Shown: positions 1 to 64,000 of the stretch, piece after piece | Numbering within the stretch: position 1 is the stretch's first letter | Layout of the letters: every line of letters begins with the position of its first letter | Assembly: GCF_900129025.1 (NCBI RefSeq) | Contig: NZ_FQUM01000012.1 | Span: 1-64,000 of the forward strand | Origin: Mariniphaga anaerophila | GTDB lineage: Bacteria; Bacteroidota; Bacteroidia; Bacteroidales; Prolixibacteraceae | Reading direction: 5' to 3' | Length of the DNA stretch: 64,000 bases | The notes under the pieces: model-generated | What the model saw: only the letters and a program-made list of their open reading frames with translations | Databases searched by the model: none | What the model was told of the DNA's origin: nothing | Program-made: the position numbers and the translations under genes

Positions 1-233
1 GTTTTCCCGGCATAATTCCAGTCTACATCGCACAGGGCAACAATGTTTTCTGCACTCATGTTGCGCAGGTTGTTGCGCCCCATGCCGCCTACGCCCACTC
101 CGGCAATGTTCAGCTTGTCGCTTGGCGATACGTGGCCGAAACGTTTGCCCAGCACGGTGCCGGGCACAATGGTCAGCCCGGCGCCTGCCAGGGCCGTGGC
201 TTTTACAAATTTCCTTCGGTTAATATTGGTCAT
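1..233 (-). CDS. Gfo/Idh/MocA-family oxidoreductase, partial (N-terminus only)
   Basis: Only the first 77 codons are present; the gene runs off the left edge. The protein opens with a Tat-type signal (RRKFVKATALAGAGL), then a Rossmann start with IAGVGVGGMGRNN and, about 20 residues later, IVALCDVDW, the usual beta-2 end of Gfo/Idh/MocA NAD(P)-binding domains. Such exported family members oxidise or epimerise sugars in the periplasm. The start ATG lies 27 bases after the stop of the ADP-ribosylglycohydrolase gene on the same strand, so it is probably the next gene of that operon. Its substrate cannot be read from this fragment. A second, full-length relative sits at 31546-32976. Confidence 0.85.
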   Translation of the reverse strand, partial: MTNINRRKFVKATALAGAGLTIVPGTVLGKRFGHVSPSDKLNIAGVGVGGMGRNNLRNMSAENIVALCDVDWNYAGK

Positions 234-260
234 GGTAATTCTATTATTTAAGTTTTAATA

Positions 261-1832
261 CTAATTTTCTTTGGAATAAATAAGTGCAGAATAGATGTTC
301 ACTTGGTATCCTTTAGGAACATCGGTTGCAACGAGTTTTACAGAATTAGGCCCGTCTTCTAACCGGTAGTTCCAATACACATTTGTTTTTCCGATTAGCG
401 ACTGGGTTGGCAGAGAAATCGTTTCGCCCAGTTTGTCATTGATGAATACATCCAGTTTTAAATTATGGTCTGGTAACGAACTGTCTGTTTTTACGGCGCC
501 TCCACTTAAAACGATTCCGGCGCCTTCAAATTGAATTTCAATTTCTTTTTCCGAATTGTTAATTACTTTTCCTGACAGTGGCCACTCGAAAGAGAGCCTT
601 TTTTCCGGATAAAGGTTTTCAAACGACTGCTCCATTTTTACCGGCGACACCGTTTGGTATGCTATTTCTACCGAGTCCTGGTGAAGTTGTCCACCATGAT
701 TTTCTATCATTTGTAAAGCATGCTTGTAACCCAGTTCATACGTGTCGATAAGAGAAAGCTCAGTGAAACTGAAATCTCTGTGTTCTACGCGGTCGAGCCC
801 CTGCTTCCAATAGTCAGGAATGTTGCTGTAACCCAGCATGGTGCCTAAAATACCTGCTGCGTTGGAAGGGTTGCAATCAGAATCCTGTCCGGCACGTGTA
901 CTTATGTCGATTGTTTTTCCGTAGTCGCTTTCGCCATACAGGAGGCCGAGAACGATGTACGCTGCATTTAAACTGGCATCGATATTAAATGCGTTAAAAA
1001 CACCGTCGGGACAGCCTTTTTCAAACGACCATTTTTTTTGTATTTCGAACCAGTTTTGTTTCCAGTCATTTGGGTACATTTTGTGCCATTTTATTACGTC
1101 AGCAATAATCTGGTAGAAACGACTTTCGTGAGGAATTGCTTTTAGTGCTTCGGTAACGATGAACTCCATATTATCGGAAATAAACGCCTGCGTGTACATT
1201 CCAGCTACAAAAACACCGCCGTACCAGCCGTCGCCATAATTCATAATATGGCCTATGCGGTCGCAAATTTCGGAAGACGCATTTATCATCCCCGGAGACA
1301 TGAGGCCTGCAAAATCCGATTCGATTTGAAAATCGATATCATCGGCGTGCGGGTTGTTGAAATAGTGTCCTGATTGAGGCGGCATAATTCCGTTTAGAAT
1401 ATTGTATCTGGCAGCCTGGTTGGCGTGCCACAACGGATATCCGGCATTTGCAAAAGCCAGTGCATGCAATGTGTCGGGAGCATCGAGGCCGTGCTCTTCG
1501 AAAACCGATACAAAAGTGAGATCCATGTAAACATCGTCGTAAAGGCCGGGGAACTGGTCGTACCAGAATTCCAACTGGTTTTCGTCCCAGGGAATAGGCA
1601 CTTCGTCGTTAATCATAGTGCCCAGCCATTTAAATTCAGTAGGTCCGCCGTAGGTGCATCCGATTACCTGGCCGGCCCAACCTCCTTTTATTTTGTCCTG
1701 CAAATCAGCTTTTGATATTTTTATTTTTTGATTTTGCGCTGGTGTGTCCGGTTTTGTTCCCGTGGTTCCGGAATTGCATCCGGAGACAGCGAAGAGAAGG
1801 GTTGCGATTCCGATGAACAGATTGATTTTCAT
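261..1832 (-). CDS. ADP-ribosylglycohydrolase-family lipoprotein
   Basis: The 523-residue protein has a lipoprotein signal with Cys19 (FAVSGC). The ADP-ribosylglycohydrolase fold spans roughly residues 45-385: GGWAGQVIGCTYGG at 50-63, the acidic metal site YDDVYMD near 98-104, and GQDSDCNPSNAAG at 315-327, which matches the second metal-binding motif of the family. Residues 420-523 look like an added beta-sandwich, possibly carbohydrate-binding. Family members cleave N- or O-glycosidic bonds to ribose using two divalent metals. Ribokinase and a GRP-type sugar transporter are encoded just upstream, so release of ribose from ADP-ribose or ribosides at the cell surface or in the periplasm is the likely role. 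The exact substrate is inferred from context, not shown. Confidence 0.88.
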   Translation of the reverse strand: MKINLFIGIATLLFAVSGCNSGTTGTKPDTPAQNQKIKISKADLQDKIKGGWAGQVIGCTYGGPTEFKWLGTMINDEVPIPWDENQLEFWYDQFPGLYDDVYMDLTFVSVFEEHGLDAPDTLHALAFANAGYPLWHANQAARYNILNGIMPPQSGHYFNNPHADDIDFQIESDFAGLMSPGMINASSEICDRIGHIMNYGDGWYGGVFVAGMYTQAFISDNMEFIVTEALKAIPHESRFYQIIADVIKWHKMYPNDWKQNWFEIQKKWSFEKGCPDGVFNAFNIDASLNAAYIVLGLLYGESDYGKTIDISTRAGQDSDCNPSNAAGILGTMLGYSNIPDYWKQGLDRVEHRDFSFTELSLIDTYELGYKHALQMIENHGGQLHQDSVEIAYQTVSPVKMEQSFENLYPEKRLSFEWPLSGKVINNSEKEIEIQFEGAGIVLSGGAVKTDSSLPDHNLKLDVFINDKLGETISLPTQSLIGKTNVYWNYRLEDGPNSVKLVATDVPKGYQVNIYSALIYSKEN

Positions 1833-1870
1833 TGTTATTTTTTTGATTTATTATGTTTTTCCTGATAAAC

Positions 1871-2785
1871 TCAAATAAAACAGTCTATTTCCTGCCTTGT
1901 TGGCGCAGACGGTTGCGCACCTATTCTGGTAACAGAAATTGCCGCAGCCCGCTGGGCAAAATCGATGGCTTCTTTTATTTCTTTACCGTCGGCCAATGCC
2001 AGTACCAAAGTTCCGTTAAATATATCGCCGGCCGCAGTGGTATCTACTGCTTTTGCCGGATACCCGACCAGCATTCCCTGGTGTTTTTCATTTTTCAGAT
2101 AAACTCCTTTTTCGCCCAGGGTAACCAGCACTGTTTTTGCTCCCATTTCACGAAGAGAACCGGCCATTTTCTGAATGTTATTTCCGGTAAGGTTTTCCTG
2201 AGCTGTTAAAATGCCTGCTTCAGATTCGTTGGGAGTGATTAGTGTCACTTTTTTTAACAAATCAACAGGAACCGGCATTGCCGGAGCAGGATTCAAAACG
2301 AAGGGAATGTTTTTGGCAGAGGCAATTTCTGCAACGGATAGAACTGTTTGTATCGGAATTTCCAGTTGCGCTAAAATAAGTTGTGCTTCTGAAAAAGCGT
2401 CTTCAAACTGTTCGATGTCTTCCGGCAGAAGCAGATTGTTTGCCCCGGGCGCAACTGCAATGCTGTTTTCGCCGTCGTTAGCAACAGCAATTAAGGCAAT
2501 TCCGGAGTGTTCTCCCTTTACCACTTTTATGTATGAAGTGTTGATTCCTTCCTTCCTGTAATTTTCAATTGCCTGCCTTCCGAAAGCATCATCAGCAACG
2601 CAGGTAATAAAAGTTACGTCGGCTCCTGCCCGGGCTGCAGCCACAGCCTGGTTTGCTCCTTTTCCTCCGGGAATCATCATGAAATTTTTGCCAATGATTG
2701 TTTCCCCGGGAATAGGAATACGCGGTACTTTTATTACCATATCGGTATTTGAACTTCCAACTATTACAATTTTGGGTTTTTTCAT
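1871..2785 (-). CDS. rbsK: Ribokinase
   Basis: A 304-residue PfkB-family kinase of normal ribokinase length. It shows the N-terminal substrate signature IPGGKGANQAVAAARAG (about residues 38-54) and the C-terminal DTTAAGDIFNG (248-258), with Asp254 as the expected catalytic base. It phosphorylates D-ribose to ribose 5-phosphate in the cytoplasm with ATP and a monovalent cation. It starts 5 bases after the stop of the upstream sugar transporter and is followed by the ADP-ribosylglycohydrolase, so the three are almost certainly co-transcribed. Other PfkB sugars (deoxyribose, nucleosides) are possible, but the motif set is closest to ribokinase. Confidence 0.92.
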   Translation of the reverse strand: MKKPKIVIVGSSNTDMVIKVPRIPIPGETIIGKNFMMIPGGKGANQAVAAARAGADVTFITCVADDAFGRQAIENYRKEGINTSYIKVVKGEHSGIALIAVANDGENSIAVAPGANNLLLPEDIEQFEDAFSEAQLILAQLEIPIQTVLSVAEIASAKNIPFVLNPAPAMPVPVDLLKKVTLITPNESEAGILTAQENLTGNNIQKMAGSLREMGAKTVLVTLGEKGVYLKNEKHQGMLVGYPAKAVDTTAAGDIFNGTLVLALADGKEIKEAIDFAQRAAAISVTRIGAQPSAPTRQEIDCFI

Positions 2786-2790
2786 TTTAA

Positions 2791-3792
2791 TTAATATAAC
2801 CGTGCAACAATAATAAGGGATAAACCAACCACAAAGAATGCGAACATGGCAGTCAGCAGTCCTTTTACATTTTTGGCCCCTTTAAATTCTTTCCAGATAA
2901 ACACACCCCACAGCGCAGCCACCAGAGTAGCGCCCTGTCCCAGTCCGTAAGAAATAGCATAACCTGCCTGTTCTGCAGCAATAATGTTTAGCGTCATTCC
3001 CAAACTCCATATGGCACCACCTAAAATGCCAACCATATGTAATTTTGCATTTCCTTTTTTGATATAGTCTTTGTACGTAACTTTTTCTCCAACGAGAGGT
3101 TTGTACATAAAAATGGTGTTCCACAAAAAGTTGGAAACAAGCAAGCCTACAGCAAAAATAACGGAGGCTGTGTATGGTGTGAGTTTGTTTGCTTCAGGAG
3201 TTACAAAATCGGCGGTCATTGATGCTGCTACAAACCGGTAGAAGAATCCCATTAAAAAACCGGCAACAAGTGAAATAATAATTCCTTTGGTAGAATTACC
3301 CGAACTTGAAGAAGGTAACTTTCGGTAAGCCATTGCATCCAGAACAATTGCTACGGTTACCAATGCAACACCCGCGAACAATAAAACCGGATTTCCCAGT
3401 GGGGTTGCCATGTAGTTGGAAACAACTCCAATGACAAGCGCCAACCCGATTCCAACCGGAAACGCGACTGCCATACCGGCAATTGCAATTGCAGCTACCA
3501 GCAGAATGTTTGCTATGTTAAATACTGTGCCACCTAAAAATGCCAGACCAATTGATCGGAAGTCTGCCTGAGCTAAGTCTTCCAGAAAACTGCGCCCTTC
3601 TGTTCCGATGCTTCCGGCGGTAAACGCAAGTATCAAAGCCAGAAGTAAAACGCCAATGGCGTAATCCCAATAGAACAATTGAAAAGACCAACTCTTTTCT
3701 GCCATTTTTTGGGTGTTCCCCCAAGAGCCCCAGCATAACATGGTTATGAAGGCCAGGAAAACGGCTAATCCGTAAGAATGAATAACTAACAT
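2791..3792 (-). CDS. GRP-family sugar transporter, probable ribose permease
   Basis: A 333-residue inner-membrane protein with about ten hydrophobic segments and almost no soluble domain. The N-terminus FITMLCWGSWGNTQK and the repeated Gly-rich helices resemble the glucose/ribose porter (GRP; GlcU/RbsU) family of the drug/metabolite transporter superfamily. It would carry the monosaccharide across the inner membrane, with ribokinase trapping it as the phosphate. Placement directly before ribokinase supports ribose as substrate. The characterised Bacteroides ribose-utilization locus also pairs this transporter type with ribokinases, as I recall. An L-rhamnose/RhaT-type substrate is the main alternative. 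Confidence 0.85.
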   Translation of the reverse strand: MLVIHSYGLAVFLAFITMLCWGSWGNTQKMAEKSWSFQLFYWDYAIGVLLLALILAFTAGSIGTEGRSFLEDLAQADFRSIGLAFLGGTVFNIANILLVAAIAIAGMAVAFPVGIGLALVIGVVSNYMATPLGNPVLLFAGVALVTVAIVLDAMAYRKLPSSSSGNSTKGIIISLVAGFLMGFFYRFVAASMTADFVTPEANKLTPYTASVIFAVGLLVSNFLWNTIFMYKPLVGEKVTYKDYIKKGNAKLHMVGILGGAIWSLGMTLNIIAAEQAGYAISYGLGQGATLVAALWGVFIWKEFKGAKNVKGLLTAMFAFFVVGLSLIIVARLY

Positions 3793-3816
3793 GGTTTTTT
3801 ATTTTACATATTATTT

Positions 3817-5151
3817 TTAATAAATAGAATTTTCTACTTCGATAAATTCAGATGAAGACATTTTTCCGTCAGCAGAATAGGCACAAACTTTATAAATGTT
3901 TTTTCCGTCGGAACTTGTTTCGGTATCATTAAAAAATGTTTTACAATTACCCTGAGCATTGTATTGCAGGTCAGCAATCAGCTCGTCGTTTTTGAAAACA
4001 TAAAAGCCTGCAAGCGACAGTTTCGATTCCGGTTCGTCCCAACTAATGGTAACTGCACCGTTAGATTTATTAGCTATTACCGCTCTGACCGGAGACGGTT
4101 CCTGACTGTCGGGGAAAGTTCCTTCGTGTACATAGTGCATGTATGTTTTATGGAATTCATCGGTTTTTAAAAAAGGGCTGTAATAATGACTGTATGCAAA
4201 AGTTATTATGTTACTAACATAAGGCGAAACAGCTTCCATTTGTTTTACAAAACGGTCGAGTGGGGCAGCGGTCCAAAATTGCTGATCAAATGTTTCTGCA
4301 TCAGACCAAAACTCTAGGCCGGGCACCAGTTTTACGGCGTCTGCCATTGTGCTGAACCATTCATCAACCATTTCAAGTTCCAGCCCTCCAGCACCTACGC
4401 AATCCTGAGGTGCAAAAATGTCTCCTTTGCGAAAATTAACCCGGGGCAATACATATTTCCACATTTCGGCGTTTTCGGGGGAGTTGCCAACGCGGTAATT
4501 CACAAAAGGACAGAGCATAAATGGCATTTCGGGGGTAATTTCGTTCAGGTGATTTATATTTATGTTTAATGCATTTATCAATACATCCTGTCTTTCGGTG
4601 GTCTTTACATTTAAGTTGTCTACTTCCCAAACCCAGTACCAACCGTACATGGTATTTGGGTATTTGTTTTTGTACTTTTTAACCAACTCTGTTGCCACCT
4701 GGTTTCCTGTCTCCATTTGTGCGAACAGCCACTCGGGAGAAAACGAAGCGGTCCACCAGTTTTCGTGGAAATTTAAACCGAGAAATACTTTGAACCCTGC
4801 TTCTTTTGCATTTCTCAAACAATTTTCAACTAGATCTGAATTATGCTTTTTAACGGTTCCGGGAATTTCGCTGTTGTATATTGTTCTGGGAATATTGTCG
4901 GTGTTTGAATATAATGTAGGTGCGAGTACCAGGTATTCCATTCCTACTTCTTTTAGCATTGCTAATTCTTGTTGCCATCGTTGGTCGTCCCAGCGGGCAA
5001 TTAAGTTGTCTTGAATGAAGGTGCCTGTTGCCACCGGGTGGCTTTTTTGTGGAGGCGTATTTTCTGCGCTGTTGCACCCGAAACTGATGATTATCAAAAA
5101 TATCAGATATGCGAAAGCAAAAGGAATTCGTGGATGTTTTTTATGAGCCAT
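3817..5151 (-). CDS. DUF4434-like lipoprotein with C-terminal fibronectin-III domain
   Basis: The start at 5151 is chosen because it gives a clean lipoprotein signal (MAHKKHPRIPFAFAYLIF, Cys at about 27). An upstream in-frame start at 5229 would place 26 unrelated residues before it. Residues from about 45 (GTFIQDNLIARWDDQRW) to 320 look like a TIM-barrel of the DUF4434 type, with WYWVWEVDNLN as a candidate catalytic strand. A fibronectin-III-like domain follows at about 350-444 (SPVRAVIANKSNGAVTISW). This suggests a surface glycoside hydrolase or glycan-binding protein, but no activity can be assigned. It follows the IPT/TIG gene after an intergenic stem-loop and precedes the transporter gene by 24 bases. 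Confidence 0.75.
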   Translation of the reverse strand: MAHKKHPRIPFAFAYLIFLIIISFGCNSAENTPPQKSHPVATGTFIQDNLIARWDDQRWQQELAMLKEVGMEYLVLAPTLYSNTDNIPRTIYNSEIPGTVKKHNSDLVENCLRNAKEAGFKVFLGLNFHENWWTASFSPEWLFAQMETGNQVATELVKKYKNKYPNTMYGWYWVWEVDNLNVKTTERQDVLINALNININHLNEITPEMPFMLCPFVNYRVGNSPENAEMWKYVLPRVNFRKGDIFAPQDCVGAGGLELEMVDEWFSTMADAVKLVPGLEFWSDAETFDQQFWTAAPLDRFVKQMEAVSPYVSNIITFAYSHYYSPFLKTDEFHKTYMHYVHEGTFPDSQEPSPVRAVIANKSNGAVTISWDEPESKLSLAGFYVFKNDELIADLQYNAQGNCKTFFNDTETSSDGKNIYKVCAYSADGKMSSSEFIEVENSIY

Positions 5152-5202
5152 GTCGAAGTTTGATGCAATAGTTATTGAAGATAGAAAGAAAAAAGAGAAA
5201 TA

Positions 5203-5237
5203 CCTGCCCCGTGGTATAAAACTCGTCACGAGGCAGG
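5203..5237 (-). terminator. Intra-operon stem-loop, terminator-like
   Basis: The 11-base arms 5203-5213 and 5227-5237 pair with a single mismatch around a 13-base loop. Read on the minus strand, the stem is followed by a pyrimidine-rich, T-rich tract. It sits between the IPT/TIG gene and the DUF4434-like gene, so it could lower transcription of the downstream catabolic genes relative to the surface-binding genes. The plus-strand side also runs into T8, so it could act in both directions. Confidence 0.6.
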
Positions 5238-5256
5238 GTGTTGCTTTTTTTTGAAG

Positions 5257-6372
5257 TTAATCTTTCAACGAAATTCTGAAGTTATCCCAGCCCATTTTAA
5301 CCGGCTCTCCGGCGGGAGAATCGATGCGAATGTTAAACGATCCGATGTAATCTTTGTTTCCTGTAAAATCTACTGGAATAAGTCTTTCCAGAGGAATCCG
5401 TATCGTTTGCCATTGTCCCATTTTTTGCACCACAAGGTCGGATGCAGTAATTTGCATTGGCGTGTGATTCCAGTAATTATAAAGATAAAAGTTGGTATTC
5501 ATAATCGGCTGGATCATATTCAATTCAAATTTTATTTCGTATTTGTCGGGATGATCTTTCATGTCATTGGAATAGTTGAACCCGGTTCCAATCATATATG
5601 CCCATCCGCTGCCTCCCGAACCTACATTCAGTAGCGAGTATTTCCCTGATACCGGTTTTGGGTCGTCCCATAAACCTACGTATTGTGCTCCGTCGGCTCC
5701 GGTATATGGCACGTCATCGAAGTTGGTTACCAGGTTCTGTCTGTCGGCATAAAAACCGGGACATTCGGCTGTTGCGTCAAATTTTTGATTTATCAGCTGC
5801 AGCTTAATGTTTTGATCAACGTTTTCAGGAACTTTTACCGTAATAAAGTTTGTTCCCACGTTAATAACCGGGTTTTCTGTTCCGTTAAACGAAATTACCG
5901 TATTGGACGGGTCTACTTCGTACAACTGGAAGAAGTCGCCGTAAATCCGTAACGTGTCACCGGGAGGCGTGTATTCGTTAAACATTCCGGTCAGTTTTAT
6001 TTCCGGGATGTCTACCGAAAAATCAAATTCAAACTCGCCGCCTTCTGTAACCACTTTTACTTTGTTGTTTATTTCGGTTGGCATAACAACTGGAATTTGC
6101 AAATAAAGGATGTTGTTTTCGTAGTAAACGTCCTTCATGTCTACGGGTACATCGTTAAAGTAGATTGATTTTGCCGTTTCAATGTTACTCCCCTGAATTG
6201 CAATCCAGTCACCCATTTCGCCTGTGGATATGGAAGTGTCCGGCTGTTTTAGCGGAGTTATTTTTAAGAATTTTGGCGATTCGTAAACTGGATCGTCTTT
6301 CTCGCACGAAACAAGAGGCAATAATATGGCTGCAAAAACCAGAAGCTTGAAATATTTTTTTATTGTATTCAT
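5257..6372 (-). CDS. IPT/TIG-domain surface glycan-binding lipoprotein (SusE/F position)
   Basis: The start at 6372 gives MNTIKKYFKLLVF and a lipoprotein signal ending ILLPLVSC. An alternative ATG at 6393 abuts the susD stop and adds seven residues. After the lipid anchor come two IPT/TIG-like Ig domains (about residues 35-120 and 125-205; ISTGEMGDWIAIQGSNI and LTGMFNEYTPPGDTL). A C-terminal beta-sandwich (about 210-370) contains GWDNFRISL and resembles a carbohydrate-binding module. Genes in this position after susD usually encode surface glycan-binding proteins that help SusC/D capture substrate. No catalytic motif is seen. The ligand is unknown. Confidence 0.8.
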   Translation of the reverse strand: MNTIKKYFKLLVFAAILLPLVSCEKDDPVYESPKFLKITPLKQPDTSISTGEMGDWIAIQGSNIETAKSIYFNDVPVDMKDVYYENNILYLQIPVVMPTEINNKVKVVTEGGEFEFDFSVDIPEIKLTGMFNEYTPPGDTLRIYGDFFQLYEVDPSNTVISFNGTENPVINVGTNFITVKVPENVDQNIKLQLINQKFDATAECPGFYADRQNLVTNFDDVPYTGADGAQYVGLWDDPKPVSGKYSLLNVGSGGSGWAYMIGTGFNYSNDMKDHPDKYEIKFELNMIQPIMNTNFYLYNYWNHTPMQITASDLVVQKMGQWQTIRIPLERLIPVDFTGNKDYIGSFNIRIDSPAGEPVKMGWDNFRISLKD

Positions 6373-6393
6373 TTTCTTATGTTTTAAGTTCAT

Positions 6394-8091
6394 TTACCAC
6401 CCCGGATTATTTGTTTCAATTAACGGGTTTGTATTGATTTCGTTAGCAGGTAACGGAAGTAAAAGATGCCTGTCCTGCCTTCTTTTTACAACATCTTTTT
6501 CATCTACATCAATGGCATTCATTGTTTGAAGATAAATGCCCCAGCGCAACAAGTCAAATCTTCTTAACCCTTCTCCGGCAAACTCTTTAGCTCTTTCTTC
6601 AAGAATGTATGAACGGAAAGATTCCTGGGTCCAGGGGCGGGTTTGCCCAATGTCGGTCACTTTTGTGCTGTTGTTCCGTATGTTCAGTTTTTCTACTTCG
6701 AGCAACGCGTCGGGCGTGGGGCCGCCATTTACTTCGTTGGCTGCCTCGGCATAAAGCAGAATTACTTCGGCGTAGCGCATAAACGGGAAATTGAAGTCGG
6801 TTCTGCTTCCGTCTAATGGCACAGATACCTGCCTGAACTTGGTGAGTTTCGAACCGTAGAGGTGTGCGTCGTATCGCAATATGTCCGACGGAGAGTAGCC
6901 GTCTGTTCCCAATCTTACTTTTACGCTGTCTTTGGCCGGGTAGTAGGAGTAAATCAGGTTACCTTCATTATCAACATCAATTGGCACCCGGTGAATAACT
7001 CCCCATCTTGCGCGCCCGTCATTTTCGTCGAAAAGCTGGTACCAATGGTCGCGTTGAACATAATAGCCTGACGAAAGGGTTCCGTTTTCGGTGTAATACC
7101 CGGCGTAGTCTGTGGCAACAAAGTTGCTGGTTTCGGTGCTCCCGGGTATGGTTTGCAAGGTGAAAATAAATTCGCCTCTGTTTTTGCTTGCCACTGCCCA
7201 TAATTCCTGCTGCGATGGGTACAGGTAAAAGTCGTTGGACTGGATAACTTCTTTTGCCTTGTCCATTGCCAGTTTGAAATACTCCTGCGAATTGAAACTT
7301 TCGTATCCGGCAACCTGACTTTTTTCGAAGGTCAGTTTTTGAGGAACAGGGATGAATATTTTAATTCCTTCTTCATCGTACCTGTGTCCCGGTCCGCCCA
7401 TCACGGAAATTTGCCCTGATGGCATTGAGGCAGAAGCAATGGTTGCATACACTTTAGCCAGAAGCGCTTTTGCCGCTCCGCTCGAAACGTGCCCAATGGT
7501 GTATTGAGGATCTTGCGTTGAGAACATCGCTTCTTCTGCGTACTTTAATTCTTCGATAATGTGTTCGTAAACATCTTTAATAGGCGAGCGGGGTTTGTAA
7601 AGGTCGGCTCCTTCGGCAATCGAAACTTTATACAAACACAGGTCTCCGTAAAACTGAACCAGATTGAAATAGCTCCATGCTTTCAAAAAGGCCAGTTCTC
7701 CCATGGCGTTGGATTTTACTTTTTCATCGATATCCATTTGTTCAATTAACGATTTGTGGTAATTGGCTCGATGGATTGCAATGTAATAGTAGTTGTAAAA
7801 GTTGGTGTTGGAACTATTTTCGTAAAAGTTTCCGGCACCAATTGTTCCAAAAGCCCAGGTTGGCCCGCTTTGGTAGTCGCAATCAAAATTTACAATTGTA
7901 TGGTAGTTGCCCCATTCAAAACCGTAGTTTAGCGGATTGTAAGCGCCTGCAACCAGCTGGTCGTAGTTTTTGTTGTCAACAAGATCTTCTCCGGCAATAA
8001 AAGTATAGGTGTTCTCTTCCAGTAAGTCGGAACACGCCGATACTATTACGCTTATGGCGATAAATAGTATGTATTTAATTTTTGTTTTCAT
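6394..8091 (-). CDS. SusD/RagB-family outer-membrane lipoprotein
   Basis: The 565-residue protein begins with a lipoprotein signal (Cys20 in VIVSACSDLLEE). It shows the SusD N-terminal helical region (GELAFLKAWSYFNLVQFYGD near 130-150) and the SusD C-terminal region (EERAKEFAGEGLRRFDLLRWG near 510-530), followed by the usual LLLPLPANEINTNP ending. SusD proteins form the extracellular lid of the paired SusC TonB-dependent channel and bind the oligosaccharide. It begins 17 bases after the SusC stop on the same strand. The ligand is inferred to be a riboside or ribose-containing compound from the downstream genes only. Confidence 0.93.
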   Translation of the reverse strand: MKTKIKYILFIAISVIVSACSDLLEENTYTFIAGEDLVDNKNYDQLVAGAYNPLNYGFEWGNYHTIVNFDCDYQSGPTWAFGTIGAGNFYENSSNTNFYNYYYIAIHRANYHKSLIEQMDIDEKVKSNAMGELAFLKAWSYFNLVQFYGDLCLYKVSIAEGADLYKPRSPIKDVYEHIIEELKYAEEAMFSTQDPQYTIGHVSSGAAKALLAKVYATIASASMPSGQISVMGGPGHRYDEEGIKIFIPVPQKLTFEKSQVAGYESFNSQEYFKLAMDKAKEVIQSNDFYLYPSQQELWAVASKNRGEFIFTLQTIPGSTETSNFVATDYAGYYTENGTLSSGYYVQRDHWYQLFDENDGRARWGVIHRVPIDVDNEGNLIYSYYPAKDSVKVRLGTDGYSPSDILRYDAHLYGSKLTKFRQVSVPLDGSRTDFNFPFMRYAEVILLYAEAANEVNGGPTPDALLEVEKLNIRNNSTKVTDIGQTRPWTQESFRSYILEERAKEFAGEGLRRFDLLRWGIYLQTMNAIDVDEKDVVKRRQDRHLLLPLPANEINTNPLIETNNPGW

Positions 8092-8108
8092 TTTAATAAA
8101 GTTGAAAT

Positions 8109-11100
8109 TTAGAACTCCATATTAAAGCCAAAAGAAATAGTTCTGGCACTTGGGTAAGATGCCATATCTACTCCGCGTCGGGAGACATCTCCTCCGAATG
8201 TATTTACATCGGGATCGTACCAGCTGTAGTTTGTAATGGTGAAAAGATTGTTGACGCTGGCATTCAGCTGTAGGGATTCAACCCCCTTTATCGGATTCCT
8301 GAATGTGTAACTCAGGTTTACATTTTTTAATCGAATATATGACCCGTCTTCCACGTACCTGTCCGATGCTTTCATGCTTCTTGTGTAGGTTCCGTCGGGG
8401 CGGGGAGCGGTTGCTCCCGATCTGTTCTCGTCGGTCCAACGGTTTTCATAAATAAACGTAGGCATGTTGCTGGTGCCCGACAAATCGAATTGTTTGATGT
8501 TTACATTTAAAATGTCATTCCCATAAGTTCCCTGCAGGAAGAAGCTCATAGAAAGATTTTTGTATGCGAAAGAATTGGTGAGGCCATAGAGTACTTTCGG
8601 ATTTGTGTTTCCGATGATGACTTTGTCGCGGTCATCGATTGTGTTATCGCTGTTGTTGTCTTTGTATTTTACCTGGCCAATCATGCTTTTTATTCTAGCA
8701 TCGGTCTCGTTCATGTACTGGGGATCTGCCCTTACTTCAGCTTCATTGTCATAAAAGCCGTCTTCCTGGTAGCCGTAAATCAACCCAATGGGCTCTCCGT
8801 TTCGGCGTAAAAACATACTTTCCAATCCCCATGCTACATCTGAAAACTGGTCGGCTTCAAGCCCTCCAATTTTATTTTCGTTGAAGGATGCATTGGCATC
8901 AATTTTCCAGCTAAATCTGTTTTGAGAAATTGCATAAATGCTTCCGGCAATTTCGAGCCCTTTGTTTTCAATGTTGCCATAGTTCGAAGCAAGTGTGGAG
9001 AACCCGGTGCTGGCTGGAATAAACCTGTTTTGAAGCAAATCAACTGTTTTTTTCTGATACAAGTCAACGTTGATGTTAACTCTGTTGTCCCAGAAAGTTA
9101 CATCTAGCCCGAGGTTGGCCTGCGTGGTGGTTTCCCATTTCAGGTTGGGGTTTGCCGGCCCTCCCCATCGGGATTCTGCATAGCCACTCACCAGACTTCC
9201 GTCGTAAGGATAGTTCTGGGCAACCATTCTGGAGCGTGTAGCGTAAGCATTAACACCCTGGTTTCCTGTTTGTCCGTAACTCGTTCTTAGTTTTAAATCA
9301 TCGAAGAATCCTAGATTTTTAATAAATCCTTCATCGGAAAGTCGCCATGCAAATGCAACTGACGAGAAGTTTGACCATCTGTTTGTTTTGGAAAATCGAC
9401 TGGAGCCGTCCCGACGAAATGAAACAGTAAACAGGTACTTGTCTAAAAGTGAATAATTTATTCTTCCTAAGTACGACATCAAGGAACTCTCGCCCCTGTC
9501 GCTGGTGTTTGTGTTTTGATGAACCGCAGCACTCATGTCGTTCTCTTCTGTTAAATCATTTGGAAACCCAGAAGCACTCATTGTTTTTCCACCCCAGTTA
9601 ACATTTTCGTAGGTCCATGCAACAACGGCATTTACCCGGTGAATTTCGTTGAACTCTTCATCGTATTTTAACATCGATTCCAGCGTGGTGCTTTCGTAGA
9701 AGTTATCGGCTTGTCTTCCATATCCATTTGTGGGGGCAAGCCCTTCGCCTACCCAGCGGTTGTAATATTCGTTTCGTTTATTTTTGTTGTTCCCGTATCC
9801 GAGGTTTTGCCGAAACCGCAAAAAGTCGGTGAATGTAATTTCGGCGTATGCCGAGTTAAAAATGTTAACCGCTTCCACCAGGTTTTTTGCAGTGCGTGTG
9901 TAAAGGTAAGGGTTGGCTAACCCCGAGGAAGTATCTTCTGTGTATCCCGAGTCTCGTGTTGGATCGAACACCGGACGGGTAGGATTAAAGGCGATGGCGG
10001 AGGGAATTACACCGTAAGTTTCGCTGTTTGTTCTGGCTAGTCGGTTGATTGATTTTGTTACGCTGAGGTTGTTCCCGACTTCAATCCATTTCGATACTTT
10101 TCTGGATATGTTTGAGCGGACAGTGTATCTTTTGTAGAAAGAGTTGACAATTACGCCTTCCTGATTTAGCATCCCGGCAGAAAACAGACTGTGACCTTTT
10201 TCGTTCCCTTCGGAAAAACTAAGGTTATATTCTTGTGTTATTGCTGTTTGGAAAATCTGGTCCTGCCAGTTTGTTCCTCCGTTCTGGTAACCATTTCTGA
10301 AATCCTGGGGGCCGGGAAGGTACGTGCTGTCTAATACTACATCTAATCCGGTAGTCGGATCTTTTATTGTTGAATAAGACCATCTTCCGTTTATGGGAAA
10401 CGGCAGGTTGTCGTCTGTTACGTATTCTTTTCCGTCGTATGTATACCCGTTTATTACCTGTTCGTTGCGAAATTCAGCATAAGTAGCCGCATCCAAAACG
10501 TCAATGGGTTTAACAATGCTGGAAACACCAAAGTTGGTGCTGAAGTTAATTTTTGCTTTGGATACTCCCTGTCCTTTAGTTGTTATGATAACCACGCCAT
10601 TTGCAGCTCTTGACCCGTAAATGGCTGTGGCCGAGGCATCTTTTAAAATCTCGATAGATGCAATATCGTTCGGATTAATCAGACTTAACGGATTGTTTCT
10701 CTGTTTGTCACCGTATGCTCCCGGAGCCGGTGCTTCGCCCGCTTCAAAAGGAACACCGTCAACCACATAAAGCGGTTCGTTGCTGGTGGTGAAGGAGTTT
10801 GCTCCACGAACCAGGATGTTAATGCCTGCACCCGGAGCTCCGTCTGCCTGTTGCACCTGAACACCGGCCAGACGTCCCTGCAGTGCCTGGTTAATCCCTT
10901 GAGGGTTGGACTGCATCAGGTCTTCACTTTTAATAGAAGATACAGAACCGGTAAGGTCTCTCTTTTTTACGGTACCGTAACCTACCACAATAACCTCGTC
11001 CATTCCAATGGCTTCTTCTTTTAATTCCACAGAAATGACTGATTTTCCGGAAACCGGTACTTCCTGAGTTCCCATTCCTACAAAAGAGAAAATTAAGGTT

Positions 11101-11378
11101 GCATTAGAAGCAACGTTCGTTAGAGAGTAGTTGCCCTCATCATTTGTAACTGTGCCAATGGACGTTCCTTTTACAGCAACTGTTACTCCGGGTAACGGAG
11201 CGCCTGATATGTCGGTTACTTTACCGGTAACCCGACTTCCTTGCTGTGCCTGCAGAGCCGGTGGCCCTGCCATGAAAAAAAATGCCGTGCAGAGAAATAT
11301 CCACAGGCTTTTTTGAAAGATGTAACTGCTTGCTTTATCGAAGGAATTACATCTCATCTCGGTTTGACTTTCTTTCAT
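8109..11378 (-). CDS. SusC/RagA-family TonB-dependent outer-membrane transporter
   Basis: At 1,089 residues it is typical of the family. After a signal peptide (cleavage near ALQAQQ) it has a carboxypeptidase-regulatory-like domain (VTGKVTDISGAPLPGVTVAV, 50-125), the SusC motif EVIVVGYGTVKKRDLTGSVS (about 130-150), a plug domain (GRLAGVQVQ to YGSRAANGVVIITTKG) and a C-terminal 22-strand barrel ending in an aromatic residue (FGFNMEF). It imports an oligomeric substrate across the outer membrane with energy from TonB. It has no STN domain, so anti-sigma signalling is not expected. Control is more likely by the divergent LacI-type protein, through an operator in the promoter. Confidence 0.95.
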   Translation of the reverse strand: MKESQTEMRCNSFDKASSYIFQKSLWIFLCTAFFFMAGPPALQAQQGSRVTGKVTDISGAPLPGVTVAVKGTSIGTVTNDEGNYSLTNVASNATLIFSFVGMGTQEVPVSGKSVISVELKEEAIGMDEVIVVGYGTVKKRDLTGSVSSIKSEDLMQSNPQGINQALQGRLAGVQVQQADGAPGAGINILVRGANSFTTSNEPLYVVDGVPFEAGEAPAPGAYGDKQRNNPLSLINPNDIASIEILKDASATAIYGSRAANGVVIITTKGQGVSKAKINFSTNFGVSSIVKPIDVLDAATYAEFRNEQVINGYTYDGKEYVTDDNLPFPINGRWSYSTIKDPTTGLDVVLDSTYLPGPQDFRNGYQNGGTNWQDQIFQTAITQEYNLSFSEGNEKGHSLFSAGMLNQEGVIVNSFYKRYTVRSNISRKVSKWIEVGNNLSVTKSINRLARTNSETYGVIPSAIAFNPTRPVFDPTRDSGYTEDTSSGLANPYLYTRTAKNLVEAVNIFNSAYAEITFTDFLRFRQNLGYGNNKNKRNEYYNRWVGEGLAPTNGYGRQADNFYESTTLESMLKYDEEFNEIHRVNAVVAWTYENVNWGGKTMSASGFPNDLTEENDMSAAVHQNTNTSDRGESSLMSYLGRINYSLLDKYLFTVSFRRDGSSRFSKTNRWSNFSSVAFAWRLSDEGFIKNLGFFDDLKLRTSYGQTGNQGVNAYATRSRMVAQNYPYDGSLVSGYAESRWGGPANPNLKWETTTQANLGLDVTFWDNRVNINVDLYQKKTVDLLQNRFIPASTGFSTLASNYGNIENKGLEIAGSIYAISQNRFSWKIDANASFNENKIGGLEADQFSDVAWGLESMFLRRNGEPIGLIYGYQEDGFYDNEAEVRADPQYMNETDARIKSMIGQVKYKDNNSDNTIDDRDKVIIGNTNPKVLYGLTNSFAYKNLSMSFFLQGTYGNDILNVNIKQFDLSGTSNMPTFIYENRWTDENRSGATAPRPDGTYTRSMKASDRYVEDGSYIRLKNVNLSYTFRNPIKGVESLQLNASVNNLFTITNYSWYDPDVNTFGGDVSRRGVDMASYPSARTISFGFNMEF

Positions 11379-11419
11379 AATTGGTTCGTTTAAAACATAA
11401 AATTGATAATTCTCCTACA

Positions 11420-11451
11420 CAAAAATATGAAAACGAAATATTTTGTACAAA
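11420..11451 (-). promoter_or_regulatory. susC promoter, Bacteroidota type
   Basis: Read on the minus strand, TTTG (plus 11448-11451) is followed by exactly 20 bases and then TATTTTTG (plus 11420-11427). This fits the Bacteroidota primary sigma consensus TTTG-N19..21-TAnnTTTG. Transcription would start near 11413, leaving about 35 bases of leader to the susC ATG at 11378. The -33 element lies inside the palindrome at 11441-11464. Confidence 0.8.
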
Positions 11452-11464
11452 CGTTTGCGCAAAA
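11441..11464. promoter_or_regulatory. LacI-type operator palindrome
   Basis: A 24-bp inverted repeat centred on the CG of AAACGTTT; ten of twelve positions per half are complementary (TTTTGNNCAAAC on each side). LacI-family operators typically have this central CG. It overlaps the -33 element of the susC promoter, so a bound repressor would block RNA polymerase. The divergent LacI-type gene begins 166 bases away. Confidence 0.75.
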
Positions 11465-11599
11465 AATTTATTTCAATAAAAAAGTGGGAAGCAAGAAATT
11501 TGCTTTCTATCCTAGGCCAGTATTGTATTTGCTGTGTTATAGCATGATATAAAAAAATTACTATCCTTCTTTTTGTGATAAATAAACGGTTTGATTTAT

Positions 11600-11607
11600 T
11601 ATATTTG
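11600..11607 (+). promoter_or_regulatory. -7 element of the LacI-type regulator gene
   Basis: TATATTTG matches TAnnTTTG, 22 bases before the chosen ATG. A TTTG at 11572-11575 lies 24 bases upstream, longer than the usual 19-21 spacing, so the -33 element is uncertain. The position inside the longer reading frame starting at 11591 argues that translation starts at 11630. Confidence 0.55.
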
Positions 11608-11629
11608 CACTAACGATTGCACAGACGCT

Positions 11630-12649
11630 ATGACCACACAAAAAGTAAATATTACTGATATTGCACAAAAGACAGGGCTTTCTACCACAACAGTTTCCCG
11701 GGTATTGAGCGGAAAAGCAAAGCAATACCGCATTGGGAAGAAATCACAACAAAAGGTAGAAGAAGCTGCAAAGGAGATGCATTATGTGCCAAATCATTTT
11801 GCTGCCAATCTGCGTACCGGAAAGAGTAATACGGTTGCATTAATTCTGCCTTCGCTGAGTAATCCGTTTTTTGCAAGCATAGCCAGCGAAATAAATGCCG
11901 AAATCAGGAGGTTTGGGTACATTGCCATTATTAGTGATAGCGATGAGAATCCGGACATTGAAAAGATGGAGTTAGAGCAGTTGAGGGGGCGAAATATCGA
12001 AGGATTGGTAATTGCACCGTGTGGAGACCAGGCGGAGTATATAAAATCGTTAAATGATCGGGGAATGCCGGTAATTTGCTTCGACCGCTACTTCGAAGAT
12101 TTGGATATTCCTTACGTTTCAACTGATAATTTTATGGGAGCGCAGATTGCCACGCAACACCTTATTGATAAAGGACATGAGTCAATCGCATGTATTCAGG
12201 GGGTTCGGTCGTCTACGCCAAACAGGCTGCGCGTAAAAGGTTTTGTTGAAACAATGGAAAACGCCGGATTAAAAAAGCACAGTGTGGTTGGTGACGATTT
12301 CACGGTTCAAAACGGATACCTGGAAACGAAGCTTCTACTCCGGCAAAGTAAGCGGCCAACCGCGATTTTAACGCTGAGCAATACCATTGCCCTGGGATGC
12401 ATGAAAGCGATAAAAGAAGAAGGTATTCGTATCCCTGAAGATATTTCGCTGATTACGTTCGACGAGCATCCGTATCTCGATTATTTGTCAACCCCGCTTT
12501 CCTGCGTGGCACAGCCGGTAAGTGACATCAGTAAAATTGCCATTAAGTTTCTTTTTGCAAAAATAAATAATGCTGAATTTGAACCCAGTCAGGTGTTGCT
12601 TCGGCCTGAATTGAAAATTAAGGAGTCTGTCAGAAAACTAAACGATTGA
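11630..12649 (+). CDS. LacI/GalR-family transcriptional regulator
   Basis: The start ATG at 11630 gives MTTQKVNITDIAQKTGLS. An in-frame TTG at 11591 is upstream of the promoter and is rejected. The 339-residue protein has the LacI helix-turn-helix and hinge (ITDIAQKTGLSTTTVSRVLSG, then VPNHFAANLRTG) at residues 6-60. A periplasmic-binding-protein-like effector domain (TVALILPSLSNPFFASIASEI onward) with YVSTDNFMGA and ITFDEHPYLDYL makes up the rest. It is divergent from the SusC operon and is the obvious candidate for the palindrome at 11441-11464. The inducer would be ribose or a derivative if the operon assignment is right. Confidence 0.93.
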   Translation: MTTQKVNITDIAQKTGLSTTTVSRVLSGKAKQYRIGKKSQQKVEEAAKEMHYVPNHFAANLRTGKSNTVALILPSLSNPFFASIASEINAEIRRFGYIAIISDSDENPDIEKMELEQLRGRNIEGLVIAPCGDQAEYIKSLNDRGMPVICFDRYFEDLDIPYVSTDNFMGAQIATQHLIDKGHESIACIQGVRSSTPNRLRVKGFVETMENAGLKKHSVVGDDFTVQNGYLETKLLLRQSKRPTAILTLSNTIALGCMKAIKEEGIRIPEDISLITFDEHPYLDYLSTPLSCVAQPVSDISKIAIKFLFAKINNAEFEPSQVLLRPELKIKESVRKLND

Positions 12650-12732
12650 CGAACTTTTGTATCCCTTCAAACCAATCTTTATTAGTTTTTTGTTGCTTGT
12701 ATCAAGCATAATAGTGCTGCTCTTTTTACTCG

Positions 12733-12762
12733 AATTGGGGAGTGGTGCCCAATTTCTTTTTT
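12733..12762 (+). terminator. Rho-independent terminator of the LacI-type gene
   Basis: AATTGGG (12733-12739) pairs perfectly with CCCAATT (12748-12754) around an 8-base loop, followed by TCTTTTTT. It lies 84 bases after the regulator stop codon. Confidence 0.65.
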
Positions 12763-13024
12763 GATTTCTCTTTGCTTTATCGATTGTTGCTTTGGGTGAT
12801 GTTGCATTTTACTGAACGGATGTGAAATGCAGGGTCTTATTAATGTGGCGGGTGATACTTAATGCTGTAGTTTTCTTGTTGCCAATTTGGGCAGATTAAA
12901 TTTTCTACAGCAGAGTTTCTTCGTTTTTCGTCAATAAAATAATTCATTTAAAATATTTTATTTTGCACATAAGTTTAATATATTTGTGTGTTGTTATTTG
13001 TTTTTAAATAAATTATTCCAAATT

Positions 13025-13033
13025 AAAAGGAGG
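13025..13033 (+). promoter_or_regulatory. Strong Shine-Dalgarno sequence (AAAAGGAGG)
   Basis: A full anti-16S complement 5 bases before the ATG at 13039. Most genes in this window have no such site, so this fixes the start and is unusual for a Bacteroidota gene. Confidence 0.8.
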
Positions 13034-13038
13034 TTATT

Positions 13039-13356
13039 ATGCCAGGATTAAATAGAAAAGGGCCAATGGGTGAAGGTCCGCTAACAGGGAAACAACGCGG
13101 CCGGTGTGCCGGAAATGAAACAGATTTTGCAGGACGCGGAGCCGGAAGAGCCGGCCGTGGATTCGGCAGGAGGAACGAAAGGCAAAACGGCAGAGGCTTA
13201 GGGCTTCGGCGTAGAAATTTATTCGGTTTTCAGAATGACAATTCTTTTTCTGATGCTTCAGCCGAAACTTCGTTGGAAAACGAAATTCGTAATCTGAAAG
13301 ACCAATTGTCCAACGCCGAACAGGAACTGGACAGAATTCGGAAAGACAAAAAGTAA
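13039..13356 (+). CDS. DUF5320-family small Gly/Arg-rich protein
   Basis: The 105-residue protein starts MPGLNRKGPMGEGPLTGKQ, the typical opening of DUF5320 proteins, followed by RGRCAGNE and a Gly/Arg-rich stretch (residues 30-60: GRGAGRAGRGFGRR). A short C-terminal coiled coil follows (LENEIRNLKDQLSNAEQELDRI, about 76-100). Function is unknown. In other anaerobes these proteins often lie beside dinitrogenase iron-molybdenum-cofactor-type genes (my recollection of the family). Here it stands alone between its own Shine-Dalgarno site and its own terminator, which looks like a self-contained acquired cassette. A single Cys (about residue 24) makes metal binding by one monomer unlikely. Confidence 0.8.
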   Translation: MPGLNRKGPMGEGPLTGKQRGRCAGNETDFAGRGAGRAGRGFGRRNERQNGRGLGLRRRNLFGFQNDNSFSDASAETSLENEIRNLKDQLSNAEQELDRIRKDKK

Positions 13357-13393
13357 AACGAGTGAGGAGTGAATTTCTCACTCGTTTTTTCTT
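13356..13393 (+). terminator. Rho-independent terminator after the DUF5320 gene
   Basis: AAACGAGTGAG (13356-13366) and CTCACTCGTTT (13377-13387) form a perfect 11-bp stem with a 10-base loop, followed by a T run. It begins on the last base of the stop codon. Confidence 0.9.
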
Positions 13394-13493
13394 TACGGAA
13401 ATTAGAACATTACACGGGCACCTTTCTGGTCGTGATCAAACTTTTCGTTTTGCATGATTGGCATTTAGGTTAGGCTTGAACTTGAAAATCAGG

Positions 13494-15710
13494 TTAGAAC
13501 GAAAAGTTCAGACGCACAAAAATATTCTGGCCGGGTTCTACGCTAATGCTTCCCCGGTTTGTTGACAGGTGATTGGTGTAACTGGTGTTTGTGATGTTAT
13601 CTATTCCCGAGAAAATTTGCAAATGAGTAGCTCCCAAATTAAATTTTTTGGTGGCTACTGTCATATCCAAACGTGTGTACGCATCTGTTTCAGTTTCTCC
13701 ATCGGCAATTTTATCCTGTTTTGCTGCGCCGGCCAGCGAAAATTCAACCGAGCCTGCCTTGTTGTTGGAATAGCGAATGCCCAGTTGTCCGTTTAACGGC
13801 GGAATTAGCGGAAGGTTTTCGTTCTCTTTTGTGTCTTTCCCGCGCACGTACGCACCTGATAAAAATACAACCAGGTTGTCGTAAAAGTTGTAGTCGAGTT
13901 TGAAGTCGAATCCGTAAAGCAGTGCTTTGCTTACGTTCGAATTAATAAGAGCCGGGATGGTATCCGGAGTTGATTCTGACGTGAGTGTGTAGATGAATTC
14001 ACCCGGACTTTCCACTATCATGTTGCTGATTTGGTTAACAAAAACACCCGATTGCAAGCAAAGTTTCGGATTCCATATTCGTAATCCAAGGTCAGCAGAA
14101 TAGCCACTTTCGGGTTTTAGTGCAGGATTTCCCAGGCGAACATAATTTCCCAGATCGATGTATTTAAAACGCTCTTCCAGCGAAGGGGCCCGGAATGACC
14201 GTGCCAGGTTCAACGAAATATCGGCGTCTTTGAAAATCTGATAAAGAAGGCCGGCATTGGCGCTCCACGAAACGTTGTTTTCAGTTCCTTTTTCAAATGT
14301 AATGCGCTGCGTCGGTGGTGAGTCATTTTGGGTGCCGTTAATAATCAGGTAATCAACATCGAAGCCTTGCTCGTTTTTAATCCATATTCCATCCACTCGT
14401 CCGCCGGTAATAAGCGTAAGCCGGTTGTTTAGCAGGTGGCTTTCATTTTGAAGAAATAGGCCTGCACTGTTGAAATTCGATTCGGGAATTGGTGTCTCTC
14501 CGCGTACAATATTGTTTGTTTTAATGATTGTTTCCTCTGGATTTAAAACCTCTACCGTAACATATTTTTCGCGTTCGGTGGTGAGCTTCCTTCCCCAATA
14601 ATCGATTCCCGCAATAAAAACGTTTTTGTCGTTTAAATTCCAGGTACTTTGCAGTTGAACCCCGTTTGTCAGGTGTTTTCCGGTTGGCGTAATTTTTTCC
14701 GGCGTAGTACGCTGGGTGTTGCCGTTTGGAAGCGTTGCTTCTGCTACTGTGTTGGGTTTCATCAATACATCGCGCAATATATTTTGGTTGAAATAATTTA
14801 GCTTAAGCGAAGTGAGTTTGTTGCTGATGTTGGTGATTTCGTAACTCGCATTTAGCAGTTGCCGCCCAATGTCTGAATACGTAGCTTCTGCCGGGCCGGG
14901 AAAAGCAGCTCCTCCCGGAATGCCCACATCGGTAGACCAGTTGCGCTGGAATTGTACTTTCAGTACATGATTATTAATTGGTTGAAAACCGACTTTTGCA
15001 GAAATATTGCTGGTGGTGAACTGGCTGTTGGGAAGCTTTCCTTCCGGAGTGCGAATATCATCGGCTTTGCCGTATGTTCCGCTTAACCGCAGATACCATT
15101 TGTCGGCGCCGGTATTTATGGCGGCATGGTTCGAAAAAAGTTTGTTGGCCGAAGCAAAGCCCGATATAACATTTCCCGACAAATAAGGACGGTTTGAAAA
15201 ATGTCCGTCTTTGGTAATGATGTTTACAATGCCACCCATGGCGCCTGTTCCATAGAGCGACGATTGGGCTCCTTTTATTACCTCAACACGTTCGATATCG
15301 TTTACATCAATCATGCTGAACGAAGCTGTCAAATCGGTGGCGGTTTCTATCCGGTTCCCGTCAATAAGGGTAACCAAACGGTTTTCGCTTAATCCCCGAA
15401 CATTGATGCTGGTGGCCCATACTCCGTCGCTTCCCATGGAAATGCCTGGTTCGGCATTTAATACATTGGAAAGCGTGAGTGACGACTGCCTCTGATAGTC
15501 GTATGCCTCAACAACGCTCATCGAAGTGGGCAACTCCTTCATCTTTCTGTTCATTCTGAGACTGGATACAACAACTTCCCCAATGCGGATATTTTTGTCG
15601 GACAGGGGGATTGAATCATTGCGAATTTCCTGTTTTGTTCCGGTCTGACCGCTGGAGCCAAACGCTGTAAAAACGGAAAAAACGGTGGTTAAAAGCCATA
15701 GTTTATTCAT
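13494..15710 (-). CDS. TonB-dependent receptor (siderophore/cobalamin-type, no regulatory domain)
   Basis: A 738-residue barrel with a signal peptide (TAFGSSGQ). It has a TonB-box-like IGEVVVSSLR at 42-51, a plug domain with VEVIKGAQSSLYGTGAMGGIVNIITK (about 142-168), and a C-terminal FVRLNFSF. It lacks the carboxypeptidase-like domain of SusC proteins and is closer to CirA/FepA/BtuB-type receptors for small ligands. Its ATG lies inside the last codons of the upstream TM1266-like gene (8-base overlap), so translation is coupled. With the divergent ABC importer at 16202-18616 it could form a complete outer-to-inner-membrane uptake route; the ligand is unknown. Confidence 0.88.
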   Translation of the reverse strand: MNKLWLLTTVFSVFTAFGSSGQTGTKQEIRNDSIPLSDKNIRIGEVVVSSLRMNRKMKELPTSMSVVEAYDYQRQSSLTLSNVLNAEPGISMGSDGVWATSINVRGLSENRLVTLIDGNRIETATDLTASFSMIDVNDIERVEVIKGAQSSLYGTGAMGGIVNIITKDGHFSNRPYLSGNVISGFASANKLFSNHAAINTGADKWYLRLSGTYGKADDIRTPEGKLPNSQFTTSNISAKVGFQPINNHVLKVQFQRNWSTDVGIPGGAAFPGPAEATYSDIGRQLLNASYEITNISNKLTSLKLNYFNQNILRDVLMKPNTVAEATLPNGNTQRTTPEKITPTGKHLTNGVQLQSTWNLNDKNVFIAGIDYWGRKLTTEREKYVTVEVLNPEETIIKTNNIVRGETPIPESNFNSAGLFLQNESHLLNNRLTLITGGRVDGIWIKNEQGFDVDYLIINGTQNDSPPTQRITFEKGTENNVSWSANAGLLYQIFKDADISLNLARSFRAPSLEERFKYIDLGNYVRLGNPALKPESGYSADLGLRIWNPKLCLQSGVFVNQISNMIVESPGEFIYTLTSESTPDTIPALINSNVSKALLYGFDFKLDYNFYDNLVVFLSGAYVRGKDTKENENLPLIPPLNGQLGIRYSNNKAGSVEFSLAGAAKQDKIADGETETDAYTRLDMTVATKKFNLGATHLQIFSGIDNITNTSYTNHLSTNRGSISVEPGQNIFVRLNFSF

Positions 15711-15957
15711 GAGTCCTGTTTTTTAGAAGTACCGATTTTGCCTGAATTCCTTTTAATCGTCCCAACTGGCCGGTAAGGGAACCAATCTGGTCGGTGGTAC
15801 CTTCTAGAACAAGAGAAATAATACTCAGGCCATTGCTTCGCGGCAATCCTTGTCGCCCGATTATTATCGATGAATGTTTTGAAATGATGTCGTTCAGGAG
15901 TTGAACGTTTTCACGGTTTTCAATTTGAATTAGTACGGTTCCTGTTCTCTTTTCCAT
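15703..15957 (-). CDS. TM1266-like ACT-fold protein (iron-only hydrogenase system regulator family)
   Basis: The 84-residue protein has the beta-alpha-beta pattern of the TM1266 family: VLIQIENRENVQLLNDII, then IIIGRQGLPRSNGLSIISLVLEGT, then IGSLTGQLGRLKGIQAKSVL. In other bacteria this family usually lies beside HydE/HydF/HydG hydrogenase-maturation genes and was named for that. No hydrogenase gene is visible here. A perfect GGAGG (plus 15965-15969) sits 7 bases before the ATG. The 8-base overlap with the TonB receptor gene suggests it controls or senses that uptake system. Ligand and mechanism are not known. Confidence 0.8.
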   Translation of the reverse strand: MEKRTGTVLIQIENRENVQLLNDIISKHSSIIIGRQGLPRSNGLSIISLVLEGTTDQIGSLTGQLGRLKGIQAKSVLLKNRTHE

Positions 15958-16201
15958 CAGAATGCCTCCGGATTAGATGATTGATTTTTTCGTAAAACCT
16001 TGATTGGGAACAATGTCTGAATCGCAGTTAGTTACGGTTTTTTATTATCGATTCAAATTTATTGGTTTCCCCGAAGAAAAGGGATGCTCTATATCATGTT
16101 TTCAAACCAAATCCGGCATCAGTCAATTTTTCTTTTATATCAGAAGAAATAAATTTTAATTTGCCTAAATTGGGTAGTTTTGTGAGTAAAGCTTCGAAAG
16201 G
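15958..16201. promoter_or_regulatory. Divergent promoter region between the TM1266-like gene and the ABC importer
   Basis: Minus strand: TAAATTTG (plus 16054-16061) fits the -7 element and would give a leader of about 100 bases ahead of the TM1266-like gene. Plus strand: TAGTTTTG at 16175-16182 fits the -7 element 19 bases before the ABC start. No TTTG is correctly spaced for either. I looked for TPP- and cobalamin-riboswitch consensus blocks and found none. A shared regulator site was not identified. Confidence 0.5.
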
Positions 16202-17161
16202 ATGAGAATCAGATTTTTCATAATCATTTTTTTTGTAGTACTCGTAACCGGATGCAGACCGAAAAAAAATGCCGGAAGTGCTGCTTCGTATACGATTGCT
16301 ACGCTCAGAGGGCCTTCATCGATGGGAATGATACAGCTTATTGACAGCTTGAAAAATGCAGAAAATACGGACTTCCGGGTTGAATTTCTGAACGAACCGA
16401 TACAGGTGCGGAAGATGATGCTCGACGGATCGGCAGATTTTGCCATTCTGCCGACAACCATGGCTGCAATATTATATAATAAAGGATTGGATTACCGTTT
16501 GATTGCCGTTCCGGTTTGGGGCACGCTTTATTTGTTTGGCGAGGACACAACCATTACCGGTTGGAGCAACCTTCTGCACAAACGTGTAAATGTGATGGAA
16601 AAGGGAATGACTCCGGATGTGCTTTTTCGTTATCTGTTGCAAAAGCACGGCATCAATCCGGACAAAGACGTTGTGCTCGATTACAGTTTTCCTACTCACA
16701 TTGATTTGGCAAACGCCGTTGCTGCGGGGCAGGCAAAATTGGGAGTTATTTCGGAACCGTTGGTCAGCCTGGTGATGCAACGAAATAAAAAGGTGCGTCC
16801 TATTTTCGATTTGAACAAGGAGTGGAACAACGTGCAGGGAACGCCCATTGCTCAAACTGCATTTTTGGGAAAAGGGAAACTGCTTCAGGAAAATCCCAAA
16901 ATGGCAGAACAGCTTATTGCTGCTTACGATAAATCAACCCGGTGGGTAAATCAGAATCCCGACAGTGCTGCTACACTTATTGTCAAATACGGTATTCTGC
17001 CTGACAAAAACGTTGCGTCGCAGTCAATTCCCCGGTCGAACCTTAATTTTGTGAGAGCGCGGGGAATTTCAGAGGAAATAGAAGAATACCTGAGCATTTT
17101 TTACAGTATGAACCCTGAAATTATTGGAGGCAAACTTCCTGATGAAAATTTCTATTACTAA
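16202..17161 (+). CDS. NMT1/SsuA-like ABC transporter substrate-binding lipoprotein
   Basis: The 319-residue protein has a lipoprotein signal (VVLVTGC, Cys18) and then a periplasmic-binding-protein fold of the SsuA/ThiY/NMT1 group. Visible pieces are TIATLRGPSSMGMIQLIDSL at the first lobe, SADFAILPTTMAA (about 78-90), and AVAAGQAKLGVISEPLVSLVM (about 172-192). This group binds sulfonates, nitrate, pyrimidine thiamin precursors or similar small ligands. The permease start lies 20 bases inside its 3' end, so the three ABC genes form one operon. The ligand is not readable. Confidence 0.88.
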   Translation: MRIRFFIIIFFVVLVTGCRPKKNAGSAASYTIATLRGPSSMGMIQLIDSLKNAENTDFRVEFLNEPIQVRKMMLDGSADFAILPTTMAAILYNKGLDYRLIAVPVWGTLYLFGEDTTITGWSNLLHKRVNVMEKGMTPDVLFRYLLQKHGINPDKDVVLDYSFPTHIDLANAVAAGQAKLGVISEPLVSLVMQRNKKVRPIFDLNKEWNNVQGTPIAQTAFLGKGKLLQENPKMAEQLIAAYDKSTRWVNQNPDSAATLIVKYGILPDKNVASQSIPRSNLNFVRARGISEEIEEYLSIFYSMNPEIIGGKLPDENFYY

Positions 17162-17897
17162 AAAGCAATACATAGGTTTTATTTCGGTGGCTGTAATGCT
17201 GGCAGTCTGGAAACTTCTGGCTTTGTATTTCGACTCAGATTTTATTGTGCCGCATCCGGAAGATACGTTTTTAACAGTTCTGAAACTGTTTGCCGATAGC
17301 AGTTTTGCGGCGGTTGTGGGTACTACTGTTTTGCGCGGGCTGATTGGTTTTGTCATTTCTTTTTTTCTGGGAGTAGGAATTGGCATTATGGCCGGAATCA
17401 GTCCCGGATTTAATGCGTTTATAAATCCGATGTTGGTTACTATCCGTTCCACGCCGGTAATTGCTCTTATTTTGCTGGCGCTTATCTGGTTCAGCCCCGA
17501 TGCTGTGCCCGTATTTATTGCCATGCTAACCATGTTTCCTTTTATTTGTACCAATGTGGTTGACGGGATAAAAAGTGTCGATTCTCAGTTAATTGAAATG
17601 GCCCGGTTTTACAAAACAGGAAAGCGCAGAATTGTTAGTGAAGTTTATCTTCCGGCCATTGTTCCTTTTATTATGAGCGGAGCATCCAGCGCCATGGGCA
17701 TAGGCTGGCGGGCAATAATCATTGGAGAAGTGCTGAGTCAGCCTCAATACGGAATTGGAACAAAAATGCAGTCGGCACAAACTTTTTTAAATGTTGATGC
17801 CGTAATCGCCTGGACGCTGATTGCGGTGCTGATTAGTTTTGTCTTTGAGAAGATTATTCGGTGGAGCGAGCAAAAGATCGTAAAATGGAAAGCATGA
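17142..17897 (+). CDS. ABC transporter permease, SsuC/TauC type
   Basis: The start at 17142 is chosen over the in-frame TTG at 17124 because GGAGG at 17126-17130 is 11 bases upstream. The 251-residue protein has about six membrane segments and the EAA-type loop of BPD permeases (EMARFYKTGKRRIVSEVYLPAIVPFI, about residues 150-175), which contacts the ATPase. It overlaps the binding-protein gene by 20 bases and its TGA overlaps the ATPase start in an ATGA. It forms the inner-membrane channel of the importer. Confidence 0.9.
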   Translation: MKISITKKQYIGFISVAVMLAVWKLLALYFDSDFIVPHPEDTFLTVLKLFADSSFAAVVGTTVLRGLIGFVISFFLGVGIGIMAGISPGFNAFINPMLVTIRSTPVIALILLALIWFSPDAVPVFIAMLTMFPFICTNVVDGIKSVDSQLIEMARFYKTGKRRIVSEVYLPAIVPFIMSGASSAMGIGWRAIIIGEVLSQPQYGIGTKMQSAQTFLNVDAVIAWTLIAVLISFVFEKIIRWSEQKIVKWKA

Positions 17898-18616
17898 CAA
17901 TGGAGTTGCAGATTAAAAATATCAGTAAAAGTTTCAACCGCAATTTTCTGTTCGACGGGTTTACTGTTGATTTCAAAGAAGGAATTATCACCTGCATTCT
18001 GGGGCCTTCGGGGTGTGGCAAAACAACCCTGCTGAATATTCTCGGGAAAATAGTTTCGCCGGATAGCGGAGTCCTCATTGGTTTTGAAGGGAAGTCGGCG
18101 TCGTATATTTTCCAGGAACCCCGTTTGTTGCCGTGGAAAACTGTGCGCGGCAATATTGAATTTGTTTTAAGCCGAAAGTTTTCTCAGGCCGAGCGCAAGG
18201 AGCAGGTAGACCGGCTTATCCGGCTGGTAGAACTCGACGGTTTTGCCGATCACTATCCGTCGCAGTTGAGCGGTGGAATGCGCCAACGGGTTTCCATTGC
18301 CCGGGCTTTTGCCAGTCCGTCGGATGTAATTTTGATGGACGAGCCGCTTTCAGGATTAGATATTGCGCTAAAGCGAAACATCATTCAGTGGTTTTCGCAA
18401 ATTTGGGAAGCAGATAAACGCACCGTAATTTTTGTCACCCACGATGTTGATGAGGCTCTTTCGCTCGGGGAAGAAATAATTGTGCTGAGTCAGGCCCCGG
18501 TGCAAATTGTTGCCCACGAAAGCATTAACGAACCCGCCGGAAAACGGGATGTGCAGGCTCCCCGGTTTGCAGAAATACGAAAAACTCTTTTTAACGCGTT
18601 GGGAAAGACGGATTAA
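17894..18616 (+). CDS. ABC transporter ATP-binding protein, SsuB/TauB type
   Basis: The ATG at 17894 overlaps the permease TGA (ATGA); an in-frame ATG at 17885 would add three residues. The protein of about 240 residues shows Walker A GPSGCGKTT (37-45), signature LSGGMRQRVSIARAFA, Walker B VILMDEPLSGLD and the switch histidine in FVTHDVDEA. The sequence at the Q-loop is FQEPRLLPW, typical of nitrate/sulfonate/taurine importers. It energises the preceding permease. The next gene is convergent, 18 bases away. Confidence 0.92.
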   Translation: MTMELQIKNISKSFNRNFLFDGFTVDFKEGIITCILGPSGCGKTTLLNILGKIVSPDSGVLIGFEGKSASYIFQEPRLLPWKTVRGNIEFVLSRKFSQAERKEQVDRLIRLVELDGFADHYPSQLSGGMRQRVSIARAFASPSDVILMDEPLSGLDIALKRNIIQWFSQIWEADKRTVIFVTHDVDEALSLGEEIIVLSQAPVQIVAHESINEPAGKRDVQAPRFAEIRKTLFNALGKTD

Positions 18617-18634
18617 CGTTTCCCCAAATATCTG

Positions 18635-20164
18635 CTAATCGCTGAAGAAAAGGCTTTTCCCCGGGTACTGTGGTTCGCACGTCAGGTTTACTTTTAATTT
18701 GCGCCATCCGGCTTCGTCGCCCGGTGTTGGAATGTGTGTTAAATGCACTTCACAATCCTGAAGATATTTCAGCTTTTCCAACGCCATTTGCCCCGCAGGA
18801 TTAGACAAAGCGCTAATTGACAAAACAATGAGTGTTTCGTCCACATCGAGGCTGGTCATTTTTCTGTTGAGAATACTTTTTTTCAAATGGGTAACCGAGT
18901 CGATGATGCTTTGAGGAAGCAGGTACATGCTGTGGGGAAGCCCGGCTAAGTGCTTGGTTGCATTTAAAATAAGGGCTGAAGATGCGTGCATCAACGGCGA
19001 ATTTTTTCCGGTAATAATAGTTCCGTCGGGCAGTTCAATGGATGCGCCACAATAAACTCCGGCATTTCCTTTTTCTTCTGCCTCTGCACATTTTGCGGCT
19101 GCTCTGGCTGGTTCAACTACTTTGCGGTCTTCCGGTTTTGCTTCCACCTTTTCCATGATGCTTTTGATCCTTTCAAAAGTGATTTTATCCACCATGCCTT
19201 TTGCATATTCCACTGCACATCTGAAATACCTCCGGATAATTTCCTGGTGAGCTGCTTCCGACACAATTCGGTCGTCAGTAATTCCTGCGCCGGCTCTGTT
19301 TACGCCCATGTCGGTAGGAGACTGGTACATCGATTCTCCGCCGGTAATCTTTTCAATTATCCTTTTCAGTAAATGGAACGCTTCTATATCGCGGTTGTAG
19401 TTAACAACTTTTTTGTTGTAAGCGCGTAAATGATGTTCGTCGATCATCACTTTATCATTAAGGTCGACAGTTGCCGCTTCGTAGGCAATGTTTACCTTGT
19501 GGTCAACCGGTAAATCCCAAATCGGAAAAGTTTCAAATTTTGCGTATCCGGCTTTTACTCCCCTTTTGTGTTCGTGATACAGGTTTCCCAGGCAAGTTGC
19601 CAGTTTGCCGCTGCCCGGACCGGGGCCGGTAACTGCTACAATTGGTTTGGAGGTTTCGATGTATTCGTTGGCGCCGTAACCGTTATCGCTTACAATCAGA
19701 TCGATATCAGTCGGGTATCCTTTGGTGGGGTAGTGCAGGTACACTTTTATTCCCCTCATTTCCAGCTTATTTTTGAATGCAATTGCCGGCGGCTGATTCT
19801 GAAAGCGTGTAATAACTACCGCACAGATATCAATATCCCACTCCCTGAAATCGTCAATGGTTTTTAGAATGTCCACATCGTATGTGATGCCAAAATCCGC
19901 CCGTATTTTTTTTCGTTCAATATCACCTGCATGAATACACAGAATGACATCTGTTTTATCTTTGAGCTGTTGCAGCAGCCTCATTTTAACATTCGGGTCG
20001 AAACCCGGGAGTACTCGCGCTGCGTGGTAATCGTACAGAATTTTCCCGCCAAATTCGAGATATAGCCTGTGATTAAACCTGTTTACCCGTTCGAGAATGG
20101 AGGCAGTTTGTTCCCGAAGGTATTTTTCGTTATCGAAACCAATTTTTTTATTGTCGTCCCTCAT
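18635..20164 (-). CDS. DUF1846-family protein
   Basis: The 509-residue protein matches the DUF1846 family in length and motifs: IGFDNEKYLREQTASILERV at the N-terminus, KPIVAVTGPGPGSGKLATCLGNLYHE with a P-loop-like GPGPGSGK at 180-187, and DRTSLDVDETL-like text near the C-terminus (SLDVDETLIVLSI). It is predicted cytoplasmic, with no signal or membrane segment. The function of the family is not established to my knowledge; the P-loop-like segment suggests nucleotide binding. It is convergent with the ABC importer, and no partner gene is evident. Confidence 0.85.
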   Translation of the reverse strand: MRDDNKKIGFDNEKYLREQTASILERVNRFNHRLYLEFGGKILYDYHAARVLPGFDPNVKMRLLQQLKDKTDVILCIHAGDIERKKIRADFGITYDVDILKTIDDFREWDIDICAVVITRFQNQPPAIAFKNKLEMRGIKVYLHYPTKGYPTDIDLIVSDNGYGANEYIETSKPIVAVTGPGPGSGKLATCLGNLYHEHKRGVKAGYAKFETFPIWDLPVDHKVNIAYEAATVDLNDKVMIDEHHLRAYNKKVVNYNRDIEAFHLLKRIIEKITGGESMYQSPTDMGVNRAGAGITDDRIVSEAAHQEIIRRYFRCAVEYAKGMVDKITFERIKSIMEKVEAKPEDRKVVEPARAAAKCAEAEEKGNAGVYCGASIELPDGTIITGKNSPLMHASSALILNATKHLAGLPHSMYLLPQSIIDSVTHLKKSILNRKMTSLDVDETLIVLSISALSNPAGQMALEKLKYLQDCEVHLTHIPTPGDEAGWRKLKVNLTCEPQYPGKSLFFSD

Positions 20165-20417
20165 ACCTAAATCGTAATTTTCCCCTGTATAGTAAATTGC
20201 GGCGGCAAAATTCGAAAAAAATTTAGGTTTAAGAAACTTCCCGGGGAAAATAAAATTTTAGATGTCAGATAATTCTGTTTTCTGAATTTTTGTAATTGTT
20301 AAAAAGTGAGACAAATAGGCCGCAGGTTATTTTTTTGATCACCGGAGCCAATCTGAGTCGCATTTATTTTAGGTTGATGCTTCTGCTCTTTTTTGGCGGC
20401 TGACGACGGCAAATGTG

Positions 20418-20909
20418 TCAGCGGTGAAATATTTTTATGCTGAGTCCTTTTCGGACAGACCAGCCTTCTTTGTCGGTTAGCCGGACAAAAAAGTGATAGT
20501 CGCCATCATCAAAAGGGCCATTTTCATTTCCCGATGGAATGGTTATCAATTCATCTGTTTCGTATTTCTGTAGCCCGTTTTCAATTTTATAGTCATCGAT
20601 AAGCGAAAAGGGATTAACCGGGTCTTTTTCGGGCAGAAAGTCGCATTGGGAAACTTCGGTGCTGTGTGAATGGTGATCGAAATTGTGATGCACATCAATG
20701 CTGAACGACCCGAGTTCAACATTGTCGGAGAACAGCATTTTCAGTTTGAAGGATTCTCCAAAATAGAGCGTGTCACAATTTTGCGGAAACGCTCCTTCTA
20801 TGGTCAGATCTATTTGTGGCTCTTGCTTGTCTATTTCAGCATCTTGCGTACAAAAATTGAAAACCAAAAGCAGCAGCGATGCAACTAAAATTATTTTTAC
20901 GCTTTTCAT
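20418..20909 (-). CDS. DUF4625 lipoprotein (His-rich)
   Basis: The 163-residue exported protein has an N-terminal hydrophobic segment ending FNFC, so lipidation is likely though the lipobox is imperfect. The rest is one beta-sandwich of the DUF4625 type (PQIDLTIEGAFPQNCDTLYFGESF, then DNVELGSFSIDVHHNF, ending DGDYHFFVRLTDKEGW). The loop HHNFDHHSHS (about 89-98) is rich in His and could bind metal. A second DUF4625 protein is encoded upstream on the same strand, followed by a TonB receptor and a Fur-type regulator. A role in metal capture or delivery at the cell surface is inferred from that context. Confidence 0.78.
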   Translation of the reverse strand: MKSVKIILVASLLLLVFNFCTQDAEIDKQEPQIDLTIEGAFPQNCDTLYFGESFKLKMLFSDNVELGSFSIDVHHNFDHHSHSTEVSQCDFLPEKDPVNPFSLIDDYKIENGLQKYETDELITIPSGNENGPFDDGDYHFFVRLTDKEGWSVRKGLSIKIFHR

Positions 20910-21084
20910 TGTTCTTAATTTTTTGAGCCAACAGATGGAATTTACTGAGAGATTAAATCAATGCGAATTCCATTGTTGTGCTCGTTTCGTTTTATAAATT
21001 TAAATCAGGGGACAGAAGCCTGCCCCTGAAACTTGAAATCGATAAATTCAAATTAAACGACCTGATTATTACAGGTTTTGGTTG

Positions 21085-21507
21085 TTATTCTGTCGGAACT
21101 TCAATTGAAATTTCATCTTCAACAGTGGTTTGATTCCCTTCCTGGTCGGTTACCGTAAGGTGAAAATGGTAGTCGCCTTCTTCGGTTTCTGCAGGAATTT
21201 CCAGATGTTCGTGGAATGTGGTGCTTTTCAAATCTGCATAGTCATCGAATCGAACCATAATTTCTTCATGCTCGCCTTCTTCCATGTGTATTTCCACCGT
21301 AATAAAATCTATTTTTCCTTCGGCTTTAATTTCGGCTTCAATGTGCAGGTCTTTGCCGATGTAGGCAACGCGGCTGTTGTCTTTGCCCAGCTCCAGTATG
21401 TTGATAACAGGTTTGGGAACTGCGTCATCGTTTTTATCGCAGGAAGAAAAGATAAATGCATTCAACGTAATAAAAATCAGGGCAATTGTTTTGATTGTTG
21501 TGCTCAT
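21085..21507 (-). CDS. DUF4625 lipoprotein
   Basis: The start at 21507 gives MSTTIKTIALIFITLN and a proper lipobox (FIFSSC). An in-frame ATG at 21537 would overlap the receptor gene and add ten residues. The protein of about 140 residues is a DUF4625 beta-sandwich (PVINILELGKDNSRVAYIG and EEGDYHFHLTVTDQEGN). It has an acidic/His loop EIHMEEGEHEE that may bind divalent metal. It is the paralogue of the protein at 20418-20909 and lies 29 bases after the TonB receptor, so it is in the same transcription unit. A surface metal-binding partner of the receptor is the likely role. Confidence 0.8.
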   Translation of the reverse strand: MSTTIKTIALIFITLNAFIFSSCDKNDDAVPKPVINILELGKDNSRVAYIGKDLHIEAEIKAEGKIDFITVEIHMEEGEHEEIMVRFDDYADLKSTTFHEHLEIPAETEEGDYHFHLTVTDQEGNQTTVEDEISIEVPTE

Positions 21508-21536
21508 AATATTGAAATTAATTTTTTTAGACATCA

Positions 21537-23954
21537 TTATTTTTTGTTCATTTTACCGGAGAAGGGAATCGAGATGTTTGCTATAATATTTCGTCCCGGC
21601 TCGGGTACATTAATAAGCCTGTAGTAACTTGTGTGATTGAAGTATTTGTTATTTGTCAGGTTTTGAACCTGTAGCGAAATGTTAACTTTCTGATTTTGCA
21701 GCTTTACATCGCCGCCCAATCCGATGTTTATAACATGGTACCCATTTGTTGTTTTTTCCGGCGGCACAATGTTTTTTTGAGCGGCTGTAATTCTGAAATC
21801 AACAGTCAAATAAGGATTTTCAAGAAAATACATTTTTGGCTTTTTGTATTTTATGTTGAAAATTGCAGATGCAGGTGGCGAAAAGGGGAGTGTGAATCCT
21901 TTTTTCTCGCCGGAGAGTTGTTCTGAATAAACGAATTCTCCGATAACCCCCAGCTGCAGCGCGTTCAGTATTTCGTAATGGGCATGAATTTCTGCCCCCA
22001 AACGTAATACTTTGCTTTGGGTGTAATAGAAAACCTGGTTGCCGTTGCCATAAAGCCTGTCGTGTTCTGAACTCGGATTGAGAAAAATGTAATTGGGAAA
22101 GTAGTTCAGAAACGGAGTGGTTTCCACTGCAAATTTTGGCGCATTAAATTCCACCCCGGCATCAAATTGCCACGATGTTTCCGGAGATAAATCCGGGTTG
22201 CCGACTTCGTAGCTGAAATTGTGATAGTTTACTCCGTTTGCTGCCAGCTCTTTTGCAATGGGAATGCGGAAACTTTTGCCAACGTTGGTTTTAAACGACC
22301 ACCTTTCCTGGTTGTAATTGTAGCCAACCGACCACGAAAAATTGGAAAAACTGCGGCTGATGTTTCCGGCTCTTTTCAGGTAGTGGAATGTTGTGTCGGT
22401 GTTGATAATAACAGGCGAAGTAAACCAGTCGGAGTATTCATTAGTGTGAATAGTGCCGTGGTCGTACCTGATGCCCATCTGGATGATGCTTTTTTCTGAA
22501 AATGTATGTTTTGAAAAAGCATAACTACCAAAACTCCACTGTTTGTAAGCAGGAATAATAAAACCTCTCCCGCCAATTTTATTGTCCTGTAAATCGCCGC
22601 TGGCGCCAATAATAAAATGTGTTTTTTCGTTGGCGTGGTAACTCAATCGCACGTTTCCTGAATAGACAAATTTTTCGAACTGGCGTTCAAGGTCGGGGTC
22701 GAAGTTCAGCGTACCCGGAAAAATTGCCGGCATATACCCGTGACTCACGTATTTGCTCCATTCCTGCCTGAAGTTCCGTTGAAATCCCAAATCAGTTTCA
22801 AGGCTGACTTTGTCCCACTGGTACCGGCTTCTGTTTATCAGTTTGAAATGGTTGACCTGCTGGTAAGGGTAATTAATATCCCGTGCCGATTTGTCGTGCA
22901 GGTTAGTATCAACATTCCGCGGCTCCAGGCCGTGTGCATTGGCAAAGAATCCACTTTTGCTGCTTACGTTACTGAGATAAAATCTGCTTTGAAAAGCCGT
23001 TTTGACAATCCCAAATGAGAAGTGCAGATTTTTCTCTCCGCCTGCCGTATTGCGCAAATGGTTTTTGTGTATTGCTGCCCGGTAAGAATAAATATCCACA
23101 CTATCGGCAGGTACTTTGTAATCACCGTAATCCAGCAAGGTTACACGAAAATCTGCAAAGAACCATTTCCTTCTTCCGAACAATGAAACTGACGTGCCTA
23201 GGTAGTCGTTATTTGTTTTTCCCGACAGGTTAACAGTGCCTGCAATGGAATTGTCAGCCGGCAGTTTTCTGTGTTTTATATTGATGACACCGCCAATGGC
23301 ATCGGAACCATATAAAATGGAGGCCGGCCCTTTAATAATTTCCACATCGCTTATGGCAAACTGATCCATCTCAAGTCCGTGATCTGCTCCCCACTGCTGA
23401 GCTTCGTGTTTGATGCCGTTTTCTGCAACAACAACACGGTTGAACGCTAAGCCGCGTATAACAGGTTTCGACTGCCCTGATCCGATGTCGATAGTGGTTA
23501 CGCCGGGCAGCCTTTCCAGCGATTTCATCAGACTTCCTCCAAGATTTTGTCTGAGATAGCGTTCATTCACAATTTCAGTATTTAAAGACTCCTCTCTTTT
23601 GCGTCTCTCGGCGTAGTTGTCGGTAACAACTATCTCCTGCAAATTGAGAAATGATTTTTTGAGTGCGGCATTGTATGGTTGGTCTTCCGGTATTGAAATG
23701 GAGTCGGTAACCGTTTGATAACCAATAAATGATATCTCGATTTTGTATGTCCCTTCTTCCACATCTTTTATAAGGAAAGAACCTGTTTTGTCAACAACTG
23801 AACCTTTTTCTATGGGATACAACATCACGTACGTTCCCGCTAAAGCCTGATTGTTTTCGTCAATAACTTTGCCTTTTAGTTCGTATTTCTTTTGAGCGAA
23901 AGACAAACCATAAATAGCATTCATGCATAACAAGAGCATGATAAATTTGCTCAT
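21537..23954 (-). CDS. TonB-dependent receptor, metal-type, with N-terminal regulatory-like domain
   Basis: The 805-residue protein has a signal peptide (YGLSFAQ) and a carboxypeptidase-regulatory-like domain (LKGKVIDENNQALAGTYVM, 27-95). These are followed by the TonB box region LQEIVVTDNYAERRK, a plug (VEIIKGPASILYGSDAIGG, about 204-222) and a barrel ending ISIPFSGKMNKK. The plug includes NGIKHEAQQWGADHGLEMD, a pattern I associate with receptors in zinc/iron/copper loci. It is flanked by two DUF4625 lipoproteins and a Fur-family gene, so uptake of a metal ion or metal complex is likely. Which metal cannot be decided here. Confidence 0.87.
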   Translation of the reverse strand: MSKFIMLLLCMNAIYGLSFAQKKYELKGKVIDENNQALAGTYVMLYPIEKGSVVDKTGSFLIKDVEEGTYKIEISFIGYQTVTDSISIPEDQPYNAALKKSFLNLQEIVVTDNYAERRKREESLNTEIVNERYLRQNLGGSLMKSLERLPGVTTIDIGSGQSKPVIRGLAFNRVVVAENGIKHEAQQWGADHGLEMDQFAISDVEIIKGPASILYGSDAIGGVINIKHRKLPADNSIAGTVNLSGKTNNDYLGTSVSLFGRRKWFFADFRVTLLDYGDYKVPADSVDIYSYRAAIHKNHLRNTAGGEKNLHFSFGIVKTAFQSRFYLSNVSSKSGFFANAHGLEPRNVDTNLHDKSARDINYPYQQVNHFKLINRSRYQWDKVSLETDLGFQRNFRQEWSKYVSHGYMPAIFPGTLNFDPDLERQFEKFVYSGNVRLSYHANEKTHFIIGASGDLQDNKIGGRGFIIPAYKQWSFGSYAFSKHTFSEKSIIQMGIRYDHGTIHTNEYSDWFTSPVIINTDTTFHYLKRAGNISRSFSNFSWSVGYNYNQERWSFKTNVGKSFRIPIAKELAANGVNYHNFSYEVGNPDLSPETSWQFDAGVEFNAPKFAVETTPFLNYFPNYIFLNPSSEHDRLYGNGNQVFYYTQSKVLRLGAEIHAHYEILNALQLGVIGEFVYSEQLSGEKKGFTLPFSPPASAIFNIKYKKPKMYFLENPYLTVDFRITAAQKNIVPPEKTTNGYHVINIGLGGDVKLQNQKVNISLQVQNLTNNKYFNHTSYYRLINVPEPGRNIIANISIPFSGKMNKK

Positions 23955-24006
23955 AACAAATTAGCTGAGTTTAAATTATCTGAATTTTTGAATCTAAAAC
24001 ACTATG

Positions 24007-24357
24007 TTAAATCAGATGCGGCGGCGCCCGTGGCGATTTTGTCGTGGGTATTTTTTTGTGTGGTTGCTTTGCATAGGGGGCGAAATATTTATCGGTCGTT
24101 GTTGGTTTGTTCGATTGAAAAGCGGGGGCAGAAGGTATGCTGTTTACCGCAAACTGATATTCGCAGATGGGACAGTGCTCTTCGTCCTGTACGATTTTTA
24201 CAATATCGTCGGTGAAATGGTCATCTGCAACTTGGGCATGGCAAGCCCCGTGGTGGCACGAGGAATGGTGCCAAACAATATGTACGGACTGAAACGTGAG
24301 CGGAAAAATGAAAATTCCGAATAAAAACCGTGCAATATGTTTTTTTATTCTTGGCAC
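24007..24357 (-). CDS. Small membrane-anchored Cys/His-rich protein
   Basis: I do not recognise a named family. The GTG at 24357 lies just after the fur stop; an earlier GTG at 24387 would overlap fur by 26 bases. The protein of about 116 residues has one hydrophobic segment (FLFGIFIFPLTF), then a cluster HIVWHHSSCHHGACHAQ, and later EEHCPICEYQF. The His/Cys clusters look like metal ligands facing the periplasm. It lies between the Fur-family gene and the TonB receptor in the same direction, so a metal-binding accessory role fits. There is no homology-based proof. Confidence 0.6.
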   Translation of the reverse strand: MPRIKKHIARFLFGIFIFPLTFQSVHIVWHHSSCHHGACHAQVADDHFTDDIVKIVQDEEHCPICEYQFAVNSIPSAPAFQSNKPTTTDKYFAPYAKQPHKKIPTTKSPRAPPHLI

Positions 24358-24361
24358 TTTT

Positions 24362-24775
24362 TTATGTCTTGTTTTTGCAAATGGCACATGTTCCCTTAAT
24401 TACAATCTCCGTTTCTTCTTTTTGGTAGCCCTCTGGTATTTTGATTTCTTCCAGTAAAACAGGTTCCAGACACTTTACCGAATGACATTGGTTGCAGTAA
24501 AAGTGTGCGTGTTCTTTTTTATGAGTAATTGAATTATCGAGTGCGTATTTTACCAATTGGCTGTCTACTACAATTTTGTGAATTATTTTGCTCTCTTCCA
24601 GTGTTTTAAAAGAGCGGTAAAAGGTGGTTCGATCATAGTTCCCTGAGAGCTTGTTTTTTATTTCGTTTTCAGAAAGTGCCTGATTGGCATCCTTTACCAC
24701 GTCAATAATTCCTTCCCGACAACTCGTTCGTTTTAGATTATGAATATTTAAAATGTCAACTGCTTTCATGTGCAA
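24362..24775 (-). CDS. Fur-family transcriptional repressor
   Basis: The 137-residue protein has the Fur winged helix (SCREGIIDVVKDANQALSENEI, with DRTTFYRSFKTLEESKIIH as recognition region). The Fur dimerisation domain follows, with the ligands HAHFYCNQCHSVKCLE and a second Cys pair CAICKNKT that should hold structural zinc. It could sense iron or zinc. It is first in the metal locus, and an inverted repeat overlaps its own -7 element, which points to autoregulation and control of the whole minus-strand unit. Confidence 0.9.
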   Translation of the reverse strand: MHMKAVDILNIHNLKRTSCREGIIDVVKDANQALSENEIKNKLSGNYDRTTFYRSFKTLEESKIIHKIVVDSQLVKYALDNSITHKKEHAHFYCNQCHSVKCLEPVLLEEIKIPEGYQKEETEIVIKGTCAICKNKT

Positions 24776-24787
24776 TATTGTTTTAAA

Positions 24788-24808
24788 TGCAACATTGATG
24801 CAAATGTA
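24788..24808 (-). promoter_or_regulatory. Fur-locus -7 element overlapped by a Fur-box-like inverted repeat
   Basis: TGCAACATTGATGCA at 24788-24802 is an inverted repeat (TGCA-n-CA-n-TG-n-TGCA, 12 of 14 arm positions paired). Read on the minus strand, TACATTTG ends within it (plus 24801-24808) and fits TAnnTTTG. A repressor bound here would mask the -7 element. The start codon of the fur gene is 13 bases away from the repeat. Confidence 0.6.
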
Positions 24809-25248
24809 AGAAGAAATTCGAAATGAGGCCGTTTTTGTTTTGAAAAGTTGAGAAAACTTAAAAGAAATAGTAGGAAAAGTAGCTCTATGGGATCGAACGC
24901 GTTTATGGATGGAGTAGCGGTGCGGTTGAGTTATTTTTAACGGGGTATTTAATAAAATGATCTAAAAATTTGTAATAAGAATGGATTCATTTTTTTTCAT
25001 AGTTTAATTTGTGAAATAATTGTGTTGTGAGGCATCTTTTTATGTTTTGTTAACTTTTTTTTAATAAATTTACCAAAGCTCAAAAAATGATGCGCTGTTA
25101 ATTCATGTAAAACTACAATCACCTATGAAAAAAACGTACAATCCATTTATCTTTTGTCTTAGAATATTTACCTCAGTTGAAATAGGCATGTCTCCCTATT
25201 TCTGTGATATGTTAAATGTATAGTATTTTTATCTTAATGCTTTTATAA

Positions 25249-25262
25249 TCACAAATTTGTGA
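25249..25262. repeat. Perfect 14-bp palindrome upstream of the second susC
   Basis: TCACAAATTTGTGA is perfectly self-complementary and lies 52 bases before the susC start at 25315. The TGTGA/TCACA halves resemble a CRP-type half-site arranged inverted and closely spaced. Possible operator; the binding protein is unknown. Confidence 0.5.
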
Positions 25263-25314
25263 GTGTAGAGCGGATATTTGATTGAATTTAATTGCAAATT
25301 TTAAATTAAAACTT

Positions 25315-28260
25315 ATGATCAAAAACTTCTATTTTTTATTAATTACAATTTTTGTTTTTTCTGCAAATGTTCTTGCACAGCAAAAATCTGTAACCGGTAC
25401 TGTAACGGATGATAAAGATATTCCATTACCGGGAGTTACTATTCTGGTCAAAGGGACTACAAATGGTGCAATTACTGACATTGACGGCAATTATTCCATT
25501 GGTGGTCTGAATGAACAAGATGTATTAGTGTTTTCATTTTTAGGGATGAAAACGCAGGAAGTAACCTACTCAGGGCAAGGTAATATAAACGTTACTCTTG
25601 AAGTGGATGCTTTTGGATTAGATGAAGTAATCGCAATTGGTTATGGGACAGTTGATAAAAAGGAACTTACAACCTCTGTTACTCATATCAGTGAGGCAGA
25701 TTTCCTTAATATCCCTTCGACTAATCCGATTATGCAGATACAAGGAAAAGTTGCAGGTGTACAAATTGAACGAACCGGTGCTTCGGATCCGAATGCAGGC
25801 GAAAGTATCCAGATTAGGGGGGCAGGTTCAAGAACTGCCGGCACTGGACCTTTGGTTGTGATTGATGGGATTCCAGGAGGAGACTTAAAAAACGTCGATA
25901 ATAATGATATTGAGTCAATCGATATTTTGAAAGGTGGTGCTGCAGCTGCAATTTATGGGACACGAGCAGCTAATGGGGTAATTATTGTTACTACTAAAGG
26001 CGGAAAAGTTTCCGATAGAATTCAGGTGGATTACAGTGGCTACATCACTACCGAAATGATCAAAAATGAGCTGGAGCTGTTGAGCGCGGATGAATTTCTT
26101 GAGCTGGGTATAAGTAAAGATGAAGGAGCCAGAACAAATTGGTTTGATGAACTGACTACTAATTTTCCCATGTCACATAGCCATTCATTAGCCTTAAGTA
26201 GTGGAAATTCACGTACTCAATACAGGGCTTCTGTGTTGTACCGGGATTACGATGGAATTGATATTGCAACTGCGAGGGAGGAGTATGGCGCACGTGTGAA
26301 TATTCATCATACAGCCTTTGAAAATTTGTTGGAATTTGATTTAAATATTGCTCCGAGGTTTGTTAAGGAAAAACTTACAGAATACGGTGCTTTTTATCAG
26401 GCAATACATTTAAATCCAACACTTCCTGTAATGGATCCTGATAATCCGAATGAATACAATTTTATTGTAGCGCATGACACATGGAATCCGGTTGAGCAGT
26501 TGAAGCTTGAAAAGAGGGAAGCTTCTCGCAAATATTTTACCGGAAGTGGTAAGGTTCAGCTTAATCTTTTGCCTAATTTGAACACTTCTTTAATGTACGC
26601 AGTGGAATCAAATGACAGGCAGTATAATTTTTTTAGCCCCAGTAATTCTACTGAGTCAAAAAATAATTCACGGAGGGGAGAAGCATCTCGGGAACTCGAA
26701 AATTGGGATAACAAAATATTAGACTGGTTAGGAAATTATATCTATGAATCAGATGATTTTGTAGCAAGAATACTGGGCGGCTATTCCTATCAGTATTTCC
26801 ATTATTCAACATTTTCGGCAAAAAATTATGATTTCCCGTCGGATGCACTTACATATAATGACTTAGGATCCGGGCTATATTTGAAAGAAGGAAGGGCTGA
26901 AATAGGATCAGACAGAAACTCATCAACTATAATTGCGTTTTTTGGAAGGGCAAACTTGTCGTATCAGGATAAATATTTTCTATCTGGTAGTATGCGCAGA
27001 GAGGGGTCAAGTAAGTTTGGAGCAAATAATAAATGGGGTTGGTTTCCCGGTGTATCTGTGGGATGGAGATTGACCGGAGAGGAGTTTATGCAAACTCAAA
27101 GATTATTTGACGAATTAAAACTACGCGCGGATTATGGGGTGACAGGAAATCAAGGATTCCCTTCTTATCGGGCTCAAAAATTGTATTCTGGTGCTGGTAA
27201 TTATTTTACTATGGGGCAGTGGATTCAAGGATTTGGCCCGGGAAATAATTATAACCCTGACCTTCAGTGGGAGCGTTCAATAAATTTCAATGTAGGTGTG
27301 GACTTTTCGATGTTGAATAATCATTTGAGTGGGAGTTTAGAGTACTACAACAGAACATCTGATGGTTTGTTGGGCGAATATGATGTGGCAGTACCTCCGA
27401 ATATTCACACGCAGACATGGGTTAATGTAGGTAAAATTAAGAATGAAGGAGCAGAACTTTCTTTAAATGCAATACTAATAAATAAGAGAGACTTTGGTTA
27501 TAATGTAAATGCAGTTGCAGCTTATAATAAAAACTGGCTTGTATCCTTTTCAAATGATATTTACGAGGCAGGTCAGGTGTATTTGAATACGCTTCCTGCT
27601 CCCGGAAGTCCTGGCCCTACTATGCTTTTGGAAGAAGGTTCAGAGATAGGCTCTTGGTATATGTTTAAACATGCAGGGATTGATGAGAACGGAATGTTGC
27701 TGGCATATAAAAAGGTCGATGGAGAGTTTACAGATGAAAAACAACTGATTCAGGGGCTGGAACATGATCAGAAATACCATGCAGGTACTGCTGTACCTAA
27801 AGTAACAGCAAGCTTGAACAACAGTTTTAGATACAAAAATTTTGATTTGAATCTGTATTTTCGTGGTGCTTTTGGACACAAAATATTGAATGAAAAGAAC
27901 ATGTATTTTGGATTGAAAGCATTTGAGGGGGCAAATTTATTGAGAAAAGCTTATTTTCCGGCTGACAAGGGAATTCAACTATACGAAGTGAATGATGCAA
28001 AAAAAATCTCAGACTTTTTTTTGCAAAAAGGAGATTATGTGAAACTCGATGTTGTCTCCCTGGGATATACCTTTAAAAATGTTAAGAATATCAGTAATTT
28101 GCGGTTTTATTTTTCAGGAAAAAATATGTTCCTATTTACGAAATATGATGGCATTGATCCTGAATTAGCTCCTATTACCGGGTTGGAACCAGGAAGGGAA
28201 ACGCAGGCTTATTATCCGGTGTCCAGAACTTTAACCCTAGGTGTTCAGGCCTCATTCTAA
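25315..28260 (+). CDS. SusC/RagA-family TonB-dependent outer-membrane transporter
   Basis: The start at 25315 gives a proper signal peptide (MIKNFYFLLITIF, cleavage near NVLAQQ). A start at 25282 would add 11 residues. The protein of about 981 residues has the carboxypeptidase-like domain (VTGTVTDDKDIPLPGVTILV), the motif DEVIAIGYGTVDKKELTTSV, a plug with ILKGGAAAAIYGTRAANGVIIVTTKGG-type text, and a barrel ending LTLGVQASF. It works with the SusD protein 25 bases downstream. There is no STN domain and no adjacent regulator. Nearby sulfatases suggest a sulfated substrate, but the pair is separated from them by a strong terminator. Confidence 0.94.
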   Translation: MIKNFYFLLITIFVFSANVLAQQKSVTGTVTDDKDIPLPGVTILVKGTTNGAITDIDGNYSIGGLNEQDVLVFSFLGMKTQEVTYSGQGNINVTLEVDAFGLDEVIAIGYGTVDKKELTTSVTHISEADFLNIPSTNPIMQIQGKVAGVQIERTGASDPNAGESIQIRGAGSRTAGTGPLVVIDGIPGGDLKNVDNNDIESIDILKGGAAAAIYGTRAANGVIIVTTKGGKVSDRIQVDYSGYITTEMIKNELELLSADEFLELGISKDEGARTNWFDELTTNFPMSHSHSLALSSGNSRTQYRASVLYRDYDGIDIATAREEYGARVNIHHTAFENLLEFDLNIAPRFVKEKLTEYGAFYQAIHLNPTLPVMDPDNPNEYNFIVAHDTWNPVEQLKLEKREASRKYFTGSGKVQLNLLPNLNTSLMYAVESNDRQYNFFSPSNSTESKNNSRRGEASRELENWDNKILDWLGNYIYESDDFVARILGGYSYQYFHYSTFSAKNYDFPSDALTYNDLGSGLYLKEGRAEIGSDRNSSTIIAFFGRANLSYQDKYFLSGSMRREGSSKFGANNKWGWFPGVSVGWRLTGEEFMQTQRLFDELKLRADYGVTGNQGFPSYRAQKLYSGAGNYFTMGQWIQGFGPGNNYNPDLQWERSINFNVGVDFSMLNNHLSGSLEYYNRTSDGLLGEYDVAVPPNIHTQTWVNVGKIKNEGAELSLNAILINKRDFGYNVNAVAAYNKNWLVSFSNDIYEAGQVYLNTLPAPGSPGPTMLLEEGSEIGSWYMFKHAGIDENGMLLAYKKVDGEFTDEKQLIQGLEHDQKYHAGTAVPKVTASLNNSFRYKNFDLNLYFRGAFGHKILNEKNMYFGLKAFEGANLLRKAYFPADKGIQLYEVNDAKKISDFFLQKGDYVKLDVVSLGYTFKNVKNISNLRFYFSGKNMFLFTKYDGIDPELAPITGLEPGRETQAYYPVSRTLTLGVQASF

Positions 28261-28285
28261 TTCGAAATAATTAAAACTAACGATT

Positions 28286-30274
28286 ATGAAAAAAAGTATA
28301 AAATATAAATCAATTCTTTTGTCATTCATTCTGGTTTTATTTAGTATCGGGTGTACTAACTTGGATGAAGAATTGTACAAGCAAATTAATGCTGATAGCT
28401 TTTATCAATCCTATCAGGATATTGCCGCAGGCATTGCTCGGGTTTATGAACATACTTCCTGGGCGTTGTGTAACGATGGTTCGTTATGGAAAGTTGGAGA
28501 GTTGACAACAGATAATATGTCGATAACACAAAAAGGGCGTCATTGGTACGACGAAGGAAATTATGTGAAACTGCATGGCCACAGTTGGAACTATATTTTT
28601 GGCGATTTTTATACAATCTGGAGAGGAATGTACCAAGGGGTAGGGTATGCAAATAACTTCTATAATGACTTGGAAAATGTGATTAAACCAAACGTTGAAA
28701 AATTTAATATTACGACAGAAGATGTGGAAACACTACAAGCGGAAATGATGGTTTTGTCTGCAATCTTTCACATGCATATACTTGAAGTATTTGGTCCTGG
28801 AGGTGTGATTTTTACTCCTGATATGGGTGGCGATGAACGCCCTGAATCAGAAACAGGGACTGCTTTATTCGATTTTATTGAAAAAACGATTGTAGAGAAC
28901 ATAGGAAAGCTTGGTAATCATGTGTCTGGAACAAAAGATGACTACTACGGACGGGTTGATCAGGCAACAGCGGCAACAGCTTTAGTGCGTTTATACCTGA
29001 ATGCCAATGTGACCATTGGGCAGGAAAAATTTGCTGAATGCAAAGTCGAATGTGAAAAAATTCTGGATGGCGATTATGGAAATTATGAGTTGGATAATTC
29101 ATGGCAACTGCAATGGAATTACAACAATGATTTATCTAAAGCAATAATTTGGTGTTTTCCGGGTGAGAAAAACTGGTTAAGGAGGACAACAATGCCGTGT
29201 AATAATCATTATCAAACTAAGTATTTTTTCCGCTCAGAACAAGGCGGCTCTTGCAATGGTCCTCATTTGCAGCCTTCTCAAGATACTGATGGCAGCTTTT
29301 TTGAAGACAAATATGCTCAGGGTTCTCCCTATCAAAGATATTTCGATGGAGATGAAAGAAGAGTGCCAATGCATATAGAAGATGATGGAACGCGCCAGGG
29401 GATTTTCTTAATCGGAACTCAGAGTGTACCTGGAGCAACATGGGCAGGAGAGCCGGCTTTTTCTTTTGCTTCGGAAGAGTGGAAGTTTTCTGGTAATCAG
29501 GATACACTGTATTTCCCCGATCGCATTGGACGATTCTCTGAAATTGTTTCGGCATGGCAGCAGGCAGGAGATTCAAGGTATGCCGGATTTGTTGACTCGC
29601 ATAACTTTAAATACGTTCTTAAAAATGCAACCAGCAGCGAATTAAAGTCGATATCATCAGATGTTGCAACTCCAGGGCTCGGAATCACAAAAGGTGAAGA
29701 AAATACCGGGTTTAGATTAAATAAGTATCCTATTTATCCGGATGTGTTTGAAGCAGGCGGTTGGAACTACAATAGCGATTTTGTGGCGATGAGAATTACG
29801 GATGTATATTATGCCCTTGCGGAATGTGAATTAAGAGCGGGGAATAAGGAGCGAGCTGCTCAATTGTTGGATGAAGTGAGGGTGAAATATTTTACTCAAA
29901 TTGGCGCAAATGAAGCCGCTACTCGAAAGGCAAAGTTCGAGGCAGGCGAGATTGAAGATCTCAGAGAGCCCCCGCACAGTTGGTATGAAGCTACAACTGA
30001 AACAGGCAATATAGATGAATTTTGGATGAACGCCAGTTATGTTCAAAATCCGGAGTTGCTGGATATGGATGAGTTGCTTGCCGAGTGGGGACGGGAGTAT
30101 ATTGGCGAAGGATTCCGCAGGATGCAATTGCGCCGTTTTGATAAATATACAAAAGGCAGATGGTGGAACAAAAGTGTGGATTCAGACTCGAAATATGAGC
30201 TGTGTCCGATTCCTTTGCGTGCATTGAATACGAACGTTAATCTTGTGCAGAATCCAGGTTATCAATCACATTAA
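28286..30274 (+). CDS. SusD/RagB-family outer-membrane lipoprotein
   Basis: The 662-residue protein is longer than the usual 500-600 residues. It has a lipoprotein signal (VLFSIGCTNLDEE, Cys23), a SusD helical region (LQAEMMVLSAIFHMHILEVFG near 150-170) and the C-terminal SusD signature (LAEWGREYIGEGFRRMQLRRF, near 600-620) with LCPIPLRALNTN at the end. It forms the ligand-binding lid for the preceding SusC. The insertion-rich middle region (TRQGIFLIGTQS and following) may hold the specific glycan site. Confidence 0.92.
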   Translation: MKKSIKYKSILLSFILVLFSIGCTNLDEELYKQINADSFYQSYQDIAAGIARVYEHTSWALCNDGSLWKVGELTTDNMSITQKGRHWYDEGNYVKLHGHSWNYIFGDFYTIWRGMYQGVGYANNFYNDLENVIKPNVEKFNITTEDVETLQAEMMVLSAIFHMHILEVFGPGGVIFTPDMGGDERPESETGTALFDFIEKTIVENIGKLGNHVSGTKDDYYGRVDQATAATALVRLYLNANVTIGQEKFAECKVECEKILDGDYGNYELDNSWQLQWNYNNDLSKAIIWCFPGEKNWLRRTTMPCNNHYQTKYFFRSEQGGSCNGPHLQPSQDTDGSFFEDKYAQGSPYQRYFDGDERRVPMHIEDDGTRQGIFLIGTQSVPGATWAGEPAFSFASEEWKFSGNQDTLYFPDRIGRFSEIVSAWQQAGDSRYAGFVDSHNFKYVLKNATSSELKSISSDVATPGLGITKGEENTGFRLNKYPIYPDVFEAGGWNYNSDFVAMRITDVYYALAECELRAGNKERAAQLLDEVRVKYFTQIGANEAATRKAKFEAGEIEDLREPPHSWYEATTETGNIDEFWMNASYVQNPELLDMDELLAEWGREYIGEGFRRMQLRRFDKYTKGRWWNKSVDSDSKYELCPIPLRALNTNVNLVQNPGYQSH

Positions 30275-30295
30275 TAGTCTAGTTGATAGAAGTTT

Positions 30296-30345
30296 AAAAA
30301 CAAGAAAAGAAGGATTGTATATGCAATCCTTCTTTTCTTGTTTTT
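30296..30345 (+). terminator. Rho-independent terminator after the susCD pair
   Basis: A perfect 22-bp stem (30296-30317 with 30324-30345) around a 6-base loop, ending in T5. It is exceptionally long and complete, begins 22 bases after the SusD stop, and should isolate the susCD pair from the downstream genes. Its symmetry lets it work from either side. Confidence 0.95.
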
Positions 30346-30359
30346 AAGGTGATGTTTAT

Positions 30360-30390
30360 TTTGTCTGAAAAATGTATTTATATAAATTTG
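30360..30390 (+). promoter_or_regulatory. Promoter of the FISUMP lipoprotein gene
   Basis: TTTG (30360-30363), 19 bases, TAAATTTG (30383-30390): a full match to TTTG-N19..21-TAnnTTTG. Transcription would start near 30397, so the reading-frame start at 30372 is impossible and ATG 30444 is used. Confidence 0.8.
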
Positions 30391-30443
30391 ACCGTCCGCA
30401 TTCCGGAATTTGCATCAATAACTTAAATAAACCTGACTGTGTT

Positions 30444-31187
30444 ATGAAATTTGTTGTTCCCTTCTCAATTATTTTTCTCTTTGTGGTTGCGTGTGCTAAA
30501 ACCAACGGAACATTTGTTGACAAAAGAGATGGCAAAGAATATCAATGGATTAAAATAGGCGACGACATCTGGATGGCCGAAAATCTGGCATTCCTTCCGT
30601 CAGTTGATTCTGCAAGAGAAGCATCGTTAGAGCAAAAAAAGTACTATGTGTTTGGTTATGCAGGAGATTCAGCAGATAGTGCAAAAACATTTCAGACATA
30701 TTTGTGGAACGACAGCCTGGTTGTGCCTTACGAAAAATACGGAGTAATGTATAACTGGGCAGCGTTGGTCGACGATGATACTGCCGACGGCGGCTCTCTC
30801 CGGGGAGTTTGTCCATGCGGATGGCATGTTCCTACAGATGAGGAATGGATGGCATTGGAAATAGCATTGGGAATGAATCCCGCCGAAGTTGAGGTGATTG
30901 GCCAGCGGAACAGCGGTTTTCTTGGGTATCAGTTAAAAGCGAACTACGGTTGGGATAACAACGGGAATGGAATTGATTCGGTTAGTTTTAAAGCCCTTCC
31001 GGCCGGAGAAGTGTTTGGCGGGGTTGGGTTTTTGCACGAAGGAGAACGATCAACTTTTTGGACCGCCACTCCCGGTCTGTTTGGTACAACCGTATGGACC
31101 AGAAGTGTATATTGTTGCGAATTTGGAATTGTTCGAGTTGAGCGTGACAAAATGGACGGTTTCTCGCTGAGGTGTGTGAAAGATTAA
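30444..31187 (+). CDS. FISUMP-domain lipoprotein
   Basis: The start is fixed at 30444 by the promoter just upstream and by the lipoprotein signal MKFVVPFSIIFLFVVAC. The 247-residue protein is one FISUMP domain (Fibrobacter succinogenes major paralogue type): GTFVDKRDGKEYQWIKIGDDIWMAENL at the start, then GVMYNWAAL, GVCPCGWHVPTDEEWMALE, and the end FSLRCVKD. Paired Cys residues (CPCGWH, YCC) probably form disulfides outside the cell. The function of these surface proteins is not known. It is a single-gene unit between a terminator and a gene fragment. Confidence 0.85.
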   Translation: MKFVVPFSIIFLFVVACAKTNGTFVDKRDGKEYQWIKIGDDIWMAENLAFLPSVDSAREASLEQKKYYVFGYAGDSADSAKTFQTYLWNDSLVVPYEKYGVMYNWAALVDDDTADGGSLRGVCPCGWHVPTDEEWMALEIALGMNPAEVEVIGQRNSGFLGYQLKANYGWDNNGNGIDSVSFKALPAGEVFGGVGFLHEGERSTFWTATPGLFGTTVWTRSVYCCEFGIVRVERDKMDGFSLRCVKD

Positions 31188-31214
31188 AAAATAGGTTGCT
31201 GCGCAGCAAGGAGA

Positions 31215-31490
31215 ATGCCATGCTCGATCCTTTTTTTTCGGAAAAGGCCAGTTCAACTCAAAAAAGACTTCGGCGATCAGATTGTTTTTTTGGGTGGAGG
31301 CATTGATACTCAAAAAGTGTTACCTTCGGGAACAGTGCATGATGTGCGAAGCAGTGTTCGTCGAAACATTGATGCTTTGGCTCCCGGTGGCGGTTTTGTG
31401 TTTAACACGGTGCACAACATCCAGGCCGAGGTGCCGCCTGAAAATATTGTTGCCATGTGGGAAGCCTTTCGGGAATTTGGCAAGTACTAA
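31215..31490 (+). pseudogene. 3' fragment of a uroporphyrinogen-decarboxylase-family (URO-D) gene
   Basis: The frame encodes about 76 residues that look like the C-terminal end of URO-D-family methyltransferase-like proteins: LKKDFGDQIVFLGGGIDTQK, then VLPSGTVHDVRSSVRRNIDAL, APGGGFVFNTVHNIQ and VPPENIVAMWEAFREFGKY, then stop. Full-length family members have some 330-380 residues. The N-terminal three quarters is absent. Upstream sequence does not continue the homology in any frame I could read. The junction with unrelated sequence falls near 31255. It is a decayed gene left between the FISUMP gene and the oxidoreductase operon. Confidence 0.75.
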
Positions 31491-31506
31491 AGTCGGCTCT
31501 GTTGTC

Positions 31507-31514
31507 TAATTTTG
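31507..31514 (+). promoter_or_regulatory. -7 element ahead of the oxidoreductase-sulfatase run
   Basis: TAATTTTG fits TAnnTTTG and lies 31 bases before the ATG at 31546. No TTTG is at the right distance upstream, so the promoter is only partly supported. Confidence 0.45.
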
Positions 31515-31545
31515 AATTTCAAGAAAACTAAATATCGAATCAACT

Positions 31546-32976
31546 ATGGAACGAAGAGAATTTATTCAGAAATCAGCCAAAAGCACAATAGCACTGGGCA
31601 CTGCGCCTTTTATTCTTACCAATTCAAACTGGAAAGGTGCCAACGACCGCGTAAATGTTGCAGTAATCGGGATTCGGGGAATGGGGCAGTCGCACATTCA
31701 GGAATATCAAAAACTGAAAAATGTTGAAGTTTCGGCGTTGTGCGACGTAGATGAAAATCTATTTGCCGAACGGGTGAAAAAGCATTTCACCGATAAAGGC
31801 CTGCGTGAACCCAAACTTTATCAGGACATGCGCAAGCTTTTTGAGGATAAATCGGTTGATGCCGTGTCTGTTGTAACACCCAATCACTGGCACGCGCTGG
31901 CCGGTATTTGGGCTATTCAGGCCGGAAAACATGCCAGCATTGAAAAACCGTCGTGTCATACCATCAAAGAAGGGCAGAAGCTGGTTGAGGCTGCCAAAAA
32001 GTATAATGTGGTGGTGCAGGACGGAGCTGAGCAGCGCAGCAATCCGGGAGCGCAATCGGCAGTTCAGTTTATGCGCGACGGTAAGCTGGGTGAAGTGTAT
32101 TTAGCCAAAGGTGTGTGCTATAAATGGCGCGATTCCATTGGAAAATATCCCGACGGGTACATGCAGGAGGGAGAGAAATACGCCAGCACAGTGGGCAGTA
32201 AATCGTGGATTGGCCCGTTTACAAAAAGCTATATGGATAAAGTGGATTATAACATGTGGCTGGGGCCTGCTCCCGAGCGGCCGTTTAACCGTAACAGGTT
32301 TCACTACAACTGGCATTGGCACTGGGATTACGGAAATGGAGACATGGGAAATCAGGGCGTTCACGAAATGGATGTCGCCAGGTGGGGGCTTGGTGTGAAA
32401 CTGCCCACAAAAGTTAGTGCAATTGGCGGCCACATGATGTTTGACGACGCCCAGGAAACGCCCAATGTGCTGATGGCGCTGTTTGAATTTCCCGCTCAGG
32501 AAGGTGGCGGAGAAAAAAAGAAAATCCTTCAATTTGAGGTCAGGCATTGGATGACCAACCCCGAAGGAAACCATTTGGGTTCGGGTGCTCCGCTAACCAA
32601 TACGTACATGACCAGCTCTACTAACGTAGTAGGAAATATTTTTTATGGGTCGAATGGTTACATGCTGAAAGACGTGGACGGGTGGCAGACTTTTATGGGA
32701 AAGGAGCGGGCTTCCGGCGAATCGGGAAAAGGATTGGGAAACCACTACCAGAATTTTGTGGATGCCATTCGGGTAAACGATTCCAGACGGTTGACTGCCC
32801 CCATTGAAGAGGGATTTTACTCCTGCGCACTCATCCATCTGGCCAATATTTCTTATCGTCTCGGACGAACGTTGGATATCGATCCGCAGACTTTAACGGT
32901 GTTGAATGATGCGGAAGCAAATCAGATGCTCACTAAAGAATATCGGAAACCTTTTGTTTTACCTGAAAATGTATAG
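31546..32976 (+). CDS. Gfo/Idh/MocA-family oxidoreductase with Tat signal
   Basis: The 476-residue protein starts MERREFIQKSAKSTIALG, a Tat-type export signal. The Rossmann domain follows (VNVAVIGIRGMGQSHIQEY, ALCDVDENLF, VVTPNHWHALAGIWAIQAGKH, with IEKPSCHT as the conserved EKP motif near 135-142). The C-terminal domain carries GDMGNQGVHEMDVARWGL. Exported members oxidise hydroxyls of sugars or glycosides using a tightly bound NAD(P). The next gene encodes a DUF1080 hydrolase 4 bases downstream, and that pairing is known from 3-keto-glycoside routes, so oxidation at C3 of a glycoside is a reasonable inference. Confidence 0.9.
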   Translation: MERREFIQKSAKSTIALGTAPFILTNSNWKGANDRVNVAVIGIRGMGQSHIQEYQKLKNVEVSALCDVDENLFAERVKKHFTDKGLREPKLYQDMRKLFEDKSVDAVSVVTPNHWHALAGIWAIQAGKHASIEKPSCHTIKEGQKLVEAAKKYNVVVQDGAEQRSNPGAQSAVQFMRDGKLGEVYLAKGVCYKWRDSIGKYPDGYMQEGEKYASTVGSKSWIGPFTKSYMDKVDYNMWLGPAPERPFNRNRFHYNWHWHWDYGNGDMGNQGVHEMDVARWGLGVKLPTKVSAIGGHMMFDDAQETPNVLMALFEFPAQEGGGEKKKILQFEVRHWMTNPEGNHLGSGAPLTNTYMTSSTNVVGNIFYGSNGYMLKDVDGWQTFMGKERASGESGKGLGNHYQNFVDAIRVNDSRRLTAPIEEGFYSCALIHLANISYRLGRTLDIDPQTLTVLNDAEANQMLTKEYRKPFVLPENV

Positions 32977-32980
32977 AACC

Positions 32981-33703
32981 ATGAAAAAGTTAGTCGGCTT
33001 ACTTTCTGTATTGTTTATTTCGTTATTTGTTTCTGCTTCGCTTTTAGCCCAGTGTACACAAGCGTGTGCCGTAAATGCTAAATGCGGCTGGGAAATATTG
33101 TTTGACGGAAACAGCGTGGAAAAGTGGAGGGGAAAAGAAAGTCACGTATTTCCCCAAAAAGGATGGAAAATTGAAAACGGCCTTTTGTTTCTTGCTGAAA
33201 GCGGCGGCGGCGATATTATCACAAAAGAGAAGTATTGCGACTTTGAACTGGTATTCAGCTTCAATCTTACCGAAGGAGCAAACAGTGGTATAAAATATTT
33301 TGTTGATTCCCTGGTGAATTCAGAAACAGGAAGTGTCTCGATAAACGGACCCGAATACCAGATAATCGACGATGAACATAATATTCACGTAAAAGATGAT
33401 CCAAACGGATTAAGCTCAACGGCATCGGCTTATCTCTTGTATGCACCGGAAAATAAAAAGCTGAATCATTACGGACAATGGAACACCGGACGAATTGTGG
33501 CGAAAAACGAAACTGTAGAGCACTGGCTTAACGGGGTAAGAGTTGTAAAATACAAACGCGGCAGCAAAGATTTTCTGGAACGAAAAGCAGATACCAAATT
33601 CAAAAACGTTGAAAAATACGGAGAGCAGAAATGCGGACACATTCTACTGACCGACCATGGCGATAAAGTATTTTTTAAGAATATAAAAATACGGAAACTG
33701 TAA
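32981..33703 (+). CDS. DUF1080-family (3-keto-glycoside hydrolase-like) exported protein
   Basis: The start at 32981 gives MKKLVGLLSVLFISLFVSASLLAQ-type export signal (cleavage after LLAQ). The frame upstream of it lies inside the oxidoreductase gene. The 240-residue protein is a concanavalin-like beta-sandwich of the DUF1080 family: GWEILFDGNSVEKWRG, GWKIENGLLF, the ligand-site region NSGIKYFVDS and GPEYQIIDDEHN, and WNTGRIVAKNETVEHWLNG. Some members of this family cleave 3-keto-glycosides made by Gfo/Idh/MocA oxidoreductases, and the gene starts 4 bases after one. Substrate unknown. Confidence 0.88.
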   Translation: MKKLVGLLSVLFISLFVSASLLAQCTQACAVNAKCGWEILFDGNSVEKWRGKESHVFPQKGWKIENGLLFLAESGGGDIITKEKYCDFELVFSFNLTEGANSGIKYFVDSLVNSETGSVSINGPEYQIIDDEHNIHVKDDPNGLSSTASAYLLYAPENKKLNHYGQWNTGRIVAKNETVEHWLNGVRVVKYKRGSKDFLERKADTKFKNVEKYGEQKCGHILLTDHGDKVFFKNIKIRKL

Positions 33704-33869
33704 GGGGTAAGTTTCTAATTAATTAGTTGTTGCTTTGCTTTTTGTTCGTTTTTCCCCGGGATTGAGGTTGAAGTGAATTTGTTTTACATTTCTTGTAAAA
33801 ATATGCTTCCTTTTTCTTCATTTTAGTTACATTTATCAAATTGATAGGAACGATCAAATAACCTTAGAA

Positions 33870-35435
33870 ATGAAGCTACAGAAAGTCTTTCTGCTGTTAC
33901 TGGTAACTTCTCTTTTTTCCTGTTCGCAAAAACCGGACGACAGCAACCCGGAACTTCCCAACATTATTTTAATCAGTGCCGACGATTTAGGCTGGTCTGA
34001 CATTGGCTGCTACGGCAGCGAAGTACAAACGCCAAACCTCGATAAGCTGGGCGAGGGAGGGATGCGCTTTACACAGTTTCACAACACGTCAAAATGTTTT
34101 CCTTCGCGGGCATGTTTAATAACCGGTGTTTACGCTCAGCAAAGCAATTACCATAAAACGCACCGAAACCCGATAACCAACGCCGTAACTTTGGGCGAGG
34201 TGCTGCGCACTGCGGGTTATCGCACGCTTTGGTCGGGTAAACATCACGGACTCGAAAACCCCATTTACAGAGGGTTCGACCGTTATTATGGTCTAAAAGA
34301 CGGGGCCTGCAACTATTTCAATCCGGGAGACCAGAGGCCCGGGGAGGGTGCTCCTGCGCGTAAAGGAGTACCCGGAAACAAAACGGTTCGCGCGTGGTGC
34401 ATCGACAGTTTGATGTACACTCCTTACACCCCGGAAGAGAAAGATTTTTACACTACCGATTATTTCACCAATTACGCGGTTCAGTGGTTGGAAGAGTATC
34501 AAAACGAAGAAAAACCATTCTTTCTTTACCTGGCATACACTGCTCCGCACGACCCGCTAATGGCGTGGCCCGAAGATATTGCCCGTTACAAAGGGAAGTA
34601 CGATGCCGGCTATCAGAAAATCAGGGAAGCCCGATATAAAAAGCAGCTTGAAATGGGCTTAATTGATGAGCGTTATAAATTGTCTGAGCCGATTTACACG
34701 TCGTGGAACGAGATGCCCGAAAAAGAAAAGTCAGATGAAATAAAACGTATGGAAGTTTATGCGGCAATGATTGATCGTCTGGACCAAAATATTGGGCGGG
34801 TGCTTAATACACTGAAAAAAACCGGGAAACTTGATAATACGCTTATCCTTTTTGTGTCGGACAATGGCGCGTCTGCGGAAGTGGTTCGAATTGAAGATGA
34901 CTACGGCGAAATTGGTACGCTGACACGTTGGGAGTCGCTTGCCGGAAACTGGGCGAACGTAGGAAATACGCCGTTTCGGTATTATAAAAATTACAGTTAC
35001 GAAGGTGGCATTAACACGCCGTTGATTGCCTGGTGGCCCGGAAAAATTGAGGCCGGTACTTTTTCTCATTTCCCCGGGCATTTTATTGATGTGATGTCCA
35101 CGTTGGTTGATCTTACTGGCGCCAAATATCCGGAGGAGTTAAATGGGCAGAAAATAACTCCCATGCAGGGACAAAGTCTTTTGCCTGTTTTTAGGGGGGA
35201 GAACCCGGCGCGGAAAAACCCTTTGTTTTGGGAGTGGCGGAATGGCCAGGCAGTTTGCCGGGATTCGTGGAAAATGGTTCGGCACGGCTTGGATAAACCA
35301 TGGGATTTGTACAATTTGGAGGCGGATCCGGTTGAAACGGAAAATCTTGCTGAGCAGCATCCCGACAAAGTAAATGAGTTAATATCGTTGTTCAATAGCT
35401 GGAAAGCTTCTCTTCCCGATTTTGAAACCCAATAG
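33870..35435 (+). CDS. Type I sulfatase, lipoprotein (family S1)
   Basis: The 521-residue protein has a lipoprotein signal (LLVTSLFSC, Cys18), the N-terminal metal pair in ISADDLGW (Asp38-Asp39) and the activation motif CFPSRACLITG (Cys76 to be converted to formylglycine, Arg80). The later metal/substrate motif is FVSDNGAS, and YEGGINTPLIAWWPG is typical of the second half. It should remove sulfate esters from a sugar at the cell surface or in the periplasm. The maturase that makes formylglycine is not in this window. It is 166 bases after the DUF1080 gene and 8 bases before the PhoD-like gene. Confidence 0.93.
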   Translation: MKLQKVFLLLLVTSLFSCSQKPDDSNPELPNIILISADDLGWSDIGCYGSEVQTPNLDKLGEGGMRFTQFHNTSKCFPSRACLITGVYAQQSNYHKTHRNPITNAVTLGEVLRTAGYRTLWSGKHHGLENPIYRGFDRYYGLKDGACNYFNPGDQRPGEGAPARKGVPGNKTVRAWCIDSLMYTPYTPEEKDFYTTDYFTNYAVQWLEEYQNEEKPFFLYLAYTAPHDPLMAWPEDIARYKGKYDAGYQKIREARYKKQLEMGLIDERYKLSEPIYTSWNEMPEKEKSDEIKRMEVYAAMIDRLDQNIGRVLNTLKKTGKLDNTLILFVSDNGASAEVVRIEDDYGEIGTLTRWESLAGNWANVGNTPFRYYKNYSYEGGINTPLIAWWPGKIEAGTFSHFPGHFIDVMSTLVDLTGAKYPEELNGQKITPMQGQSLLPVFRGENPARKNPLFWEWRNGQAVCRDSWKMVRHGLDKPWDLYNLEADPVETENLAEQHPDKVNELISLFNSWKASLPDFETQ

Positions 35436-35443
35436 TCTGAAAA

Positions 35444-36907
35444 ATGAAGACCTCTGTGTTGTTCGTTTGCTTTTTTTCAATCGCCCTGCTTTATTCCTGT
35501 CAGAATAAGAAAGAAAGAGGCGGCCCCTATTTCGGTAATGGTTTTCACAATGGGTGCGCCGATCATCATTCCGTGGTTATCTGGACACGCCTGACCCAAA
35601 ATCCCGAAGGAAATGTCGCCGGTCAAAAGTTTTTAGTTCCAGACCCCGACGAACACCGGGAACTAAATCGCGAAGCCGATTCCGCAAAAATATGGAAGGC
35701 TCAGATTCCCGAAGGTTTTAATTTAGACGAAATGGATGGCGCTTGTCCGGGGGCTCAGGGAGAAGTGCGGCTGACTTGTTATCCGTTAACCAATTCGGAG
35801 AAGAAGTTGGTAAAAGACTGGACTCCTGTCGATCCTTTAAAAAATTTTACCCTGCAATGGAAACTGGAAGATTTATCGCCGGGAACTAAATATGTGGTGG
35901 AAATTGAAGCCCGTGCACATAAAAATTCAACTGTGTCTGATCGTATTCAGGGAGCATTTCGTACCCCTCCGGCAGCAGAAACCGAAGAAGACGTTGGTTT
36001 TTGTGTGGTCACCTGCCACGATTACTGGAGGCGCGACACTACTGGCGGGCACAAGATTTATGATGCAATGCTAAAGCTTTTTCCTGATTTTTATGTGCAC
36101 ACCGGCGACATTGAATACTACGACAAGCCGGAACCGTACGCGTTAACAGAGGAGTTAATGCGCTTTAAATGGGACCGTGTGTTTGCTTTGCCGTTGCAAC
36201 GTGAATTCTGGGGGCAGGTTACCAGCTATTTCATGAAAGACGATCACGATGTGCTTACAGACGACGCTTTTCCGGGAATGACGTACGGAACGGTTAGTTG
36301 GGAACGTGGCCTTGAGATTTTTGATGAACAGAATCCGGTTTGCGGCAAACCCTATCAAACGGTTCGCTGGGGCAGGGATTTGCAAATCTGGTTAACCGAA
36401 GGTCGTGTTTTTCGAAGTGAAAATACCGATCCCGACGGGCCTGAAAAAACTATTTTTGGTAAGGAACAAAAAGAGTGGCTTTTCAGAACGCTGGAAGAAT
36501 CTGATGCTACTTTTAAAGTGATAATCAATGCAAATCCTGTCCTTGGTCCCGATCGCGACAGCAAAAGTGATAATTATTCCAACTCCAATTTTAAATACGA
36601 AGGCGATGAAATACGAGAGTTTCTGAACAGTTTCGATAACGTGTTTTTGTGCAATGGCGATCGGCATTGGCAATATGTAACTCATTTTGAGGGAACCAAT
36701 CTATGGGAGTTCAGTTGCGGCGCCGGTGCCGACATGCATGCCGGTGGCTGGAGGCAGGAAGATGTGAGGCCCGAACATCGCTTTTTGCGCGTAAAAGGAG
36801 GTTTTCTTTATGGGAAAGTAGCCCGCGAAAATGGAAAAACAACACTTGTTTTTCAGCATCGGGATGTTAACGGGAATGTGGTGCACGAAGAAGTTTTTAC
36901 CCGGTAA
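35444..36907 (+). CDS. PhoD-like alkaline phosphatase/phosphodiesterase lipoprotein
   Basis: The 487-residue protein starts with a lipoprotein signal (IALLYSC). The PhoD N-terminal beta-domain (GNGFHNGCADHHSVVIWTRL, about 27-46) and metallophosphatase core follow: VVTCHDYWRRD, FYVHTGDIEYYD (metal Asp), MKDDHDVLTDDAFPG and LCNGDRHWQYV near the end. These are the metal-binding positions of PhoD phosphoesterases. It lies 8 bases after one sulfatase gene and 27 bases before another. It could remove phosphate or cleave phosphodiesters from the same glycan, or act on sulfate/phosphate mixed groups. A general phosphate-scavenging role is the alternative, but the setting argues against it. Confidence 0.87.
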   Translation: MKTSVLFVCFFSIALLYSCQNKKERGGPYFGNGFHNGCADHHSVVIWTRLTQNPEGNVAGQKFLVPDPDEHRELNREADSAKIWKAQIPEGFNLDEMDGACPGAQGEVRLTCYPLTNSEKKLVKDWTPVDPLKNFTLQWKLEDLSPGTKYVVEIEARAHKNSTVSDRIQGAFRTPPAAETEEDVGFCVVTCHDYWRRDTTGGHKIYDAMLKLFPDFYVHTGDIEYYDKPEPYALTEELMRFKWDRVFALPLQREFWGQVTSYFMKDDHDVLTDDAFPGMTYGTVSWERGLEIFDEQNPVCGKPYQTVRWGRDLQIWLTEGRVFRSENTDPDGPEKTIFGKEQKEWLFRTLEESDATFKVIINANPVLGPDRDSKSDNYSNSNFKYEGDEIREFLNSFDNVFLCNGDRHWQYVTHFEGTNLWEFSCGAGADMHAGGWRQEDVRPEHRFLRVKGGFLYGKVARENGKTTLVFQHRDVNGNVVHEEVFTR

Positions 36908-36934
36908 TTTTTTCAGTTTTAAATAATTCAACTT

Positions 36935-38548
36935 ATGAAGAATGCATTTTTTTTGATTGTTGCCATTGTACTTTTTAGCCTACCCGGATGTAACTCAGAT
37001 AGAAAAGCCGAGCCAACTCAGCGGCCAAATATTTTGTTTGCCATTAGCGACGACCAGTCGTTCGCACATACCAGTTTTGCAGGGGCAAAATTTGTAAATA
37101 CACCGGCTTTCGATCGTGTTGCAAAAGAGGGCATTTATTTCACCAGTTGCATGGCCGGTTCTCCGGGGTGTGCGCCTTCGCGCAGCACAATTGTTACAGG
37201 GCGCTATCACTGGCAAAACGAACAGTCGGGGCAGCACGCTTCTTCGTGGATGAAAAAATACATTCCGTTTGTCGATTTACTCGATGCCAACGGTTATGTC
37301 ACCGGAAGAACCGGCAAAGGAGTTTCTCCTTTTCGCTATGCGCAGGATAAAAATGATTCGCTGTGGCGTGCAACCGATGCTGCCGGTATTACACACAGCG
37401 ACATGCGTTACAACGAAAATACTGATGGCGATGAGCGCCCGGCCAGGTTTATCAGTAACGTCAACTATTTCGAGAATTTTAAATATTTTATGGAAAACGT
37501 GCGTGGCGACAAGCCGTTTTTCTTCTGGTATGGAGCACAGGAGCCCCACCGTGCGTACGAACAGGATGCATGGAAAAGGACGGATAAAAAGCTGGAGGAC
37601 GTGAATGTGCCCGGGTTTTTCCCCGATGATTCGGTGGTGAGGGGTGACATGCTCGATTACGCTGTGGAGATTGAATGGTTTGACCTGCATTTGCAACGGA
37701 TGTTGGAGTACCTGGAGAGCACAGGCGAACTGGAAAACACAATTGTAATGGTTACTTCCGACAACGGAATGCCTTTTCCCCGCGTAAAAGCCAACTGTTA
37801 CGAGTACGGCATTCACGTGCCCTTTGCAGTACGTTATCCCAAAGCATTTCCGGGTGGCCGGGTAGTGAATGATTTGCTGAGCTTTGCAGACCTGGCGCCA
37901 ACCATTTTAGAAATTACCGAAACAGGAACTGACGGAATGTTGCCAATTTCAGGAAAAAGTGTGCTGAATATTTTAAAATCGAAACAGGAAGGCGTAGTTG
38001 ATGCGTCGAAAAAGTATGTTTTTGCGGGGCGTGAACGGCATTCGTCTTCGCGTTATTTGAACTGGGGGTATCCGCAGCGTGCCATTCGCAGTCACGAATA
38101 TTTGCTGATTTGGAACATGAAACCTGATCGCTGGCCGGCCGGAGCTCCTCAGCGCATAAAACCGGGAACGGAAAATGAGCTTCTTCCGATGTTTGGAATT
38201 GACGGCAACGGGATTCATCATTCTGAATGGGCTTTTACCGATATCGACGCCGCGCCAACAAAATCCTTTATTATTGAAAACTGGCAGGATGGATATGTCC
38301 ATCCCTGGTTTGAACTGGCCCATGCCAAACGCCCCGAATTTGAGCTTTTCAACATAAAGGATGATCCGTACAATTTGCATAACCTGGCCGGAATGCCTGC
38401 GTTTGCACTGGTTGAGGAAGAGTTGAAACAGACATTGATTTCAGAATTGAAAAAGTCGGGAGACCCGAGGGTTGTCGGTCCCGACAAAGAAGTGTTTGAT
38501 TCGTATATTCGATACAGCCCGATGAGGGAGTTTCCCAAGCCCAGATAA
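36935..38548 (+). CDS. Type I sulfatase, lipoprotein (family S1)
   Basis: The 537-residue protein has a lipoprotein signal (VLFSLPGC, Cys19), a metal Asp pair in FAISDDQSF (Asp39-Asp40), and the activation motif CAPSRSTIVTG (Cys79 to formylglycine, Arg83). It also has VTSDNGMPFPR and a C-terminal region with RAIRSHEYLLIWN. It is clearly not a close copy of the sulfatase at 33870-35435, so the two probably act on different sulfate positions or different sugars of one substrate. It is the last gene of the run and is followed by 505 bases without a gene. Confidence 0.93.
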   Translation: MKNAFFLIVAIVLFSLPGCNSDRKAEPTQRPNILFAISDDQSFAHTSFAGAKFVNTPAFDRVAKEGIYFTSCMAGSPGCAPSRSTIVTGRYHWQNEQSGQHASSWMKKYIPFVDLLDANGYVTGRTGKGVSPFRYAQDKNDSLWRATDAAGITHSDMRYNENTDGDERPARFISNVNYFENFKYFMENVRGDKPFFFWYGAQEPHRAYEQDAWKRTDKKLEDVNVPGFFPDDSVVRGDMLDYAVEIEWFDLHLQRMLEYLESTGELENTIVMVTSDNGMPFPRVKANCYEYGIHVPFAVRYPKAFPGGRVVNDLLSFADLAPTILEITETGTDGMLPISGKSVLNILKSKQEGVVDASKKYVFAGRERHSSSRYLNWGYPQRAIRSHEYLLIWNMKPDRWPAGAPQRIKPGTENELLPMFGIDGNGIHHSEWAFTDIDAAPTKSFIIENWQDGYVHPWFELAHAKRPEFELFNIKDDPYNLHNLAGMPAFALVEEELKQTLISELKKSGDPRVVGPDKEVFDSYIRYSPMREFPKPR

Positions 38549-39053
38549 AAGTGTTTGTGTGGAGATAAATTATTTTTGATGGAGCTCTGGCTGCTGAACC
38601 GCTCAGATGCGTGGATTTTTCTGCCACTGGTCTTTTGCGGCGGTAACGGGAATAAAATGAAAAATTATGCAGGTGTTTTTTTGTCGGTTCGTAAAATTAT
38701 CTTGAACGGTTTCTTGTCTGTAGCAATCACATATTGAAATATTTACCAATACAAAATAAATTGCCGGAAAATGATATTCGGGTTCAAAATGATTGTTCGG
38801 CAAAGAAAATCTTAGTATTTTTTATGTGGATTTGGTGGAGGTGAATCAATTCTAACGAAGAAAACAAAATATCTTCTTTCAATTAGTAAACAAAAAAGGG
38901 TTTAAATGGTATTTAAACACGAAATAGACTAATATCTGATTTATGAGAGTGCATTTGTTCAGGGATTTTATTTTGAAATTTGAAGCAAGCTCCCATTCTG
39001 TTTTTCCCATCAGGAAGATTTCCCCATGTAAGTACTTTAAAAATATAAACGCA
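38549..39053. other. Intergenic region before the giant adhesin gene, 505 bases
   Basis: No gene or clear terminator was recognised. A perfect 8-bp inverted repeat GTTTAAATGGTATTTAAAC lies at 38900-38918, about 150 bases before the adhesin start. No exact TAnnTTTG with a spaced TTTG was found. A reading frame at 38943-39053 in phase with the adhesin has no signal features and is not taken as part of the protein. Confidence 0.5.
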
Positions 39054-42000
39054 ATGAAACTATTGTTGGTAATCCTCGTGTTCTTTGCAACCACACTAAT
39101 TTCTCTGGCAAATTCGTACCCCCGCAATTTTACTGAAAGTTTTGGAGGTGCGGCAGCAGTAACTCTTCAGATTAGTCCTTCAGAATCCAGCGTGTCGTCG
39201 GCCGGGGTAACGATAACTTATACATACACTGTTACCAATGAGGGAGATGAGGAATTGACAGGCATCTCAGTAATCGACGACCAGTTGGGCGCAGTTACAC
39301 TTGATGAGACTCAACTGGCTCCTGCCGGAACGACAAGCGGCACTGCCACCTACCAGATAACACAGGCGGATATGGACTCCGGAGCCGATATCGTAAATCA
39401 GGCCACAGTTACCACAACAGAAGGAGCGACATTTACAGATGATGTTACTGTTTCGATAAATCAATTGCCGTCAGTAACGATTGATGTGACGCCCGATAAA
39501 ACGAGTGTCAGTTCCTCCGGCGAAACGATTACTTACACGTACACTGTTACCAATACCGGAAATGTAACTTTAACGGGCATCTCAGTAACCGACGACCAGT
39601 TGGGCGCTGTTACGCTTGATGAGACCCAACTAGCACCTACCGGAACGACTAGTGGCACTGCCACCTATCAGGTAACACAGGCAGATATGGACTCCGGAGC
39701 AGATATCGTAAATCAGGCCACAGTTACCACAACAGAAGGAGCAACATTTACAGATGATGTTACTGTTTCTATTAATCAATTGCCGTCAGTAACGATTGAT
39801 GTGACGCCCGATAAAACGAGTGTCAGTTCCGCCGGCGAAACCATAACTTATACGTACACTGTTACCAATACCGGAAATGTAACTTTAACAGGCATCTCAG
39901 TAATCGACGACCAGTTGGGTGCAGTTGCACTTGATGAGACCCAACTGGCTCCTGCCGGAACGACCAGCGGCACTGCCACCTACCAGGTAACACAGGCGGA
40001 TATGGACTCCGGAGCAGATATTGAAAATCAGGTGACAGTCACCACAACAGAAGGAGCAACATTTACAGATGATGTTACTGTTTCTATAAATCAATTGCCG
40101 TCAGTAACGATTGATGTGACGCCCGATAAAACGAGTGTCAGTTCCTCCGGCGAAACGATTACTTACACGTACACTGTTACCAATACCGGAAATGTAACTT
40201 TAACGGGCATCTCAGTAACCGACGACCAGTTGGGTGCAGTTGCACTTGATGAGACCCAACTGGCTCCTGCCGGAACGACCAGCGGCACTGCCACCTATCA
40301 GGTAACACAGGCAGATATAAATTCCGGCGCTGATATCGAAAATCAGGCGACAGTTACTACAACAGAAGGAGCGACATTTACAGATGATGTTACTGTTTCT
40401 ATAAATCAATTGCCGTCAGTAACGATTGATGTGACGCCCGATAAAACGAGTGTCAGTTCCGCCGGCGAAACGATTACTTACACAATAGAAGTAGAAAATG
40501 TGGGAAATGTAGGTTTGACGAATGTTGTCGTAACCGATGTTTTTGCAGGAGGAGCCATACTTATTAGCGGCGACACCAATTCCAACTCAGTTCTTGATGT
40601 GGGCGAGACGTGGATTTACAGTGCAGATTATGAAGTGACGCAGGGCGACATAGACGCAGGGACAGATTTGGTGAATGTAGCGTCAGTTGATACTGACCAG
40701 ACCGACCCGGCTGAGGACAGTGCAACTACGGGCATCAGCCAGGGACCAGCCCTTTCGATTACCAAGGATACCGATAAAACGAGTGTCAGTTCCGCCGGCG
40801 AAACGATTACTTACACAATAGAAGTAGAAAATGTGGGAAATGTAGGTTTGACAAATGTTGTCGTAACCGACGTTTTTGCAGGAGGAGCCACACTTATTAG
40901 CGGCGACACCAATTCCAACTCAGTTCTTGATGTGGGCGAGACGTGGATTTACAATGCAGATTATGAAGTGACGCAGGGCGACATAGACGCAGGGACAGAT
41001 TTGGTGAATGTAGCGTCAGTTGATACTGACCAAACCGACCCGGCTGAGGATAGTGCAACTACGAGCATTAGCCAGGGACCAGCCCTTTCGATTACGAAGG
41101 ATTCGGATAAAACGAGTGTCAGTTCCGCCGGCGAAACGATTACTTACACAATAGAAGTAGAAAATGTGGGAAATGTAGGTTTGACAAATGTTGTCGTAAC
41201 CGACGTTTTTGCAGGAGGAGCCACACTTATTAGCGGCGACACCAATTCCAACTCAGTTCTTGATGTGGGCGAGACGTGGATTTACAATGCAGATTATGAA
41301 GTGACGCAGGGCGACATAGACGCAGGGACAGATTTGGTGAATGTAGCGTCAGTTGATACTGACCAGACCGACCCGGCTGAGAATAGTGCAACTACGAGCA
41401 TTAGCCAGGGACCAGCCCTTACTATTACCAAGGATACCGATAAAACGAGTGTCAGTTCCGCCGGCGAAACGATTTCTTACACAATAGAAGTAGAAAATGT
41501 GGGAAATGTAGGTTTGACGAATGTTGTCGTAACCGATGTTTTTGCAGGAGGAGCCACACTTATTAGCGGCGACACCAATTCCAACTCAGTTCTTGATGTG
41601 GGCGAGACGTGGATTTACAGTGCAGATTATGAAGTGACGCAGGGCGACATCGACGCAGGGACAGATTTGGTGAATGTTGCGTCAGTTGATACTGATCAGA
41701 CCGACCCGGCTGGGGACAGTGCAACTACCGTGGTAAATCAGCAGCCCGAACTTTCTCTTTCTAAAACAGCTTCTGTTGCTACTTATAGTTCTGTGGGCGA
41801 GGCGATAAATTATACCATTGAGGTGGAAAATGCCGGAAATGTAACGCTGACCGGTGTTTCGGTAACAGACCCGTTAACCGGACTGAACACAACAATAAGT
41901 AGTCTTGCTCCGGGAGCAAAGCAACCTTACAACACGGCCTACAACATCACTCAGGGAGATATAAATTCGGGCAGCGTAGTTAATACCGCAAGTGTTTCGG

Positions 42001-45000
42001 GAACAGCTCCCGATAATTCTACAATAAATGCTTCTGCTACCGAAACCATCACGGCAAGCCAGCAAGCCGGACTGGTGGTTTCAAAGAGTGCCGCTCCTTC
42101 GACCTACAGTTCAGTGGGGGAGTTGATTACATATACTATTATTGTTAAGAATACAGGGAATCTGACCATCTCCGGAATTACCGTAACAGATCCGTTAACC
42201 GGGCTGAATTCCTCAATTTCCAGTTTGGCGCCGGATGTAACACAGACCCAAACAACAACTTATCATATTACCCAGGCCGATTTGAATTCCGGGAGTGTTA
42301 CCAACATTGCCAGCGCTTCAGGAAAGGATCCATATAATGAAACGGTCACTGCGTCTGATAATGAAGTTGTCACTGCTATTCAGCTACCGGAATTGACTGT
42401 TACAGAAAGTGCAACTCCTGCAACTTTTAGCTCGATAGGGCAGCAGATAACTTATACCGTAGAAGTAGAAAATACAGGTAATGTAACCATTTCTGGTATT
42501 GCTGTAACTGATGCGTTAACGGGACTAAATACCACAATTGCCAGCCTTGTTCCGGGAGCAACGCAGAGTTTTACGGAAACTTACAATGTCACCGCTGCAG
42601 ATTTGAATTCGGGGAGTTTGGCAAATACTGCCAACGCTTCGGGAACAGCTCCTGATAACGCAACGGTGACGGCTTCTGATACTGAAACAATCACGGCAAT
42701 TCAGCAACCCGGATTAGCAATAACAAAAGATGCAACGCCATCGGTTTATGATCAATCCGGGCAGGAGATAACTTATTCCATTCAGGTTACGAATACCGGA
42801 AATGTAACTCTTTCTGATGTTTCAGTAACCGATCCGCTAACGGGATTGAATACCACCATCCCTGCTTTTGCCGCAGGAGCAACGGAAACCTATACTGAAA
42901 AATATACGGTAACACAGCCGGATTTGAACACGGGCAGCGTGACCAACACCGCCAGTGCCTCCGGTAGTGCTCCCGACAATAGTACGGTAAACGCATCTGA
43001 TTCTGAAACCGTGACCGCCGACCAGCAACCTGGCTTAACCATAACAAAGAATGCAGTGCCTTCAACATTTAGCGTGGTGGGCCAGGAAATTACTTATACT
43101 ATTGAAGTGGAAAATACAGGTAATGTTACTCTTTCTGGTATTTCAGTAACCGACCCGCTTACCGGATTGAATACAACAATAGTAAGTCTGGTGCCGGGCG
43201 CAAAACAAACCTACACTGAAAATTACACCATTACCCAGAACGACTTAAATTTAGGTAGTGTTGCCAACACTGCAAATGCATCGGGAACAAGTCCCGCCAG
43301 CGAAACCATAACCGGAACCGCTACCGAAACTATTTCGGCAAGCCAGGAACCGGGCCTGACGGTAGTGAAAAATGCAACGCCTTCGTCATACACTTCGTCG
43401 GGAGAGGAGATAATTTACACCATTGAGGTGACAAACTCTGGTAATGTCACGCTTTCGAATGTTTTGGTATCTGACCCGCTAACCGGATTGAATACAACAA
43501 TCGCAAGTCTGGCGCCGGGTGCAAAACAAACCTACACGGAAAACTATTTTATTACGCAAAACGATTTGAATTCCGGAAGTGTGGCAAATACTGCAAGTGC
43601 GTCGGGAAAAAGTCCGGATGACGAAACCATAACCGGAAGTGCGACAAGAACTATTTCGGCAAGTCAGGAACCCGGGCTGACTGTTTCTAAATCGGCTTCT
43701 CCGCAAACATACAGTACGGTTGGTCAGCAGATAGATTATACGATTGAGGTTGAAAATTCTGGAAATGTGTCGATTTCAAACATATCAGTCGTTGACGCTT
43801 TAACCGGGTTGAGCACCACAATTGCCAGTCTGGCGCCGGGAGCAAAGCAAACCTACACCGAAAACTACTCCATTACGCAAAATGATTTGAATACAGGAAG
43901 TGTTGCAAATACGGCCACCGCTTCGGGAAAAAGCCCGGACAACGAAACGATATCCGATAGCGCTACCGAAACCATTTCGGGAAGCCAGAATCCCGCGTTA
44001 ACAGTTTCCAAAGCCGCCGCTCCAACTACATACAACGCAGTTGGCCAGCAAATAACCTACACAATCGGCGTTGAAAATACGGGCAATGTAACTGTCTCAA
44101 ATATTTCAGTAACCGATCCGCTTACCGGGTTAAGTACTACGATTGCGAGTCTGTCGCCCGGCGCCAAACAAACTTATTCCGAAAATTATAATATTACGCA
44201 GGCCGACCTGAATTTGGGGAGTGTGAGCAATACGGCCAGTGCCGCCGGTTTTAGTCCTCAGAGTGGTGATGTTAGTGCCTCCGATGAGTTAACAATATTG
44301 GCGGTTCAGCAGCCGGCACTGCAGGTTACAAAAGATGCTTCGTTGGAAAGTTACAGTTCTCCGGGCGAAAGTGTCGTTTATGATATTCCCGTGAAAAATA
44401 TTGGAAATGTAACCGTTACCGATATATTACTGACCGATCCGCTGGTGGAGTTGAGTACACAGATTTCCACTCTTGCGCCGGGCGAATCAAAAACCTTTAC
44501 CGAGGCATATTCTGTTTCTCAGCTTGATTTGGACAACGGAAACCTGACAAATACCGCAACGGCTTCGGGATTGTCGCCTGGTGCAGAGGCAGTCGATGCA
44601 GATGGTGAAAAGACGATTCCTGCCGTTCAGAATCCGGCGCTGGCTGTCGTTAAAAAAGCCACTCCTGCAACTTTTGCCAATATTAATTCTGAAATTTCGT
44701 ATACTATTGAAGTTGAAAATGCAGGAAACGTAACGCTTTCCGAAATCGCGATAAATGATGCGCTAATTAGTCTTACAGAATCAATGGGAACTTTAGTGCC
44801 GGGACAAAAAGCCACGTACACAAAAAGCTATTTTGTGAAATCTGCCGATTATGCTGCCGGAAGTGTAACAAACACGGTAACGGTTTCGGCGAAAGCACCG
44901 GACGGTTCTTCGCAGAATGCTTCCGACACCAAAATTGTTTACGCACTTGGGCCTCCCACGGCCGTCAACGATCTCAGTTCTGATAATATTACTGGAAATA

Positions 45001-47591
45001 ATGTAGTTATAAATATTCTGGGAAATGATAAACTGCACGATAACAGTTCTGCCAATCCGGGACTGGTTGACGTGGATTTGAACAACACCGTGAGCGGACG
45101 CCAAACCGAGAGAACTGTCGCCGGCGAAGGGGTTTGGTCGTACAATGTTGCTACCGGCGAAGTAACTTTTAATCCTGATGCCGGTTTTACTGCGGATCCT
45201 ACACCAATTATCTATATTTTAACGGAAAAGCTGACCGGTCGGAGCAATAATGCCACCATTACAGTTCAGTTCAATAAGGGTGAGCCGTTTGCCATTAACG
45301 ACAACAGCGCGGGAAACAAGCCGGGAGATGCAGTGAGCATAAATATTCTGGCAAACGACCGTTTGAGCGACGGAACGCCGGTGTCAATTCCTTTGGTTTC
45401 TGTTGATATTAATGCATCGGTGGCCGGCACTCAGAATGAACTGGTTGTTGCCGGCGAGGGGCGCTGGACATACAATCCACAGACCGGTTTTGTTACTTTC
45501 ACCCCCAACCCCGGTTTTACAACAGATCCTTCGCCATTAACTTATTTGCTGAAGGAAAACTTTACCGGGCTGAGCGACGATGGAATTGTTACCATCGGAT
45601 ATGACGAAGAACCGCCGTTGGCAACGGACGACAGTAGCTCCGGAAACGAACCTGGCGACGTTGTGAGTGTAAATATACTGGCTAACGATAAACTTAGCGA
45701 CGGCACCTCTGCTTCAATGAGTTTTGTATCCGTTGATATAGATGCTGAAACCGATGGAATACAATCAAATGTTGTTATTGAGGGAGAGGGAACATGGAAC
45801 TTTAATGCAGGAACAGGAGTTCTTTCTTTTGCTCCGGCAGAGGGCTTTACCGTTTCTCCGTCGCCTCTGGAATATATTCTTATCGAAAACCTGACGGGGT
45901 TGAGTAGTACCGGAACGGTTACCGTTTTGTATGAAGAAACAGCTCCGGTTGCTGCAGACGACAGCAGTTTGGGAAACAAACCCGGAGCGACGGCCAGCAT
46001 TGCCATTTTAAGTAACGACAAGTTAAGCGACGGTACTAACGCTTTGCGCGGATTGGTTACTGTTGATCTTGACGTTACAACGGATGGAATTCAGACGGAA
46101 TTGGTTGTGTCCGGAGAAGGAACTTGGCAATACAATCCTCAAACGGGGCTTGTTACATTTGTTCCCGTTGCCGGATTTGTTTCTAACCCGACTCCGATAG
46201 TTTATTTGCTCATCGAAAATCTGAGCGGATTGAGCGACACTGCCACCATTGTTGCCGGTTATTCAGAGGAACCACCGGTTGCAGAAGACGACAGTAGCGA
46301 GGAGAATACTCCCGGAAGTGCGGTTGCTTTGAATATTCTGACAAATGATAAACTGAGCGACGGTTCTCCTGCGCTGCCGGAATCAGTAACGGTGGATATC
46401 GATATAGCAAGTGCCGGGGTGCAGGCGGAATTGGTAGTTCAGGGTGAGGGCACCTGGAGTTTGAATCAGGCAACCGGCGTTTTAACGTTTATGCCCAACA
46501 ATAATTTTTATGCCAATCCTACTCCGCTGACTTACCGGTTATGCAGCAAAGCCAGCCCCGGATTGTGCGATGAGGCAACTGTTTCTGTTTCCTACGACGA
46601 GTCGGTGCTTACTACTTCGGTGGCGCTGGTAAAAACAGACGAATACAATTCTGCCGGCGGAACCATAAAATACACGTTTGAAGTAACAAATACCGGTGAA
46701 ATAACGGTTTCCGATTTAGCCGTAAGCGATGAGCGGATTGGTGTGGCAGAACTGCCGGTAACGCCTGCAACATTAACTCCGGGGGCAAAAGGAATTGCCA
46801 GTGTTGTTTATAAAATTTTGCAGAGTGACATCGACGAAGGTGGCGTAACTAACACTGCAAAGGTGCGCGGGCTCAATGCAAAAGGGGAGTCCGTTGAGGA
46901 TATCTCCGGAAATGATATGGAGAATGACGAGCCAACTGTCACCCCGATTGTTCAGCAGCCTTCGGTCTATATTGAAAAAGAGGCTGTTCTCTATGCCGAG
47001 AAAGTTGCTTTCAACGAGGAAGTCAGTTTTAATATCTCGGTAACCAACACCGGAAACGTCACATTGTACAATGTTTTGGTTGAAGATCCGTTAACCGGTT
47101 TTGAACAGGAAACACCAACACTTGAGCCGGGCGGCTTATTGAATTTTACCACCAGTTACGTCGTTCAGGCGGCAGACGAATCCGAAGGGCACTTTGATAA
47201 CGAGGCTACTGTTGTCGCATACACATCAGGTGGAAGCCAGGTGGACGCTTCTTTTTCGGTTACTGTTTCTGTTGAGCAGTGCGACCTTGTTATTCCCACC
47301 GGGTTTTCTCCGAATGATGACGGAATTCAGGATACCTGGAGAATAAAATGTTTGGAACGGTACCCCAATGCGCGGATTGAAATTTTTAACCGGTGGGGAA
47401 ACCGTGTATTCGAAAAAGACAACTTCGGAAATACAGATATTCACGGCTCTACCGATGCCTGGTGGGATGGCTACTCTACCCAGAAACTAACCTTTGGAAA
47501 CGAAAAAATGCCAACCGGTACCTATTTCTATATTCTCGATTTAAAAGATGGCAGCAAGCCGCTGAATGGTTATTTATTCCTGAACCGATAA
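39054..47591 (+). CDS. Giant repeat adhesin with gliding-motility-type C-terminal domain
   Basis: The start at 39054 gives a signal peptide (MKLLLVILVFFATTLISLANS). The 2,845-residue surface protein contains about 20 DUF11/DUF7507-like Ig units (YTVTNTGNVTLTG...VTD type). In order: four of 105 residues, four of 111 residues, ten diverged units of about 107 residues, then five cadherin/tandem-95-like units (EPPLATDDSSSGNEPGD, with NILANDKLSDG). Two further DUF11-like units follow, then a C-terminal domain of about 100 residues (IPTGFSPNDDGIQDTWRI, RIEIFNRWGNRVFE, MPTGTYFYILDLKDG). This last domain is the gliding-motility-associated/T9SS type B sorting domain. A role in adhesion or gliding is inferred. 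PorP/SprF and OmpA-like genes follow directly. Confidence 0.92.
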   Translation: MKLLLVILVFFATTLISLANSYPRNFTESFGGAAAVTLQISPSESSVSSAGVTITYTYTVTNEGDEELTGISVIDDQLGAVTLDETQLAPAGTTSGTATYQITQADMDSGADIVNQATVTTTEGATFTDDVTVSINQLPSVTIDVTPDKTSVSSSGETITYTYTVTNTGNVTLTGISVTDDQLGAVTLDETQLAPTGTTSGTATYQVTQADMDSGADIVNQATVTTTEGATFTDDVTVSINQLPSVTIDVTPDKTSVSSAGETITYTYTVTNTGNVTLTGISVIDDQLGAVALDETQLAPAGTTSGTATYQVTQADMDSGADIENQVTVTTTEGATFTDDVTVSINQLPSVTIDVTPDKTSVSSSGETITYTYTVTNTGNVTLTGISVTDDQLGAVALDETQLAPAGTTSGTATYQVTQADINSGADIENQATVTTTEGATFTDDVTVSINQLPSVTIDVTPDKTSVSSAGETITYTIEVENVGNVGLTNVVVTDVFAGGAILISGDTNSNSVLDVGETWIYSADYEVTQGDIDAGTDLVNVASVDTDQTDPAEDSATTGISQGPALSITKDTDKTSVSSAGETITYTIEVENVGNVGLTNVVVTDVFAGGATLISGDTNSNSVLDVGETWIYNADYEVTQGDIDAGTDLVNVASVDTDQTDPAEDSATTSISQGPALSITKDSDKTSVSSAGETITYTIEVENVGNVGLTNVVVTDVFAGGATLISGDTNSNSVLDVGETWIYNADYEVTQGDIDAGTDLVNVASVDTDQTDPAENSATTSISQGPALTITKDTDKTSVSSAGETISYTIEVENVGNVGLTNVVVTDVFAGGATLISGDTNSNSVLDVGETWIYSADYEVTQGDIDAGTDLVNVASVDTDQTDPAGDSATTVVNQQPELSLSKTASVATYSSVGEAINYTIEVENAGNVTLTGVSVTDPLTGLNTTISSLAPGAKQPYNTAYNITQGDINSGSVVNTASVSGTAPDNSTINASATETITASQQAGLVVSKSAAPSTYSSVGELITYTIIVKNTGNLTISGITVTDPLTGLNSSISSLAPDVTQTQTTTYHITQADLNSGSVTNIASASGKDPYNETVTASDNEVVTAIQLPELTVTESATPATFSSIGQQITYTVEVENTGNVTISGIAVTDALTGLNTTIASLVPGATQSFTETYNVTAADLNSGSLANTANASGTAPDNATVTASDTETITAIQQPGLAITKDATPSVYDQSGQEITYSIQVTNTGNVTLSDVSVTDPLTGLNTTIPAFAAGATETYTEKYTVTQPDLNTGSVTNTASASGSAPDNSTVNASDSETVTADQQPGLTITKNAVPSTFSVVGQEITYTIEVENTGNVTLSGISVTDPLTGLNTTIVSLVPGAKQTYTENYTITQNDLNLGSVANTANASGTSPASETITGTATETISASQEPGLTVVKNATPSSYTSSGEEIIYTIEVTNSGNVTLSNVLVSDPLTGLNTTIASLAPGAKQTYTENYFITQNDLNSGSVANTASASGKSPDDETITGSATRTISASQEPGLTVSKSASPQTYSTVGQQIDYTIEVENSGNVSISNISVVDALTGLSTTIASLAPGAKQTYTENYSITQNDLNTGSVANTATASGKSPDNETISDSATETISGSQNPALTVSKAAAPTTYNAVGQQITYTIGVENTGNVTVSNISVTDPLTGLSTTIASLSPGAKQTYSENYNITQADLNLGSVSNTASAAGFSPQSGDVSASDELTILAVQQPALQVTKDASLESYSSPGESVVYDIPVKNIGNVTVTDILLTDPLVELSTQISTLAPGESKTFTEAYSVSQLDLDNGNLTNTATASGLSPGAEAVDADGEKTIPAVQNPALAVVKKATPATFANINSEISYTIEVENAGNVTLSEIAINDALISLTESMGTLVPGQKATYTKSYFVKSADYAAGSVTNTVTVSAKAPDGSSQNASDTKIVYALGPPTAVNDLSSDNITGNNVVINILGNDKLHDNSSANPGLVDVDLNNTVSGRQTERTVAGEGVWSYNVATGEVTFNPDAGFTADPTPIIYILTEKLTGRSNNATITVQFNKGEPFAINDNSAGNKPGDAVSINILANDRLSDGTPVSIPLVSVDINASVAGTQNELVVAGEGRWTYNPQTGFVTFTPNPGFTTDPSPLTYLLKENFTGLSDDGIVTIGYDEEPPLATDDSSSGNEPGDVVSVNILANDKLSDGTSASMSFVSVDIDAETDGIQSNVVIEGEGTWNFNAGTGVLSFAPAEGFTVSPSPLEYILIENLTGLSSTGTVTVLYEETAPVAADDSSLGNKPGATASIAILSNDKLSDGTNALRGLVTVDLDVTTDGIQTELVVSGEGTWQYNPQTGLVTFVPVAGFVSNPTPIVYLLIENLSGLSDTATIVAGYSEEPPVAEDDSSEENTPGSAVALNILTNDKLSDGSPALPESVTVDIDIASAGVQAELVVQGEGTWSLNQATGVLTFMPNNNFYANPTPLTYRLCSKASPGLCDEATVSVSYDESVLTTSVALVKTDEYNSAGGTIKYTFEVTNTGEITVSDLAVSDERIGVAELPVTPATLTPGAKGIASVVYKILQSDIDEGGVTNTAKVRGLNAKGESVEDISGNDMENDEPTVTPIVQQPSVYIEKEAVLYAEKVAFNEEVSFNISVTNTGNVTLYNVLVEDPLTGFEQETPTLEPGGLLNFTTSYVVQAADESEGHFDNEATVVAYTSGGSQVDASFSVTVSVEQCDLVIPTGFSPNDDGIQDTWRIKCLERYPNARIEIFNRWGNRVFEKDNFGNTDIHGSTDAWWDGYSTQKLTFGNEKMPTGTYFYILDLKDGSKPLNGYLFLNR
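39181..40440 (+). repeat. Four tandem 315-bp coding repeats (unit A)
   Basis: The landmark ATAAAACGAGTGTCAGTTCC starts at 39496, 39811 and 40126 and recurs at 40441, exactly 315 bases apart. The unit starting at 39181 is a more diverged first copy. Each unit encodes 105 residues. The last three are almost identical at the DNA level, which suggests recent duplication or gene conversion. Confidence 0.93.
40441..41772 (+). repeat. Four tandem 333-bp coding repeats (unit B, EF-hand-like loop)
   Basis: The same landmark starts at 40441, 40774, 41107 and 41440, exactly 333 bases apart; each unit encodes 111 residues. The copies differ at only a few positions. Each contains DTNSNSVLDVGE, which matches the calcium-ligand spacing of an EF-hand loop (positions 1, 3, 5, 9, 12). 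Confidence 0.93.
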
Positions 47592-47603
47592 CTACTGAAT
47601 AAG

Positions 47604-48557
47604 ATGAAAACAACTGATATAATGAGATATAGAATTAGACTGAACCGGGGCGTGTTGTTCCTTCTCTTGTTTATGGTATTTAAGGCTGAAGCGCAGCAGG
47701 AACCCACGTTTACTCAATATAATTTTAATATTCAGACTTTTAATCCTGCCTATGCCGGAACCTGGAAGAATACCGGTTTTATGGTAATCGGTCGTCACCA
47801 GTGGGTTGGCATGTCAGGCGCACCCCAAACGTATACTTTTTCTTTTCAAACGCCGGTGAAATTTCAGAATTTTGCGCTGGGTATGAATATTATTGCCGAT
47901 AAAATTGGCCTGGAGAAACGAATGGGCGCAGACATCGATTACTCTTACCGGATAAGACTCACCGGCGTTACCGACCTTCGTTTGGGAATTAAAGGCGGAG
48001 TAACCGCGTACACCAATAATTTTACCGGCTACACGGGGTATCCGGGGGATCCGGAGGATCCTGTTTTTATGACTGACATAGAAACCAGGTTTATGCCTAA
48101 TTTTGGTGTGGGGGCATTTCTTCATAACGAGAAATATTACCTCGGAATTTCGTCTCCCAAAATTTTGAAAACCGATTTTAAGAATAGCTCTTCCGAAATG
48201 TCAACCTGGGCTGAATTGCGCCATTTCTTTTTAATTGGCGGCTACGTTTTCGACTTGGCAGAGAACCTTAAATTTAAGCCAACCTTTTTGGCAAGGTCTG
48301 TTTGGGGCGCCTCTTCTGTGGTAGATTTAACCGCAAATTTTTTGCTCGGAGAAAAAGTATGGCTGGGCGCAAACTACAGAACAGGTGATTCTTTCGGGTT
48401 TATCGGGCAGTGGATTTTCGAAAACCAGTTGAGGATTGGATACGCATTCGACTATTCCATAACACCCTTGAAATCGTTCACCAATGCAACGCATGAAGTA
48501 ATGGTTTCTTACGAATTGCCGTCTCGTCGAAAATGGATCAATCCAAGAATGTTTTAG
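47604..48557 (+). CDS. PorP/SprF-family type IX secretion outer-membrane protein
   Basis: The 317-residue protein has a signal peptide (LLLFMVFKAEAQQ) and the PorP/SprF start EPTFTQYNFNIQTFNPAYAGTW, followed by IGRHQWVGMSGAPQTYTFSF. The rest is a beta-barrel of alternating hydrophobic strands ending MVSYELPSRRKWINPRMF. Members are needed for export or surface attachment of a specific partner: SprF serves the adhesin SprB in gliding Flavobacteria. It starts 12 bases after the adhesin stop, so the adhesin is its likely client. Confidence 0.92.
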   Translation: MKTTDIMRYRIRLNRGVLFLLLFMVFKAEAQQEPTFTQYNFNIQTFNPAYAGTWKNTGFMVIGRHQWVGMSGAPQTYTFSFQTPVKFQNFALGMNIIADKIGLEKRMGADIDYSYRIRLTGVTDLRLGIKGGVTAYTNNFTGYTGYPGDPEDPVFMTDIETRFMPNFGVGAFLHNEKYYLGISSPKILKTDFKNSSSEMSTWAELRHFFLIGGYVFDLAENLKFKPTFLARSVWGASSVVDLTANFLLGEKVWLGANYRTGDSFGFIGQWIFENQLRIGYAFDYSITPLKSFTNATHEVMVSYELPSRRKWINPRMF

Positions 48558-48580
48558 CCAATAAGTCAAAGGAATACGAT

Positions 48581-50362
48581 ATGATTAGGATTTCAGCAAC
48601 GATATTTTTACTTTTTATTGGACTCCCGCACATTTTGAAAAGTCAGACTTCGAATTTTTTCGATTATCTCGATTTTCGAATTACACCGTTAGCGTCGGTT
48701 AATACAAATGAAAGTGATATTTCACCTTTTTTTGTGGACAACGAATTGTTCTTTTCGTCGATAAGAGACGAGTTTATCGGAGATGCGCAACGGCAGGAGC
48801 AAAATGCCCTGTTTTACGATATTTATCGTTCCGAAATTGATGAAAAGGGAAATCCTGTAACAGAGCGTCAACTGGTTCCCGGATTTGGGAATTTGTATCA
48901 TGAAGGGCCTGCCGCGTGGTGCAAAAAAACAGGCGAGATGTTCGTTACAATGAGTGATATTTCGATTGGCTCCCGGCGCCGATCTGCAAAGCAGAGGGCG
49001 GTAACACTGGGGTTGAGAATAATGAAAAAGATTGACGGGGAGTGGGTGGTTACTTTTGATTTTCCGTTTAACAGCCACGACTATAATCTGGCGCATCCGG
49101 CAATAAACCAGAGCGGCGATACCCTGGTTTTTTCGAGCGACATGGATGGTGGATTTGGAAATTCAGATCTGTACATGTCAGTCCGAAAAGAGGGGCAGTG
49201 GAGTACGCCTGTGAATTTGGGTGATAAAATCAATACCCCAGGGAATGAGATGTTCCCGACATTTGGCCCCGATGGGATGTTGCTTTTTTCTTCGGACGGG
49301 AGGCTGACAAACTACGGACGGCTGGATATTTATCATACCATATTTTTAAGTGAAAATGAGCCGGCTAACCTGGGTGAAAAGATAAATTCATCTGACGACG
49401 ATTTTGGCTTGGCCATCCATCCTTCCGGGAAATTTGGATATTTTTCTTCCAATCGGTACAGCTGGAAAAAGGACGATATTTTTCTTGTGGAGTTCTTTCG
49501 GTCCATGGAAAATATCCGGGGAAAAGTTATTGCCGATCATAACGAAGAGGCGGTTCAGGATGCAATCGTTTACCTGGAAGATTGCGACGGAAATCAAATA
49601 AAATCGGTCCTTTCCGGGTATTTCGGGAATTTTGAATTTGAGGTACCCAGAGGAGGCTGCTATCAGATTCGTGCTGATAAAGAAGGTTCTGAGTCGGAAC
49701 TGGTGTCTGCTTCGGGAAACGAATTTGTTGAGTTGCGGTTAAAAAGGATAATTAGTTATCAGCTTACTGTTACTGATTTTGAGAGTGGAAATGCGCTGGA
49801 TGATGCGCAAATGAGTTGTGGCGAAATGCAGTGGAGATCTGATGCTGCGGGTGAAATCAATATAAAATTCGATAGTATTTTCGATTGCCGGGTGCAGGTA
49901 AGCAAAGCCGGATATTTTGACGATACCTTCAACCTGGATCCCGGGCGGTTTGTATCGGGCACTGAAACAACAGATACTGTCCGGCTTTTTAAGAAGGAAA
50001 TTGGACGAAAATTTCTGATGAAATCAATCGATTATTACATCGATATGTGGCGGTTAATGCCGCGCTCGGAGCCGGAACTGGATCAACTGGTGAAACTGAT
50101 GGAAGACAATCCGACTTTGAGAATTGAAATCAGTGCGCATACCGACAGCAGAATGGAAGACCAGTACAACATGTGGCTAAGCCAGAAACGTGCCGATTCG
50201 GTGGCAGAATACCTCGTTCAGAAAGGGATTGCCAAAGAGCGTATTGTTGCGAAAGGTTATGGCGAAACACGTTTGTTAAACCATTGTGCCAATGGCGTTA
50301 TTTGTACCGAAAAGCAGCACCTGGTGAATCGGCGGACAGAATTTGTTATTTTGAAATACTAA
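48581..50362 (+). CDS. OmpA-family protein with PD40 repeats
   Basis: The start at 48581 is preceded by AAAGGA and gives a signal peptide (MIRISATIFLLFIG). The previous gene ends 24 bases earlier. The 593-residue protein has PD40/WD40-like propeller strands (TLVFSSDMDGGFGNSDLY, MLLFSSDGRL, FGYFSSNRYS; about residues 60-300). A carboxypeptidase-regulatory-like domain follows (IRGKVIADHNEEAVQDAIV, about 310-390), then a second such domain, then a C-terminal OmpA peptidoglycan-binding domain (LRIEISAHTDSR, LSQKRADSVAEYL, NRRTEFVI). This is the T9SS-associated PorE-like layout and probably ties the PorP/SprF-adhesin complex to peptidoglycan. Confidence 0.9.
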   Translation: MIRISATIFLLFIGLPHILKSQTSNFFDYLDFRITPLASVNTNESDISPFFVDNELFFSSIRDEFIGDAQRQEQNALFYDIYRSEIDEKGNPVTERQLVPGFGNLYHEGPAAWCKKTGEMFVTMSDISIGSRRRSAKQRAVTLGLRIMKKIDGEWVVTFDFPFNSHDYNLAHPAINQSGDTLVFSSDMDGGFGNSDLYMSVRKEGQWSTPVNLGDKINTPGNEMFPTFGPDGMLLFSSDGRLTNYGRLDIYHTIFLSENEPANLGEKINSSDDDFGLAIHPSGKFGYFSSNRYSWKKDDIFLVEFFRSMENIRGKVIADHNEEAVQDAIVYLEDCDGNQIKSVLSGYFGNFEFEVPRGGCYQIRADKEGSESELVSASGNEFVELRLKRIISYQLTVTDFESGNALDDAQMSCGEMQWRSDAAGEINIKFDSIFDCRVQVSKAGYFDDTFNLDPGRFVSGTETTDTVRLFKKEIGRKFLMKSIDYYIDMWRLMPRSEPELDQLVKLMEDNPTLRIEISAHTDSRMEDQYNMWLSQKRADSVAEYLVQKGIAKERIVAKGYGETRLLNHCANGVICTEKQHLVNRRTEFVILKY

Positions 50363-50462
50363 TTGGCGTGCGTTAAAGTGAAGCGGACAAAACAGCTGTA
50401 AAGTTGATTTAATTATTTCCCGAAAAGTAATCCGCCCGGCAATTTATATTAATCAGGTTTTT

Positions 50463-51581
50463 CTATATTGTTTTGCGGTAACGCCAGATGGCCAGACTTA
50501 AAAAAACAACGCCTAAAACACAGAGCGCCAAAAACTCGCTCAGCAGATCGGAAAAACCTGAACCTTTTAAAATAATCATCCGCAGAATTTTCATGAAATA
50601 GAAAATCGGGTTAATACGATCGGCAATCTGCGCCCAGTGTGGCATACTTTCAACCGGTGTAAAAATTCCTCCCATCAGAATAAAAATCATCATAAAAAAG
50701 AAACTCACAAACATTACCTGCTGCTGGGTGTCGGTAACGGTTGAAATAAATAGCCCCAGTCCGAGTACCCCAATGAGGTAAACTCCTGCAAAGCCGAAAA
50801 GCAACCAAAGGCTGCCAACAATGGGCAAATCGAAAACGAGCCAGGCAATAAGCAGTCCGAATGCAAGGTCGAAAAGCGCAATCACCCAAAATGGAACCAG
50901 TTTGCCGATAATGAACTGGTATTTTTTTACCGGCGTAACATTAAGTTGTTCGATGGTGCCGATTTCTTTTTCGCGTACCAAATTCATTCCCGACATAAAC
51001 ATCCCGATTATGGTCACCAAAATAGCCAAAATGCCCGGTGCCATGTACCATTTGTAATCCAGCTCGTTGTTGTACCAGTAGGTTTCCGAAATTTTTACCT
51101 GTGTTGGCGGAGCAAATTCAGGAATGCCTTTCCAGTGGGCAATCAGGTTTTTATTGAACGAGGAAATAATTTGTCCTGAATAGGCGTAAATCAGTTGCGC
51201 GCTGTTCCCGTCGACGGCGTCTATTAGCAACTGAAGTTGCCCGTTGTTGTTACGGATGAGGTTGCGTTCGAAATTTGCCGGGATAACCAGTGCAATGTCA
51301 GATTCGCCATTAAGAAGAAGAGCTTCTGCCTGCTTTTCGTCCATAACCGCCTGCGAAACGTGGTAAAATGGAATTCCGTCGAATTTTGCTACCAACTGGC
51401 GGGAGGTGGTTGACAGATCTTTATCGACCACCACCATGTCAATTTTTTTCATGTCGAACGTGGCAGCAAAAACCAAAATCAGCATTTGTACCAGCGGAAC
51501 CCCGAAAATCATGGGAAGCATGGTGCGGTTTCGGAAAATCTGCCGGAACTCTTTTTGTAATATGTAGAGAATTGTTTTCAT
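50463..51581 (-). CDS. ABC-2-type export permease (YbhR/YbhS-like)
   Basis: The 372-residue protein has an N-terminal transmembrane helix (MLPMIFGVPLVQMLILVFAA), a large periplasmic domain (about 45-175) and five more membrane segments at the C-terminus. The ABC-2 loop is EKEIGTIEQLNVTPVKKYQFIIGK. This matches the ABC2_membrane_3 permeases of YbhGFSR-type efflux systems. It is the last gene of the seven-gene minus-strand operon and pairs with the permease at 51608-52714. It is convergent with the OmpA-family gene. Confidence 0.9.
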   Translation of the reverse strand: MKTILYILQKEFRQIFRNRTMLPMIFGVPLVQMLILVFAATFDMKKIDMVVVDKDLSTTSRQLVAKFDGIPFYHVSQAVMDEKQAEALLLNGESDIALVIPANFERNLIRNNNGQLQLLIDAVDGNSAQLIYAYSGQIISSFNKNLIAHWKGIPEFAPPTQVKISETYWYNNELDYKWYMAPGILAILVTIIGMFMSGMNLVREKEIGTIEQLNVTPVKKYQFIIGKLVPFWVIALFDLAFGLLIAWLVFDLPIVGSLWLLFGFAGVYLIGVLGLGLFISTVTDTQQQVMFVSFFFMMIFILMGGIFTPVESMPHWAQIADRINPIFYFMKILRMIILKGSGFSDLLSEFLALCVLGVVFLSLAIWRYRKTI

Positions 51582-51607
51582 TTTCAGTGGTTACTTCGTT
51601 CGCTTTT

Positions 51608-52714
51608 TTACTCCAATCGTATTTTAAACTTCTTTACGCTTACTGCAATAAAAATCAGTGTCATTCCCACCAGAATCAATGTTTCTTTCCAAACAAAAAG
51701 CAACCCGGTTCCTTTTAGCATAATGCCGCGAATAATAGCGATAAACCAGCGGGCCGGCATAATGTGGCTGAGCAACTGTAACACTTTTGGCATATTTTCG
51801 ATGGGAAAAATAAAACCCGACAAAATGATGGTGGGTAACATGAGGGCAACCATCGAAATAAACATGGCCACCATCTGGCTTTTTGCCACGGTGGAAATTA
51901 GAATTCCCAAACAGAGCGCCATCAGAATAAACAGTATTGTTTCTAGCATCAACAAAATGAAACTTCCGGTAACCGGCACGCCAAAAACGAAGTGCCCAAT
52001 CAACACAATTACAAACGCGTTGATGACGGAAAGCATTAGGTAGGGAAGCACTTTGCCGATAATTATTTGCGACGGCCGCAATGGCGAAACCAGCAAAATT
52101 TCCATGGTGCCCAGTTCTTTTTCGCGGGTGATGGAAATGGAGGTCATCATGGCGGAAATCAGCATTAGAATAAGAGCCATGGTGCCCGGTACAAACAGGT
52201 AAGCGCTTTTCATTTCTTCGTTAAAATACATGCGTACCTGTGGTTCAATTTGTAACGGTATTTGCAGGTTCGGATTAAGTTTTCGTATGTAGTCGTTTAT
52301 AATTCCGGTGGTGTATGAAGTAACCAGCCGCGCCATGTTGGGGTCCGAAGCGTCGGCAATCAGTTGCACCGCAGCAGTGCCTTCGCGGGTAAGTTTTTCT
52401 TCGAAATTGTTTTCAAACACCACTACTTCTTTAACTTTCCCTTTTCTGAAAATATCTTCAATGCCTGCCGTGTTCGAAAGATTTTCGTCCAGAATAAAAT
52501 AGCCCGATGACAAAAGTTTGTTGGTGATTTGCATCGTGGTTTCGTCTTTTGCCTGGTCGAAAATGGCGATGTGCACATCTTTGATTTCACTTTTTATTAC
52601 TGTGCCAAAAATCAGCAGTTGCGCAATGGGAATTCCAAAAAGAATCAGCATTGTCCGCGGATCGCGAAAAATATGGTAGAATTCCTTTTTTATGAATGAT
52701 TTCAGTTGTTTCAT
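51608..52714 (-). CDS. ABC-2-type export permease (YbhS/YbhR-like)
   Basis: The 368-residue protein has the same layout as its neighbour: MLILFGIPIAQLLIFGTVI as first membrane helix, a periplasmic domain, EKELGTMEILLVSPLRPSQIIIGK as the ABC-2 cytoplasmic motif, and five C-terminal membrane segments (IVALMLPTIILSGFIFPIENMP). The two permeases should form a heterodimer. The gene starts 59 bases after the ATPase gene at 52774-53499 and ends 26 bases before the other permease gene. Confidence 0.9.
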   Translation of the reverse strand: MKQLKSFIKKEFYHIFRDPRTMLILFGIPIAQLLIFGTVIKSEIKDVHIAIFDQAKDETTMQITNKLLSSGYFILDENLSNTAGIEDIFRKGKVKEVVVFENNFEEKLTREGTAAVQLIADASDPNMARLVTSYTTGIINDYIRKLNPNLQIPLQIEPQVRMYFNEEMKSAYLFVPGTMALILMLISAMMTSISITREKELGTMEILLVSPLRPSQIIIGKVLPYLMLSVINAFVIVLIGHFVFGVPVTGSFILLMLETILFILMALCLGILISTVAKSQMVAMFISMVALMLPTIILSGFIFPIENMPKVLQLLSHIMPARWFIAIIRGIMLKGTGLLFVWKETLILVGMTLIFIAVSVKKFKIRLE

Positions 52715-52773
52715 CTTTCCCTTTTTGTTTTTTCCATGGCCTGCTTTTTTTGAATGTGCAGCATTGTTGCAAA

Positions 52774-53499
52774 CTACCTGGCTATTTGAATAAATACCTC
52801 GTCCATGTTTTTTGCATTGTACGTTTTTTTTAGGTTTGCCGGCGAGTCGAGCGCTTCAATTTTTCCGGCGTCCATTATGGAAACGCGGTCGCAGTATTCG
52901 GCTTCATCCATGTAATGGGTGGTAACAAATACGGTAATTCCGTTGCTGGCAACTTCGTAAATCAGATCCCAAAATTTGCGCCTGGTAACAGGATCTACTC
53001 CGCCCGTGGGCTCGTCCAGAAAAACGATTTTTGGGTCGTGAAAAACGGCAACTGAAAAGGCCAGTTTCTGTTTCCATCCCAGCGGCAGCCCTGCAATTAG
53101 TTTGTGCCGGGCACCGGTCATTTCCAGCTTTTGAAGCAGCAGAGCTTCTTTTTCTTTTCGTTTTTTAGGAGAAATTCCGTAAATGCCGGCGTAAAACTGA
53201 ATGTTCTCGGAAACCGTTAGATCTTCGTACAGCGAAAATTTCTGGCTCATGTAACCAATGTTCTTTTTTATTTTTTCCGTTTCGCGATAAATGTCGAACC
53301 CGGCTACTTTTACTTCGCCTGAAGTGGGAGAGGAGAGGCCGCACAAAATGCGGAGAGCTGTTGTTTTTCCTGCCCCGTTTGCCCCCAAAAAACCGAATAT
53401 TTCGCCTCGGTAAACATCAAATGTCAGGTTATCGTTGGCCGTGAACGAACCGAATTTTTTAACGAGATTTTGTACGGTTATTATTTTATCGTTTTCCAT
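52774..53499 (-). CDS. ABC exporter ATPase, second half (YbhF C-terminal-like)
   Basis: The 241-residue ATPase has Walker A GANGAGKTTA (about 36-45), Q-loop YMSQKFSLYEDLTV, Walker B IVFLDEPTGGVD and an intact switch histidine (FVTTHYMDEAEYCDR). The signature is degenerate, LPLGWKQKLAF instead of LSGG. In E. coli YbhF two such domains are fused; here they are on adjacent genes. The partner at 53533-54438 has the opposite losses, so together they can make one complete ATP site. Confidence 0.92.
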   Translation of the reverse strand: MENDKIITVQNLVKKFGSFTANDNLTFDVYRGEIFGFLGANGAGKTTALRILCGLSSPTSGEVKVAGFDIYRETEKIKKNIGYMSQKFSLYEDLTVSENIQFYAGIYGISPKKRKEKEALLLQKLEMTGARHKLIAGLPLGWKQKLAFSVAVFHDPKIVFLDEPTGGVDPVTRRKFWDLIYEVASNGITVFVTTHYMDEAEYCDRVSIMDAGKIEALDSPANLKKTYNAKNMDEVFIQIAR

Positions 53500-53532
53500 C
53501 GTCTGGTATTCGTTTTTTGTACAGAATCGCTT

Positions 53533-54438
53533 TCAGATATTGCTTTGCATATTCATAAACACATCTTCAATTCCGGGTTGAATTTCTTCTGCCAGTATAT
53601 TTTTGTGATTTCGCTTTTCGAGGTACATATCCAGCTCCGACGTTTCAACTTCGTCATTGATTCCCACAAAATGGACGAACTGGCCAAAAGCAAAAACTGA
53701 CTCTGCTTTTTCGTAAGCGCGCAAATCATTGATTAACCGATAAGTTTCGTCGGAACGCACCCTGATGATTTTTCGCGGGAACTTTTCAGTAATACGAGTG
53801 GGCGAATCCACATCCAGAACTTGCCCGTTTTGAACGAGCGCTACCCGGTCGCACAGCGTGGCTTCATCCATATACGGGGTAGAAACGAGAATGGTAATTT
53901 CTTTTGTTTGCAGCTTTTTTAGCATGTCCCAGAACTCCTTTCGCGAAACTGCATCTACGCCGGTGGTAGGTTCATCCAGTATCAGTATTTTTGGTTTGTG
54001 GATGAGCGCACAGGAAAGCGCCAGCTTCTGCTTCATTCCACCGGAAAGCTTGCCTGCCCGCCGGGTTTTGAATGGTTCGATCTGGTAATAAATGTCGCGA
54101 ATCAGATCGTAGTTTTCTTCCACGGTAGTTCCAAAAACAGTGGCAAAAAAGTTCAGGTTCTCTTCCACGCTCAAATCCTGGTACAACGAAAAACGCCCCG
54201 GCATGTAACCTACTATTTGTCGTATTTTTTTGAAATCGGAAACTACATCCAGCCCGTCCATTTTTGCCTTGCCCGAATCAGGCAGAATCAACGTTGTGAG
54301 TATTCGCATCAGAGAGGTTTTTCCGGCTCCGTCGGGTCCAATCAGCCCAAACAGTTCTCCTCTGTTTACCCGCAGGGAAATGTTTTTCAATGCCCGCGTG
54401 TCGGAATAGGATTTCGATATGTTTTTAATAACTATCAT
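53533..54438 (-). CDS. ABC exporter ATPase, first half (YbhF N-terminal-like)
   Basis: The 301-residue protein has Walker A GPDGAGKTSL (about 33-42), YMPGRFSLYQDLSV at the Q-loop, an intact signature LSGGMKQKLALS and Walker B ILILDEPTTGVD. The switch histidine is replaced by proline (VSTPYMDEATLCDR). A C-terminal extension of about 80 residues follows the ATPase core. It forms the ATPase pair with the product of 52774-53499, which starts 34 bases downstream. Confidence 0.92.
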   Translation of the reverse strand: MIVIKNISKSYSDTRALKNISLRVNRGELFGLIGPDGAGKTSLMRILTTLILPDSGKAKMDGLDVVSDFKKIRQIVGYMPGRFSLYQDLSVEENLNFFATVFGTTVEENYDLIRDIYYQIEPFKTRRAGKLSGGMKQKLALSCALIHKPKILILDEPTTGVDAVSRKEFWDMLKKLQTKEITILVSTPYMDEATLCDRVALVQNGQVLDVDSPTRITEKFPRKIIRVRSDETYRLINDLRAYEKAESVFAFGQFVHFVGINDEVETSELDMYLEKRNHKNILAEEIQPGIEDVFMNMQSNI

Positions 54439-54475
54439 TTTTTCGGATACTGCTGATTGCTGAATCAGAAAGTGA

Positions 54476-55357
54476 TTACTGCCAACTGATTTCCCCCGGC
54501 ATGCCGATTTTGAGCGTGCCGTTGTTTTTTACCGCCACTTTTACCGCATAAACCAGTTTTACCCGTTCTTCCTTGGTTTGAATGATTTTTGGCGTGAATT
54601 CCGCTTCAGAAGAAATCCAGGTTATTTTCCCGGGAAAAGATTGATTGTCGGTTTCGTTTTTGTCGACCCAAACACTTACTTCCTGCCCAATTTTTATGTT
54701 GGAAAGCTGCGCGCCGCTCACGTAAACTTTTAATGTCAATTCGTCAAGGTTGGCCATTTTAAACAGTGGTTTTCCCGGAGTTGCCAGTTCTCCCAATTCG
54801 GCGTAAGTTTCCAGAATTGTTCCGCTTGCAGGCGATTTTACGGTGCAACGCCTGAGCAGGTCGCCGGTCGCTTCCTTTTGTGTTTCCACAACTTCCAGCT
54901 CCTTGCTTATGGATGAGAATTGCGTTTTTGTGCTTTCAATCTGCCGGTTGGCAACGTTGATTTGGCCGGTAATGTCGTCCAGTTGTTTTTGCGTGGCCGC
55001 GCCGTCGCTCAGCATTTGCGAAATCCTTTTTTCGTTGATTTGCAGGTTTCTTTTCTGTTCTTCAAAAACAGCAATCTGTGCCGCTACCGAAGCTCTTTTT
55101 GAAACCACTGCCGCCTTTTGTGCTTCAATTTGCTTCAGTTTGAGAAAAGGCTGAACCGTATCTGTAATAACAGCAATAAAACCGGCTTCAATTTTTTGCC
55201 CTTTTTCTACATTTTTCTGAATAATTTTTCCCGATGATTCTGCCGCAACAATTGTTGTTTCCGTCTCGAAATTTCCGTATGCGTCGGATTGGTCGTTGTT
55301 GTTGGTACATCCAAAAAGCACGGTGGACAGAGTGGCAATGAGTATTTTGTATTTCAT
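54476..55357 (-). CDS. HlyD/YbhG-like periplasmic adaptor lipoprotein
   Basis: The start at 55357 gives a lipoprotein signal (MKYKILIATLSTVLFGC); the longer frame from 55399 lacks this. The protein of about 293 residues has a lipoyl-like half (ESSGKIIQKNVEKGQKIEAG), a long coiled-coil hairpin (about 80-170, VSKRASVAAQIAVFEEQKRN) and the returning half (CTVKSPASGTILETYAELGE). A beta-barrel domain (LKVYVSGAQLSNIKIGQEV) follows. It should bridge the ABC-2 permeases and the TolC-like channel encoded upstream. Confidence 0.9.
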   Translation of the reverse strand: MKYKILIATLSTVLFGCTNNNDQSDAYGNFETETTIVAAESSGKIIQKNVEKGQKIEAGFIAVITDTVQPFLKLKQIEAQKAAVVSKRASVAAQIAVFEEQKRNLQINEKRISQMLSDGAATQKQLDDITGQINVANRQIESTKTQFSSISKELEVVETQKEATGDLLRRCTVKSPASGTILETYAELGELATPGKPLFKMANLDELTLKVYVSGAQLSNIKIGQEVSVWVDKNETDNQSFPGKITWISSEAEFTPKIIQTKEERVKLVYAVKVAVKNNGTLKIGMPGEISWQ

Positions 55358-55448
55358 CTGTGTGAAGTTTTTTGATTTCTGAATGTTCGAAAAATTCATG
55401 TTCGTTACATGGTTTTATTTTAAAAACTGAAAATGGTGCTGTTAATCA

Positions 55449-56711
55449 CTAGCGAGTGTTTTTTCCTTTTATTAAGTTGTATTTTTCTTTAGCCTCGTTG
55501 AACTGAATTTTGTGCAATTCGTAATTGAGTTTCGCAACGGTTTCTGCTTGTATATCCTGAATGTAATCGGATGTAGTAATCGTTTCGTTTTCCAGCTTTG
55601 AGGCAGACGCTCGTGCAATTTTTGTGCGGAGCGAAACCAGTTGCACGTCTGTTTTTAGCAGTGTCTCCAATTTTTTGATTTGTTCGTTTTGCTGCGCCAG
55701 CAGTATTTCCAGATTTTGGTTGAAGGTTTCTTCCTGCCGGTCGATTAATTGTTGCTGAAGCCGTAGTTCCTGTTTTTGGCGTGTCGTTTTTTTCCAGTCG
55801 AAAACATTCCACGAAAGCCCCAGCCCAACCATGTAATACGTGTCGAACTCGTTGTTTAGCATGTTTAATCCCGGTTTTCCGTAGCCGGCCTGTCCAAATC
55901 CGAAAAGTCTGGGGTTTCTGTTTTTCTCAAGCAATTCCGATTGTTTGTCCAGTTGAATTTTTTGCGTTTCAAACAGCGCCGATTCAGGCCTTCGAAAACT
56001 TTGCTGTTCAGAAATTCCCGATGAACTGTATTTTAGCGATGAACTTTCTTCTATGGTTTTCCCGGTTAATATGGCGAGCATTTGCAAGGCTGCTTTTTCT
56101 GCTGCGTTTATTTCAATTTTACTTTGTTCAAGGTTCAGAATTTCCGCTTCTAGTATTAGTGCTGCCGATTGCTCCACTACCTGGTGTTTTATTCCTGATT
56201 GCGCTGCTTTCAGTTTTTCAAGGAGCACTTTTTTTTGAGCCTCCAGTACTTTTTTTTGTTTGTCGATGGCCAGCGCCGCAAAAAAAGCCCGGGCAACCTG
56301 CTCGTTTAATTTGTACAACTCCACTTCCAACTGGCTGAGGTTGCTTTGCAACATCGCTTCTTCAAGTTGATCATTTGCCGCAACCAGCCCGCCGTCCCAA
56401 ATGGTTTGCCTGATTTCTGCGTAAGCTTTGTATTGGTCTTTGGAAACCGACGGAATGGCCATGTTGGGAATGTCGATATTTATGTGGGTAACATCCGACT
56501 GGTAGGTGGCCTGCCCGTTGACAGAAACCTGTGGTAAATACCCGGTTTGGTTATTTTTCTTGTTCAATTCGGAAATTTCTTTTCTGATTTCCGTTTGTTT
56601 CAGGTTCGGGTAGTTTTCGCGTGCCCAGCCGTAGCAGTCGTTAAGCGAAATATTTTCCTGAGCAAAAGCCAGTTGGGCCGGCAACAGCAGAAACAGAATT
56701 AGTTTTCTCAT
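55449..56711 (-). CDS. TolC-family outer-membrane efflux protein
   Basis: The 420-residue protein has a signal peptide (LLPAQLAFAQ) and two TolC-type helical-hairpin repeats. Typical text is ISLNDCYGWARENYPNLKQ at the start, GLGLSWNVFDWKKTTRQKQEL near residue 290, and TTSDYIQDIQAETVAKLNYEL at the end. It forms the outer-membrane exit duct of the exporter. Its ATG overlaps the TGA of the TetR gene (ATGA), so regulator and channel are translated together. The adaptor gene follows 91 bases downstream. Confidence 0.92.
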   Translation of the reverse strand: MRKLILFLLLPAQLAFAQENISLNDCYGWARENYPNLKQTEIRKEISELNKKNNQTGYLPQVSVNGQATYQSDVTHINIDIPNMAIPSVSKDQYKAYAEIRQTIWDGGLVAANDQLEEAMLQSNLSQLEVELYKLNEQVARAFFAALAIDKQKKVLEAQKKVLLEKLKAAQSGIKHQVVEQSAALILEAEILNLEQSKIEINAAEKAALQMLAILTGKTIEESSSLKYSSSGISEQQSFRRPESALFETQKIQLDKQSELLEKNRNPRLFGFGQAGYGKPGLNMLNNEFDTYYMVGLGLSWNVFDWKKTTRQKQELRLQQQLIDRQEETFNQNLEILLAQQNEQIKKLETLLKTDVQLVSLRTKIARASASKLENETITTSDYIQDIQAETVAKLNYELHKIQFNEAKEKYNLIKGKNTR

Positions 56712-57322
56712 TTTATAAGAATTGAGTTGAAAATGAATTCTTTTACGGTTTGCTTCCTCCTTTCCAGAAAATCGGTGTATTCCTTTTTGTTGTTGTCAAA
56801 AAGCATAATTTGCACAAGCGGGCGCGCAGCAACAGGGAAAATACTAAGTGCAAGTATATTCATAAGCAGTTCCCGCGGATCCATTTTTCTGATTCTTCCG
56901 GCTTCCATTTCGTTGTTCAGCATTGCAAAAACTTCAGTAGGATTTATTCCGTTCTTTTTAATTACTGCCGCCAGAAAAGTGGGATCGCGATGAATTTCTT
57001 TCAGAATAAAAGCCGGCAGAAACGGATTTTTCATCAGTAGTGTAATGTACTTTTCAATGAAAGTTTCCAGCTTTTTTTCGATGGGCAGTTCGGAGCGGAT
57101 GAAAGTTGTGAGGTCTGGAAAAATTTGTTTGAAAACCCTGCTGAAGATGGCTTCGAACAGTTTTTGCTTCGTTCGGAAATAGTAATGCAAAAGTGCTTTA
57201 TTAATGCCAGCTTCATCGGCAATTTCTTGCATGCGTGAGCCATCCATCCCTTTTTTTATGAAAACTGTTTTTGCGGCTTCCAGAATTTTGTCTTCTGTAT
57301 TGTCTTTCTTAGTTTGACTCAT
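56708..57322 (-). CDS. TetR/AcrR-family regulator of the export operon
   Basis: The 204-residue protein has a TetR helix-turn-helix (DKILEAAKTVFIKKGMDGS and MQEIADEAGINKALLHYYF at about 12-50) and a variable all-helical ligand domain. It is the first gene of the seven-gene operon and shares an ATGA overlap with the TolC-like gene. A good promoter and two operator-like inverted repeats lie directly upstream, so it very likely represses its own operon until an exported compound binds. The ligand is unknown. Confidence 0.92.
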   Translation of the reverse strand: MSQTKKDNTEDKILEAAKTVFIKKGMDGSRMQEIADEAGINKALLHYYFRTKQKLFEAIFSRVFKQIFPDLTTFIRSELPIEKKLETFIEKYITLLMKNPFLPAFILKEIHRDPTFLAAVIKKNGINPTEVFAMLNNEMEAGRIRKMDPRELLMNILALSIFPVAARPLVQIMLFDNNKKEYTDFLERRKQTVKEFIFNSILIK

Positions 57323-57337
57323 TATTTAACCATTTAA

Positions 57338-57355
57338 TTTAACCAGTTGGTCAAA
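57338..57355. promoter_or_regulatory. TetR-type operator, site 1
   Basis: TTTAACC-N4-GGTCAAA, an inverted repeat with one mismatch per half. It overlaps the -7 element at 57352-57359 and lies 16 bases before the TetR start, so occupancy would block transcription. Confidence 0.65.
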
Positions 57356-57383
57356 ATTAAGAAGCTTTATTTTATTAGCCAAA
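57352..57383 (-). promoter_or_regulatory. Promoter of the TetR-TolC-ABC export operon
   Basis: On the minus strand, TTTG (plus 57380-57383), 20 bases, then TAATTTTG (plus 57352-57359): a full Bacteroidota promoter. It drives the operon from the TetR gene at 57322 down to 50463. Confidence 0.8.
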
Positions 57384-57399
57384 CAATTTACCCGAAAAG

Positions 57400-57417
57400 T
57401 TTAACCGAATGGTTAAA
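57400..57417. promoter_or_regulatory. TetR-type operator, site 2
   Basis: TTTAACCGAATGGTTAAA is a perfect inverted repeat with a 4-base centre, the same pattern as site 1. It lies 16 bases upstream of the -33 element. Two sites on either side of the promoter are consistent with dimer-pair binding. Confidence 0.7.
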
Positions 57418-57524
57418 TTCGAAAAAGGTAATTCCCCGGGAAATGATCGATTGGAACACTGGCTTGTCGAATTAGAAAGCAGTCTGGTTTAGTTTGAGAA
57501 CAAACCTGGTTTTTAGATTTTTTC

Positions 57525-57986
57525 TTATTTTCTGAAGCGTATCATCAAATTTTTTGCCGGAACATATCCGTATTTTCTGTAAATTTCTTCACCCTGTTTA
57601 TTGAGAATCAGATGGGTGGGCACTGCTGATATTCCAAAATACCTCATTACATTCTGACTGTTGGAATTCAGGATATTAAGAACAACAACGTTGACATTTT
57701 TTTCGGGGATACTCTTGATTTCTTCCAGTTCGGGCTCCATTTGTTTGCAAATAGTGCATCCGTTTGATTTGAACTGAAGCAGGGTAAACTCAAAATTTTT
57801 TCCGTTTTTTGTATAGTTAAAAAGAGAATCTACCCATTGTTCTCCGGAAATAATGGCTTCAGTACCAGAAGTTTTTTTTATTTTTTCTGAAATGAAGTTA
57901 TTTAAGTTGTCTTTCAGAAAATACCCCATGATAAGTAGTAAAACCAGAAGCGACAGAATGATTTTCGGAAGGTTTTGTGTTTTCAT
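57525..57986 (-). CDS. Membrane-anchored thioredoxin-like protein
   Basis: The 153-residue protein has one N-terminal membrane helix (IILSLLVLLLIMGYFL, about 9-24) and a thioredoxin fold in the periplasm. The active-site motif is CTICKQ (FKSNGCTICKQMEPE) instead of CGPC, and the cis-proline segment is ISAVPTHLIL. It would exchange thiols or disulfides in the periplasm. It stands alone between the TetR gene and the MATE gene; TACCTTTG on the minus strand (plus 58007-58014) may be its -7 element. Confidence 0.85.
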   Translation of the reverse strand: MKTQNLPKIILSLLVLLLIMGYFLKDNLNNFISEKIKKTSGTEAIISGEQWVDSLFNYTKNGKNFEFTLLQFKSNGCTICKQMEPELEEIKSIPEKNVNVVVLNILNSNSQNVMRYFGISAVPTHLILNKQGEEIYRKYGYVPAKNLMIRFRK

Positions 57987-58104
57987 TTTTTTGAAAAATG
58001 TTTATACAAAGGTATGACTTTCCACGGTGACCTGTTCTAAAAAAGCTTGATAAAAAACGTACGATACTTCGTTGTGTTTCGTTTTAAACCGCAATATTTG
58101 CAAA

Positions 58105-59457
58105 ATGCGCGACATAAATAAAAACCTCACTGAAGGACCCACCGGAAAACAATTGGTGCAACTTACCTGGCCTATGTTGTTGGGGCTGACAGGAATGGTT
58201 GTTTTCAATCTGGTGGACACCTATTTTATCGGGAAGCTTGGCGTTCAGCAGTTGGCTGCCATGGGATTTTGCTTCCCGGTTGTGATGTTTGTAAATAGTC
58301 TGTCGCACGGTGTGGGAATCGGCACTTCTTCGCTGGTGTCGCGCAATATTGTAAGTACGCATCGTAACACGGTAAAGCTGATGGCAAGCCGGGCTGTTTT
58401 GCTGGGGATTATCATTGTGGCGATTTTTGTGGTTGCAGGACTTCTTACCATTCGTCCGCTTTTTATTGCGCTGGGCGCCGGTCCCGAAATACTGGGGCAC
58501 ATTAACGATTACATGAGTGTTTGGTATTACGGCGTTGCCTTTGTTGTGGTTCCGATGATTGGAAATAACATTGTGCGGGCAACCGGCGATACATTTACAC
58601 CGGGAATGTTGATGGTTATTTCTGCAATTATCAATGCGATTCTCGATCCGCTTTTGATATTCGGAATTGGCCCGTTTCCCGAAATGGGCATGAAAGGAGC
58701 AGCGTTGGCTACTGTAATTTCAAGAAGTTCCGGGTTGGTTTTTATCCTCATTGTTCTCATTCGCCGTGAAAAGCTGCTTTCGTTGCACTTGGGACGCTTT
58801 CAGGAGATTATGAAAACCTGGCGGGATGTGCTTTCCATTGCAGGCCCTGCAAGTCTGGCACTTTTAATTACTCCTGTTTCTATTGGTTTGATTACGCGAA
58901 TTATTTCGGGGTTTGGAAAGGAAGCTGTGGCGGCATTCGGTGTGGCTTCGCGCATCGAAACATTTGCCCTGATGATGATATCTGCCCTGGGCTCGGTTCT
59001 GATTATTTTTATGGGACAGAACATCAGCCAGAAAAAGTTCCCCCGTATTTTTCAGGCGTTGAAATATGCGGGCTATTTTTCGCTGGTGTGGGGAGGAGCA
59101 ATTTTTGTTTTGCTGGTATTTTTTGCCGAACCGGTTTCTGCGCTTTTTTCAGACCACCAGGAAGTGGTAAATATTACCTCGCAATACCTGAAAACTGTAG
59201 GTATGAGCTACGGTTTTCAGGGATTGGTAATGGTAAGTATGTCGTGCTTCAACGGACTGAATAAACCGCTGCCATCCACTTTTTTTTCGGTGTTAAGAAT
59301 GCTTGCATTGTATGTGCCGCTTGCCTGGGTTGGAAGCCTTTATTTTGGCTTGCCCGGCGTTTTTTGGGCTGCATTGCTGGCCAATTTTGTTTCCGGAATT
59401 CTGGCCTTCCTGTTTCTAATCAGAACCGTCAGAAAGTTAAGGGAATCGGAAGTTTAA
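58105..59457 (+). CDS. MATE-family efflux transporter
   Basis: The start at 58105 gives MRDINKNLTEGPTGKQLVQLTWP, a typical MATE opening; the frame from 58072 adds 11 residues. The 450-residue inner-membrane protein has twelve predicted helices in two halves (for example PMLLGLTGMVVFNLVDTYFI and GPASLALLITPVSIGLI). It would export organic cations or drugs in exchange for H+ or Na+. The last two bases of its TAA (59456-59457) overlap the convergent corA gene stop. Confidence 0.92.
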   Translation: MRDINKNLTEGPTGKQLVQLTWPMLLGLTGMVVFNLVDTYFIGKLGVQQLAAMGFCFPVVMFVNSLSHGVGIGTSSLVSRNIVSTHRNTVKLMASRAVLLGIIIVAIFVVAGLLTIRPLFIALGAGPEILGHINDYMSVWYYGVAFVVVPMIGNNIVRATGDTFTPGMLMVISAIINAILDPLLIFGIGPFPEMGMKGAALATVISRSSGLVFILIVLIRREKLLSLHLGRFQEIMKTWRDVLSIAGPASLALLITPVSIGLITRIISGFGKEAVAAFGVASRIETFALMMISALGSVLIIFMGQNISQKKFPRIFQALKYAGYFSLVWGGAIFVLLVFFAEPVSALFSDHQEVVNITSQYLKTVGMSYGFQGLVMVSMSCFNGLNKPLPSTFFSVLRMLALYVPLAWVGSLYFGLPGVFWAALLANFVSGILAFLFLIRTVRKLRESEV

Positions 59458-60386
59458 AACCACTTTCTTCTTCGGAAAAGCAGAACTCCCAGGTACGACA
59501 TGAAACCGGAAAAGCCAATGATTGCCGGGAATGCCCAACTGTGTCCTTCGAGGTAGTTTGGCACATTCATTCCGTATAAACTGGCAATCAATGTTGGAAT
59601 CATCAAAATAATTGAAATGAGTGTAAGTTGCTTCATTACCACGTTCAGGTTGTTGGAAATTACCGAAGCAAAAGCATCCATCATTCCGCTTTGAATATCC
59701 GAATATATTTGAGCCATATCCAGCGCCTGTTTGTTTTCGATGATTGCATCTTCCAGCAAATCCTCGTTTATTTCGCTGATGTTGTTTTTTCTCGAACTCC
59801 TGAGTTTGGCCAGAATCAGTTCGTTTGCCTTTAAGGAAGTAATAAAGAAAACCAGGCATTTTTCCATTTTCAGGAGTTTGTTCAGCTCCTTGTTCCGGAT
59901 AGATTTTTCCAGGTCTTGTTCGATATTTGCGGTTTGCTGGTTAATCTGTTTCAGGTAATGCAGGTACGTTGTTGCCGAACGTAAAAAAAGTTTCAGAATG
60001 AAATTGAGTTCATCGGAAATTGGTTGTTTCATGTCGCGGTAAACCGATGGCTGCTCAAATGGCAAAACGTCGTTTAAAAGGGAACAAATGGTAATGGTGT
60101 AATTGTGGGCCAGGAAAATTCCGAGCGGAACCGTAAAATAAGGAACTCCGTTGTCGGGACTGCTGACCGGGATGCGTAAAATTACCAGTTGCCATTCGTC
60201 GTCAAATTCCACACGCGGACGCTCATCGGCATCGAGGATGTCCTGAACAATGTCGGCAGGAATATTGAACTCATTTGTTAAACGATTGATTTCTGTTGGG
60301 GTTGGCGTTGAAACATTTATCCAGCACCCTTTTTCAACATTTGGAATTTCGTTGTAACCCCCGAATGTTTTAAAAATTTTCAGCAT
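59454..60386 (-). CDS. corA: CorA-family metal ion transporter
   Basis: The 310-residue protein has a cytoplasmic alpha/beta domain, a long stalk helix with coiled-coil character, and two C-terminal membrane helices. The CorA signature YGMN is at about 271-274 (SLYGMNVPNYLEG), and the end is RRRKWF. It forms a pentameric Mg2+ (or Co2+/Ni2+) channel. GGAGG (plus 60393-60397) lies 6 bases before the ATG. Upstream is a leader with a small coupled reading frame, described separately. It is convergent with the MATE gene; their TAA stops overlap. Confidence 0.92.
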   Translation of the reverse strand: MLKIFKTFGGYNEIPNVEKGCWINVSTPTPTEINRLTNEFNIPADIVQDILDADERPRVEFDDEWQLVILRIPVSSPDNGVPYFTVPLGIFLAHNYTITICSLLNDVLPFEQPSVYRDMKQPISDELNFILKLFLRSATTYLHYLKQINQQTANIEQDLEKSIRNKELNKLLKMEKCLVFFITSLKANELILAKLRSSRKNNISEINEDLLEDAIIENKQALDMAQIYSDIQSGMMDAFASVISNNLNVVMKQLTLISIILMIPTLIASLYGMNVPNYLEGHSWAFPAIIGFSGFMSYLGVLLFRRRKWF

Positions 60387-60397
60387 GGTTTGCCTCC

Positions 60398-60424
60398 TTA
60401 TGCTTTATGCTCGCGCGGAGGCAT
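60398..60424 (-). CDS. corA leader peptide MPPREHKA
   Basis: An 8-codon frame with a perfect AAGGAGGG 6 bases before its ATG, ending TAA immediately ahead of the corA Shine-Dalgarno (11 bases from stop to corA ATG). Codons 2-3 (CCT CCG) contain the CCTCC that can hide either Shine-Dalgarno. The Pro-Pro-Arg-Glu content resembles ribosome-destabilising leader peptides of other Mg2+ transporter genes (inference). Translation is supported by the start signal only. Confidence 0.6.
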   Translation of the reverse strand: MPPREHKA

Positions 60425-60436
60425 TGTCGGCCCTCC

Positions 60437-60487
60437 TTACAAGCAGGTTAATACTTCTCTCTGTCTATGACACGGGCCATCGTCCAT
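60437..60487 (-). CDS. Possible second corA leader peptide (MDDGPCHRQREVLTCL)
   Basis: A 16-codon frame ending TAA directly before the SD1 of MPPREHKA. It starts 18 bases after the presumed transcription start and has only a weak purine tract (AAAGAAAAAATC). A nested alternative frame, MARVIDREKY, occupies 60448-60480. One of these may be translated; neither is secure. Confidence 0.3.
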   Translation of the reverse strand: MDDGPCHRQREVLTCL

Positions 60488-60520
60488 GATTTTTTCTTTA
60501 AAATTTGTGGTGCAAAAGTA

Positions 60521-60879
60521 TTCGTTTTTTCAATAAAGAAGGCACAAATGAGCGCCATTCTTCCTTTTTGGGTTTTTTGGTAACTAATACGTAACCAAGC
60601 GTAATTTTTAATCCGGTCCGGTTTTTAGATAGACTGTCTTAATTTGTGTGAATTAAAACGTTTCGTCTTTAATTTGCTGAAAATAAGTTTTATAATCCGT
60701 TTTATCCGGCTTTGTTTGATGTTTTGAACACTGAAGAATCAGGGAAGTCAACCTGTCATCATCGCCACACTGGACATCGTCAGTAATTTTGATTTTGAAA
60801 TACAGAGATAGTGTATTTTAAACGGGATTGAATTCCGGAATTTTTTGCCACATTTGCATCTTCGGAATTGAAATTAGAC
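60521..60879. other. Intergenic region upstream of the corA leader and the M20 peptidase gene
   Basis: No gene, tRNA or clear promoter was seen. The part near 60840-60879 is A/T-rich and may hold the M20 gene promoter, but no exact TAnnTTTG is present. Confidence 0.4.
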
Positions 60880-61926
60880 ATGGATAAATTTATTGATTTA
60901 CTAAAACGGTTGATTTCGACTCCCTCATTCAGCAAAGAAGAAGAAAGAGCTGCTGCTATTATGAGGGAATTTTTGCAGGATGCAGATATCCCTTATAAAG
61001 TTAAAAAGAATAATACCTGGGCATACAACAAGCATTTTGTCAAGGGGAAACCGGTTTTGTTGCTAAACTCGCATATCGACACGGTGCGGCCGGCAAAAGG
61101 TTATTCATTCGACCCGTTTTCGCCTGTTGAAGACGACGATAAACTTTACGGGTTGGGAAGTAATGATGCAGGCGGTCCGTTAGTGGCACTGCTGGCTGTT
61201 TTTATGCATTTTTACGAACGCGATGACCTGCCTTTTAATTTGATTTATGCCGCTACTGCCGAGGAGGAAATATCCGGAAAGCAGGGGCTGGAAATTGTGT
61301 TGCCCGAGATTGTGCCTGTTGCATTTGCTATTGTAGGCGAGCCAACAAGCATGGAGCTGGCCATTGCCGAAAAAGGCCTTTTGGTACTCGATTGTTACGC
61401 CCATGGAAAATCGGGGCACGCAGCGCGCAACGAAGGGGAAAATGCACTATATAAAGCTATCGATGATATTCAGATTCTTCGGAATTATCAATTTGAAAAT
61501 GCTTCGGAATTATTAGGTGAGGTGAAAGTTACGGTTACCCAGATTGAAGCTGGAACGCAGCACAACGTGGTTCCGGATGTTTGCCATTTTGTGGTGGATG
61601 TGCGTACAAATGAGCACTACCCCAATAAAGAAGCAGCAAAAATTATTTCGGGGCTGATTCAGTCTGAGGTGAAACCCCGTTCATTTCGGCTAAATTCTTC
61701 CGGAATTAGTGTCGACCATCCGTTTGCCCGAAAAGCAGCGGAGATGGGAATCCGGTTATACGGTTCGCCTACCACGTCTGACCAGGCCATTGTTCCTTTC
61801 CCTTCAGTAAAAATGGGCCCGGGCGATTCGGCGCGTTCACATTCTGCCGACGAGTATATTTACAAAAGCGAAATTATTGCAGGAGTTGAGCAGTACATAA
61901 AAATGCTTGAAGGACTGAAAATTTGA
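60880..61926 (+). CDS. M20-family deacylase (ArgE/DapE-like)
   Basis: The ATG at 60880 is used instead of the TTG at 60868. The 348-residue protein has the M20 metal and catalytic motifs: LLNSHIDTVRPA (metal His and Asp, about 70-81), GSNDAGG, AATAEEEISG (Glu base and metal Glu) and HGKSGHAARNEGENA for the dimer domain. The end is MGPGDSARSHSADEY with the last metal His. It removes acyl groups from amino acids (N-acetylornithine/N-acetylcitrulline or succinyl-diaminopimelate). Bacteroidota ArgE-type enzymes are the closest in length; no other arginine gene is nearby, so the substrate is open. Confidence 0.88.
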   Translation: MDKFIDLLKRLISTPSFSKEEERAAAIMREFLQDADIPYKVKKNNTWAYNKHFVKGKPVLLLNSHIDTVRPAKGYSFDPFSPVEDDDKLYGLGSNDAGGPLVALLAVFMHFYERDDLPFNLIYAATAEEEISGKQGLEIVLPEIVPVAFAIVGEPTSMELAIAEKGLLVLDCYAHGKSGHAARNEGENALYKAIDDIQILRNYQFENASELLGEVKVTVTQIEAGTQHNVVPDVCHFVVDVRTNEHYPNKEAAKIISGLIQSEVKPRSFRLNSSGISVDHPFARKAAEMGIRLYGSPTTSDQAIVPFPSVKMGPGDSARSHSADEYIYKSEIIAGVEQYIKMLEGLKI

Positions 61927-61984
61927 CGGTTCTTGTTCTTCAGCTTTTCGAAATGAAATTTACTGAAATAGAAATTTATATTTT

Positions 61985-62206
61985 ATGCAACCCAATAATC
62001 CGTTACACGGAATAACCCTCGAAGCCATGGTCGTTTACCTGGTAAGTTTTTACGGCTGGGAAAAATTGGGAGCGCGGATTCGGATCAACTGCTTTAGAAA
62101 AGATCCGAGCATAAAATCGAGCCTGAAGTTTCTTCGGCGTACCCCGTGGGCCCGGGCAAAAGTAGAAGAATTGTACCTGGAAACGATTAAGTCAGCAAAA
62201 CAGTAG
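61985..62206 (+). CDS. VF530-family DNA-binding protein
   Basis: The 73-residue protein matches the VF530 (DUF2132) family throughout: [53 protein letters not shown]. It is a small all-helical protein with double-stranded DNA-binding features by family annotation. The biological role is unknown. It is 58 bases after the M20 gene and convergent with mutS2. Confidence 0.9.
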
Positions 62207-62258
62207 TGCGGTCCCCAAAATGGTGCTTTTTTTGTTTGAGTTTTCTATACGAAGAAAA

Positions 62259-64000
62259 TTATAACGCAAGGGTTACCACGGTAATGCCGGCGCCACCAAA
62301 ATCAACATGTTCGTCTTTCATGCTTTTTACCATTGGCTCTGAGCGAAGGTAACTGCGGATGGTTTCTTTGAGAATACCGTGCCCTTTTCCGTGGAGAATA
62401 CGAAGTTCGGCTACCTCAAACATGATGGCTTCGTCGATAAACTCCTGAATTTTGGGAATGGCTTCTTCGGCACGCTGCCCGCGTATGTCAATCTCGGGCT
62501 TGAAGGTTAGCCGCCGTTCTGAAAAGTTGCTTAGCAGACGTGTGCCGTTTCCCGACCGTTTTTCTTTGTCCACTTTTTTTGCTTCGTTGTTGCTTAACCG
62601 TTCCACCTGTTTGCGGGGCAGGGTAGTAATCAGTTGTCCGAACGCCACCACTGCATTTTTGTCGTTCAGCTCAATTAAATCGCCAATGGTTTGCTGTCCG
62701 GCAATTCGTACTTTGTCGCCGGGTTTCAGCTCAACCTGTTTCTCCGGTTTCTTTTTGCCGATGTCTTTTTTCGAATCAACGGGGCGTTTTTTATTCCGTT
62801 TTTCTTCGCGGCGCCGAAGCTTGTCCATTTTTGCGGAAATGCTTTGGTCGTCGTCAGCACTGCTGCTTTTTACAACTTCAGACTTAAGTTTTTCCAGCTT
62901 CTTTCGCGCATCTTTTGTTTTTTCTTTTTCTGCCTGTGCTTTTTTAATTTCGAGGATGGTATTCTCGATTTGTTTGTTTACCCCGGAAAGCAGGTTTTCG
63001 GCATCTTCCCGGGCTTTTTTGATGATCTCTTTTCTTTGCTTCTGGGTTTCTTTCAGCTCCGTTTCGTAATTGGCAGCCATGTTGTCCAGAATTTTTTCCA
63101 CCTTCCTGATTTTCTCCCGCTTTATTTCCCAGTAGCGCTGATCCCTGTTTATTTTACGCAGATTCCGATCGAAATCAATGTGCTTTTTTCCGATTTTTTC
63201 TGTGGCCTTTTCCAGAATTTTTTCCGGGAGCCCAATTTTTCGTGCAATTTCAAAGGCAAACGAACTGCCGGGTTTCCCTATTTCAAGCTGAAAAAGAGGG
63301 TTCATATTTTGAGCGTCGTAAAGCATGGCGCCGTTCACAATTCCGTCTGCCGACGAAGCAAAGTGTTTCAGATTGGTGTAGTGGGTGGTGATTACCCCAA
63401 AAGCCCGCAACTGATTCAACTCGTCGAGAATTGCTTCGGCAATGGCGCCGCCCAGCATGGGCTCGGTTCCGGTTCCAAACTCATCAATAAGCACCAGGGT
63501 ATTTGCATTGCTGTTTTTTGCAAAATGCTTCATGTTCAGCAAGTGCGAACTGTATGTACTCAGATCATTTTCAAGCGACTGTTCGTCGCCGATATCGATG
63601 AAAAGTTGCTGGAAAATTCCTGTTGTACTGGCCTCGTTAACAGGAATAAGCAGTCCGCATTGCAGCATGTATTGTAAAAGACCAACTGTTTTCAGGCACA
63701 CTGATTTGCCGCCTGCATTTGGCCCGGAAATGAGCAGAATGTGATTTTTTTCGTCGAGGTGAATGTCAAGTGGAATGATCTTCCGGTTTTCCCTTTTCAG
63801 AGCCTGTTGTAAAAGCGGGTGGACTGCCTTTTGCCATTGAATTAACGGGTTCTCCTGCATTACCGGGAAAATTGCGTCGAACTCAACCGCCAGCAGTGCT
63901 TTTGCCCTGATGAAATCAATCTCACCAAGAAATTCGTAGGAGTAAACCAAATCGGACAGGTAGGGCCTGATATCGTTTGAAAACTCAATGAGGATGCGCA
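62259..64000 (-). CDS. mutS2: MutS2 endonuclease, partial (N-terminus beyond the right edge)
   Basis: The frame stays open to the right edge; the TTG at 63950 is not a start, since RILIEFSNDIRPYLSDLVY continues upstream. Present are the ATPase Walker A (SGPNAGGKSVCLK), STYSSHLLNMKHFA, Walker B (LVLIDEFGTGTEP), and HYTNLKHFA. A long charged coiled coil is followed by a KOW-like segment (KPGDKVRIAGQQTIGDLIEL). The C-terminal Smr nuclease domain shows DIRGQRAEEAIPKI and LHGKGHGILKETIR. MutS2 acts on branched DNA and on stalled collided ribosomes; no mismatch-binding domain is expected. Confidence 0.93.
   Translation of the reverse strand, partial: RILIEFSNDIRPYLSDLVYSYEFLGEIDFIRAKALLAVEFDAIFPVMQENPLIQWQKAVHPLLQQALKRENRKIIPLDIHLDEKNHILLISGPNAGGKSVCLKTVGLLQYMLQCGLLIPVNEASTTGIFQQLFIDIGDEQSLENDLSTYSSHLLNMKHFAKNSNANTLVLIDEFGTGTEPMLGGAIAEAILDELNQLRAFGVITTHYTNLKHFASSADGIVNGAMLYDAQNMNPLFQLEIGKPGSSFAFEIARKIGLPEKILEKATEKIGKKHIDFDRNLRKINRDQRYWEIKREKIRKVEKILDNMAANYETELKETQKQRKEIIKKAREDAENLLSGVNKQIENTILEIKKAQAEKEKTKDARKKLEKLKSEVVKSSSADDDQSISAKMDKLRRREEKRNKKRPVDSKKDIGKKKPEKQVELKPGDKVRIAGQQTIGDLIELNDKNAVVAFGQLITTLPRKQVERLSNNEAKKVDKEKRSGNGTRLLSNFSERRLTFKPEIDIRGQRAEEAIPKIQEFIDEAIMFEVAELRILHGKGHGILKETIRSYLRSEPMVKSMKDEHVDFGGAGITVVTLAL

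Follow-up and report, generated by a model that had tools for sequence, protein, structure and literature searches.

A conserved leader peptide and a Shine-Dalgarno switch ahead of corA in Mariniphaga anaerophila and related Bacteroidota: probably a ribosome-based magnesium sensor

Introduction

To our knowledge, the sensing of Mg2+ by nascent acidic peptides is known only from enteric bacteria. A defining trait of such leaders (the mgtL and mgtQ kind) is ribosome loss on the leader frame that depends on Mg2+ and is counteracted by bL31. MgtL, encoded ahead of mgtA in E. coli and Salmonella, has an N-terminal acidic and proline motif (EPDP) before a Mg2+ transporter, as does the Bacteroidota leader described here, and ribosome drop-off at EPDP in low Mg2+ turns the gene on (PMC11282234, excerpted text). 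The output of mgtL is Rho-dependent transcription termination (same excerpts), whereas the Bacteroidota leader would mask a Shine-Dalgarno sequence (SD). The leader corL of Salmonella and E. coli is likewise an upstream open reading frame (uORF) of corA, with an inverse relation between its translation and corA, and E. coli corA is Mg2+-responsive through the corL region; corL differs in being Rho-dependent, in its UUG start and in its structures, and the excerpts of that source do not speak of an M-[DE]-[DE]-x-P core (PMC11552253).

mgtQ of Salmonella, 8 codons in the mgtC-mgtB intergenic region, resembles the Bacteroidota leader as a short ORF with acidic codons 2 and 5 and Pro before a Mg2+ transporter gene, in alternative stem-loops that mask or free the downstream ribosome binding site (RBS) with translation as the output, and in the sign proposed here, poor uORF translation giving more transporter; its acidic codons (Asp2/Glu5) free the mgtB RBS (PMC8092293, excerpted text). 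It is a four-region switch inside an enteric operon with region 1 within the ORF (same excerpts), whereas the Bacteroidota element is the 5' leader of a first gene, with three arms, arm 1 at the leader stop and four transporter types behind it, in another phylum. No sequence relation between the two was seen in an informal comparison.

M-box riboswitches precede mgtE-nramp (NrmT) operons, a type that includes a Mg2+ transporter, in other bacteria, so that M-boxes and the Bacteroidota leader have the same targets, including an MgtE_N-like gene beside an Nramp-related gene (PMC4072509, in the portion consulted); the M-box is a metal-binding RNA aptamer, whereas the Bacteroidota leader has no credible Rfam match. 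Extended-SD autoregulation of rpsU in Bacteroidia shares the strong SD on a regulated gene where ribosomes otherwise fail to use SDs, but its sensor is the ribosome lacking bS21, with no leader peptide, and no Bacteroidales member passed the criteria of that study as given in the excerpted text (PMC9976891). The Bacteroidota element, an MDEGP leader or any corA leader of the phylum was undescribed in the open-access literature searched; subscription papers could hold one.

Materials and Methods

The window is the whole stretch of 64,000 nucleotides of Mariniphaga anaerophila DNA that was analysed. Relatives of its corA were collected by scanning genome contigs with the CorA protein, and the best 80 of 150 were kept; the upstream regions were unbiased because the scan used the protein alone. 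Locus L079 was excluded, since a contig end cuts its upstream DNA, and 79 readable loci remained. Leaders were called by the rule [M/L]-[DE]-[DEAS]-x-[P/S/L] at the equivalent position. Alignment A1 comprised 76 leaders and was scored for two mutually exclusive helices, with slid (1 to 3 columns) and shuffled (500) controls.

Covariance model R1, built from corA leaders alone, was searched against 149 genomes of the order to which the window belongs. R2 was a wider model with mgtE and MgtE_N leaders added, run on 393 genomes of the order at E ≤ 0.05. Accessibility of the SD was obtained by partition-function folding at equilibrium, with a blocked ribosome footprint assumed at -12/+15 around the P site.

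Results

Layout of the corA leader

The initial annotation had placed two SD-like sequences (SD1 and SD2), the short frame MPPREHKA between them and corA on the minus strand, and all were read at the positions claimed (Table 1). The identity of corA was borne out by Pfam; the protein scored 123 bits against NCBIfam TIGR00383, under the cut-off of 200.75. The start codon of corA occupies positions 60386-60384. Another ORF, MDDGPCHRQREVLTCL, starts 21 codons upstream of the MPPREHKA start, with its ATG at 60487, 33 nt past the start of a TAnnTTTG motif. Its stop codon (60439-60437, minus strand) is overlapped by SD1, the TAA sitting within TGTAAGGAGGG. Two pairings are available in the window, GGAGG:CCTCC with SD1 against GGAGGCA:TGCCTCC with SD2; by eye, helix 1:2 consists of GGAGG:CCTCC plus GCTTG:CGAGC. 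Separately, GGCCC (60474-60478, leader codons 4-5) could pair with GGGCC (60429-60433, arm 1 end), a pairing that may compete with the others as an additional helix and may account for the preference of corA leaders for GGC-CCG at these codons.

Table 1. Features of the corA leader region in the window
Feature	Position	Strand	Basis or remark
corA, 310 aa, presumed regulated gene	59454-60386	-	Pfam PF01544, E 3.2e-51
-7 promoter motif TAnnTTTG, presumed Bacteroidota type, TACTTTTG	60513-60520	-	sequence
Conserved leader ORF MDDGPCHRQREVLTCL plus stop, 16 codons	60437-60487	-	TAA overlaps arm 1
SD1 AAGGAGGG	60438-60431	-	read directly
Arm 1 (GCTTG TAA GGAGG), SD1 of the initial annotation; partner of arm 2	60432-60444	-	helix 1:2 covariation
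Arm 2 (TGCCTCC GCG CGAGC), anti-SD common to both alternative helices	60409-60423	-	covariation of both helices
CCTCC within arm 2	60421-60417	-	read directly
Arm 3, corA SD AAGGAGGCA, SD2 of the initial annotation	60391-60399	-	helix 2:3 covariation
SD2 core AAGGAGG	60399-60393	-	read directly
MPPREHKA frame ATGCCTCCGCGCGAGCATAAAGCATAA	60398-60424	-	read directly; unconserved, judged fortuitous

The TAnnTTTG motif, of the Bacteroidota -7 promoter type, started 27-41 nt upstream of the leader ATG in 70 of the 75 corA leaders whose upstream DNA extended to 60 nt or more; each of six rearranged control motifs occurred 0-2 times within 70 nt of the leader ATG in the same 75. No GGAG, GAGG or AGGA lay within 20 nt upstream of the leader start codon in any of 76 leaders, and 70 of 76 had one within 20 nt before corA. 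Among window ORFs of at least 150 aa, 3 of 39, corA included, had one of these tetramers within 20 nt upstream (crude calls, first ATG taken as start). The only other long window ORF with GGAGG or AGGAG within 20 nt before its first ATG, also a crude start, lies at 17142-17897 on the plus strand. The rarity of strong SDs in the window fits the report that Bacteroidia ribosomes generally fail to use SDs (PMC9976891, excerpted text) and makes the SD of corA unusual. The same general failure counts against an SD switch, which would need a special route.

The Mariniphaga anaerophila genome has, besides the window corA, one distant CorA-like gene (21% identity; L082, G000:C34:26544-27428). A distant MgtE (29% identity) lies at G000:C40:7551-8861. 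Model R1 found no leader before either of these two genes and, across the genome, matched the window corA alone (next match E 5.96).

Conservation of the leader peptide

A leader was present at 75 of the 79 readable corA loci (among the best 80 of 150 relatives); 74 matched the rule, and L040 added one with MDEGLYHSKFTY. It was missing at 4 of the 79 (L002, where it is degenerate, L018, L034 and L080). The usual core was M-[D/E]-[D/E]-x-P in an ORF of 12-18 codons, most commonly opening with Met-Asp-Glu-Gly-Pro; short uORFs with acidic residues near the N-terminus were found before a Mg2+ transporter gene. Locus L002 (1850-2000), a 79% relative, kept the promoter motif and arm-like sequences with the acidic and Pro codons gone (MIRIIIISVI), as a natural sensor-less variant would.

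Codon usage in the 74 loci plus the window was GAC (67) and GAA (8) at codon 2; GAA (61), GAC (6), GAT (4), GCA (2) and TCA (2) at codon 3; and CCG (47), CCT (16), CCC (7), CCA (3) and TCG (2) at codon 5. Third positions accounted for 44 of the 52 changes in these three codons, against 8 at positions 1 and 2 together. Over 123 distinct leaders of all gene classes, comprising 72 from the corA set and 51 known from model matches alone, which favour the consensus, third positions had 115 changes against 7 and 10 at the other two (of 369 cells each), and the bias was present in both subsets (corA set, 44 vs 7; model-only, 71 vs 10). Both codons 2 and 3 were acidic in 114 of the 123, and codon 5 was Pro in 118. 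Because changes in codons 2, 3 and 5 concentrate at third positions, this comparison argues that the leader peptide is under selection.

Leader length (n = 76) was 12 codons in 35 (L040 included), 16 in 34 (window included), 15 in 4, 18 in 2 and 14 in 1. Most short leaders end at a conserved TATTAAC immediately ahead of arm 1, and long ones at a stop inside or at arm 1. On a quick CorA tree, the 12-codon and longer forms interchanged 12 times or more, yet the stop of every one of the 76 ORFs is codon 13-19 and lies just ahead of or within arm 1, never beyond it; the constancy of the stop despite the changes of form suggests that its position matters.

MPPREHKA, which had been proposed as the leader and sensor peptide, was not conserved among relatives. 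An ATG between the true leader stop and the SD was present in 24 of 76 leaders (75 loci plus the window) and a closed frame, with an in-frame stop before corA or overlapping its ATG, in 12 of 76, window included; the peptides of these downstream frames were unrelated (MSSCR, MCFL, MYPLQ, MFSYRTKM and others). MPPREHKA was rejected as a sensor because the frame is absent or different in relatives and its peptide is unshared. The ATG of the frame follows from the base pairing of arm 2, whose first bases, UGCCUCC, are complementary to GGAGGCA of the SD: the UG of the start is the arm 2 end that pairs with the CA beside the SD. The frame was judged fortuitous. The proposal of a leader peptide ahead of corA holds, with the wrong peptide chosen; the conserved one is MDDGPCHRQREVLTCL.

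Three distant corA loci from another family of the class (47-49% identical; L234, L235 and L236) have the leaders MDDYYYSLVLN, MDDSQRKYY and MDDYYSEMLN, with the TAnnTTTG motif upstream and, by eye, hairpin-like sequence downstream, without a strong SD; perhaps the same peptide sensor has a different output there. The other seven distant corA loci of that search (L233, L237-L242) had no such leader.

Covariation of the three arms

Helix 1:2 was paired in 86.1% of the cells of A1 against 43-55% in slid controls, with two-sided changes in 80 cells against 28.8 in shuffled alignments (reached in 0 of 500 shuffles) and in 11 of its 12 pairs (9 of 500 shuffles as high). Helix 2:3, in which arm 3 contains the SD, was paired in 78.4% of cells against 45-51% when slid. 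Its two-sided changes numbered 51 cells against 27.5 shuffled (0 of 500 as high), although its number of two-sided pairs was reached by 26 of 500 shuffles and its number of pair types by 31 of 500, and two-sided cells were more numerous (64) in one slid version, in which pairing was only 51%. Evidence for helix 2:3 is weaker than for helix 1:2. RNAalifold picked helix 1:2 plus just two pairs in the ORF region, and two divergent loci retain helix 1:2 in other letters (L003, ATTAAGAGGGGCG:TGCCTTTCTTAAT; L013, CTTAATAAGA:TCTTATTAAG).

Alternative RNA structures that adjoin or overlap the uORF and may control the downstream gene are present, and an anti-SD arm is common to the two exclusive helices, one of which masks the SD. 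The mutually exclusive hairpins with a common CCUCC-type arm and SD masking before corA, as initially annotated, are supported by covariation of both helices in relatives. Conservation in relatives, which had been suggested as a check, extends to all three arms with compensatory changes, but not to the MPPREHKA frame.

Rfam gave four sub-gathering matches in window positions 60250-60900 (best E 0.77, none an M-box) and no gathering-level match in five relatives. Identity as an M-box riboswitch was rejected, the Rfam covariance model being unmatched.

Predicted accessibility of the SD

Averaged over 76 leaders, predicted SD accessibility was 0.12 for the free RNA, 0.08 when a ribosome occupied the leader stop and 0.22 when it occupied codon 5, against 0.43, 0.47 and 0.43 in shuffled controls; the window had 0.30, 0.29 and 0.73, respectively. 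Of the 76 leaders, 69 were predicted less open in the stop state than in the codon-5 state, 34 of them by a margin above 0.1, and none was more open in the stop state by such a margin. The modelled differences are modest in size. In the R2 set (L224-L228 left out of 68), the codon-5 state was more open in 60 of 63; mainly these pooled figures are used, because the gene-class labels of the set came from a crude motif and differ from the gene assignments. The group so labelled MgtE_N (15 leaders) was no more open at codon 5 than shuffled sequences (0.32 vs 0.31). Many leaders were predicted closed in all states (e.g., L044, L054 and L057); if the model is right, co-transcriptional folding must matter for these.

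Genes behind the leader

Model R1 gave 19 matches at E ≤ 0.1 in the 149 order genomes, of which all 17 at E ≤ 0.031 stood before Mg2+ transporter genes: 7 corA (tblastn), 6 mgtE (PF01769 + PF03448 + CBS) and 4 PRC-MgtE_N-CBS genes. Ten of the 17 were not corA and 13 lay outside the training set, 4 of the 7 corA being training sequences. The next gene in all 4 MgtE_N loci was an Nramp relative (two by PF01566, two by eye). The last two matches (E 0.092 and 0.097) look like chance and were set aside.

Model R2 gave 68 matches in 67 of the 393 order genomes, and 65 preceded one of four Mg2+ transporter types, 26 of these 65 having their leader ORF in a training alignment (21 in that of R2 itself). 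The 65 comprised 21 CorA, 19 MgtE, 23 MgtE_N and 2 MgtA/MgtB-type P-ATPases, the latter with more than 1200 bits each against TIGR01524 and both outside the R1 and R2 training alignments. One of the CorA cases (L224) was named from its translation by eye, with the corA ATG 258 nt past the leader ATG, and one of the MgtE_N genes (L216) is cut after 25 codons. The three misses were two loci with frames open for at least 49 codons (L225 and L227) and one without a gene behind (L228). A single credited match occurred in 63 of 64 genomes and two (corA and MgtE_N) in 1 of 64, where few candidates were scored per genome and second copies may have been missed. The switch seems, from these sequences, to be kept while the transporter behind it changes.

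Genes sought by protein had the leader at 10 of 12 MgtE_N loci, 6 of which R1 had missed, and at 6 of 11 close MgtE loci; it was absent at 2 of 12 and 5 of 11, respectively, and at all 19 distant MgtE genes (about 26-32% identity; L124-L142). None of the three MgtA relatives at E ≤ 1e-150 in 80 order genomes (L230-L232) had a leader. Before the MgtE_N gene of L154, an ORF seen by eye, MDPYPSRISVFLKLIIRG, takes the place of MDEGP, with an acidic and Pro start of other make-up.

In a phylum-wide sample of 296 genomes, R1 matched the window's own genome and two weak sites (E 0.019 and 0.065), neither before a recognisable Mg2+ gene (ORFs by eye), and R2 matched the own genome and one weak site (L229, E 0.03); the latter lacks a leader beginning with ATG, and no long ORF has its start in the 160 nt or so that follow it. 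An exact pattern scan of 395 genomes of the class returned the window and three others (L106-L108, MEEDPFDSRISETIRIV and likes), which are alike past their stop, as the reverse strand of a common coding gene might be. The lack of further convincing matches in the phylum samples suggests that the cassette is concentrated in the window's order at the sensitivity used, strict filters losing weak matches. Carriers include Draconibacterium (Prolixibacteraceae), Ancylomarina (Marinifilaceae) and sequences labelled Yeosuana (placed in Flavobacteriaceae) and Mesonia.

Discussion

The conserved leader and the SD switch probably form a ribosome-based magnesium sensor. The specific reading favoured here, a Mg2+-responsive leader-peptide switch acting on translation initiation of corA, is given a probability of about 0.7. 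Judged from the promoter motif, the transcript would start about 20 nt before the SD-less ORF of 16 codons. In ample Mg2+, the ribosome would read M-D-D/E-G-P and onwards through to the leader stop, where it would cover arm 1 and leave arm 2 to pair with arm 3, hiding the SD of corA (OFF). In low Mg2+, the ribosome would be lost or paused at the acidic and Pro codons 2-5, and arm 1, left free, would pair with arm 2 and expose the SD (ON).

What the sequence comparison establishes is a peptide-coding leader that ends at arm 1, a pair of alternative helices, a strong SD and an association with genes of four unrelated Mg2+ transporter types. The sign of control is suggested by the position of the stop and by folding: the leader ends in or just before arm 1, so that a ribosome finishing it would occupy arm 1 and arm 2 could then sequester the SD; and since the stop state is predicted to be less open than the codon-5 state, corA should be off when the leader is read to its end and on when ribosomes are lost or pause early. 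Leader translation had initially been thought to free SD2; the direction is probably the opposite. Such control of an importer would make sense if ribosomes carrying acidic nascent chains become unstable in low Mg2+, as for MgtL and MgtQ. We infer Mg2+ as the signal, drop-off or pausing at Asp, Glu and Pro codons as the sensor step, and translation rather than transcription as the output. Against it, most leaders offer two acidic residues and one Pro only; di-acidic residues alone were insufficient in the excerpts of PMC11282234, and the conserved Pro of mgtQ acted via RNA pairing in those of PMC8092293.

The leader might respond to another cue, such as charged tRNA (Pro, Gly, Asp/Glu), the state of EF-P or ABC-F, or a drug, with Mg2+ transport secondary. 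The single conserved Pro would suit this, and mgtM and mgtP sense ATP and charged tRNA-Pro by translation, MgtP of Salmonella responding to tRNA-Pro (PMC8092293, excerpted text); however, the core is di-acidic with one Pro and not a run of a single codon, and all 17 confident R1 matches precede Mg2+ transporter genes, which makes a different cue unlikely. Direct sensing of Mg2+ by a metal-binding, M-box-like RNA aptamer, with the short ORF incidental, is quite unlikely. The downstream genes are Mg2+ transporters, M-boxes occur before mgtE-nramp operons elsewhere (PMC4072509, portion consulted), and leader codons such as GGC-CCG are conserved as bases too in corA leaders, but Rfam gave no credible match, RNAalifold placed just two pairs in the ORF region beyond helix 1:2, codons 2, 3 and 5 vary mostly at third positions, and the ORF closes before or in arm 1 despite changing its form.

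Two further readings would have leader translation raise corA. In one, termination-reinitiation, a ribosome that has completed the leader would bind again, at arm 1 or at the SD, and start on corA. In its favour, arm 1 looks like an SD and overlaps the leader stop in many corA leaders (34 of 76 have TAA or TAG with G as the next base), but the stop lies 36-60 nt from the corA ATG, far for reinitiation, and the sequence of arm 1 changes among relatives without loss of pairing to arm 2; this reading is very unlikely. Dependence of corA on translation of the second frame, MPPREHKA, which would cover CCUCC and free SD2, is hardly credible: frame, CCUCC and SD overlap are all present in the window, but relatives mostly lack a closed frame and share no such peptide, and it is the upstream leader that is conserved.

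The Mg2+-responsive leader-peptide switch is in kind like mgtQ, through its proposed translational output, and like mgtL and corL as uORFs before Mg2+ transporters, all enteric, and is probably of independent origin. Neither its peptides (MDEGP.., where MgtL has EPDP) nor its architecture looks related to the mgtL and corL families. That the leader also occurs before MgtE, MgtE_N-Nramp and MgtA-type genes lends strong support to the initial suggestion that Bacteroidota have a Mg2+ leader resembling mgtL, and a breadth over four transporter types appears unusual. With somewhat less confidence than for the switch itself, the cassette is regarded as a new Bacteroidota class of ribosome-based Mg2+ sensor, in which one M-D-[D/E]-G-P and SD-masking unit is kept while CorA, MgtE, MgtE_N-Nramp and MgtA swap behind it, evolved apart from enteric mgtL, mgtQ and corL and employing a strong SD in a phylum that rarely uses one.

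The prediction is concrete, resting on three codons and two helices. If it is true, the ribosome's own dependence on Mg2+ would have been recruited as a sensor more than once, and the leader would point to the Mg2+ regulon of these Bacteroidota and give a reason for the strong SDs on a few of their genes.
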